Origin: Lethocerus indicus
Taxonomy: Eukaryota > Arthropoda > Insecta > Hemiptera > Belostomatidae
Assembly (NCBI GenBank): GCA_019843655.1
Contig: JACDQD010000001.1
Location: 43,985,159 to 44,049,158 of the forward strand
Direction: 5' to 3'
Length of the DNA: 64,000 nt
Shown: positions 1 to 64,000 of the stretch, piece by piece
How positions within the stretch are numbered: the first letter of the stretch is position 1
How the letters are laid out: each line of letters opens with the position of its first letter
Position numbers and translations under genes: made by a program
The notes under the pieces: generated by a model
What the model saw: the letters and a program-made list of their open reading frames with translations, nothing else
What the model was told of the DNA's origin: nothing
Databases searched by the model: none

Positions 1-3000
1 CCTTTTCCCCATCGTCGTTTTAATCCTCTCGTCCCAAAATTAGCCTTCCGGATAAATAAAACTATTATTTTTAAATTTTGTAAATGTTGCGTCATTAGCT
101 TATTTGGTTCCAGACCGGACGGGATTTGGCTTTTAGTCATCCTCAGTAGAATTCCTTTAGTATTTATAGGGTAGCACTTAGGCATGTAAGTGTCGAAGAA
201 ACATCCTGTCTGTACGGTTAACGCTCTATTACTGTAAGGTGTTTTGGGAAAGTAACCCAAAAAAGCATCGTGCTCAATTAATTTTTAGCATGTATAAAAT
301 AAAAATAAAATTCAAAAATTTGAAAAATAAATTTGTCAACCCTATTACACAAGATAATGGTATTGCAACAAATCTGGGAATATCTCGACAATTATTTGAG
401 GTATTTCAAAATATCTCGACCAAAGATCGGTGACCCTCATTATGCTTATTATGCTATTTGGTTTGAAGGGCGGTAGTTCGACCTTCGGGTAAATGACATT
501 TTGCGTTCATTTGGGGTTCTATTTCGGGAAAATATTCAGAATAAATTCACTAGGCGATAGGACTTTCTGAATCACTTATATACACACCCAGCTGTGAATC
601 ACGTTTCCGTCAATTTTATGTTAAATACATTTTTTTATGTCATTTCGTTTGTACTCAACCGTCGAAATTTAGAAAGAAAAACTGTACGCACTAAAAAACA
701 ATACATTTCATGTCATGAAATGTACGTTAACATTTTAATATTTAAAATTCTTCCCCTTCCACCTGGCTTAATTTAATTTATTTCCTCACTTGTAGTCACT
801 AAACTAACCTCCGCTGATACTAAAAGTGATATTTTAAACATGTAGTGCCAAGTTGCGAATTTCAACTGATTAAACGAGAGGAGGACTGTACTAACTACAG
901 TTTAGTCATTAGATTTCAGTTGGGTAGTTTGTTCCTGAACAACTGAAAATTAAACTCTGCACCCAAATGAGATCCACGCATTTAGTTGGTTCAAATTGAA
1001 GGAAGACGGCTTCGGAGTTTCCGATTACAAATTTCAACTTATGAAATTATAAGCCGAGGCAACTTCAGTATATTCATTATATTTCACTTAGGCAGTTTTT
1101 TCTCCCACCAGTCTCAAATCTGGTTCTGACTTAGCCCTTAGTTGAGAGTAGTTTGGGGAAAAGGTGTAATTGGAGGTTCTAGGCGGTGCGGTATGAAAGC
1201 ATTGGATCCGAATTCGTTTCTCCAGTTGAAATTCCCTTAATTATCGACGGGTTATTATTTGTGTATGCTTTATAGCGATGGGAGTACAGTATAAAATACT
1301 CTACTGTAAGAAATGTGTACAGTCGTTTTGTGGATCTGCTGTCCTCGATCAATTTTGCTAGACTTTTGGTGTTTTGCTAGACTAGTTTCGGATGCTCGTG
1401 GATATTAATCACTAGCTTCGGAGAATCTCTAGAGCGCTAAACCGTCAATAAAACATAATTCTGGTACACGAAGGAGGAAAGGGTAATTATGTATTAACGC
1501 CAGGAACAACTGTGAGGTCTCTTTGTATGTTAAAACTGTGGAAATTGTCGAACAAGGTTTCGTGTTATGTACCTCAACTGAGGCAAGAATAACCGTCGAG
1601 ACGATATCTAAAACCAAATAAAACTTCAATAAGTTACTTTTCGTTCTTTACAGCCGTAAAGGGTAAAAGAAGACTTTTAAAGCTCGGACGAGGGCACTGT
1701 GGGAGTTTCTCCGGTTCCATTTAAAACTCCAGAGCTCCCGCTTATAATCCTGGTTTTCTAAATATAAACTATCACATGTTGAACTCCCGCCAGTAAAACA
1801 AACGGCGGCGAGGACATTCCTACGTGTGAAAAAATTTAAATTCCACCCATTCGATTCGTTCGATCCTTCTTTAAGTTCCAATTTGAACCTTCCGCCTTAA
1901 ATTTGAATATGAGCAGGTATTTGGGGCCTAGCCTGCACAATACCGGCTATGTATATGTACGAGTAGTACCATACAAACAATGATGCTGGGTTAGGGATAA
2001 ATTGTAACATATACCAATTATGCAATGCACCCCCCCCCCCGCCATCTGTGATCCAAGTGTATAAAAGACATTGTCTACATAAGTGTGTGGCGGCTTAGGG
2101 GAGGGACATATTAGAGAATGAAAAATTAATTGCGGTATTATAAAGGTACCGTATGTTTCGTATATAACATGCAGTCCGGTTAACGATACGCAATTTGGCC
2201 TGACACTGACATGACAGTGTGTCATGAGACATGAAAAATGAAATCCTTTTCTTCCTCACCTGCGACAGTTTCTATATTAATAAGCAAAATATTAAAATTC
2301 GAAAATGAACGCGAACTCCTGGCACGATGGGTTTGAGTTGTGGATAATAATGTTGAATAAAATACTCAGATTTAGCACTAGTTAAAACAGTTGAAGGGGT
2401 GGCGTTACTTCGATGACCAATATAAGGACGGTCAATACAATTTGCAGGTGCTAGAATTAAATGTTGGATAGAGATGACAAATTGGGAAATATTTTTTTGG
2501 AACCAATACGCTTGGGCTAAAACTACCGAACTCTACATAATTCTATTCAGAACAAGAAATGATTACATGCTGTCATGAATTCTGACTATTTAAGTAAATT
2601 TAAAAAAATGTATATATATATGTTAATTTTTTTATATTTCAATTAAATTATACTATACTATAGGAAAACTACAGTTTTTTATTAAAGATAAAAATTTAAA
2701 AAAATAGTTCTGGCTTATAGACTAGACCAGTTTGCTGATTTATTGCCCAGTGGTTCAAATCCCAAAGTGTAAAAGGGAGTGTCATTGTATTTTTAAACCG
2801 TCTATTGTTGCGACTATAATTTTATTGGTGGCGGCCATTTTGAGCCGGTCGATTACAAGAAAGCTCATTCATCCCGATAGAATCACCGTCTAATTGGAGC
2901 GGGTCCAAAACCGGATTTTAATTCCACAAAAATGTTCATTGTCCAATCAATTTATACTTATCGAGTATTTATGTTGACAAAAATTTGAAGTCTGACAAAA

Positions 3001-4759
3001 TTGCGGTGAATTTATTTTATGATTGAAGCGCATTTTATACGCCGATAATTATACGACGGTTCGGGACGATTTGCCTTCGATATAAATCTAGCGGATTGTG
3101 TCCACAATCGCTGTCTACAGAGATATGATTTCAGTAATCGGATCGTTATCGGCAAATCAGTAAAAATATTACCATTACCTATGGTTTTTAATTTTATTTT
3201 AAAATCGAGACGTTAGCTAGATTTCAGCGAGGGATCCTTTTATGATACGGGCCAGAAATAACTCGTTTGGCACGCACGCGGGATATTCAGTTCACGAGTA
3301 GAACCGTGAGATATCGAAAAACATTTAGAGGTAAACTGTTGCCTCGAATTTTACACTTGCAGCTCTTCCTCAGCGTGAAATTGCCGGTGCCGAGTCTATT
3401 GGAAAACCGTGTCCGCTGATAATTGAGTGATTGATGATAAAGTTTCAAATAGGGTTCGGCCGGTAACAGATTGGGGGCACGTGTTGGGCCTATCCGCCCA
3501 TTCAGAGTGTTCCTCGGACGGTAGCTAATGGGTTTCTCTAGTTGGAGGTTCCTCCCATGTTTGTATGGTAAATAACAGGTATTTCGCAGGAATCGATTTC
3601 ATTCAGCCGATTGTGGGGTAAGGTGGGGGTTTGAACATATATTTAATCGTAAAAGATAGTTTTTAATTCTTCTAAAGATTCATCCGATTCGGCTCCGTAG
3701 CTGAACGATAGCCCCTCGCGGTCGATTCATCCCGTGCACACACACACGGCTTCCAAACCTACTATCGGGAAAGAGATGTCAATTCAACAAACACTAATGC
3801 CTCAGTAATGCATAGGATTTTAACAGGTAAGTATTTCCAGGTAGAAAGTACCATTTTGGAACCAGGAATTTTATTGTGGCCCGTAGCCTCCCCAGAGGTC
3901 CAGCATTTCTATACTGGTAGACGGTTAAAACGAGAGGAATCAAAGAAGGAGATTAAAGACAAAAATAAATAATTCTAATTACTTGTTAGGCCCCTAGTTA
4001 GATCGGTTTAGGCTCCACCCCATTCGGTACGAGGTACTCCCACAGCAAGTCCCTCAGTGCGAACAAGACCTCCAAAATCTAGCTTGAGCGATATATAAAA
4101 GCATTTCTATTAGGAGATATCATACTTAAGTTAATCATACTTTTGTCTAAGGGGGAAATGATAAATTATAAAAGGAATAATTCCAGACAAATGTTCCCAT
4201 AACTTCATATCAAAACAGGAACTTGACCATATTAATATAACGTTTGGCGTGTTTCTATACAGTGTATTGATATAATACCGATTTTACTGGCCAGGAGTAT
4301 ACGCCAAATATTTCCCGCCAGATTATACCTTCACCAATCTGACAGTGTATTAGAGATTTATATATTCTTAATAGAGTTTCGTTATATATTCTTAAAAAAA
4401 TAAAAAATACAGGAAAAATTGCCCCATTCATCTTGCATGCAGTTGTTAGGCGAAAGTCTAGGACACGCCAAACGAAGTGACTTTGCAATTGGCGTAATAT
4501 TATATAGTTTACAAGCAAACATTACAGGGAGGTATTAATGACGTGAATGGGAACTCAATAAGAGGGAGAAAGCTTTGCTCTGTCAATAATTCGAAAATAA
4601 GTATCAGGACGGCGTCGTTCAGAATATTCGTTGAATTATAAACATAAAAAGTACATATATGCTCAATCGTGCGTAGCATAGTTATTACCTTGTAATTACA
4701 AATTTTATGAACCAGATCCTTCCTATGCTGTTTTTGCTGTGTTGCCTGTACATTTATCT

Positions 4760-4761
<2 letters not shown>
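1..4761. other. non-coding stretch with degenerate repeat fragments
   Basis: I see no convincing coding exon here; the open frames are short and match nothing I recognise. Visible items are two decayed copies of the hammerhead-like core on the minus strand (about 109-157 and 1375-1400), an 11-C homopolymer at 2030-2040, and a tRNA-type B-box match (GGTTCAAATCCC) at 2752-2763 that could be a SINE relic. Confidence 0.5.

Positions 4762-4837
<76 letters not shown>
4762..4837. repeat. compound (GT)n(TA)n microsatellite
   Basis: About ten GT units run directly into about 28 TA units. The mariner remnant begins at its right end, so the TA tract is probably the target the transposon entered, or it grew from the TA target duplication. 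Confidence 0.95.
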
Positions 4838-4840
<3 letters not shown>

Positions 4841-5376
4841 GAGGTCTGTTCAAAAAGTATCGTGAATTTTAGATTTCCGCGAAATAAGTATATTCACTCT
4901 ACGGTTTTTTTGTAGCCTCATGTTTGTACACATTTATCTCACTTATGCTGACAATGTCAGCCGTTGTTAATGTTCAGTTAATCTTCTAAAGCAGCTTTTC
5001 TTGCACGTTTTTTTAGTTCGTCTGCGATTTTTACCCATTCAGAAAAATGGATTAGAGAATTTCTGTCAAATTTTGTGTGAAACAAAAATTAAGTGGTCGG
5101 AAGCATATCGAATGTTGACTGTGGAATATGGTGAAGCTACCTTAGGCCGAAGCAACGTTTATCGGTGGTACAAAATGTTTTCAGAGGGCCGAGAAGATGT
5201 GAACGACGAAGGGCGTGCCGGACGCCCGAGCACGTCAAAAACGGACAAAAAAATTGTGCGCGAATTTTTGGCCAAAAACAACACACTAATAATGCCGCAG
5301 CCACCGGATTTGACCAGATCTGGCCCCTTGTGACTTTTTCTGAAAACTGGAAAGGCACATGAAAGGACGACGCTAC

Positions 5377-5377
<1 letters not shown>
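4838..5377 (+). mobile_element. internally deleted mariner transposon remnant
   Basis: The left end carries a mariner-type terminal inverted repeat (GAGGTCTGTTCAAAAAGTAT, 4841-4860) right after a TA tract. A frame at about 5040-5290 encodes the N-terminal DNA-binding half of a mariner transposase: the paired-like helix-turn-helix with VYRWYKMFSEGRE, then the linker DEGRAGRPSTSK. After about 5285 the sequence jumps to a C-terminal part (PPDLTRSGP, corresponding to the SPDLAPCDFF region, with frameshifts across 5300-5370), so the DDE catalytic core between them is missing. The right TIR is absent: the element stops at 5377 and another TA tract follows. It is a dead, non-autonomous copy. Family assignment rests on protein motifs and the TIR. 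Confidence 0.85.

Positions 5378-5443
<66 letters not shown>
5378..5443. repeat. (TA)n microsatellite flanking the mariner remnant
   Basis: A run of about 33 TA units directly abuts the truncated right end of the mariner copy and replaces its missing right terminal repeat. Confidence 0.95.
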
Positions 5444-5447
<4 letters not shown>

Positions 5448-6949
5448 GGCAACATAATGTTGAAATATTATTTTTTTAACAGTCAGAGTTATACATAGTT
5501 TTATATAGAAACGTTGTTATGAATTAGTGATGTTTTACCTTTCGCGTTTGAAGACTGAACAGGGCCATGGTGGAGTAAGAATTGTTCACAGGTACAGAGA
5601 GGGGCGACGCGATTAGCGAGAATTCGAGTCGTCGACATTTGAAATGCAATGATCATAAGACAGACAGAGATCATCCACTGGGCCAATATATATGCTCTCC
5701 TCCTCCTGTCCTCCTATAATATTCCATTGTTGAAATACGCTTTGGCTAGATGGCCTTCCCAGACATTTTGGATTCTCGCCGAATATCCCAGTCTATATTT
5801 ACATGCATGTGTGCATGTTATACTTTTGAAAGGGGCACCCTTCTGTCCCTAGTGTTTTAGATGATGAAACTTACGACGCCCCGTTAGTCTAAACCGATTT
5901 TTCGATATCCGGGATAGGCCTTGCTGGAAAGCCCCTGTTTATTTGAATCATTTAAATGTCGATGTTAACATTTCTCAGCCGTAAAACGGGCGGACTGCGT
6001 CTCAACTTGAGGAAGGCAGGACCTCCCAAAAATAACCGGCTTCAGGGCCAAAAATTATAAACCGTCGCTTCGAATAACCATCCAATATATCTCATTGTAG
6101 CTTTTGTATAATGTGATGAGATTGTCGGTAGGAGAAAGTTTTCGTATGAAATCAGCAATGGAAAATTGCTGCGACAAGGATAATTGGACAAGAATGCCGC
6201 TATTCAAAAACGAGAATGTCACGGTTGGTGACATATTACAACCAGTTTCATCCCCCTCTCATGTCAATTCCTGACCTCCATGTTGGCCCGCTTCCACGTG
6301 TTTTCACTCTACACATGAGATTGCACTATTTGCGTAATTAATCCTAAGCTATGCTGTGACCTGACAAAGAAACCTATTAATTATAATAATTAATCCTATT
6401 TATCCTATTTATAAAGCGGCGATAGATTAAAGTGAAATTTCGATCACAGTAAGCGTTCATTCTGTGTTCTCTTATCAGTGACATTTGCGCAGCGGGTCTT
6501 AAAGGGCGCGGCGACTAAACACTAACTGAAGTCCCCACAAGGACTATCGATTTGACTAACGATCCAGATCCACAGTTTCGGTTTAACGTGTCCACGCGAT
6601 GTTGGAACTACCCGAAAAACGACCTGTGAGCCTAGAAAGTATCACGGAAACGAAGATGGCTGCCGATCTTGCAATCGCTATGGCTCCATCTCCTTCTTCC
6701 GACCCGCCCTCCAGTTCCAGTCTCCGCTAGCATCCGACGCTCCTCCGAGAGCCTATTCAAGTCTAAAGAGATAAATTATTCTATTCCAAATAATCCTTCG
6801 ATAGGACTATTCTATTATATTAGTTCGTCAAAACCGGTCGTAACCCGCTTTGCGAGAGAGTACACGAAAGATAAGCCAAATAATAGCCCATAAGAGCGTT
6901 ACACCGGTGATTCTGGCTCTACGAGGAAATCATTTAGGCAGTCGGTAGT
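5444..6949. other. non-coding stretch
   Basis: No supported gene. A 24-codon frame at 6656-6730 (MAADLAIAMAPS, then a Ser/Pro-rich tail) has a good initiation context (GAAGATGG), but nothing else supports it. Confidence 0.4.
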
Positions 6950-6956
6950 ATGTATG

Positions 6957-7043
<87 letters not shown>
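6950..7043. repeat. (TA)n(CA)n(TA)n microsatellite
   Basis: A CA tract of about 15 units lies between two TA tracts, in the intron just downstream (minus-strand sense) of the Shal exon. Confidence 0.95.
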
Positions 7044-7046
<3 letters not shown>

Positions 7047-7235
7047 GGAGTCGGGCGGACGGCCAAGCGAGCGGTCGATCGAGGCTCGTTTATATTATAG
7101 AGTAAACGGAAGGGCCGAGTATGCCGGTAGGCCGGCCTCTGGCGGTGTAAATAAATAGGGACAGGTAGGGCTACCGTGAGTCACGGAGGACCTGCCGGCG
7201 GATCGATACGACTAAAGGGAACCCGATGTACTTAC

Positions 7236-8350
7236 CCTAGAGTGGTCATGGTGACAATGGTGTACCAGAAGGCGGCCGGTATGGAGGTGAAGTTGGTTCC
7301 GTCGACGTTCTTCTCCGCATAGAAGATGACCGTGGCAAATATGATGATCGCCATGGCCAACGAGAAGACGAGAAACCCGAGCTCCGAGGCGCAGGATTTT
7401 AACGTATAACCTAGAATACGGAGTCCCTGAGAGTGGCGGGAGAACTTAAAGATCCTGAACACTCTGAATACTCTAAGGGTGACGAAAGCGCCGGAAACGT
7501 CGCCGTTGTCCGTAATCCCGAGACCGATATAATAGGGGAGTATAGCGACCACGTCGATGATGCTCATTACGCTGCGAACGAACTTGCAGCGATCGGGGGC
7601 GGCGAAAAGTCGGAGGAGGTACTCGGCGGTGAATATCATGACGCAGGCGGTGTCTAGACAGAAGAAGACTATCTTGTAGCGTTCGCCGCAGGGGAGAGTG
7701 CCTGCTCTGCCGGGCCTGTGGCCGCACGGTACCGTCTCCACTACGTTGGCCATCACGGAGACTGCGATGAAGAACCCCGTCACGTAGTAGAACACCAGGG
7801 CCGCCGTCGAGGTGTGCGGGTTCTCGAACGCCCGCCACATTTTCTGCCTGATGTTGGTCAACTGGGGTAGGTTCTGGTCCCCGTTCTCCGATAGTTTGTC
7901 GTCCATCAGCCTCTCGGCGTTCTCCCGTTTCCTGTCCCTGTAGTCCTCGTAGCAGCAGTCCCCTATCACGTCGGGGAGGATCCCAAAAAACGCCAATTCC
8001 TCGTCGTAGCTCGTGAGGCACTCGTGCTTCGGGTAGTGGAGCTTCCCCGTCCTGTAGTAGTTGAGGATGTGCCTGAATATGTCGGGGTCCCGGTCGAAAA
8101 AGTATTCCTTGCTCTCTTCGTCGAAGAAGAACTCCCTCTCGTTCGACCCCAGGAGGGTGTCCGGGTACTTCTCTAACGTATTTCTCCAGGTTTCGAAGCG
8201 GCGACCGGACACGTTTATCAAGAGCTTCTCGTCGTCGGTCTTCCGACGGTCCTTGGGTACGGGAGGCGGAGGCAAGGGGTGGGTGGCGATAGGCACCCAT
8301 CCTATGGCCGCCGCCCGGGCAAAGGGGAGCCAAGCGGCGACCGAGGCCAT
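7236..8350 (-). CDS. Shal: Shal/Kv4 voltage-gated K+ channel, first coding exon (partial)
   Basis: This exon encodes the first 371 residues plus two bases of codon 372 of a Kv4 A-type potassium channel alpha subunit, a plasma-membrane protein that shapes neuronal and muscle excitability. The start at 8350 gives [20 protein letters not shown], the N-terminus typical of insect Shal and the segment where Kv4 auxiliary subunits (KChIPs in vertebrates) bind. The T1 tetramerisation domain spans about 41-133 and keeps the zinc site HX5CX20CC (H105, C111, C132, C133). Transmembrane segments are S1 about 183-205, S2 226-247, S3 258-278, S4 288-308 with repeated Arg ([13 protein letters not shown]), S5 322-344, and the pore helix to 371. 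The exon ends at a strong donor (GTAAGT, reading from 7235 down) inside the filter, after TTLG, so the remaining pore, S6 and C-terminus must lie in exons beyond 7235 toward the left; I find none in the window. The near-identity to insect orthologues makes the call secure. Confidence 0.97.
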
Positions 8351-9283
8351 GCTGTGCGGTGGAATCTTCCACTATGCGAGCTCTCCCAGCGGGAGGACGA
8401 GACGGTGGTCGCGCTCCGGCTCGAGAGGGCCCCCTCTCCGATCGCCCATATCGTCTTATCGCTCACCGCGTCCACCTCCCTCCCTTCCCGCTCCTCCTCC
8501 TCTCGGTGCTCTCTAGCTACGTCCGCGGTCTCCGGACACGCGGCCTACTCTCCTCTAGGGCTCCGCCGACTAGATCGATTTTGGCCGCCGCTCCGCCACC
8601 TCCCGCCCCCACCACCCGGGCCCCCGTCGCCCCGGCGACCGTGACGTCACCCTCTCGGCTCGACCTACATTTCCTCCCGCCCCTCTCTTATCGCTTCAAT
8701 TATTTTACGCTCCCTCGTCTCGTCCGCTCGTCTTATTAGCTCTCGCTCGGCGGACCCGCCCCCGGCCTTGCTCTCTTCCCTCCTCCTCGCTCTGGGGAAC
8801 TCCGAAATACTACCGCGCGAAATCGTAAAGGACGGGCCTGGGGCTTGTAAAAAGACGATAAAAGGGGGAACGCTCGAGGAAAGCAGTCGGACGAAGGCCG
8901 AGTAACCGAAACGGATTTAAAAAATGGAGTAGTCGGCGTGGCCGCCACCCCCGACCCCCGAGCTCTGGTCCGGCGCTCCACGGCGCCTTTTTTTACCTAC
9001 CTATTCCGTCGCCGCCAAATTCGGAGTTTCAAATTTTCTTCGGACGTAAACTCCAATTAAAAAAAACGGCTAACATTCGTTTTTAATCGCTTTATTATAG
9101 TCGGGTTTATATTCGGAGAGGAGAAAGATATTGTCTGTACGATCTTCCGTTAGGTTAGGATACGGTTTGAGCTCGGAGTGGGGCGTAGAAGAGGGGCGCG
9201 TTACGTAAGGTGCGGGATTATATAACTTAGCGAGCGACAAGGGCCCGATGCGCCATAGGGGGAGCGGATTGTTTCGGGGGAGT
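8351..9283. promoter_or_regulatory. GC-rich upstream region shared by Shal and a divergent candidate exon
   Basis: The stretch is strongly CpG- and GC-rich from about 8250 to 8990, with long pyrimidine-rich runs on the plus strand (purine-rich on the Shal sense strand). It must contain Shal 5' leader sequence and probably its promoter. A TATATAA at 9219-9225 is near-symmetric (ATTATATAAC), so it could act in either direction. It lies 59 bases before the plus-strand ATG at 9284. Promoter function is inferred from position and composition only. Confidence 0.45.
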
Positions 9284-9404
9284 ATGTCGGGTAAGAAGAA
9301 GCCGGCTGTGGTGTGGACCAACCTCCACGTCTCTAACCGACTTGGGCCCTCCGAGAACTCGGACCCGGAAAGCGACGCCCACTACTACTACCCGCCGGCC
9401 AACA
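9284..9404 (+). CDS. candidate first coding exon, unknown protein
   Basis: From ATG at 9284 the frame encodes 40 codons plus one base and meets a good splice donor (GTGAGC at 9405-9410). The peptide is polar: it begins MSGKKKPAVVWTNLHVSNRL, has an acidic/serine middle (SENSDPESD) and ends HYYYPPAN. The exon lies in GC-rich sequence divergent from Shal with a TATA-like site upstream. An upstream in-frame ATG at 9248 would add 12 residues; I prefer 9284 because the upstream part is arginine/glycine-rich and looks like leader. I do not recognise the family and found no second exon, so this is a prediction from composition, codon-like texture and the donor only. Confidence 0.4.
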
Positions 9405-12156
<2,752 letters not shown>

Positions 12157-12655
12157 CTAGCACTTTTGACGAGTATCAGGGCTACAGAGCGAGAAGATCT
12201 TTAGGCAAGTGGTGTTTAAGTCGTCGGGGATGCGTAACACAACAGAGCGACTTAATTCAACCAGTGAATTAGGATGAGGAGTGAGACGGGAATGAAACTT
12301 TAGGAACCGGGATTCTATAAATTCGACAACTGTTCGTATGTTGCGGTCGTGGTGAATGGTGTGTTTTGAATCATACCAGTGAGCATTAAGGATAGTTCGA
12401 AGGACTTCTGATTGGAATCTTTGGATGTGAGCAGTTAGGATATCATGGTGGAACCCCATAGGTTCTATATCGTATATCCACGTCGGTTTCAATATGGCTC
12501 TGTAGATTATGAGTTTGATAGCTAACGTCAATTTTGATGTCCATTTTAGTAATAGCTTTACTAGTCCTAATTACCGGTTTAAGTCGATTCTTCGTTGTTG
12601 GGTATAGGTATGTTTCGTGGGAAGGTATGCGAATTTGGCATAGAGATATCGCCAA
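12157..12655 (-). pseudogene. jockey-clade LINE reverse transcriptase, C-terminal fragment
   Basis: On the minus strand two overlapping frames encode the thumb/C-terminal part of a jockey-like non-LTR retrotransposon ORF2. Recognisable motifs are KLIIYRAILKPTWIYDIEPMG (written in part: the LK-P-W-Y-G block), HIQRFQSEVLRTILNAHWY and the RL-HPNSL block near the end. A frameshift near 12450-12530 separates the upstream part. There is no catalytic FADD box here, so it is a 5'-truncated dead copy. Sequence from about 12050 to 12150 is probably its 3' tail. Confidence 0.8.
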
Positions 12656-14611
12656 ATATTATGTATCAAATGTAATTTCGAGGGATATTTTTATGTAAAA
12701 GTGTTTCTGTTTTTTTATTTTTATTTAAAAGTGAATTACAGTCAGTGTAGTCCTGTCCGCTATCACGGTGAGTAACTTGGGCATATTGGTCCGGAAACGG
12801 GCTGAACGAAGAAAAATTCAAACTCAATCTTTGTTGCTCAGTTGTTTACGGTTCGAACCCTGGAGGTGGGCGTACTTCACATTCAATTGGAAATTCTAAT
12901 CGATACCGAGCGGGTTTTATTAACATCCGATCGCTCAAATATGCTTCAGTGTTATGCTGATATTAATTTCCTCGTGGTCTATAGCATCTTCGCAATGGAA
13001 TCATCGTGATTTCTACAATAACAGTAGACTTTTATACACAGTTCGATGTAATTAGTTATTCTTAGTTATGAAATTAATTATTGCTGTCACGTGATAATAT
13101 CTTGTATTAATCCAGCTATGGGTCTCTATTGGATGTTATACTTAGGAAGGGACCGATAGGAGAAATACACGCTCAATCTACCGTGAAGCCAAATCCACGG
13201 ATGTTTCCACGGTAGCAACACAAAGACCGGACAGTGGTTTTAGTCGATGTGCCAAGTCGGAGAATTTGACATTACCGAGTCACGTGACAAGGTGTTTTAT
13301 AAAAGTTTCCCCTATATAAAGAAATGGGTTGAGTCTCAAGGTTGTTGCTTGTTAATAATAATAAAATAACGAGGTAATATAATAATAAAATTATATTAAA
13401 CTATTGTAGGTACTTTTGGATGTTTGAACTGGGACGCCTTAGGATTTTCATTCAATTGCGAATTGGACTCGACGGATCTAAAATAAGGCTGGTCACTCTG
13501 TAGAAATAAAAAGTTTAGTTTATTCCTGGCGCACGGTAACATTTAACGGATGAATGGATGCCGGCTATAGCGGTTGTTCACCAGAGATTTGTCCGAGGAT
13601 TGGCGGATTGGGAACTGCGTAAAAAGTGTCCGTTTTATGGGGTAAGACGTAAGGGAGAGCGGTGAGTCCCGTGAGCCCACTAACTCATAGTTAGAACTCC
13701 AGTCCGGTCACGTAGCCTGTAAACCTCTAGTCCCAGCCTCACACCGACATCATCTTTCAACATATTTGTGCACTTCGGAACGTGCAATTATTTTTATTAT
13801 TATTTATTATTTTTAATTTTATACAAAAAAAAATAAAACCAATGGCGAAATAAAAACGCCTTTATTATGTAACATTCTACACTTTTGGATCCGTTATTAT
13901 TCGCGAGGCCCGGGAGCACCCCGTGTTTTATTGTATCCAATTTTGACTGACTTATAATTTCGAAATAACAGAGTGGCATCCATCGGCTGAAAGATAAGGG
14001 TGTTCACAAGGACCTATTTACGCTACGATATTTATTTAAATGTTACGTGAACAGAATTTGGGGCTAAGTTGCCGTAAACAAAGATAGTGAAACCGATCGC
14101 TTGTTTACACACAGTAGAAGCTTAAGTGACAGCGACCGATAATCGATGGGGAAAAAACAAAACGAATAACGCGCATAACGGTGGTTAACCAATTACTATT
14201 ATTTGGTTATATGCTAGGAAATATAGCGTAGCGAACTATTCAACGTAGCGTTTTAATTTTTCCCTTTTCGTATTACCAGAAAAGCTGGGATTGCGCTATT
14301 TCCCGAACGGGGTCCATCTACAATGCTCAAAAATAGAGCCCCCGTCCGGTCAACGCGTTTATCAACAGACACTAAATTATTCTACAGGAATGCCGTGTTG
14401 ACTAACAAAAATCCCTACTCAAAGAGGGGCCCTTCACTTCGCTGCCCCATAAACATATAAAATCGGGAGCCCCCCCAGCCGGGCTTGGCGCTAGGATCAA
14501 TATTAATTGCTATCTTACGCCAAGATCGTGTAGCACATCGGCGAGAACCTCCGGCAGCGTACGTAACTTTAAATTAAACTGCAGTTATTAACACTTCTAC
14601 CGTTGTGAGCA
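12656..14611. other. non-coding stretch upstream of the Rab gene
   Basis: No supported exon. A tRNA-like B-box match (GGTTCGAACCC) lies at 12850-12860. The final 100 bases should contain the Rab promoter and leader, but I see no clear TATA or initiator. Confidence 0.4.
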
Positions 14612-14852
14612 ATGACATTGTTGAATTTTGAAGGCAGGGCGTTGCGGCCGACTGGAGACAGGGTACCGGAGAAGCTCTTCAAAGTGATAATCATCGGGGA
14701 CCCGACGGTCGGAAAGACTTCGTTCATACAGAGATACGTCCAGAATACGTTCTCCAGGGAGTACAAGGCCACAGTAGGTGTCGACTTTGCTCTCAAGGTA
14801 CTCCATTGGTACGACTCCCAAGTCGTCAAGCTTCAGCTTTGGGACATTGCAG
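14612..14852 (+). CDS. Rab29: Rab29/Rab32-family small GTPase, exon 1
   Basis: First of four exons (241, 182, 122 and 130 nt) that join in frame to 224 residues plus stop, the usual length of this family. This exon carries residues 1-80: a short N-terminal extension, the P-loop GDPTVGKTS (29-37), switch I with T54 and the family block VGVDFALKV, and the start of WDIAG. WDIAG instead of WDTAG marks the Rab32/38/29 group. Several features match vertebrate Rab29 (Rab7L1) better than Rab32 or Drosophila lightoid: QRY-Q-FS in this exon, then FT-MTR, IMFD, PVPC-LLANKCDL, KEN-F-GWTETS and MM-N downstream. Such Rabs act on trans-Golgi, endolysosomal and lysosome-related organelle membranes; vertebrate Rab29 recruits LRRK2. 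Donor GTAGGT follows at 14853. Intron 1 contains the foldback element at 15029-15836. The exact paralogue assignment is inference from motifs. Confidence 0.92.
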
Positions 14853-15069
14853 GTAGGTTCTATGATCATTTCACGAATATAAATTAAAAAAAAGTTTTAT
14901 CGCCCTTTTGAAATTACCCTTTTTCCTTTGGTTTTATGATTAAACTGTAATCCAGTATACGACATATAACTTCGGCAGCATGGGTTCGAAAAACTAAGAC
15001 AAAAAGTCCATTCAAACTTTTGACTTCAGATTCGTGTGTTTCTGTTTCCTCTCGCTGGTTAGGTCTTTT

Positions 15070-15106
15070 GCTAGACCGGTTTCGGCTGCTCGCCATCTTC
15101 AGTAGC
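15070..15106 (-). ncRNA. candidate small hammerhead ribozyme (copy 1, left arm)
   Basis: Read on the minus strand: stem I GCTA/TAGC; core CTGAAGA (fits CUGANGA, where position 7 is free); an extra U; stem II GGC-GAGCA-GCC; GAAA; then ACCGGT and C before the predicted cleavage site. ACCGGT is self-complementary, so stem III would form between two molecules. An extra base between A9 and stem II has precedent in natural hammerheads. Activity is untested. Confidence 0.6.
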
Positions 15107-15297
15107 GGTGTTAGTCATTTTGGGACTTTGGATGGTTTTGGGCATCCTCACTGCACCGTCACTGTCGCTTGTTTTATTGTATCCCTTGATCTTTAGTGAA
15201 GTACATTTCACAGTTAAGCATATTTATGATTTTCAAATATATGGCAGGAAACCTATCTTATATTGTGTATTTACGATCATAAAAGTTTTCTTTTATG

Positions 15298-15490
15298 CCC
15301 AACGAACTTTAGTTGAGTACATTTCCACGCCACACTCAGTGGGGCGCTAGTATATCGGCGCAAGTGCACCAAACGAACTTTAGTTATGTACATTTCCGCA
15401 CCATCCTCAGGGGGCGCTAGTTTATCGGTGCAAGTGCACCCAACGAATTTAGTTAAGTACATGCCTGCACCACCCTCAGGGGGCACTAGT
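15298..15490. repeat. tandem ~70-bp repeat inside foldback copy 1
   Basis: Three imperfect units start at about 15298, 15369 and 15438. Each contains CAACGAA-TTTAGTT, GTACAT, then CTCAG-GGGGC-CTAGT and, in the first two, GCAAGTGCA. The same unit recurs in the opposite orientation in copy 3 (34858-35020). Confidence 0.9.
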
Positions 15491-15702
15491 TAATCTATAT
15501 CTAATAATTTTTATTGAAAGAGAAAGATATAAATAAATACGTAATATTTTAAGATAAAAATAAAAAAAAGGTAAGTCATAAAAAATATGCTTAAGTGTGA
15601 AATGTACTTCACTAAAGTTCAAGGGATACAATAAAATAAGTGACAGTGACGGTGCAGTGAGGATGCCCAAAAACCATCCAAAGTGCGAAAGTGATTACCA
15701 CC

Positions 15703-15739
15703 GCTACCGAAGATGGCGAGCGGCCGAAACCGGTCTAGC
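15703..15739 (+). ncRNA. hammerhead-like core (copy 1, right arm), probably inactive
   Basis: Same architecture as the left-arm copy, but the core reads CCGAAGA, replacing the invariant U4 by C. Stem I GCTA/TAGC, GAAA and ACCGGTC are kept. Established hammerhead rules predict little or no cleavage. Confidence 0.5.
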
Positions 15740-17706
15740 AAAAAACCAAACCAGCGAGAGGAGACAGAAACACATGAAATCTACGGTATTCAAACCCCTC
15801 GCAGACCACAAAATAGCTATGTTAAACTGGTATTCTAAACTTTTGACTTCAATTTCTAGTACATAATATAATAATGAATTCAGCAAAAACAATTGTTACC
15901 TCCTTATCTTCTTCAGTACAGGAGGATTCCATACTTTTGTTATCCCGAAGTAAAATTAATGATATGGAAAAAGGTTAAAGTTGCGAGTGGAGGCAGAAGA
16001 TCACAAGAACCATGGTAATGAGAAACATATTTTAACAACATCACAGAAGAACTAACACCAATAATCCTACTCTGTAAATATTAGGAGCCCATTTTACAAT
16101 CTGGAGAAGATATGTTATATGAAGGAGTAGTTATCCTTTAGGATTAGAATGTCGGGTCCGACAACTGATGAAATCAGAGAGAAGAAGACTCGTATCACTA
16201 AGACTGAAGCCATACACTTTACTTTTAGGTCGGAAAGAACAATCCGGTTCCAATATGAACGTTCTATTCTAACACGATGGATGTAATTCGAAGTCAGGTA
16301 TTGTGTATATAGGAGGGGGACAATTTAATACCGGGAACGGTTATTAGATTTTCTAATTATTGTTATTCATGTGCAATGGAATTTAATTTTCACGCTATAT
16401 TTAGAATTACTCTTGAGATTCTCTGTATAAACTCGATTGAATATTACTACGGCGCTAATGAAGATGGCTAATACTGATAAAAAAATCAGCATGGATCATA
16501 AGTGGATGAATATATGATGACCTTCCCAAACAAATGTTCTAAACTAAATGTGATCAAATTACATAACTCTCTATCTGTATATCTCTACAATGAAAATAAT
16601 ATCGGTATGGCTTGTACAACTGTGCCAATAGTAGTAGCAGTAGTAGCGGCCAAATGTGTCATATTCTGCCTATTATCAAACTACGACCGGGTAAGTGTTA
16701 ATGCTCCACGATACCCACGATAGATAACGGCAAGAATCCATTAATTTGAATCCACGGTTCAAAATCACGAATTTTCTGAATCACAGAAAATGAAAATCTG
16801 AAGTTAAATATGTGTACAACTTCAGAAAATCGTGAACTATTTTTTAACTCGCAGTTTTACCGAAAATTACAATGAAAGATTAGAACATGAATGAAAACTT
16901 ATTTTATATAAATCAAGTAAAGTATATAATAGGGCAAAGTATATAATAAGGTATAAATAAATTATAAAATCGTCAAAATAGCTCGAATTGTCGGAAAGAA
17001 AAATTTTCTGGTTTTCAGTGACGGTATCGATTATATATCTACGTGAGCGACGTTAGCGTCCTTGCTGGACAGCTGGATCGCCTTGTTGCTGTGGGAATTT
17101 TTCTTGTTTCTGTTACTGTTCAAACAGAGTCAGAAGAAGGTAAGAATAAGTAAGAAGTGGGGAGATATAGCAATTAGAGGGGGGCCGAGCGTCCCCCACC
17201 CAATCGATATTCCAGACAAACCCACCTTACCTACCTTCCACGGCGCATACTTTTTCAAATCGCCGCCGCGGCACCTCCCAAGTTACAATTCTCATCGAAA
17301 TTCCCAATTAGGGATCCCAAACGCACAGTGGAAGTGCAGCCAGGATGCCCCACAGTAGACACCTGAAAACGTTCTAGCAAAATACCAAACCAAATTATTA
17401 CCTTTGTTTGTACGGTACGAAACGACAAACAATTTGAGTGGAAAACTTCCGGACAAGAATACGACAAAAAAACATTACTAAGCTAGCCGGACTCAGCTCC
17501 CGCTATAGTCATTAGGATACTGTCGTTATTATATTGTGAGATCGGCTACCCACGAAGCAGGATGTATTCTTCAGCGGAGTGCCGCTTATTTCAGTCGCTC
17601 CGTCCAACAGTCCAGTTACTGCTGGCAAAAGTGAATTGAACATATCGAGTTGGTATGAACGTACAATAAAACTTTAATTTAATCATCCTCGATTCGGAAT
17701 TTATAG

Positions 17707-17888
17707 GACAGGAGAGATTCACCTGGATGACTAGAGTTTACTACAAGGACGCCCACGGGTGCATAATCATGTTCGACCTAGCGAATAAGAATTCCTTCTT
17801 GAATACGCTAAAGTGGAAAAGGGATTTGGACTCCAAGTGCACCCTAACAGACGGTAACCCCGTGCCCTGCATGCTTCTCGCTAACAAG
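17707..17888 (+). CDS. Rab29: Rab29/Rab32-family GTPase, exon 2
   Basis: Acceptor TTTATAG precedes 17707; the split Gly codon completes WDIAGQERF. The exon covers residues 81-141: switch II (GQERFTWMTRVYYKDAHG), IIMFDL, WKRDLDSK, and the guanine-specificity motif up to NK (N140, K141). Donor GTAAAA at 17889, phase 0. The bulky FTW in switch II is unusual compared with FTS or FGN in relatives. Confidence 0.93.
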
Positions 17889-18832
17889 GTAAAACGTTTA
17901 ACAAACGCTATTGCATATAGAAAGTATCCTTAAATCCAACTTGTTATTTTATTTTGTAAGAAAATGTTTCGTGGACATAATGGCCCAACTTATTCTGGTG
18001 TAAGATAATCGTTTATATAATTGTTTTGGTACATGATAGCTGAAAACTGTTAATAAATTGACTTTCTGTTTTATTGTATGCACAGTTAGTGTACCTATAA
18101 TAATATGATCAATTGTTTAATACATTATAAATATGGTGTGTACTGGTTACAAAAATAAAAATTAAAGTATCGAGTTAGTGAAAAATAGTATTTTAACAAT
18201 CATTCAATGCAAACGCTTTGTGTATAGTTGCACAAAGATAGACTGCACTGGAATTATTACGAATTATAATCTATCGCATGTTCTGTAGTTATATAAAGCA
18301 CTTCCCATTAAGTCATAATTGAATCTGAAAGAAAATTCATTCAAACCGGTAGTTTGAATCTGGCATAATTTAGATATAATTAGCTATCTGTTCCTGAATT
18401 TATGAATATAACTGTAGAGAGGCAGTCGACTTTTGTTTCTTATTCTGTAAAAATGTCAAAAAATAAAAATATTTGTAAATTGTATCGCAAAATTGGAGTA
18501 CGCACTGCAGAAAAAGGCCCTGTCAGCACTATTAGTGCCTCACAGTATGTTTGATACTGTGATGATAAGTTATTCATAGGATGAGGCGTCCGATAAAACA
18601 TTCTGTCGACACTGTCACTACGACTGTTACCCTCCGACCTGACAATATTATTGTCGCGCATTTTGCACGAACTATCTCTCCACTTCTCCACAACAATTCA
18701 TATCCAGTTCCACTAACTTAAAGTAAACCCCCTTCGGTTAAAATCGCTCGCGTGTCGACCTCTCTTGCATGTCAAGGCCCGATAAATGGACTTGAACAAA
18801 TTGCCCTGAATGCTCAAATGAACCTTTTCCAG

Positions 18833-18954
18833 TGCGATTTGCCCGAGCGGACTGTGGACCAAACGGAGATCGAAGCCTTCCACAAGGAGAACAACTTCAT
18901 CGGATGGACGGAAACTTCTGCCAAAGACGGGCTTATGGTCAATGACTCCATGAG
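18833..18954 (+). CDS. Rab29: Rab29/Rab32-family GTPase, exon 3
   Basis: Acceptor CCTTTTCCAG precedes 18833 and the exon opens with CD, completing NKCD. It encodes an acidic linker, FHKENNFIGWTETSAK (the G5 motif is ETSAK, residues 168-172) and NDSMR, with the last Arg codon split. Donor GTCTAT at 18955 is not consensus beyond GT, but the reading frame and homology on both sides fix it. Confidence 0.92.
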
Positions 18955-19687
18955 GTCTATCAACTTAAAATTCATACTTCACATCCATACGCCTTATGGA
19001 CGTTGCAATATTCATAAGTATAGATATTTATACCTAAACAGTATACTGGATACGGAACCGCTAACTTTTATTGTTTAATTGATTCAAACTATCAATTTTA
19101 TTGTATACAAATATTCAGAAAAGATAATCTGTACTGTCCATTATTCGAAGAAGATTACCGAAGCCCTCTAGTTTGTTTTAAATTACAGTATCTACAATGA
19201 CCATAATGTTACTTTCATTCTCGGTTTGGCACCATTTCGATTGTTCCGATCACTTACCGATCCTTTAATTTTTTCCACTTCCTTATTCCATGTTCCAGTA
19301 ATTGGAACCAGCCATTTATTATTGGTATTTGATGGGGGTCAGCTAGGGTTTGGGATGTTTTCTGTCTACACTACACCGGTTTCGGATTCTTCCCATTGTC
19401 GGTAGCATACCGCTAGTAATATGGTGAAATGCTATGGACTGGAAATGCTGACATACTGCGTTGTTGGCAGCCGGTACGGGCAGATACCGTATATTATTGA
19501 CGGATTGCTCTTTAGGATGGCGCAGATAATCCCTAATAACGATGATATTCTACGCTCTCGCGGGCCCTCGTACGGATAGGTAGAAAATAAAGAGGGAAAA
19601 GCTTCCATATGCCAACGAATCGGTAGATATTGCAAAAATGTAAAAAAAAGTTTTATCAGAAAATTAAAAGCGAACATTGTTTTACAG

Positions 19688-19817
19688 ATTCCTCATCGAG
19701 ATAATGATGCAGAATGAAGGAATAATCGTCGACGGTTACACAACGCAGATGCAGTCGAGAGCGAGTATAAGCCTCGGTATCAAGGAGCCTCCTGTACAGA
19801 AAAAGTGTTTCTGTTGA
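19688..19817 (+). CDS. Rab29: Rab29/Rab32-family GTPase, exon 4 with prenylation tail
   Basis: Acceptor TTTTACAG ends at 19687. The exon finishes the last helix (FLIEIMMQNE) and a variable tail, and ends KKCFC then TGA at 19815-19817. The C-x-C end (C222, C224) is a Rab geranylgeranylation signal for membrane anchoring. I saw no AATAAA in the next 240 bases; the polyadenylation site is undetermined. Confidence 0.93.
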
Positions 19818-20301
19818 TTTTTATATAATCAGACCTTTATACGATCCAATTTATTATTGTGTAATATATTAATATTGTTATAAGGATTTAATTGTAACGT
19901 TTTATAGTAATATATTTATATTGCTGTTCGATTCTAATTGCGTGTAAACGTTCCCGAAAACTTCATTAACGTTTTATACAAAACTCTTTTTAAACATTTA
20001 ATTTTGCAGAAATTTAATTAAACTGGGCCTTGTGTAAAATTCGGCCAATATATTGAAAACATGTATGGTGAAATTAAATTTTGAGCCCGAAAAGAGTCAA
20101 GGATGGAATTATCCCAATCGTGGATCCTTTAAAAAAGGATGGTCCTTTATTTCATTTTGTCGGTACATTATTACACAGTTACGCTTATTCTGAAAACGAT
20201 TCCATTACATGTTTTTCGTAATCGTTCTTTGATTTAAAAATGTAATTTTTTTTACCGTAGGTTCGTGGTGTTTCTGTCTCCTCTCGCTGGTTTGGTCTTT
20301 T

Positions 20302-20338
20302 GCTAAACCGGTTTCGGCTGCTCGCCATCTTCAGTAGC
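20302..20338 (-). ncRNA. candidate small hammerhead ribozyme (copy 2, left arm)
   Basis: Minus-strand GCTA, CTGAAGA, U, GGC-GAGCA-GCC, GAAA, ACCGGT, then U17 and TAGC. The residue before the cleavage site is U instead of the usual C, which is tolerated but slower in known hammerheads. Stem I and stem II pair fully. Confidence 0.55.
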
Positions 20339-20470
20339 AGTGTTAGTCACTGTTGCCACTTTGGATGTTTTTTGTTTCACTTGTACTGTCACAAGTACTG
20401 TCGACAGTCAAAGTGACAGTGCAGTGAGGATGCCCGAAAACCATCCAAAGTGCAAACAGTGACTAACACC

Positions 20471-20507
20471 GCTACTGAAGATGGCGAGCAGCCGAAACCG
20501 GTCTAGC
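20471..20507 (+). ncRNA. candidate small hammerhead ribozyme (copy 2, right arm)
   Basis: Full match to the motif: stem I GCTA/TAGC, CTGAAGA, an extra U, GGC-GAGCA-GCC, GAAA, ACCGGTC. With 15070-15106 it is the best-preserved copy; the two are identical over the 37 nt. Confidence 0.6.
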
Positions 20508-21831
20508 AAAAGACCAAACCAACGAGAGGAAACAGAAACACCACGAACCTACGGTATTCCAACCCCTCGCCGACCAGGTATATTAAACTAATTTTTTTTA
20601 TGTTCGCAAACTTGAAAATCACTGAAACTATTGAAAAAAATACCACCCGTGACTGCATCTCTAAATCTATCGAGGGTACAACATAATACCATGAAAATTA
20701 GTCTATGAATAAATAATAAATAAATATTACCACGAATATTTATTTAGGTTCCTTAGATTATCAACCTTGTTCCATGATAGAAAATTTACATTTTAAGTAA
20801 CATTAATCAATCCTAGAATGCTTTTAATTTATTTGATTCTTTTTCTCCAAAATATAATATATTTTCAAATAATAGAAAAATTAGAATATTATTTTTATTT
20901 AATTAAACTGCAATAACCTAATGTTGAGACAAAAAAGGATTTTTGGGTTATTGTACATGTTGGCAAGCTCTTCTTACATTTATGAATACTTCTTATCTTT
21001 ACCATTTTATTAGGAATGCTGCTCCATTTAAAGAATATAGACATTAACATGACTAATCTATCAGGATTCCTCTACATATTATGTTTATGTATAATCTTTA
21101 TGAGTGCTATTTTTCCTGCTGAAAAAACCATACAGTTAATAAGTATTAATAATAATAAGTATTATTGCATAATTTTTATATTATAAAAAACAGAATTTTT
21201 TTAATAGCAAATACCTGTTCATTCTAATATATGTTATTATAAGGTTTTAGGGAGATAATTTCAATTTAATTTTTCAATAATTCTATTATATTACTATACT
21301 TTATATTTGTTAAGATAATTTTGCTGAAACTATTGTAATAAAGTATAGATTAACTGACCTCATCTTGTGCTGGAAGGATTCAGGACTGAGGATAATGCAG
21401 TCTATAGTTTAATATTCTAACATATTCAAGGCATTACTTTTCTTAGTATCCATATAATGGTTAAATCAATTTTAAAATAATATGTGTCAGACAGGAACAT
21501 TAAATATTTTGTACATTTTTTACCAGTTAACAAATCCCGTAAGGTGATTAGAATAACATTAATTTATTACATCGATATTCATTTTTCATCTAAAGCAAGT
21601 ATCACATATGTCTAAATTCCTAAATATGAGATAAAGGTGAATTTTTAAGTATGGATGTATAATGATTAGTCATGTCCTATATGGATTCATCCTGAAACCA
21701 TATATCAATAATTATACTTGGAAAAGAAATATTCAAAACAAAAAATCAAATGATGTAACAAAAAATTCCTAGTCCTAGTGTTAAAAAATGCTAGCAATGG
21801 TTAAACAGATTTTATTTTATCTCTGGGGTTG

Positions 21832-21835
<4 letters not shown>

Positions 21836-21882
<47 letters not shown>
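21836..21882. repeat. (TA)n microsatellite
   Basis: About 23 uninterrupted TA units inside the CpG-poor segment. Confidence 0.95.
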
Positions 21883-21885
<3 letters not shown>

Positions 21886-23114
21886 CTTAGTTTTCCTATA
21901 AACAAAGTATATGATATAAACACAAGCAATAAATAATGATTAAACAGGAGTTGTTGCTGCTGTCAGTGACTCATGCTTTCGATGTGAAGATATGCTATTT
22001 CTTATGTCTCTCACTTTGTTTTCCAAACTATTCTTGTACTGAAAAAGAGACCACATTAGAATCAGTTAAATCAGGCAACAATGGTATATCAATATTTTAT
22101 TGTTTTTCTTATATATAATTAATATCAATTTATTTCGTATACCATTAAGATTTGTCTTTTGGCATTAGGTATTTTTTTTATAACATAAAAAATTTTAATT
22201 CCTAAATTAACATTACTTTCATATCACTCTTGTATAAGTATATATTATTTATATATAGTCCCCCAAGCTGGTAGGCTGTTAAATTTGTAAGTGAAGGAAA
22301 AATAAAATGTGATGTGTATGTCTGCTTCACTAGAGGATATTAAGATATATGGTATTCTCCTTTATATTGAATGCAATTATGCATTAACATTTCATCTACA
22401 TCAACTTTATTATAAGAAATTAAATATCAATATACATCACTGAAGAAAAACATCGAGACAAAACCTGGTATACACTAATACCAAATAATAAATTCTGTAA
22501 AATTTATATTTGCAATATATTGAATTTTTGTGTATATATTTCAAATTGATGACATGGTTGTAATAATTTTTTATATTAATAGAAACAATAAAAGTAATGA
22601 CTGAAGGATATAATTATGCTATAGAGAAATTGAAAACAATATGCACTAAAATAAATATAAACACAAATAAATATTATCACAATTTAATTAAAATTTACAC
22701 ATGTTGCCAGAATATTTGTGTTATATCAATAATACTTAACTGAAGATGAATATAACAATTGAGAAATAAATTAATGAATGCAATATACTGTGCAATATTC
22801 CTGAAATATACTGTTGTTTTTAATTAAATTTGTCTTAAAATATGGTATGTATTTAAATGATATATTCTTATACATAAATTACATATTATTTAAAGCAGTT
22901 CTAAATTATAACTGATAAAAATATTCTACATCAAATAAATCTTGTAGTGTTCAATTCAGAAGATATGGTGTGGTATTAAAACATATCAATCACCCAGAAA
23001 ATAATTGTTCAACTGTTTTACCATTTAAAATGTAATTTCAATATGAGGAGTATAACAGGTAATGAATAATATTTTATCTGAGGTTGAAACTGTTTGGTTC
23101 AAAGATAATAAATT

Positions 23115-23291
23115 TTAAATACAATACACATTATATGACAAAAAGCTTTTATATAACAGGGCTTTTATAAGCATTATATATGCCATTGTAGATAAATAAT
23201 AACAATCTTCTGATTTCCTATAAGAAGAAATATTGTTATAATCTTTTTTTATAACAAAGCAGCACAGCAGCTGCAGTGTTTCAAGTTGCAG
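23115..23291 (-). CDS. tentative terminal exon of the coiled-coil gene
   Basis: After an ATACCAG acceptor-like site, a frame in phase 0 with the preceding exon stays open for 58 codons and ends at TAA (23117-23115). It begins LQLETLQLLCCFVIKKDYNN and is hydrophobic and Tyr-rich near the end. The acceptor has no pyrimidine tract, so support is weak. The alternative is read-through of the exon at 23694, which reaches a stop near 23634 after a hydrophobic, microsatellite-derived stretch. Confidence 0.22.
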   Translation of the reverse strand: MQLETLQLLCCFVIKKDYNNISSYRKSEDCYYLSTMAYIMLIKALLYKSFLSYNVYCI

Positions 23292-23693
23292 CTGGTATTT
23301 CTAAATAACTTAAAATATATCCAGGTAATACTGTATTACCATGGTATATACTTCCTTAGAAAATGGTAGGGAGTTACCAGAAAATCTATAAACTCCTTTC
23401 TATTCTGTTTATATACTCTACATATTTTCCAGTAATGTGGCACTTTATTTAGACTTCTTATTTGCGACGTTGTTGAGTTGCTCAGTTCAGTTGACTCCTT
23501 ATGTTCAGTTGTTTTATGTTATCATTTTTATTATATTAAAGTTTATATATTATCTCTTATAAATCTATAAGATTAATAAGAGACGATTAATAGAGATTAT
23601 ATCTCTATGGGTTTGTATTACACATTGTTATATACAGATATGGTACCACACAAAAACACACACACAAATATAAAACGAAATACCCAATTTCAC

Positions 23694-23792
23694 CTGCATT
23701 TCTTGCTGAAGGCGAATTTTCACATCGCTCACATTTTGGTCTAATTGTTTAATTTCGGTTTGCAACCGCTTTGCCATTATAGTATAATTTCC
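23694..23792 (-). CDS. coiled-coil protein, downstream exon
   Basis: A 99-nt exon in phase 0 at both ends: acceptor TTATTTCAG before 23792, donor GTGAAA at 23693. The 33 residues include MAKRLQTEIKQLDQNVSDVK and RLQQEMQ, with hydrophobic residues at heptad spacing, continuing the helical character of the two upstream exons. The donor is weak, so the exon could also read on. Confidence 0.65.
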
Positions 23793-23982
23793 CTGAAATA
23801 AATGAGGTTTATAAACGTTAAACTCAGGACATAAAAGGAGCCAAGGAAATCAAATTAAATAAAATTCATGCTTGCAAGCTTTTATTATATGTGTCACCCG
23901 GAGTCGCGCGGTCTCCAAAGTCTGCATTATAATATAAGTTGAAATATGCCTTTCCTAAATATTGATTGTTATAGCAACTTAC

Positions 23983-24180
23983 GAGTTTAGAAGGTGGGAA
24001 TTTGTTAGTTTTGTTGGTTTGCGAATTCTGATTTTCGTGCAGGAGAGACTTGGCTATTGATTCCTTGCTGCTCTGAAGAGTTTCGTTTTTCAGGCAGTTT
24101 TCCACAGTTTCCTTTTCCATTTCTAAGGCCTCTATTTCTTTGGTCTCGGCATCGCACATGTTCTGCCACTGGAGGTCTAT
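23983..24180 (-). CDS. coiled-coil protein, middle exon
   Basis: A 198-nt exon in phase 0 at both ends: acceptor GTTATAG before 24180 and a perfect donor GTAAGT at 23982. It encodes 66 residues starting IDLQWQNMCDAETKEIEALE, a charged Glu/Lys-rich helix, then a Ser/Asn/Gln-rich spacer (HENQNSQTNKTNK) before the splice. The other reading of the tandem acceptor hits a stop, which fixes the splice choice. Confidence 0.7.
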
Positions 24181-25580
24181 CTATAACACATGGCATTTTA
24201 GATTCATTTCCACCGAACTTTAAGTACACTTTCTTCAAAAGCGGTTTTCTAAATCTTTCACGATTCCCAACAGAACAAAAGATTCGGTTAATTAGGGAAG
24301 CGTAACGAGTGGAACAGCGGTTAATTCTTCTCGTCATTGATCTATTTGGGATACAGCTTTTCCTCATAATATCGATGGCTGAACTTCAGAACTTGGATTC
24401 GAGTTCTATGACAAATAATAGTCGTTTTATATTCACATTTTAAAACAACAAATTATGACAAGCATGTAAAAACAGAAAACAAAAATCGAATCTATTGAAT
24501 TTCCTCCAACTTAAAAAAAAGGTGGAAGGTGTTTTTCCTCCAACTTATTAACTTAACAAGTACTAATTTTGTTGTTCGAACTTTATTATGCATACGTATG
24601 CGTTTTCAGTAATTAAGTATAGTATACTAATCGGAATTTACGTAGTTTTAGACAGTATTTCAGTCGCTCGGAATGAAAATTGGTACAAACGAGACGGACA
24701 GAGCAAGTAAGCGGTGACACGTCGCGATGAATATTTACGGAGATTAAGTTATTAAAATAGCGCGTGGTGGTTCGGGGTTGGGGGTGGGTGTAAAGGCGAT
24801 GTCCACTGAAAGCCCGCTGATTTATCGGGGCTTCAATTAGCGCGCGCCCGAGTAGCCGCAGTAACGCATCCGCGCGATACCGTTTATTTTCATTTGGTAG
24901 CCTAATCGAAGGAATTATTCCTTTAGTCCCGCACTCCAAATTGGATCGGATGCGCCCGGTCTAAATCATCGACATTCGGGGGTTCGATTTTTTTCGCTTT
25001 TTCCCGGCCTCACTCCGCACATTTCTGAATCTAATATTCGAAAAGCCGCGTTTTAAACGACTCCGAAAGCCGGGATTTATTAACGGAAATCGTAAATTAT
25101 TGTTTTTGATATCTACAATTCGTTGACTGATAGATGGGGGAACTCGTTGACCGACGCGAGTGGAATTAGTTGCAAGAAAAATCCGGTAGATGGTACGAAC
25201 GCCGGCAACCGCGGCATCAGTTTAACGGCGGATCATACATCCGGAATATTAGACATCGACATTTAGAGTGAATCTGAAACTCGGATTAATCGGAACATTT
25301 ATTTATATTATTATTTGTTTATCAACACGAAAATATAATTAACAGTGAAGTGACAGTGCTCACGCAACATGCTACTAGCGATGGTGAAAAGGTCCAGTTT
25401 GGATTAGGACTAAAATTGGCGAACGGTGACGGAAAATATCCCGAATTTAGTTGTTCCATAATATGTACAACATTTATTGATTGGCAAAATGATTCATTAT
25501 GTAGGTAAAACTAAAAGCTAACTAACTATAAAAAATAAAAATTAAAACAAAAACCCTCCAAAAATATTTATATTCGTTAC

Positions 25581-25705
25581 CTGCGTTCTCTGTTGTCTTA
25601 CTTTGTCTTTAAGGTTCGACAGACAGTTTAACAATTCGTTATGTCGATTTAGCTCCTCGATCCTTTCCCGAAGAACTTTCTCCGCTTCGACCGACAGTTC
25701 CATCC
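25581..25705 (-). CDS. coiled-coil protein, first recognised exon
   Basis: Acceptor CATCTTTCCAG precedes GGATGG; the donor after CAG is GTAACG at 25580. From ATG at 25703 the frame gives 41 residues beginning MELSVEAEKVLRERIEELNR and ending KVRQQRTQ, strongly heptad-patterned. With the next two exons this gives at least 140 residues of mostly coiled coil, a texture usual for kinetochore, centrosome or axonemal proteins. I do not recognise the family. The ATG follows an acceptor, so either the leader is spliced or the exon is internal and the protein begins further upstream. The intron to the next exon is 1.4 kb and contains ordinary CpG-bearing sequence. Confidence 0.65.
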
Positions 25706-26545
25706 CTGGAAAGATGAAAATATGAACTAATATTAAAATTAACCACTATATTTCAATTAACTTGTCTATTAATAGACACAAGTGATGCACAAGTGATGGC
25801 GTTCACTCCCTGATAATCAGGGACCCCCACCGCATATAGTAAAACAGTCAAAAAGTCCCCTGGAGAGTAGTTCGTATTTGCTACAGTTTGGAGAACATCA
25901 AAAAGACAAAACAATAAGGATAAATTTGTATAATTCAGCGGAGTTAAGAGGATTTGTCACAGTAATACTCCGTGCGTTTAGTTACTATCATTTAACCTTA
26001 TTGGACTGCTTTTCACGAACGAACTTTTTGGATTAATTATTCGACACCATATACGGTCCTTATTTAAAAGCTAGGGATGTAGAACGGGAGGGACACGAAG
26101 AAGGAAACTCGGATAATATTTGAGATTAGAGGTTTAGAGGGAGAAACCTTCACATACCAGAGTGAAAGGCGGTGATACACACCTCCTTTCTAAAATAAAG
26201 GATAAAATAAAAATATTTGTTTCCTGAAAAATCGAGTCGAGTTTCGAGTGGGGAAATTATTTAGGACCCAATAAATGAGTGCGAGGGAGGTAGGGTATCT
26301 GCATACGGCGTGCAGCAATCTCGGCCGCTCGTCAACAATTCATCGGACCAGTGGCCCCCGGCCATCGCCAGGTCCCCCACTCCCCCGCTCTTTCATATAC
26401 CGTTAATAATACACTCCTCTACCCACCCATATCGCGACACCTCAGGCCGGCGTTTCCCAGCTAAATATCCCGATCCCTCGCATCCCCATTCGAGGAATAA
26501 TTTGCGTCACCGTAACCAGTCGGAGATCCAGGCCCGATCGCTTCA
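25706..26545. other. non-coding stretch between two candidate promoters/genes
   Basis: No supported exon. GC content rises from about 26,300 toward the TATA-type promoter candidate at 26,546. The upstream end of the coiled-coil gene may lie here. Confidence 0.4.
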
Positions 26546-26600
26546 TATATAAGGTCAAGTACGAGGAGTACCCCAGAGTTCGTTCTATGGCGATCAGTTT
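26546..26600 (+). promoter_or_regulatory. candidate TATA-type core promoter
   Basis: TATATAAG at 26546-26553 is followed 29 bases on by CCCAGAG, a possible start, and 50 bases on by a consensus-like initiator TCAGTT (26594-26599). GC-rich sequence lies immediately upstream. A donor-like GTATTT at about 26750 could end a leader exon. No coding exon of the presumed gene could be identified. Confidence 0.35.
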
Positions 26601-29600
26601 AGGGGTCCAGTTTAAGTGTCTAGACCATTTGCTGTGTGTTTAAGTGTTATAGTCCTAAAGACAATATACGACCGGTGCTATAGTGCCGCCACTGCCTAAA
26701 GTGTACAATGCACCGACGTGTCAAGTGTGCCAGTGATCGGAGTGAGGGTATTTTAAGTTCTCGGGTCTTTATTATGTAACTTTCCCGATTACCGTATATG
26801 CAGAAAAATGCCCCATCGGCCGGACTGACTATATCAATCTACGATGTCTATGCATATTCGCAGAAAAATTAAAGTATTCTTATTTGTAGTTTAGGGGTCT
26901 GATCTATACCGTCATTTGCTGTCTGGTTCTCCGTATTCACGCATACTATGGTAATCCGATAATCTCTCGTTGTCAACGTAGGAAAAGAGATGTCGAAACT
27001 TAATTTTTTAACCGTAATCGCTTTATTAATATCGTTCGCTACAAATTCGGTTTTCCGGCCATTCGCAGTTTTTATAACGCTCCGTGTATTTATCGCTCGA
27101 AAGAAAAAAGTAATGAGCGTTTCGGCTTTCTACGATTGCGGACGCAAAAGTATGGGGAGCGGCAAATGGGAGAAATGACCGGTTTACCGGACGATAATTG
27201 CGGAAAATCCACCTCCCGCCCGGGACCTTTTTTCGGCCTCCGGTTCTCAAATTATACGAATTTTATTTCTACAAATCGGAAACAGTTTCTTTGGTGAAAA
27301 CTGCGGTCACGCGATGGCGTCTGGCCTTTCCGAGAAAGGAAATCTTTAAGGTACCGTTCCATTTTTCTTCGCCGGTCCCGTTTTTTTTTCTTCTTAGTTT
27401 GCGTCGCATTTCTTAACCCGTCGTTATTTCCGTTCTTCTAAAATTATTATTCGACGTCCAATTATTTTTTCCATCCTCATTTTATTTTTTGAGCGCGATT
27501 TCTTTCGGTCCTCTTTTTAAAGAGGCAAATAACGAAATGGTACAAACGGGAATCTAAGGAAAAACTGTATGCTTAGGTGTTCGATCCGGTTGGTGATACA
27601 TGTCGCTACTTAAAACGGCTTACCCCTGCTGGTCAAGTAACCCCACGGTCATATTGCACACGGCTGCCATAATTTATTTGGAATTTTAACAACTGACAAC
27701 CTACTGAATAAAGTTATTGTACACGATAGGTACAAGACTTGATCGACATGCGATTTCAAATGCAGTATTAACGATAATTGAGTTCTGAGGTATTCCAAAA
27801 CTCAACCCCCCATGATATATTTTAATAAAAACGGTGCAGATTATTCTGATTATATGTAACCTACGCTTCGTGCTCTCCCCGATTAGTCGTCTCGACCAAC
27901 TAAATAGGGGTCTTTAAAACCTCGAAATGAATTATCTCTAGAGGTAGAGGCGATAGAAAAGGGCCGCAAGAAAGAGATCGGTAGGTTAAAGGGAATGGAG
28001 ATAAAAAAATTACCCTCACAGAGAAGAAAAGCTAGAAATTCAGATTTTCGAATCTTGGAGCTGGGGAATGTCCGAGAAGTTTGGAATCTGGATTCTTCGA
28101 AACAGAATGTTATCGGCCCTGAAAGGATGAAATCCTGGCAAAATGATTCCCTGGATTTATTTTTTATGAAGCTAATAATTAAACCCCTCTTCATATCTCG
28201 GGCCAGTAATAATAATCTTGAGCCTTAATGAAAAATGTTGATTAACAGTACAAACATGAACATTTAGTTCCCTATCCAGTGCATGTGTTTCCTATCTGTG
28301 TCGAGATAGTGAAATTATAAATTTACGAATGAAGGAGTAATAACATATTCAAATATTGGATATTAATGTTTAATAGCCGTGAAGTTAGAATTAACGCTTT
28401 TTAATAAAATTGAATGTAAATTTCGTGTCTGCCTAATTATACGAAGGTCGATGAGCCGTGGCCCTGATTCGCAGTGTTCGTCCTAAATAATAAATTTACG
28501 AATGTACTTTGGGTTAAAATAAGAAGAAAACGGGTATGTGTTTGGTAATCAACTAATGGACAGAAAAAATGTTTTTTCCACATAAACATTCTTTTAAATT
28601 GAAGAAAGAATAAGAAAATTTTTCTTGTAAAGGACACAAGCAATTAATAAGACAACGATGAGAAAAAGATTACTAATCCTTGTTAAAGAGTATGGAAGAT
28701 CACCTAATGATAAAGAATAAGCCATCGAATAAAGACTTGCAAAAGATGTACGCAAACACATTTTTCTTAAAATAATATTTGCGATTAGAATACTTAGTAG
28801 GGGAATTTTCCATTCTTTGTAATATTATGATCTATCTATATATAATACGTTTTTATCCATATGTATCGTGCTAATTTTTCGTTTTAATTCACTTACATTA
28901 TCGACAGTCAATAATGGAATGAATTAAACTCTCGGATGGCCAACAAAATAAGAAGCCCAGACAACGTTTGACAATTTGCTAATGAATTTTGCCATCGGGG
29001 AAACTCTTCGCCATTAATATACAAAATGGTAAACACATTTTACCTTCAATAGTTGGGCATTATCAATGTTTATGTTCCGACTCTCCTTCGATAAATTAAA
29101 AACCGATATTGTTCGAAGCGTGTACAGCCCTCGCCGTGTAAAATGTCGCCTGTTTTGTTTGACATCTAACTTTATAATATTTTTCATTTATTCGCCGAAA
29201 ACAATTCATTCGTGTTTTAGGGAATCTAGTAAATATTAAAAATTCTAAGGAAGGATTGCCTGGAATTGAATTGAGTATTACCTGGAGCCATGCCTCAATC
29301 AATCAGTAATTCACTCGTTTAATGTGAAAATAGGAATACATGAAGCTATAGTCACAGTTTTCAACGAATTTTCTGACAATGCTCGTCTCCTAATGGAAAT
29401 TTCTTGAATATAATAAACAAAATTGACGATTTTTAGAATAACGAAAATTGCTTAATAAAAATAATAAGGAAATTAGTACTTTTCGCAGGCATTTTCTATC
29501 AGGAATACAGCGGGTAAGAATAAGACGAAATGCATCCTGTGAGCGCTGTCACCAGCGCTGTCAGAGCGAGAGGACGGACGAAGGTAACAATGCTGTGACA

Positions 29601-30074
29601 GTGCGTTTCGTTCGTCTCACGAACATGGTGAGAAACCGAAACCGGTCTAGCTTGTGCCCAAATAAGCGATAAAAAGTCATTAAACGCCGAAGGTTTGTTA
29701 TTTGCTGACTATCATACTCCAACGAGAAACTAATTTGACATTTGGCAAAGTCTAACCTAAATACGCTATTCAAATAAATATTATTTAATATCCCTGTTAC
29801 CTAGCCATACAAAAATAGAACAAATATCACTCCCGACTTACGCACATATGGTCCAAACCCTCCTATTTCCTGACATCCCAAACGTTCCTTACAAACGCCT
29901 CTGACCTAAACATACCACAAAAATAGAAAAATAAAAATAAAACTTTTTTTATTTTCACAACATTCAAATACAATAAGAGACGTTGATGCTCGAACAGCAT
30001 TACTAACGAGGGAATAACTAGGGAGAAATAAATCCGTATGTCCAAATTTGTGTAAGTATAGCGTTGTACAGTAA
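26601..30074. other. non-coding stretch
   Basis: No convincing exon. At 29618-29651 there is a partial hammerhead-like core (GAAACCGGTCTAGC with a decayed 5' half), preceded by GCTGTGACAGTGC. At 29951-30010 there is a repeat related to 56085-56150. Confidence 0.4.
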
Positions 30075-30185
30075 TCATTTATTGTTTAAACCTAGTTTTG
30101 ATCTATTGTCCAACAAGCTAAGTAGCAATTTGTAGCGTCTGTTGACCGTTCTTGTCAACTTCATGCCAGTGAGGTTCTCCTCCAT
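30075..30185 (-). pseudogene. jockey-clade LINE fragment
   Basis: The minus strand encodes a short jockey-type block, GMKLTRTVNRRYKLLLSLL then NRSKLGLNNK, matching the conserved region before the LK-P-W-YG motif of the 12.2-kb copy. There is a Met at the start only by chance; the piece is a heavily truncated relic next to a TA/GT microsatellite. Confidence 0.55.
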
Positions 30186-30249
30186 TATGCTCAATTTATA
30201 TGAGTGCAACCTTAACATCAATGTCACAGTTGTGGCAATGAAACAGTTA

Positions 30250-30285
30250 ATATATATATATATATATATATATCTTTCTCTCTCC

Positions 30286-30322
<37 letters not shown>
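30250..30322. repeat. compound (TA)n/(CT)n/(GT)n microsatellite
   Basis: TA units (30250-30273) pass through a short CTCTCTCC stretch into about 17 GT/GC units. It abuts the jockey fragment. Confidence 0.9.
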
Positions 30323-30331
<9 letters not shown>

Positions 30332-30613
30332 TTATATAGGCCATACGTTGGAAGATAATTTACCTCCGGTAGGTTGCAGCCAGGAGGAACATCGGTGGCG
30401 GAGTGGAGAAGCGACCCGGCCCTTCACCCCAAATTAATAATCAGGACAGAATGACCGAAAGGAAAGCCGGGTACCGCTCTATTGAAGAGTGCTTCGGCCT
30501 CGGAAACCAGCCCCCACCCCCCTCCACGGCCAATAGATACCAGGCGGTATCACCTATATATAAAGTTATTTATGTTTGTGTCATTTATCCGGGGGGCCTC
30601 CTTTCCGCCTATA

Positions 30614-30691
30614 ATATGGGCCTCACGAAGGGGGGGCCCCCTCGGCGGATCGATCCCGGCCAACGCCGGCTTTCTTGTGCGAGGCCCATAT
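30614..30691. repeat. inverted repeat in a GC-rich patch
   Basis: ATATGGGCCTC at the left arm has its exact complement GAGGCCCATAT at the right, about 55 bases apart, with several more pairs inward. It sits in an unusually G- and C-rich 350-bp patch (30360-30720). Confidence 0.6.
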
Positions 30692-30824
30692 CGGAGAAGT
30701 TTCCGATATCCCCCCTTTGACCGAACCACTTCAAATAAAAATACATTATTTTTCTTTGATACGACATCGCAGACGATACACAATTGTTTTTTTAAATATG
30801 CCGGCCCGCGGGCTTTTCTATATT

Positions 30825-30935
30825 TATGCGCACGAGTATTAAGCTCAAATATACTCAGTATTGTTCACAATGTTGTTATGGTAATGGAGAAAGTTATGTG
30901 ATAAAACCGTGAGTACTTAAATTGCACTCACTCCA
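30825..30935. repeat. dispersed repeat, copy A
   Basis: Shares ATTGTTCACAATGTTGTTA, a following GGTAAT-AGGAAAGTTA-like stretch, and AAATT-CACT with 42415-42530 in the same order and orientation. It is a dispersed repeat of unknown type. Confidence 0.7.
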
Positions 30936-33131
30936 ACCCCTGGTACAAATAATACAACTAATTCGCTCACACACTTTGCACACCACTTATTTCACTCCAC
31001 TGTTCACGATATTGGCTGTCGGTGCAGTCTACACTTAAACTGGCACATTCACAACTTGCACTTCGTTGTAGCACATTTCACTTTATTTGGGGGTTTTGTT
31101 TGTCGGCATGAGGACCCTCCTCCTTGCGGTACGTTTTTTGGTCGGCCATTGAGGTTTTCGGGTTAACAGGATGATGCAGGGTGATTGGGGTGCTTTTGGA
31201 TTTTCATTCCCAATATTAAATTATAATTTAAATTTGGCCCTCCGGTGATGATCGTATCGCCGAGGAGCTACCGCAGCGAATTTCTGTAACATTTGAGCTA
31301 TCTCGGACGGATATTAGCTTGAATAATCGGGGAAAATACTAAATTTTATCAGTACCAACAGAACGCTGTTTAGAGGCATGAACCCTGCTAAATTACTGAA
31401 CAGCCGATAACACCGAAGTCAGTCCAGCTTTCGAAAAATTAGGGGAAAGGAGATAGCAATAGTGTTGATATTTAAATCAGCTTCTATTTTTACAAACATG
31501 GCTTTTAGAAAATTAACTGAGGGTATGGAAGATTCGGTCCGACCACTGGGATTCGAAACATGGTCGAAGCGTTTTATTACCACATAACATTGCCCATGAA
31601 AACCCTTCAGTTATATTTTAGCTTTAGGTAGAGTCCGGTTTTCGGAACTAGAGATACGGATCTGGAAAATGAGATGAGTGTCAACAGGGTGTAACTAGCG
31701 GACTGCAAATTAAAGGCTAATTTGGGTTCATTATTTTCGAGTTTGTGGCCCAGTCCATTTTTACGTGGCAGACGGACGCTCTCCGGATAATGCAAAACAT
31801 CGAACTACGAACTCTGAAAATTTGTTAACCACTTAACGCCACTATCACACACAAACACACACATATACACACACACATCGCATACAAGTAACACTTTCAA
31901 CTATATTCCAATGTTGTGTATCGCAAACTGGTACTGCCTTAAAACATTATAGAACATCAGAACAATTTTATTTTCATTCCATTTCTACACAAATTATAGT
32001 AGGTTAAGAAAGTGTTTATTGGGATTTATCTGAACCAAATTAAGGTTTGCGACTAATTGGCTGGGGAGCAATCGTTGGAGAGGAAAGATGAATGAAGCCG
32101 CCAGGGTTCATTTGGTTGAATTAATCGATAGTAATGAACCAACATATACGACCGCTATAGAACACTGCTTTTCGCCCCAACGTATAATTCTATGTCGGAT
32201 AAAGTTGTTCCATCCGAAAGGGGTCCAGTCCTAGGCCGACGTTACATGCAGGGACGGTGTACCAAAATGCTATTGACAATGGTAAAAAGCATAAAAACAA
32301 ATAATAATGCTACTATTACAGCTTCATTACCTAAGCAATAAAGTGTACTTGACTTTACAGTATCGAGAGTACTTATAATTTATTAGTTAAATGAATTATA
32401 TTCCGTGTACCCAGTGGAATGTATATCTAGCGGCATTTTCTAAACCTGCAAACCGTTCTATTGAATATTCTGAATATTATATTTACAAAACACGAACAGT
32501 TTTATTTTATCCAACAATTCTGATAAACTCCATTGTAAGTATTAAAATCTCGATTTTCGAGAGAAATTATTTAAATCAGTGAAAATTCGGAGCGCGAGGG
32601 CGGGAGAGGACAACTAATGTCAAATAAACGGTGTTTATAGTCGACTCGATTATGGCCGCGATCTCAACTTAATTATAGGTTAGAGTAAGCCGGTACGCCG
32701 TTTTTCCATTTTGCAGGGTCGAATAAATGTCTAGTTATTTAAAAAAAAGGAAATTATTTTCAATTTATATATTGATTCCTACTAAACAAGAAAGGGGAGT
32801 GTAGAAAATGCGTTAAATTCTTTAGTGCCAGAATATAGGATAAAATATCTCCATTTCAACAAATTTATAGCAAACAAATTTAATGAGCGAACCGGTGTTA
32901 GCTCCAAAGTAATCTGTAAGCTCCAGTGTTTGTTCCTGGATAAAGGCTTTCCATTGTTCATTAATAAGGCCTCGTTTTATCTATCTATCGTACCCATGTA
33001 TATTGTAATAAACTGTACTTCTTTAAAAAAAAACAAACTAAATTTACTTCATTAACGAAATCAAGTCGTATGTAATGTTTGCCAAACTATCGAAAATGGG
33101 CTCGTAATTACGAGTAATTTATTTTCTCTGT
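30936..33131. other. non-coding stretch
   Basis: Nothing coding was supported. A tRNA-like B-box on the minus strand lies at 31544-31560, and a decayed core (GCTATTGACAATGG) at about 32268. Confidence 0.4.
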
Positions 33132-33238
33132 TTTTATTTTAAATCGCGACTATAATTTTTAAAATTATATTTAGTAACAATGCGACTTGATAACACAAAT
33201 GTACTTATGCCGGAGAATCCACACACTGATGGTACCCC
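33132..33238. repeat. dispersed repeat, copy A of a second family
   Basis: About 105 bases match 52296-52405 at roughly 85% by eye, including TTTTTAAAATTATATTTAGT and GATAACACAAAT-TACTT. Same orientation; no coding capacity. Confidence 0.8.
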
Positions 33239-34683
33239 TGAGGAACAATTTTTTAATGAAAAGTTGTTCTGACACCTTAGGGGTTAGTGGAAGCCTAAAC
33301 AAATTGAATCCGAATTTTCCAAATAGTCCGTACCGTGAAATTTTATTGTATCTTAATTATATACCTCTTTACAACACCCTTAGAAAGAGAAGTATATTTA
33401 ATCAGTTCAAATTCGAATTATTTTGTAACATAACCACACGTGTTCATCCCCCCGCCATAACCGCTCGTCCGGTGTTTCGGCTTCTAGCTAACCAAGCAGT
33501 CACGAAACGGTACAGTGGTAGCGACGGTAACCGATGAAGCATCTTGTCCGCACTTTCAATTACAATACACACTAATACTGCCGATACCGAACTAACGGTA
33601 TCGTGCGGAAACGGAAGAATTGTCAGACAGCGATTCTCGATGACAGGAGTGATTTTTATTAACCAACAGGACTGTTGTATAGCGTGTACTTTTAAAGATA
33701 TAATAATTTCAACCGGGACCTATTTTTGTCATGGAGAGTTGGCCTATAGACGAGAGGAGGAAGGACGAGCCCAGTATAGACCTCGTGACGGCAGTGGGCG
33801 TCGGAACGCTTTGCAAGGAATTTTCGGAAGCAATTTTGCAGCGCTCACTGCGCATAATTCCCAGGAAGGGTTCCTCTTCCCTGTCCGATGGATTAAGGTT
33901 TCAATTAAAATATCAATAGACGACGCAAACCCCTCTACGTGGCGGCACCGGGATAGGGCGCTTTGCTCGGAAACGACGAAGATTTCCGGGCAAAAACCGA
34001 CGGGGGAATGAGCCCGCGATGAAGAAGAATAAATTGGTTCAGTACTAAAGGTTAAAGAACCAGTCACCATTTAACTCCGGTACACTCCTTGACTTTCAGT
34101 CGGGTAGTTTGTTATAAACTTGTCGAAATTAAAATATTTTAACCTACTGAATGAATTAAAGTGCAAAGTGTTCGGTGCGAGCGGGTATACACATCTAGAG
34201 AGGTTTACCGTCGCGATGGAGGTCCACGTTTCGAGCCGGCGGAAGGAACCGGAGGAGGATGTAGTCGGGCCATGGCGGACAATGCATGAGTGGCTCACGG
34301 CTTTTCAACCACGCGCTTATAATAAATAACAGATTGGGCGAACGACCATCGATCGACGACTGCCGCGGTCGACGTCCGGCAATTGTCCCACCGGCGGGCG
34401 GCTGCGACTTGAAAACGGTACCGCGCACCTGTCTCCAACTATCCGGGACGAACCACCGGCCAGATCCAGAACAAACAAATTAGTTCCCACCTTCCGTGAA
34501 ACTACACCCAAACCAACTACAAACATTAACTGCTGCTCTTTATTCCTTTATCCCCTGATTAGAGCCCTTCCTTGAGATATACCGCGTCATCGAACAAATA
34601 AGCGATGGAAATAATTATGATGAATCCTGAAAAATGTTTACAAAGAAAACCTCGCTCAAAACTAGTTCAGAATACATCTTTGT
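33239..34683. other. non-coding stretch
   Basis: Several moderately long open frames overlap here, but none has a recognisable domain or matching splice sites. I call nothing. Confidence 0.4.
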
Positions 34684-34857
34684 GGTCTGCGAGGGGCTGG
34701 AATACCGTAGATTTCGTGTTTCTCTCTCCTCTCGCTGGTTTGGTCTTATGCTAGACCGTTTTCGGTTGCTACCCTTCACCGTCGTTAGTATTCCACCCTC
34801 TGGATTCCCAACTCTGGACTCCACTCCAACTATTTAAATTAATTATTGGGATTTTCA

Positions 34858-35020
34858 AGTTCGTTGGGTGCACTTGCGCGGATAAACTAGCGCCCCCTGA
34901 GGATGGTGTGGACATGTACTCAACTAAAGTTCGTTGGGTGCACTTGCACCGATAAACTAGCCCCCCCCCCTGAGGGTGGTGCGGAAATGTACTTAACTAA
35001 AGTTCGTTGGGCGCATTCGT
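34858..35020. repeat. tandem ~70-bp repeat inside foldback copy 3
   Basis: Just over two units of the copy-1 tandem motif in reverse complement (TTCGTTGGGTGCACTTGC, GATAAACTAG, CCCCCTGAGG). Confidence 0.88.
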
Positions 35021-35259
35021 TAGGGGTAGTCTAGATTACTAAAAGAAACTTTTTTCAATAAATTTTGAATCAACAGGAAAACTTATGATCATAAATACAC
35101 AATACCAGATAGGTTTCCTGTCATATATTTGGAAGTCAGAAGCAAATAGTTGTGACCAGTTGTGTGATCAAATATATATTTGACCGATAACCCGACTAAA
35201 GACTAAGCCAATCCCCCCCAACCAAAATAAGACAAAAAAATCCCCCAACACAATAACAA

Positions 35260-35260
<1 letters not shown>

Positions 35261-35343
<83 letters not shown>
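35261..35343. repeat. (AC)n microsatellite
   Basis: About 41 uninterrupted AC units within foldback copy 3, following CAATAACAAG, which also precedes a much shorter CA-rich run at about 35945. Confidence 0.95.
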
Positions 35344-35348
<5 letters not shown>

Positions 35349-35533
35349 ACACTCACCAGAGTACAAGTGGTGTCCTACATTTTGTAATCATATCACTACA
35401 ATAAATGATCTTTTAATAAATCTCTTTTTAATCTGAAAATCAGACGAACACTATTCAGAGCTTTATGTCACTACTTTAAACTAAACTGACTCGTCCATTG
35501 TGCGGTTTAAAACATCCTCACATGGCCTCCATA

Positions 35534-35593
<60 letters not shown>
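35534..35593. repeat. (TA)n microsatellite
   Basis: About 30 TA units inside foldback copy 3. Confidence 0.95.
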
Positions 35594-35597
<4 letters not shown>

Positions 35598-36048
35598 ACG
35601 GGGGCTCGCCACTGACTATGACCTAGTGTCACACTGCCAAAACGGATATTTTTGTTTGAACTTCACTGAGCGCCTGGGGACCTGCATTCAACTGGCCGCG
35701 TTTGTGAATGAAACACCTCTGCTTCACATGCACGAGCTTTATAAGATGGAACAACCATCCGTTCTAACGAACCGGTAGAATGGTTAACATGAAAAACAGA
35801 GAATAACACCGACGGGCACAAACACTATCTCAATTTTATAAAGAAAAAATACTGGATGTAGTTTAACATACTTTTGTGGTCTGGCCCCACCCCCCTCAAC
35901 TCAAACAAGACAAACAAATTCCCCCCAAAAACACAATAACAAGATACGCATATATACACACTACAGACAGACAACCACCACAGTACTAGTGACAGTGACA
36001 GTGCAATGAGGATACCCAAAGAACATCCAAAGTGCCAAAAGTGACACC

Positions 36049-36085
36049 GCTACTGAAGATGGCTAGCAGCCGAAACCGGTCTACC
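36049..36085 (+). ncRNA. hammerhead-like core (copy 3, right arm)
   Basis: CTGAAGA, the extra U, GGC-TAGCA-GCC, GAAA and ACCGGTC are intact; the distal stem I strand is TACC rather than TAGC, leaving one mismatch. The left-arm partner (34750-34788, minus) is more decayed. Confidence 0.5.
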
Positions 36086-36141
36086 AAAAGACCAAACCAG
36101 CGAGAGGAGACAGAAACACACGAAATCTACGGAATACTGGA

Positions 36142-38929
36142 TATCTTTAGGGAAAAGATTATTCTAAATTTTGAAATTGTTTTAATTAACAGCGGTGGAA
36201 CAATTTTGAAACCCTTACAGTTTTTAAATTCTAGTGGAAAACTTATTCCCTACACTGCGACATTTGTTCACAATGGAAAGTTCCAAATAAAAGATTCAAA
36301 TAAAGAATAGCGAAAGAATATTTCGAAACAATATAAATGTGAAGGGGAAAGAATTTTCTGATTTTGTGGTTTCTGAAAGGGGATGAAGGTTTACAGGTTT
36401 ACTGTTGGTTCGTTTGTTGGGAGGGGGAAAGATGGGATTTCTGCACGGCCGTCCAGCCGGCCCTCAGTTTTATAAGTAAACAGTTGAACTTTACTTTGGT
36501 ATCTCGGTTGAGGGAAAGTCATTACAGATCTAACAGTTGTAAATAATATGATAAAGATATTATATCTCAACTTTAAAGCACTTTTCTAGACCCGAATCTG
36601 ACTTCTTTACTATCCACCACGCGGGGATATATATATATATATATATATCGAACTGTTTCATCAGTCTTGTGATCTTCTATATCCTCTCGCCCGGTTTGTG
36701 ATCGGTTTTGCACCATGGTCCAGAGGAGCCCGTCATCGTTACGTCTCAGGAAAACTTCGACTAGCTGTTTCGCAACAGTTCGTAAACTTTGTTTACAAAG
36801 CAAAGTATCTTACCATGGGACCTGGCAAAGGCGACACAGCCCGGGGTAATAGTCTGACGCGGGCTATTTTTTTTTGTAGCTGAATGGGTTGAGCGAGGTG
36901 GACGCGGGCGCGCTTTTGTGTGTGTGCGTGCGTGAGTGTGAGTACTGGTGCGGGGTATGTGGCGCCCCACACGGAAAGTGCGTCAGCTTCGAGTCACGCC
37001 ACCTTGCGTTCAACACTTCGTCACTTGTTTACATCCATAGTCGGCCTCGCCCAGTTTACCCACCGATATATTTCTGGTCCCGACCAGCCGATCGTTCTTC
37101 ATAGCTCCTTTCAATCGGGGATATTTGACCGGACTGCTCCCTGTACAGAGGATTTTTCTTTTTGTATTATATAACTCGGTGATATATTCCCAGTTTAGTT
37201 GAGCCGCCGGTCCCATATATCCCGAGAGCCTTTCCTCGGGAGCCTCTCTTCGAAATATCCGCGCGATGCACTGGAACAGAAAGATATTTTAAGAAAATAT
37301 ATTCTAGGTATTCGGGCATTTCTGGCGCTATCCGACAGTAGCAGCTAGTGTCACTACAGCTATATAAATTACTGGTAAACGCTGCTGCCGAGGGTGAGAA
37401 TTCGTAACCGAACGAGCTTCGGGCCGAAAACTCTAGTGATTCCTTTTCCGACTAACAGTAACTTCCAATTAACAAAGTCAACATCTCTACCACTACCTAG
37501 AGATTCCAATGCCTGATCCTATCCCACCATTCAAAAAGTCTGTACAATTACATAACCGCGAATTGCGGAATCGTAATAGCGTCACAATTGATGTCATGGC
37601 TAGTTATTAAATTAATTTTTGAGCAGCGGGTTGTGGATGGGGGTTCGAAGGGTTTGTGTCATCTTTAGTCCGTCCCAGGACTAACCTAGAATAGCGAAAT
37701 ATAAATTACCCCGTCGCTGAATTTTTTACTCAAGACTCAGGTAAATAGTACCGGCCGTCAACGGCTCTGATGCAAACCGGAATCTTGGTTGGAAAAAAGC
37801 GGTCCGCCCTTTACGCAGAATTCCCCGTTTTCCATCTCGGACACGATCGGGCGGTTAGCTTCCAATTTTTGTTTCGAAATCGTCCGCCAACTGTTTGCAA
37901 ACAGTTTGTTAACAAAGTTTGCGAACAAAGTTCCCCAGCGTGAAAGAGGCCTTGGGCACAGCCGAAGGCCCTTACCGATTTCTGCCGCTGAAACGATTAA
38001 AGCGTCGAATTTGTAGAAATGAATCAATAAAACTTGTAATTGGGTACAATCAAAATTTCAAGAAAACGTGAGGCAGTATCACCTTGAAACTTAAAACGCT
38101 GCTGGAAAAGTTAAAATAGACTAAAAAACCTTGCCAGATAATTTATTATCAGACTGTAATACTACTATCCTCTATAACCTTCAGTTCATAATTTCTCGCA
38201 ATACTGGTTTCTCCAATCGAAAATATAACCACACCTCAGGATTTCTCTGCGCAAAGTAACCGTATTGAAACAACATATGCAAGCTACACCCTATTATATT
38301 AACTTCCAAGTCATGTTGTCCGACTTCAAAATGTGAAAAAAAATCGTAACACAAACAATTTCGTTACACTGATATTGGTGATAAAGAAACTTTACCTGTA
38401 TTCACAGATAATGTTGTCGGGCAAAGGTGTGTCTCAGTTTTGAACTGGCGGCACTTGTTTATTCGGTCGGAATGAGTTTCTTGCTCAATTTCGTAGTGAC
38501 GCCCGCGAGTTTAGTGGGCGACTGATGTGGTCAATGAGTGGGCGGCCATTGCGTATGGCGTATGAGGTTTGTTTACGAAAACATGCTAAAAAGGAAAGTG
38601 CTGGGCCAGGTTTGTGACGCGCAACCGGACCGTCCTTCGGCCACTCGGGGAACCGGTTTTTCAGGAAGCCCTTAAACGAGCCCCCTTCCAATTCAGAGAA
38701 TTAGAACTGCAGCGAATTGTCCATGGCGGGTCGAAACATCACCGGTTTTAATCAGAAAAAGCCTACGTTGCATAAAACGTTATTCAAATTAAATTATAAT
38801 GTAGTTTTGTGTCGTCGGGAACCAGTTATGAACCGGTTTCGGTCATTAATAGATTAGTGGGACACTAATGTCTGTTCTCTGTCTCATGTCATGGAGCATC
38901 CTGTTAGTACTGAAAGAAAGAGACGGAGA

Positions 38930-38932
<3 letters not shown>
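36142..38932. other. non-coding stretch with clustered dyads
   Basis: No supported exon. Includes a short TA tract at 36629-36650 and the palindrome cluster at 37889-37925. Confidence 0.4.
37889..37925. promoter_or_regulatory. cluster of palindromic TTTG..CAAA sites
   Basis: A perfect 18-bp palindrome (AACTGTTTGCAAACAGTT) is followed immediately by TTTGTTAACAAA and then TTTGCGAACAAA. Similar text (TTTGTTTACAAA) occurs at about 36790. The spacing suggests multiple binding sites of a dimeric or forkhead/HNF-like factor; function is inferred. Confidence 0.3.

Positions 38933-38978
<46 letters not shown>
38933..38978. repeat. (TA)n microsatellite
   Basis: About 22 TA units in otherwise non-coding DNA. 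Confidence 0.95.
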
Positions 38979-38979
<1 letters not shown>

Positions 38980-41339
38980 CGGGAAACTAACTGACAATAC
39001 TGAACCCCAGGTCTTAATTTACACTCTTAAAACTGGACTCGGGATCACTGCACTCTAACGCGACACTGCAATCTTCCAGCAGTTCCAGAATTCGACGATA
39101 ATTGAATCCCGGCATGTATGATTACGATCTCGTAAAAAATAGCTCCGGTAGTATTCGGTTTAGTATACTTTCTTCAGTAGCTACTTTTAAATGAATGAGT
39201 GGATTGCAATGAACTTCAGGGTATCGGTCAGACTCCCGTTTATTATTGAAGGGCGAACAATGGCTTTCATTAAAACTAATTAATTTCTGGTAGGATCGCG
39301 TAATATTGTGAGAAGAACCTCTGCCATGGGAAGCAGACAACACCCGAGAGGGCCCCAGAAGGAAAGAGGAAAAACCCTCCCGGTGGATCTCGCTCAGGTG
39401 GTTTCAAAACACTGGAAACATCCCAGAATAGCAGGGGTTGCCCAGTGCACAGAATCATGCGATTCTACCAGAAATTAGTGATACTTCAAGTTCTGGTTAA
39501 TGGCTTTCATTGTTATAAGGGACAGACTTCAGTAAAAAAAATAAGGCCTCCTTAAGAAGGGCGCATATCTGTAGTTGGGAATAGTAGAGGATTGTTGAGC
39601 GGGGGGCTATGTAGAGGGTTAACCTATATGTTGACTACGGGGTCTGTTTGAACAGCTGTTTCACAGTCGATTCGAGATAGCGTCGTCGATATCGTCAGTC
39701 GTACCATGCCCGAAAACCGAGTTGGGGCCCAGCGCACAAAAATCATCTGCTAGATCATTATGTATTTGACTCGGTGAAGGTGTAAAGGGAATGCCTGGAA
39801 AATCGTGCGGCGTCACAGGGGGGCGGAATGCTACTGATGATGGTGAGACCCCTGAAACGGATTAGCTTCGGAGGTTGATGACCGAAAAACTCTTTATTTT
39901 GGGGTTATCCTCAATATCATCTTGGGACAAACATTTTCAGTGCGGGAATGGAAAATTCCCTCTCGGGGGTGGGAGAACTCAGTCTTGCAAAGTCTTGAGC
40001 GCTACCTCGTGTTCATTATACGTTCCTGCCCGGAAGATAACATTTTCCGTGTTTTCGAAATCGTACGAAATTTAGTTCTCACAAACCGAATTAGTGCCTG
40101 CCCGAAAAAAAAACGGTAGAGAAATTCTCCTAAAGGGGGTTGGCTGTGCCCCCGTTGTTCTCTCTAGGTGAGGTCGACTCTTACATTTCTCCTTGAATGT
40201 ACTCTCTTTGTACATTCAAACAGGCCACACCCACGCCATTCCTATTTACATATACGTTTGAACATCCAAAAATATGAAATTCAACGAATCGCAATCTGTC
40301 CATCTCACAGCCGCGCGCCATATTTTCACTGTTCACGTAGTGATACTTTAGCCCGGATAATCCGAATAGTCGTCGGTCCCAATTAGCTCCGATTCACTGG
40401 GTATTCGAAAACATTTAACAAAGAAAGCCCTAGATTAATCCCCGAGTTTGAAAATTTCCGACGTGTCATCCCCTCGAAATGATAATTCGGGAAATTCGAG
40501 GTTGAAAGCGAAAAAGAGAAACGAATGGTAGTGGGTGGGGGAATTTGAACTTTTCAATGGCCCGATTCAAAACGATCGTCGTGGCCTTTCATCGGGGAGT
40601 TTTTTTAACGATTTATTTTTTATTTTTATTTCCTTTTTATATTTTTATTCAATGTCCAAACGGAAAAGGTAGCCAATTAGAAGGCGATACATTAGCGGGC
40701 GCGATGTAAACAAACAAACGAGAAAAGAGGGAATATTAAAAAGAACCCCTCGAGCGGAGGGACTGCTTCGATTTTTGAACTACATCAATTCCGATCCGGG
40801 TTCGTAATTAAAACATAATTGAGCATAGGTCCAATAAAGGTTTTATCATCAGCCGTGCCTATAAGAGATCCTCATTTCATTATTTCCTACTTAATACATT
40901 AATTATGGTCCAAAAATAATTATTTTATTCAGTTGAAATGTGTAATTGAACAATAATTCGAATCACTATCGCACTAATTTCGGAACTCTCCATTAATTAC
41001 TCCGTTTCCCTGAACCTACACTCATTAGATCTGGGGATCTCTCGTGTTGTATTCGGGAATGGTCGTTTTATAAGTGTACCGAATTTTACTCCAATTACAA
41101 ATTTACAGATTATAAGCTCTCGAATACTCACTAGAAATATTTTATTATTACTTTTCAACCTTCTCGTTTCTATTCATAAAAAAGCTTGATTGGCCCTAAG
41201 TCAATCCGACTGGGGCTTCTTACGCTGTTTTTAATGAGTCAGTTACACTCATCATTAATAACAGTGTAAGAATTCAGAACAGTAATTGATAACCGTGTAG
41301 TGAGTGTTCATCTTACTATACTATTATAGACTCTTATGT

Positions 41340-41342
<3 letters not shown>
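38979..41342. other. non-coding stretch
   Basis: No supported exon. Includes the hammerhead-like core at 39825-39866 and a short perfect hairpin (TTGAATGTAC/GTACATTCAA, loop of 7) at 40193-40219. Confidence 0.4.
39825..39866 (+). ncRNA. hammerhead-like core, solitary copy
   Basis: Outside the foldback elements, this copy keeps the canonical CTGATGA, the GCTA/TAGC stem I and GAAAC, preceded by GGAAT as in other solitary copies. The stem II half (GGTGAGACCCC) pairs only partly and ACCGGT has decayed to ACGGAT, so it is probably a relic. Confidence 0.4.

Positions 41343-41385
<43 letters not shown>
41343..41385. repeat. (TA)n microsatellite
   Basis: About 21 TA units. Confidence 0.95.
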
Positions 41386-41389
<4 letters not shown>

Positions 41390-42253
41390 GCGCCAATAAT
41401 TTAAGTTTTTTCTGGCCCACTGGTTTTCTTAAGGATTGAAGTAGCTTCGGGATTATATAAGGTCTATAATGAAATTATTCTGGTCGAATATACTCTTTAA
41501 TACGAACCTTTCCAACTTTTTCTATGAGTCACTTGAAAGGCAGAGACACAGCTTCCGTTGGCTACCAATAAACGATAATAAAACAGCCGACAATGGGCCC
41601 AGTCCCTCGGCCGGCTGGGAACCGCCTTCTGAGGTCCAAAATGATCGTTTGGATCTACGCCCCCGTCTATTCCTAAAGCGGTAGCGGAGAGTAGTCCAAC
41701 GATTTCAGATTTCAGATTGAGTTATTTTCAGAAATAAATATTAAGAACTTTAGGCAGGTACCCGTGCAAGCGGGACGCTTCATCAGCAACATTTTAATGC
41801 CGGATGCAATTGGCGGAGGCGGGATACCGAAATCGGTCAAGTGATTGGGGACGGAAAATCGGAACAGTGATAATATGTAGCTATAATAATAATTATACTA
41901 TATAATATTACCTATACAAGAATCACAGTTCTATATCGTAGTTTGGTTTTATAGCAGAAGCACACGTTCTGCGATTTCCATTTTTTTATGATCGGAAGAG
42001 GAGTGTTAGAGTACAACATTTCGAAATAAAATAAATTTTAAAGTTATCATCCAATTGTAGTGGGCGCATGGAAAATAATAGTTTCAAAACAATGCCGAAG
42101 TGGGTATTGTATACAAAGTACCCCATTTTTTGTCGTGCTTAAAACGGTAGCGTTATATTATGCAAATGGAACCGACTCTACGCAGAAAGATATGAATACT
42201 AATTATTGTACTGGAGTTTACGAGCTTCTGTCGTGATAAATTGAAATTAGAGA

Positions 42254-42312
42254 TTGAAAATTCGATCCGCCACCGGGATTCGAACCCGAGCGCCGCTCAG
42301 ACCACACACGAA
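42254..42312 (-). repeat. possible tRNA-derived SINE fragment
   Basis: On the minus strand GTGGTCTGAGCGGCGCTC is followed by GGGTTCGAATCCCGGTGG, the 3' half of a tRNA-like body with a perfect B-box. The A-box half is missing or divergent, so it is not a functional tRNA gene. Confidence 0.35.
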
Positions 42313-42414
42313 TTCAGTCGCGTATAAAGAGAAATATTTTATTTTTCGTCTAATGTACATAAGATATCGTATACGATATACAAATTTCGGTCGATACATG
42401 CGTGTTCTTTCTAA

Positions 42415-42530
42415 ATTTATGTACACGAGGATTAAGTCTAAATTTACTCGTATTGTTCACAATGTTGTTAAGGTAATCAGGAAAGTTACAATAATAGAAA
42501 CCCGAGAACGTAAATTACACTGATTCCAAT
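42415..42530. repeat. dispersed repeat, copy B
   Basis: Partner of 30825-30935; same orientation and order of conserved blocks around ATTGTTCACAATGTTGTTA. Confidence 0.7.
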
Positions 42531-43943
42531 CACTCGCGCAAACACATTTCCACTGCTCGTTGTACGCTACTTCATTATTCACTACACTGGGTATAAAAAG
42601 GCCAATAGGCCGGAATACATACACTTAACAAAACTTGTTTATAGCGTTGTATCGTTGTAATATTGTATTTATAGTAATACAAATTATTTGTATCTTGTAT
42701 CTTGTACACTGGGTATCGGTGCACTGTACAATTGAGGCACTGGTCTTATACAGTCCTAAATTATACAGCAATTACTAATTTTTAGTAACCTTGACGCAAT
42801 TCATAGCCTTACGCTCCTCATTTCCATCTCTCGGCAAGTGGAAGTCTCGTAGATTATTTAAGTAAAAAAAAAGGGTAACTGAAAGGGAATTTCGATATCT
42901 CCGGCGGTTGCGAACGAATTTTCATTCGGTCACTACTTTGAACACCCACGATGTCCAAATTTTATTTTATATTTCGGTTGATGTTCTATCGAGCGAACAG
43001 CTTTAGTTTTTAGCGCGCATTACAGAATACACGAAAGCAAATCATTCGCGATCGGAAATCATTCACGATCGGAAATCGGAAGGCAGAGGAAGGGCCGGAA
43101 ATTAGGGATGGGACCTGGTCCATCCAACCTTGAGTCGCCTTTTTTTCTTTAGGCGATCCCGAATACCGCGGGTTTCGCTTCGAAAAATCCCCGATCGCGA
43201 AAAATCCTGTAATGGAAAATGAGTAACTTAACATTCCACGATCCTACTGCCGCAAACTCGACAACGTACAGGCGTAAGTAATTCCCTCTATTACTGACGG
43301 AATGCTACTGACGATGGCGAGACACCAAAACCGATAAGTTATCCTTTCGATTTCGAAAACCCGAGGATGATCTTCCCTTTCTACTCGACGTTCCGTTACT
43401 AAACGGTTTTCAGCTGCCAGCAATTTTCAGTATATCGGCTGTATCCGCGCTGTCATCGCTCTACTGCTGCGTTAATAATCGGCGCCTCAAACATTTAAGT
43501 ATTTTCATCATTCTAACCCGATCCTCCACTCCTCAATTCGGTGATAACACACCGGCAAGGCGGTTTCGGCGCCTCTCCAGCTTTTTGTTACATCGCTTCG
43601 AACAGTCCGAACCGAAGGGAAACAAAAAAGCAACTATATCCGGGAATCCGTGTTTACTTCTCTAATACCAATTTACAAAAGATATCGAGAAACAAGCGAG
43701 CTTCCGGACGGTAAATAAGAGACATAAGCTTATCGACCGATCGAAAAATAAAACGGCCCTTCCGAAACCCCAACAAAGATCAAAGAAATGTTTTCATAAT
43801 TTCAAGCATTTTTTTAAGAAAACACGCCGCCACACATTTCAGCCCAAAAACTCTACTATGATTATTAAAATTCATTTCGGTATTTTGTCCTTAGCACCTA
43901 CTGTTATAAGGTATTCCGAATACAATTCAAAATTGCCGGTACA

Positions 43944-44250
<307 letters not shown>

Positions 44251-44306
44251 TGAGTGAGTGAGTGGGAGTGGACTCCCCACCTTTTGGCGTCCTCTAACTT
44301 TACCGC

Positions 44307-44340
44307 TCAGTCGGAGCTCGGAGCGTACACTATTGGGATC
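44307..44340 (+). promoter_or_regulatory. Inr + DPE core promoter
   Basis: TCAGTC at 44307-44312 matches the arthropod initiator TCAKTY exactly. Taking its A (44309) as +1, GGATC at +28 to +32 (44336-44340) matches the downstream promoter element RGWYV at the required spacing. A start codon follows at +36. There is no TATA at -30, as expected for an Inr/DPE promoter. Confidence 0.6.
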
Positions 44341-44343
44341 TCG

Positions 44344-44407
44344 ATGTCCCGCTGCCGAGCCCTAGGCGCCGCACTAGCCGCCTTACTCCTCGCCTTCTCC
44401 CTACCGG
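44344..44407 (+). CDS. signal-peptide first coding exon of a secreted or membrane protein
   Basis: From ATG at 44344 the frame encodes 21 codons plus one base and stops at a strong donor GTGAGT (44408). The peptide starts MSRCRALG and continues with an Ala/Leu hydrophobic core (AALAALLLAF) and SLP: a positively charged n-region and h-region typical of a secretory signal. The 35-base leader begins at a perfect initiator. The rest of the gene must lie in later exons; I found none to the right in the window, so the first intron is probably more than 19 kb, or the exons were missed. Identity unknown. Confidence 0.6.
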
Positions 44408-46090
44408 GTGAGTACCCAAAGTCGAGTAAAATTCTGATTCGTCGACCCCATCCCGCTCCGCAAATAAACCGAGGACTGTCGAAATAATATTAACACGATA
44501 TAAAATTCCCTTCCAGGTATACATTAATTCACTATTGTCGAACAATATTCGGTTATAATGTTTTAATCGGAATAGGTTCTGACAAGGGGAAATCATTTAG
44601 AGACTTTACGCCTTCTGTGTGTCCACTGTCGATTCGGTCGTCGGTAAATTAGTGAGGCGAGAAGCCGTAACCGGTCCGGCCTTCTGGGCGGTTGATTAAA
44701 AGCTAATTATTTCAGTGTACGTTTCGCAGCCGGTCCGCAATCCTGTAAGTTCGCGGTTCCTGAAATTAGGTTGGAAATGTTTTTCTGAAAAGGCGGTCCC
44801 CGAAACCGAAAATATGAAGATTAAAAACACCTGTATTTTTATTGAAAAATAAGGAGTGCCGAAAGGAGCGTTTTTTCTGGGTCAAAAAAAGGACGACAGT
44901 ACAGAACCGGGCGCACTACAGCGAACCCCCCTCCATCCTTATAAATGCTGTAGTTACCGCCGCTCGTTTATTTGGTTCAAAGCCAGGACCGAATAAGCGA
45001 TTCGCGCCGAAGCCGAAAGTGAAAAATCTAGAACGTCCGGATGTATCTCGTCGGCGCGTTCGAAAAAACCGGAAAGTTTTGGCTTCTTCCGGAGGCAAAG
45101 AGGCGGTGGGGAGGGGCGTGTGGGGGGTGTTAAGCCGGTATTTCCGGACTGCTACGGTGGCAATATTTTCGGTAATACCGCCGTCCGGAATTTGGCCACC
45201 TCTATAACGGCGCCCAGATTTAATATGATGATGACCGCGCCGTTGATTCGAGAATGCCGGTTTTATCCTTTTTTCCCCCTTCGCTAATAATCCCACAGAA
45301 AGTCGGGCTTGTATCAGCGATTTTTTTCCGGGAACCGAATGTGTGTTTTTTTAATTGAGTCGAGGAATTAATCGAAGTTTTAAAAATAAAGCGGTTGGGT
45401 CCGGTTGTACAATTTGCATGAAGAACTGCTGGTTCAGAATCTGGTCGCGGAAATTGAGAGTCCGATCCTGCGAGGCCAGTTGGTAAAATATCCTTTCTCT
45501 TCCTTCTCGGATCCCTGTCAAGAATTACCTATTTCTACTACAATTCTACGATAATTAGTTAATCGTAAGCAACATTACGCGTTTAATTATCATTCCAAAC
45601 TGGATGATGCTACGTCCAGTTTTGTTTAATTATAAAAACTATTAAACTGCTGGTGTCTTGATACTTAATGAATAAAAAATCCCGGGGAATTATTTTATTT
45701 ATTTTGAAAATGCCCGTTATATATGTAATGAGTTATTCGGGTTTCCGTTCCTTTAGTTAACTGCTATTAGGTTGGGCGGCGAAATGTATTTATCGTTTAT
45801 TTTCTAATATTCCGACCCCGGAATATTTTTTTCAGGAAAATAGAAATTAGGTCGCCGGCCGAAGGTTCCCAATATCGACGGCCCGTATCCATTACGGTAA
45901 CCCAGGATGTTAACTACCGTAACGGTACCTCGGTTAATTCTTTGTATACGATAAGATCTGGCGAAAGGTAGAACAGAATTTTCGAAACGTGGTTCCAGTC
46001 GGCTGTACAGTTTTTCTTTTCCGAGTCACCGGCCCACTGGGGTTTGAGAATGTTGTCATAGCTGCAGTATAATTTATTATATAAATTATA

Positions 46091-46121
46091 TAAAAACTAA
46101 CGGAATGACGGTTAGTTTTTA
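46091..46121. repeat. short perfect hairpin
   Basis: TAAAAACTAAC and GTTAGTTTTTA form 11-bp perfect arms around a 9-base loop. Too short for a miRNA precursor; possibly a transposon-end relic. Confidence 0.5.
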
Positions 46122-49100
46122 GTTCGGGTACCTCACTGGCCAGATTGGCATGAGTTTTGCTCTCATACTGCCTACCGTCCCAACTAATTTATTTCCCCTT
46201 CATCGTGGGCTGAATCTTGCCCGGAGAATCTTCGTCGGGGCACTTTTCCTCATCTCCAAGCGAAACACTTTACCCCTGAAAAATAAAAATTAAAAAAATT
46301 GTCGAAGAGTTGAATTAAAGGGCAGCTATAGATTAAAGCTCACCAAAACTTTGTTTGCGGCATCGGTAGCAAATGCGTCAAATGGTAATCTAACAGCACA
46401 TACGTAATAATAGGTGAATATATAAATAATCTTATATATATATATATATATGTATGTATATAATTATTTATAACAGACATAACCTCAGACACGCCGACAC
46501 TAGATTGGGTCATGAAATTCCGCTACAGCCGTACTGGAAATTACTACTGACAACGGTGGAAGAGGAATGTCCTAAGGAGGGGGGAGATTGTGATATTCTG
46601 ACGATCAAACCGACTTTTATTTGATCCGGTCGGTTGTATGTTCTAAAGTAAATTGAATTCACCGTAGTAACTAATTAATAAGCTCCGCGAATGTGAATAC
46701 ACCCGGTACCAAATAGCACTGAAATGGGCAGCACGAGTTCTGACTGCACGGCCCTCATAGATCTCTCACTGCACGCTATCCTTTCATATTCTTATCGCAT
46801 GACTATTGTACCGATAATTCGATTCTAAGGAAAACTGCCCCCGGAGAAAGCAGATTGGATGTGGCCTTTCTGTGTTTCGCTTGGTGCCCAAAATTCGGCG
46901 TAAATATTGACACAAATGGCGTGAGAAAAATCGTAATGTGGCCTACTTTCATCGGCGATTTTTCGATAACTCGGTGTAGTTTATGTATTATTTTGTTTTC
47001 ATAATATACCCGAAGAGGAATTTTATTAATTTGGTTGTTGAAATCAAGAACGGTCGGAACATATAGCAGGAAACAATATAAAAATTCTTAAACACAAAAA
47101 TTTCATTCTTCACGCGGTTTTTTTGAAACCTTCACTCAAATTCGTTGGACATATTTATAGAAAAGTAACTTTCGCTATCATCGGCTTGTGCGCTCATACG
47201 GCTGTACCTTTTATCGTTTATAGTCAGTGTCCAGTTACTAAGACTAACATTAGCGGGGGAGAATTCAAATTTTCGATCGAAGGATTATTCGGTCGGCCAC
47301 CGGTCGCATGCCGGACTTCCATCAGTTCGGAATTCCCTTTCAATTACTCCTTATCCACAACCCGCTCACATTACGTACGGACATTTGCCTTATACCTGCA
47401 CTTTTGTTTGGAAACAGTTGTTCGGTAACCAAAATCTCCGAACCGGCTTGTAACGAGGACCTGCTGCAATTTCTGCTCGATTTCCAACCTCATTTGTTTG
47501 ATATTATGATGAGTATAAGACTCGAAGAAGTGAAAGTTAAAGTATTCGATAAAATTTATGAGCCTAAATTTTTACTACACCTAACTACCTAATTAACTGT
47601 AACAGTGGTAACGTAATTACTTTTATATCATAACCTCATAAATAGATACTTGATTTAGAACGAGACTATTTTTTAAGTACTTCGAAATCGGGTTTAAATT
47701 AATTTAGCAGAGTTAAATTCAGAACGGTAACAAATGCGTGTAAAATGGGGCTGAGGCCGACGGTATCTGGCAGGCTTTTGAGTTCTAGACGGTGTTTGTT
47801 TATTCGGTACTGTTAATGGCCGTACGCCGTACTAGCCGGCGGTAGTAATAACGGCCGGCTCTTCGAGACGGTTACGCAACTCTGCTAGAGCGGTCCTCTC
47901 ACCGGTGGCGGACACCTCGTCGCATTCCTCTCCCTGCCTTCTCTACACTCACACTCGCTCTCACTCACGCTCCCTAACTCATTCTCCACAAATACGTCCA
48001 GTATTGATTTGGCCGGTGGGTATCTACTTGTCTATCGAACTTACCTCCCGCCCCTCTTCGCTTTTCCCCATTGTCAGTCGCATTCTTTTAGCAATAAAGC
48101 CCCTTCCGTACTTGCGGTTGCCGGGGATGCGATGACAGTCAATCATTTCTTTTATCTCGACCAAGACCTTTTACTCGGCTTCCCGACGAGTAATATAAGG
48201 CAATTCAAATATATAACTCTCATAATAAATACAATATGGTTACTGTACTTACTTTGATAGTATTAATTGCTCGAATGAAAATCAATATTCCAACGAGTGC
48301 ACTCCAGTTAATTGAACCCTATTGGTGACAGATTCAAATTTTGCAATTGTGGAAAAATTCATTATCGAGATAAGATATGCGATTGTCATTTTCCAGAAAA
48401 CTAAATATTACTTTTGTTAAGAATATATAAAGAATGTATATAAACTAAGTTTAAATGTATCACTCAGGCCTTCGGTTTAAGGAAATAATAATTACTCGCA
48501 CTACTTGTATCGGATGCATTTGGGCTACTTTCCGTCCCAGCCGATTCCGTCCCTAATATTAAAAAAAAATGTAAATAAATTCCCAGAGAAGTTGAAAGGT
48601 CCGAAATATTGAAGAGCGATTTAGTAAAATAAATCGCGTATTCTAAGCATTGGTTATTTTTAGAATGACATTTCAGTTTAATAAAATAGAGTCAGGAAAT
48701 TATAGTCTGAAATAAATAATGTTTTTAATGTAAATGAGGTTCTTAAAGAAGTATTTTCCTTTTTTACTTCCAATCCTTATTCTATTTCTTTTGCAATCAT
48801 TTTGTTTTTAAGGAAAACTTATAAGTTGCATTCACATTTCAATGAAAATCTCATTTAACCCTCTGTATAAACCATATAAGTATGTCAACATCTGACAAAA
48901 TTATTTTGAACAAGAAAAAAATATTATTATCGAGCCTTACAAAAATAAGAAAATGATCTAAATTTTAGTTTAGATTTTTACCAGTGTAATTACCTCAAAT
49001 TCCTCGATATTCCGTGTACTTTTTTCAGGAAAAGTGTACTTTTTATTTATCCTTAAAGGGAAAAGTAAATACAAATACTAGGAATGAGGGTAGAAGGTTC

Positions 49101-52100
49101 TAGCGCCGGATTTCCTCGTTTCTGTCTCGGTCCAACAAGAGGAGGATCCCACAGAAGAGTCCCCGACCTCTTCAAACAACCGTCGGACTGATAAAAAAAC
49201 ACGGTATGTTCACAGATACGCGATTCCCAATGAAATCGTTGGAAAGAAAAATGATTGGGGCCGGTGTACTTATTATCGGTATAGGATGATTGATGCGAAA
49301 AGCCCAAACGCATTCGGGCTCAAGACCGAATGGGTGAAGTGAACACAAACTTGATGTATGAACCTGAATTCGAATTATATGGCCGATTAACGACCTCCAA
49401 ATCATTTTTAGATTAGTTACTCGTGGATCTTTTCCACTTCATGCACATTATATTGCATACACTGGCCGGTATACGAATCAACTCGCGGTGTTATTTACTT
49501 GGAATACATATTATACGGTATTTCTTAAAATTGTGTAAAAAAAGGTAGAAATAGTTCCGTCCCTATTTCCGGGGTATCGAAGAATGAGTGGCCCGGAGCT
49601 CTTTGATTGGCCCCGATGATAGAATGTTGAAATGAAGTTTAGAACGATTCCAATTTCATTCGAACGTAATCAATCGGCGGCTTAAAATTAGCCGGAAACA
49701 AAAGGCGGAATATCCGATATTACTACCTGAGCCGGGATATTCCCCGAATGACAGTGAAGGATTCGATATGCGCGTTTAATTTAACTCAAGTGCTTCGGGT
49801 ATGTCAACTTTAACGATTTGTCATCGAATTAAATTTTGTGATCCGAATGTTTTACAATCAGGGTTTTTACGCTTATTTCGAATATAGGATGTACATTTTT
49901 ACGATACACCTACGCCACCCCGGGGTTTTCTCCGATTAAAGAAATGAAATATCAAGAAATAATGAGCTGTGGAATAATGGAGTCGCGGTTCGAAAAAAAG
50001 AGCTCCGTGGGCCGAGCTATTTGCATGGCTAATCGAACGGTTCGCGATCCTCTAATTTATCTCATTAGGTTCGTGGCTATGAATTTTAGCCGATGGTGTA
50101 TCAGAAAAACCCGACGATTCCCAGCAAAGACATTCTACGTTTTGGTAATTCAACTTAAATCCAGACACGTAACTGGACGTGATTCGACTGCCGGGTACGA
50201 GATACTATTGGGAAAAAGAATTCAGAATTAAAAATGTCCACTCCGCGCGATAAACACGAAAGACGGAATTTTCCGCCGAGAGGCCCCCGGGAAAACAAAC
50301 AGTGCAGACCTTTTATTACTGACCATTTATTAATGCGTTATGCGTTCACGTATTATTACGCGTTTCCGCTAACAATAAGTCGAGTACTACGTATTTTTGG
50401 AGAGTTATGATTTGTATCTTACTCTTGTCGATTACCCTGGCGTGTAATATCTAAGCATTGAAATTTCATTAAGAAGTAATCAATAGTTTTGGAGTTGTAT
50501 GGGTTTAATTGTATGCGTCTACCCTTCCCCAAAAAAACAGCCGGCCCCTAGGGCTAGTAAAATTTAAAGGACACAGGCCCGAGTGTTAAATCAATACTAA
50601 ATTTCTAATGCGAAGCGTTGCTCGTTAGCTAAAGACAAATATTTTATGTTCATCGGCCTATACGATTGGTTTTCATAGCCGACACTCCTTATTGGAATTC
50701 GGAAAAAATAGAATAAATACGAAATAAAAATAAAATACCAACCCTCGGACAATAAAAATGTGTTCGGGAGACGCCCACTCACCCGGATGATGTCGAAATA
50801 TGGGTTATATCTTAATTAAATTCCGCGGGAGCAAACCCCGTGGGAATGGCGGACGGGGAGAAAAAAACCTTTATGGCGACATCTTAAATACACGAGACAT
50901 TCCGGCCACGTTCCCTCGGGGATTTCCGGCGCGGGCGAAATTCTTTTTTTTCGATGAGCGAAAACCCGAAGTGAATCGAACGATGGAATTCTTTCCGTCA
51001 CAAATTCTTGAATCTTTGCGTCGTATCGATTTATTAATCATTGACCAGTTGTAAGTTGAAGCGGGATTCATTCACCGCTAGGATTCGAGCACCGGCAGGG
51101 AGTTGTGTTCTAAAAAGTTTGCACCTTCTAATGAACGCAGTGAATGCGTGTTACAAAAGAGCCCTTTCCATACATAACCTATTCTGGTTTCCGTAATTAC
51201 GTATTGTGGTTTTTTCCATATTACACTAGCCGACGGGTACTTCTTAGTCCAACAGAGTATTTCGAAAATGAAAACCTAATTTCAGCGTACGCACCGGCAT
51301 TATCAGTCGAGTAGTGCTCATGATAACCTGTCGTTTACAACCCGGAAATGGACTTCCTAAAGGGATATTTCCGTTTTTCCGAAAACGGGGTCTTGGATAA
51401 TTCGAACGCCCGCGCGTCAAGTTTCGACGGTGCGTCAATTCCGAAACTATCAAAAGAGCTGGTGTTTTTTGGCCGCATTTCCGATTAGGTTTGATGGTGA
51501 GAGAGGCGCTGGCGTTGGGGGGATGGGGGGGTTGATAAAAGTGAAATTGAGCGGTGGAATGCGGCTCCCCGATATTAATATTAAAGCCGGTCGCCGACAC
51601 GAACACCAGTCCAAAGCGCGCTCAAATTCCCCGATTCCTGATTCTGCAATGTACAATTGGGCCCCCAAATTGTGAAAAAGTTAACGCAATTCTTTATTCC
51701 TTAAACGGAAATTCAAAACGAATCCGAGCGAATATGTCGTTTCTATCTGGCGATGTGGAAAACGTTGCACGTATCAAAAGTCGATAGTGTTTTGATCACA
51801 CTCCGGATGTTTTTGTGTTATTTTAATAGGACTAACACAATTTGTATAATGTGCCGATAGTACGCCAAAATTTGATTCGGCACGAACGAGTACTGTAGCC
51901 GTCCCCGTAGGAGCCTTTCGAGGCTCTGCGCTCCCCAAGATGTTTAGATTCGGGGCTTAAATTTAAATAATAATGAACGATCGGACAGCGGTGCGACGGG
52001 TTGAAACGATCCTTAAAACGATTTTGCGGTAAAATCGAGCGATATTTCCTGGCTTCGACCGGTGGCCGGGTGGGGGGATAAGGCCCTTAACGAACTCTAT

Positions 52101-52295
52101 CCGTCCGCTGTCGGTTTAAAATCTTTGCCTCGAGAGTGAAGCCCGGTTGGTACTTACTGGCAAATAAAGGGGTTTAACGGAATGGAAATTTTACAAGTCG
52201 CAAATGCATTTATTTTTTACTAACCCGTGTTTGCACTCGAAGTTACAAAATTTGATATAATGCTGGAAATAGGATTACCTTCTAGACTTTTTTTT

Positions 52296-52405
52296 ACATT
52301 TTTATTTTAAGTCGCGACTACTATTTTTAAAATTATATTTAGTAACAGTGCGGTTTGATAACACAAATTTACTTTTGTCGGAGAATGCACCCAACGATGG
52401 TACTC
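52296..52405. repeat. dispersed repeat, copy B of the second family
   Basis: Partner of 33132-33238, same orientation, differing by scattered substitutions. Confidence 0.8.
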
Positions 52406-53159
52406 CCGTTTCAGCCCTTACTAGATAGTGAGAAAACCACGTGGCCATTTCCTCTAAGTCGGCGTTCGGGATTTTCAGGAAGGTGATGCGAGGAGAGCTG
52501 TCGAATTTAAGGATTGGAACGATGGGATAGTTTTGAATTCGAACGATTTATGTCGGGACGCTGCTAATTATTTAAGTCGGAACGTATCTTGCGGTTAGAA
52601 ACATTAGTTAGGGCGTTAATGATTTTACGAAGGATAATGGATTGCAATGATTGAAAACTGTAGTTAGAGGGCCGTCGGTGGATCCTCGGAACGCATATAA
52701 AAATGATGATAATAATCGAAGCTTGGTTTTACCGACTAAACAGATCGTGAACCCCCCGGGGTGATAACGCGCGGTGTACCTGGCTTCTGGCCAGAGATCG
52801 AACGGGTGACAAAACAGTTGTAATATTTAAAAATAACATGAGGTCGGCGACAGTGAATCCGATTATGTGAGCCCCAACAACGAATTTAGCCAGATCAAAT
52901 CAGCGACAGTAAATCAGTTGGCCTCAGCCAACTACTACTGATCCTACTAACGATGGCGAACCGATGAAACCCGTCTTGTACATGATTGATGGAAAAGTTA
53001 CGTAAAATTGTTATTCCAAAAAAATACTTCAGACATTTTAGTATGATTGTGTTGGGACAAAGATGGATCAAAATATTTTCACCCGAGAGATAATTTCATA
53101 AAAAAATGTTCTTTTTTTATTCTGTGATATTTAAAACAAATAACCTCTTGAGTTTAAAA

Positions 53160-59768
<6,609 letters not shown>

Positions 59769-60437
59769 TGTTACGGTGAAAGACCGAAATCTGGAGAATG
59801 TCGACTTTCACCGGTGAATGTCAACATTGACATAGTCGCTTGGTGTATGTCCGAAATAATTGCTAAATACCCTTATTTCTGACTTAGACCGGTAAATGTC
59901 GATGTTACCGTGAATGACCGAAATAGGAGAATGTCGACTTTCAGCGGTGATTGTCAACAGGTCGGTGAAAGATGGAGTATTGAAATAAATTGTTGTACAT
60001 TGGGAGCCCCAAACCCTTTCTTCTGCTCCCAGTCAATCAGCTGTCTCACTCTTATCCAAGCTTTGATAACGAGAGCAACATTTCTTAATTTTTTAAGTAC
60101 ACATAAGTAAGTAATTTTTTTATTACTATTATTTCCTTTTCTCGTGTAGAATGTACTGTGTCTTTTAAATTCTTGGTCATTCCTTTCAGAAAGAGAGGCG
60201 AACAAGTTACGTCAACCTTGTGACGTTTTATAGCGACTGAATTACGCAGAAGAATATATAAATCTCCAACATGTTCAACATCACCATTAGTGCATGGTGA
60301 ATGTCAACATTTACCGGTGTAAGTCAGAAATGAGGGTATTTAGCAAATATTTCGGACATACACCAAGCGACTATGTAAATGAAGACATTCACCGGTGAAA
60401 GTCGACATTCTCCAGATTTCGGTCTTTCACCGTAACA
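59769..60437. mobile_element. TIR element with long inverted arms
   Basis: The ends TGTTACGGTGAAAGACCGAA and its complement bracket a 669-bp unit. The arms pair over about 140 bp (AATCTGGAGAATGTCGAC, ACCGGTGAATGTC, CACCAAGCG and TAAATACCC blocks are all mirrored). The left side carries a second, partial tandem copy of the arm start at about 59911-59975. The centre (about 59980-60230) is unrelated; its minus strand has a 50-codon basic frame ending at about 59954 that I cannot identify. No clear target duplication was seen. Confidence 0.85.
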
Positions 60438-61322
60438 TAATCATTTTAATGATTAAAAAGCCGCACCATTATACTTCTCGATATTCTGTACACTCTTGAA
60501 CTGGCCAAAAAATACTTGCAACCTTCAGAGAAGTAAAAAAATAAAGTAAATTCAAAATCACTTTAAATCGGTAAATTGGCACTTTATTTATGTACGCGAA
60601 TTGGGTAGGCTTTTTAAATGTATTTAATTAATATTTAGTACTTGTAACATCGTTGTGTAATTAAAAGGCTGCATCATTAGCACGAAATCTGTGGAAACCG
60701 ATTATCTTCTATAATGGGAACGGTCGTAAATAATGCAATTTTATTAGAATTATTATGTTTTATGTTTTATTTATGTATATTGCCGAGTCAAGTTTTACTG
60801 GGAATTCGCATATCGTCCAACTTCAACGGTTCAAGGAGGCGGATTCATTTTATTATTATCGCTGTTTATTATAATATTTAGAAGGCAGGATGTGAAATAA
60901 GCGCAGGGAACATTAGGGGCGGTGAACAGAACGAGGAAAATGGGAACGGGACGTTACCGTGTTGCGGTTTAAGGAGTCTGAAACTTGGAAGAGACCGCAC
61001 AAGTTGGCCCTCGATTCCCAACCAACTACATCTCGGTTTTCCCTATATAAATACGGTATTTTACAATAACTCGTCGGCAGGCCTTATAATTGTGACCTAC
61101 TATTTGTTCGGGTTTTGTTATTTTTATTTTCCCAGATATATAAATATATTCCTGGGAATGGGGAAGGCTAGGCCCTTATAAAGACACCTGGGAAAGAAAC
61201 ACAGAAACTATTTGCCAGAAACTCTGATTGTGATGCTTGTTCGAGGCATATTTCAGTGGAGGGTATGACTCAAGGATTTGGAATAATCCCATATTTATTG
61301 AAGAAAAGAAAGCCGGAGTTCA
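60438..61322. other. non-coding stretch
   Basis: Nothing recognisable. Confidence 0.4.
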
Positions 61323-61589
61323 TTAAGTGTCAGACCTAATCCAATTATTCCAACTATAGGGAACTAATAATATTTCTTTTATTATTTGTTTGTTATTTAA
61401 ATAACAGTTGTGATCTGTTGTCGAGGATTCCAAGTAGCAATTTGTAACATCGTTTCGTTTCTGTACGCTTGAGTCTTGTTTGTGGATTCCATGAGTCAAT
61501 CTTTTGTCCAAGTGTAGTCCCAAGTACCACACTTGATTTGGTATAGGAAGTTTGGGCCTGTTCGGGAAAAGGGGAGACGAGTTGCTCAT
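61323..61589 (-). pseudogene. jockey-clade LINE reverse transcriptase fragment
   Basis: The minus strand encodes YLGLHLDKRLT, the strongly conserved block after the palm domain of jockey-type reverse transcriptases, followed by a degraded stretch ending near LNNKQIIKE. Frame and substitutions show a dead copy. Same region of ORF2 as the start of the 12.2-kb copy. Confidence 0.75.
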
Positions 61590-63379
61590 CTCAAGCGGAA
61601 AACTAAAATTGGTGAATTAGCTTCACACATCCCCAGTAACCCATAATACGAGTCGACTAGCGCTCTGAATGAAGAGAAAAGAGAACAAAACCAAGATTCC
61701 TCGAAGGAAATAAGTTAATGCAGATCAGATAGTCGAACTTCCGGTTCGGTCGTGATGGGATTTCGGATAAGAGGGAGGCGATAAGCGGGTAACCGAAAAT
61801 TTGCCTCTGAAAACTCCGGCTTTGTCCCGAAAGTCGCAAAACTACTTAGACCGATAACTCAATGTCGGCAGTAAGCCAGCTATAACAGTTAACACTTCAT
61901 TGGTCAGTTCGAACGATGCATAAAATATTAATTCATTAAAACATCAATTTATGTCGAAACTTAGTAGGTCCTAATAACTTCTGGAAGCACGAATAAACAT
62001 CAGTGGTGTCGATTTTAAATCGTTTATACCTTTGTTATTAATTGGAAATTACATAATTAGCAAATTTGTTAGGTTGTCTCAACTTTTAAATCTGCCCCAT
62101 AAGAGCCATATTTTTTTGGTTTCCTTGTATTTATATAGCTTAGTGAGGTATTTCAGCCAAGATATGCACTTACCGATTCTGGTAATCTAGTGGTGAGCGG
62201 TTTCGTTGATAACTTATATTTAACTTACACTAACTCCCATGGGGTGCGGGTGGACTCTAATAGTCGACCTCCGGGTCCCTAGTATCACGCCCCAGGAGGC
62301 GTTCTTTTCAGGTTAATTCGATGATTTATTCTGTTTAATTATTATTTGTAAACAGAGTTAAAGTGTTACATTTATTTTCACAACTGGCGCGTATCTCGAG
62401 GAAAATATAGCTCGAAAAGGCCTGACACGTACGAACAAAATTAACTTACTACGAAACACTGAATGAATTGCCAATGAAAACCGTAATTTTACGATTCTTA
62501 TCTTATAATTTTCTCCCCCCGTATAATTTTCTCCGCGTGTAGAGGCGGCGTAACACGTTGAGTAACTCAACACATTAATACCCGGCATAATCTCGGATCT
62601 CCTAATACTACTGGCGAGGGGTGGGGGCCGTTGATATTGTGGATAGAGGTAATACCCTGAAAGGAAGTAGGATGAAGTCGGGGTAGGAGCGAGTTGACAA
62701 TCGGAATCTTGAGCGAGGGGGAGGGATGAATGCAAAGGGATCGCCGGGAATCGGGACTTCCGGCTAAGTCCGAAGGACTTGGGAGAACGGAAAGTTGACT
62801 ATTGTCCGGAAAAGAAGATTACCCTGAGGATTATCCTGTACACCTGACTTTACTCAACCTTCCCTCAATAAAGTACAGAATAGTTTTTATAAGGCTCACC
62901 TCCCTCGGCACAATAAATCTCAACGATTCCCGCCTCCCTACGTATATATAGGTGATACAACTTAATTCCCGGGCTAACCATACCTATACAATAGCAATGT
63001 CTGTGGCAGCTGCGTTGTTCATACCTGAAATGAGATTTTGGAATAAAATGTAGAGGAAAATGTTTTTCCCGCAGGAATTACTTTTATTTTGATATTTGCA
63101 ATTGGTCCAGTGTTGTACCTATTTCGTTTATTCGCTGTCGTCAGTAACATTCTGTCAGTGCCACTGTCCTGAGTATAAATACGATATGCAGAAACCCTTC
63201 CTTGGTACCAGTGCAGTGACAGTTATCAACATGATTAGACCGGTTTCGATTTTTGTCTATACCGGGCGGGGATTGTTACTTTGCGATGACACATAACAAG
63301 TGGCAGTTATCGTATTACAACTCTGACGGCTCTATAATTGTTTGTATATAATGGCTCTTGGGATCGTCTGTCTCCACTC
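61590..63379. other. non-coding stretch
   Basis: No supported exon. A partial hammerhead-like core (GACCGGTTTCGAT, minus) lies at about 63237-63250, preceded by CAGTGCAGTGACAGTT. Confidence 0.4.
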
Positions 63380-63640
63380 GCTTGAGACAGCTCTGGTCGG
63401 AAATACTAGAATTGAATTTGTGTGTTCGGGGTCACCACTTATATCAGGATGTGGTCGAATGGTTGTGGTTCGGTATTTGGCTAGGTCCACTCCTACATAC
63501 AATATATACCTCTGATATTCATACACACTGCCCTCGCCACATTTGCCGATCACACCTACCTCCTCACCTCCAACCAAATTCCCCGGGTAGGGGAATAAAG
63601 TTGCCGACGATAACGAAAAGTCTAGGTATGACGAAACTTT
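63380..63640 (+). pseudogene. jockey-clade LINE reverse transcriptase palm fragment
   Basis: The plus strand encodes LGPLLHTIYTSDI, the conserved block that follows PQGS in jockey RTs. After a frameshift near 63530 it continues TFADHTYLLTSN, in which the catalytic FADD box reads FADH. The copy is therefore inactive by frame and by catalytic residue. Confidence 0.75.
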
Positions 63641-64000
63641 TCTCGTCACGATTCGGTTTCATCTCTTGGCCGACCTCTTCTTCGGCGAAAAAAATGTCAG
63701 TTTTCTATAACGGCAGTTGCTACAATTATGACGTTATATTCTCCTATGTAAACCGTAGAATTATAGGAGTTATGGATCGGATTTAGGCTCCCCACTTCAG
63801 GGGTAAAAACGGAGTTCTACTTGGGCGGCAGGAGGCCGAGATTCCGGCTGGCTATTAACATGGCCATTATATACTCGGGGTAGGCCATTTCCCGGCCGAA
63901 GCCCCCGATAATCGCTTCTCCAAATTGGAATGCTATTGGGGCAGCCTACATCAACCCCATCTTCCCTATACGCCAGTTTTATTTTTCTCGGGCTAGCCAC
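63641..64000. other. non-coding window end
   Basis: No supported feature; the LINE fragment above may extend a little into this end. Confidence 0.4.

Follow-up and report, generated by a model that had tools for sequence, protein, structure and literature searches.

Arms of a Penelope-like retroelement in the Lethocerus indicus genome carry a probable minimal hammerhead core around the start codon

The 64,000-nucleotide stretch of Lethocerus indicus DNA analyzed here (the window) contains several copies of a 37-nt core that had been proposed, from the letters alone, to be small hammerhead ribozymes of Penelope-like retroelements (PLEs), built for cleavage as dimers through a palindromic stem III. 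Small PLE hammerheads are reported to cleave in this way, reputedly in work by Lunse, Weinberg, and Breaker in 2017 and by Cervera and de la Pena in 2014. The locus raises two questions: what kind of repeat carries these cores, and do they represent hammerheads?

Searching both strands with up to 3 mismatches, we recovered the core at all four sites named in the original prediction, with exact copies at 15070 and 20471. The copy at 20302 has 1 mismatch, which places a U at C17 and still satisfies the descriptor given below, and that at 36049 has 2. The search also revealed a fifth core with 2 mismatches, absent from the prediction, at 15703. No core match appeared on either strand of 100 dinucleotide shuffles of the window at the same threshold. 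The predicted stem letters, the extra U, and the very short, self-complementary ACCGGT of stem III all stand in the window sequence as described.

We expressed the hammerhead as a descriptor consisting of a 4-bp stem I, CTGANGA, 0–1 extra nucleotides, a stem II of 3–5 bp, GAAA, A..T, H, and the second strand of stem I. It matched the window three times, at 15070 (−), 20302 (−), and 20471 (+), indicating that three of the five near copies are formally intact, with every core letter, stems I and II, and the palindromic stem III that had been proposed. No match was obtained on either strand of 150 order-1 Markov windows. The core at 15703 fails the descriptor with CCGAAGA in place of CTGAAGA, and the core at 36049 with a mismatch in stem I. 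Decayed core-like copies also occur at 29615 (+) and 19370 (−) and in the arm at 34681 (−); in several of the decayed copies CTGANGA is gone and it is chiefly the 3' half (CCGAAACCGGTCTAGC) that survives. In the exact plus-strand copy, the cut would presumably fall between 20503 (C17) and 20504, a position that we place from the hammerhead consensus. The coordinates of all features are collected in Table 1.

The Rfam search that had been suggested as a check did not return a hammerhead family for the window, either at the gathering score or up to an E-value of 10, and a search of 141 bases alone likewise gave no hammerhead match up to E 10. A genome-wide search with RF00008 produced 0 matches, a result that says little because its 14 control genomes were silent too.

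Table 1. Cores, arms, and insertions in the window, with the basis of each assignment
Feature	Position	Strand	Basis
Element A, head-to-head arms, ~470 nt between	15028–15836	+	arm and repeat comparison
Element A, flanking 15-bp direct repeats, AAACTTTTGACTTCA	15014–15028, 15837–15851		
Core, exact, left tail-less arm of element A	15070–15106	−	mismatch search, descriptor
Core, right tailed arm of element A, CCGAAGA	15703–15739	+	mismatch search; fails descriptor
Degraded core-like fragment, 9 mismatches	19370–19406	−	core comparison
Element B, whole insertion, head-to-head PLE pLTR arms	20255–20590	+	arm and repeat comparison
Element B, target duplication, left, 10 bp, ATTTTTTTTA	20245–20254	.	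sequence
Element B, target duplication, right copy	20591–20600	.	sequence
Element B, left arm, tail-less	20253–20374	−	arm ends
Core, left arm of element B, C17 = U	20302–20338	−	mismatch search, descriptor
Element B, right arm, tailed	20406–20590	+	arm ends
Core, exact reference copy	20471–20507	+	mismatch search, descriptor
ATG in core (A9, extra U, first G of stem II), start of PLE N-terminal frame	20481–20483	+	sequence, frames
Alternative hairpin GGUCU/AGACC over cut site (arms 20500–20504, 20511–20515)	20500–20515	+	folding prediction
Degraded core-like fragment, 8 mismatches	29615–29651	+	core comparison
Degraded arm without CTGANGA	34681–34770	−	arm comparison
Tail-less arm	35988–36135	+	arm ends
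Core with stem I mismatch	36049–36085	+	mismatch search; fails descriptor

The 427-Mb genome contains many copies of the repeat in whose arms the cores sit. Unnoticed in the original prediction, the cores at 15070 and 15703 and those at 20302 and 20471 belong to the two arms of inverted pairs, elements A and B. In element B, positions 20253–20372 and 20437–20556 are 94% complementary over 120 nt and lie 64 nt apart. The tail-less arm at 35988 (+) may be the partner of the degraded arm at 34681 (−). Related tandem units of ~71 bp are found at 15298–15495, between the arms of element A, and at 34857–35141, beside this degraded arm. Elsewhere in the window, frames assessed by eye only resemble a mariner transposase fragment (4971–5333, +), a voltage-gated potassium channel exon (7232–8371, −), and a non-LTR reverse transcriptase fragment (12157–12570, −).

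The proposed link to Penelope elements was borne out by a retroelement coding region adjoining the core. At locus L028, a coding stretch with GIY-YIG letters lies upstream of the arm and on its strand, and a literal GIY-x10-YIG is present in translated endonuclease (EN) copies beside the arm. A genome search for the endonuclease gave at least 150 matches (150 of 635 candidates scored). The arm follows the endonuclease on the same strand in all 20 loci examined, or ~15 without alternative-haplotype duplicates, at a distance of 242–270 nt in 18 of them, 179 nt in L060, and ~130 nt in L053. Further upstream, in several loci, lies a reverse transcriptase (RT): RVT_1 scored 31.9 bits in a fragment of L054 and, under the cut-off of 29.6, 22.6 bits in a fragment of L063. 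Protein relatives numbered 75 and 317 (120 of the 317 listed), with PF00078, PF26215, and, in some, PF01541; the best named ones among those listed come from Rhynocoris fuscipes (48% identity) and Ranatra chinensis (45%). The PF01541 profile gave 0 matches in the host genome, although 12 of 14 controls match, and the endonuclease fragments returned nothing or chance-like matches against Pfam and only weak chance-like matches against NCBIfam and PDB.

A damaged copy, L069, contains an arm, RT, EN, and a second arm in direct order, and its first arm runs past the tail point towards the RT. Its two cores, the first with an insertion, are in direct order, whereas those of elements A and B are inverted. 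Together, the RT (profile score and relatives), the GIY-YIG endonuclease, the head-to-head pLTRs, and the AT-rich target duplications described below identify the repeat as a Penelope-like retroelement and the arm as its pLTR. When a second PLE family, which could inform on covariation, was sought among 16 low-identity endonuclease loci, 13 proved to have an arm of the same family (E < 1e-30), and no arm was found in L073, L074, or L084. Two further arrangements were observed. A tandem array of a PLE piece outside the window (G000:C1:10485175-10509057) has endonuclease matches ~1.7 kb apart, all on the plus strand, and six loci (L048, L050, L054, L061, L067, and L070) have long repetitive arrays of PSTTHILP-like open-frame units upstream of RT-EN.

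An ATG is formed within the core by A9, the extra U, and the first G of stem II, which accounts for the extra U of CUGAAGA-U-GGC; some other hammerheads also accommodate an additional base at this position. This ATG is position 76 of the 194-nt arm consensus, and 38 frames of at least 39 codons, the minimum length recorded, start from it with MAS (e.g. MASSRNRSSKRPNQREETETPRTYGIPTPRRPQNRYIKL). As the ORF starts inside the core, cleavage after C17 would break the ORF 23 nt from its start, most likely within codon 8, and would detach the start codon from the remainder. We favor, with a probability of roughly 0.8, a reading in which the core is part of the PLE pLTR and would form, in element RNA, a minimal type I hammerhead around the ORF start. 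A small PLE hammerhead with a palindromic stem III, as originally proposed, thus remains the best reading; the expected tandem arrangement does not hold for the pairs in the window, which are inverted.

The strongest competing explanation, which we regard as unlikely, is that the core has been kept for another reason (start-codon context, N-terminal coding, a protein-bound RNA site, or exchange between arms) and that the hammerhead is a non-catalytic relic. The presence of the ATG inside the core is in its favor. Old copies bear on this explanation. From 69 loci selected solely by their endonuclease, we took the 27 whose arm bins could be measured and whose 3' region fell below 0.85 identity, and 19 of these were kept; L121 and L122, places outside the hit list, were left uncounted; in the other eight (L073, L074, L084, L101, L108, L110, L111, and L117) the arm was absent or not clearly alignable, L074 showing a weak partial arm match. 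Compared with a main-family copy, the 19 old copies have an identity of 0.78 in the EN, 0.76 in the 3' region, 0.89–0.90 in the part of the arm preceding the core, 0.94 in the core itself, and 0.86–0.87 in the ORF stretch that follows. In 16 of the 19, conservation is higher in the core than in the remaining arm (Wilcoxon p = 0.0003). All 27 loci gave the same order with smaller differences (3' region, 0.72–0.75; q1–60, 0.81–0.84; core, 0.87–0.89; after the core, 0.82–0.83).

The two halves of the core, non-coding (q61–75, 0.939) and coding (0.936), are about equally well conserved, and the non-coding half exceeds both flanks, which argues against a relic. Some old copies are possibly chimeras with a main-family arm, as the relic explanation would allow, but such chimeras lift the whole arm and do not easily explain a peak at the core. 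These data show extra conservation of the core within the arm, its non-coding half included, and are evidence for constraint.

We also examined the letters of 128 cores with up to 9 mismatches from all loci. The intact pattern is retained in 76 and lost in 52. In this set, which is partly selected by likeness to the core, non-CpG sites averaged 3.8 changes each where essential and 7.0 elsewhere; CpG sites showed only 3.5, though they are expected to decay fastest. Only 3 of 896 stem cells are changed on both sides and still pair (one T-A and two G-T). The lack of real covariation is compatible with a relic, but the copies of this one family are near-identical, so the question of covariation in stems I and II can hardly be answered from them.

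Folding predictions also speak partly for a relic, as single RNAs are predicted to fold otherwise. In a single arm, the hairpin GGUCU/AGACC over the cut site has pair probabilities of 0.91–0.96, and its pairs are kept in 102–109 of 113 cores per pair; imposing stems I and II carries a penalty of 5.6 kcal/mol. The core alone is predicted to fold no better than shuffles (z = −0.81). For two 37-mers, the predicted value of the hammerhead dimer is −20.1 versus −23.0 for the lowest dimer fold. Conversely, a relic would leave unexplained a full descriptor that is not reached by chance, and in the available text on an anole PLE the same ORF overlap is described for a hammerhead that does cleave (PMC11167929).

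Because the arms of element B are inverted and not in tandem, its transcript is predicted to fold as a long hairpin (−240.7 kcal/mol) with the core buried in the 120-bp duplex. We infer that the inverted window copies would not be expected to cleave; one possibility is that their extended hairpin RNA supplies small-RNA silencing instead. On the element B hairpin (20341–20468), Rfam returned weak matches, far under their cut-offs, to the plant microRNAs MIR2934 and MIR834.

We searched the genome with an 86-nt query, which gave at least 41 matches (40 of 2431 arm candidates scored), and fetched 38 loci around them. These loci are the best matches to one query, and conservation within that stretch was consequently left unused. 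Two pairs of them, L009/L010 and L011/L015, have common flanks and look like duplicates. In addition, the contig pairs C4/C144, C8/C123, C8/C99, and C10/C99 carry identical insertions in identical flanks, which suggests that alternative haplotypes are present in the assembly.

The arms end at two points, ~76 nt (tail-less) or ~119 nt (tailed) from the core ATG. Both ends could be classed in 26 of 37 neighboring head-to-head pairs, and in 23 of these 26 a tailed end is combined with a tail-less one, the pattern being broken by L021 and by two pairings that involve nested fragments (L040 and L044). Of 26 elements, 24 lie between direct repeats of 9–17 bp that differ at no more than 1 position, none having been found around L036 or the window pair 34681/36135. 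Since these repeats are the best matches that a script picked within a small region, their exact lengths are uncertain and chance may account for some of them. The flanking target repeats are 82% A+T, compared with 61% for the window.

To weigh two templates against self-priming, we compared the arms with one another. Arms of the same element are about as similar (0.933, 24 pairs) as arms of different elements (0.929); tailed and tail-less arms are distinguished solely by columns at the end itself. The two arms of one element nevertheless have 25 non-consensus bases in common, against 8.2 ± 2.7 in shuffled pairs (22 elements; reached in 0 of 2000 shuffles). Independent templates for the two arms were dropped on this account, and the excess indicates a common template, or related ones, for the arms of one element. 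Across the window and loci L009–L046, 70 of 78 outer-ended arms cross the cut point; none of the 78 starts exactly at it, and three start within a few nucleotides (101, 102, and 102, two of them duplicates). This read-through agrees with uncut RNA as the insertion template. That 70 of 78 arms derive from RNA uncut at the site would also suit a relic.

Two other kinds of element were considered and rejected. A metazoan retrozyme, a non-autonomous tandem repeat with a canonical type I hammerhead that spreads as circular RNA, would share with our family a type I hammerhead in a mobile repeat, high copy number, and mobility of the non-LTR type. We consider it very improbable, since the family has RT-EN copies and the loci examined are inverted pairs or single arms, whereas retrozymes are described in the available text as 150–450-bp tandems with canonical hammerheads (PMC7229834). 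A cut-and-paste transposon or MITE with long terminal inverted repeats would account for the inverted arms and the flanking direct repeats but has next to no likelihood, given that most elements have ends differing by ~40 nt, that inner junctions are variable, that arms are also found singly, and that RT-EN coding, in place of a transposase, adjoins the arm.

Returning to the hammerhead reading, the layout would be C3-U-G-A-N-G-A9, stem II, G-A-A, a self-complementary stem III, C17, and stem I, with one core per pLTR in PLE transcripts. Stem III would be completed by a second core, in the same or a second RNA, or by bound PLE protein, and source copies would cleave after C17. Judging from the observed ends, reverse transcription would start within the ORF, ~76 or ~119 nt from the ATG. 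Insertions would end at these two start points, usually one per side, producing head-to-head pairs with one tail.

An extension of this scheme, which we put forward as a doubtful possibility, is that the ribozyme acts as a start-codon switch. In a single RNA, the hairpin GGUCU/AGACC would hide the cut site and leave the AUG translatable. Binding of protein at the RT start region, or ACCGGU pairing between two pLTRs, might then allow the hammerhead to form, and the cut would remove the start codon and stop translation of that copy. Uncut RNA would template insertions, with both RT starts used once, one per target strand.

Several of these properties have parallels in known elements. The Poseidon PLE of Anolis carolinensis (PAc), reported as a first PLE active in vitro, is alike, as far as the available text goes, in its pLTR hammerhead, an ORF that begins at stem II with C3 and G8 preceding the start codon, and the cutting of AT-rich DNA targets (PMC11167929, Frangieh et al. 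2024). Its ribozyme cut lies 26 bp downstream, versus 23 nt into the ORF for the cut predicted here, and its tail is defined by two adjacent internal RT start points 111–118 nt into the ORF, versus ~119 and ~76 nt (PMC11167929). For PAc, no difference in RT start is reported between the two strands, whereas our elements have mostly unequal ends, in head-to-head pairs with one tail. PAc also differs in host and family, and its ribozyme was measured to cleave only with added protein, ribozyme mutants still being inserted (PMC11167929); the core described here is known from sequence.

The Penelope elements of Adineta vaga resemble ours, according to the available text, in their head-to-head pLTRs with a single tail, short target duplications (8–10 bp), and an ORF start inside the pLTR, and self-priming was proposed for the inverted order (PMC3846280, Arkhipova et al. 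2013). The word "hammerhead" occurs 0 times in the available text of that study. Few copies are described there, compared with the 635 endonuclease and 2431 arm candidates found here.

PLE hammerheads are described, in the available parts of three sources, as minimal, with most of helix III missing, possibly acting as dimers, and as requiring a palindromic stem III and tandem order (PMC7761336, PMC6466107, PMC6155905). By description, our core is alike in being a minimal type I hammerhead with a short palindromic stem III in a pLTR (PMC7761336, PMC6466107); the tandem order differs from the inverted window copies, and the ribozyme copies of elements A and B would be inverted fossils rather than working tandem dimers. 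The role of the hammerhead in Penelope elements is called a mystery in the available text of one review (PMC7761336). The small PLE hammerhead is an already known kind, to which this family adds a well-populated example with evidence for constraint on the core, a start codon inside it, and a counted one-tail pattern. It provides a large genomic record on PLE hammerheads, in which the core is conserved beyond the remaining arm, its non-coding half included, most sampled insertions derive from RNA uncut at the site, and most have one tail.
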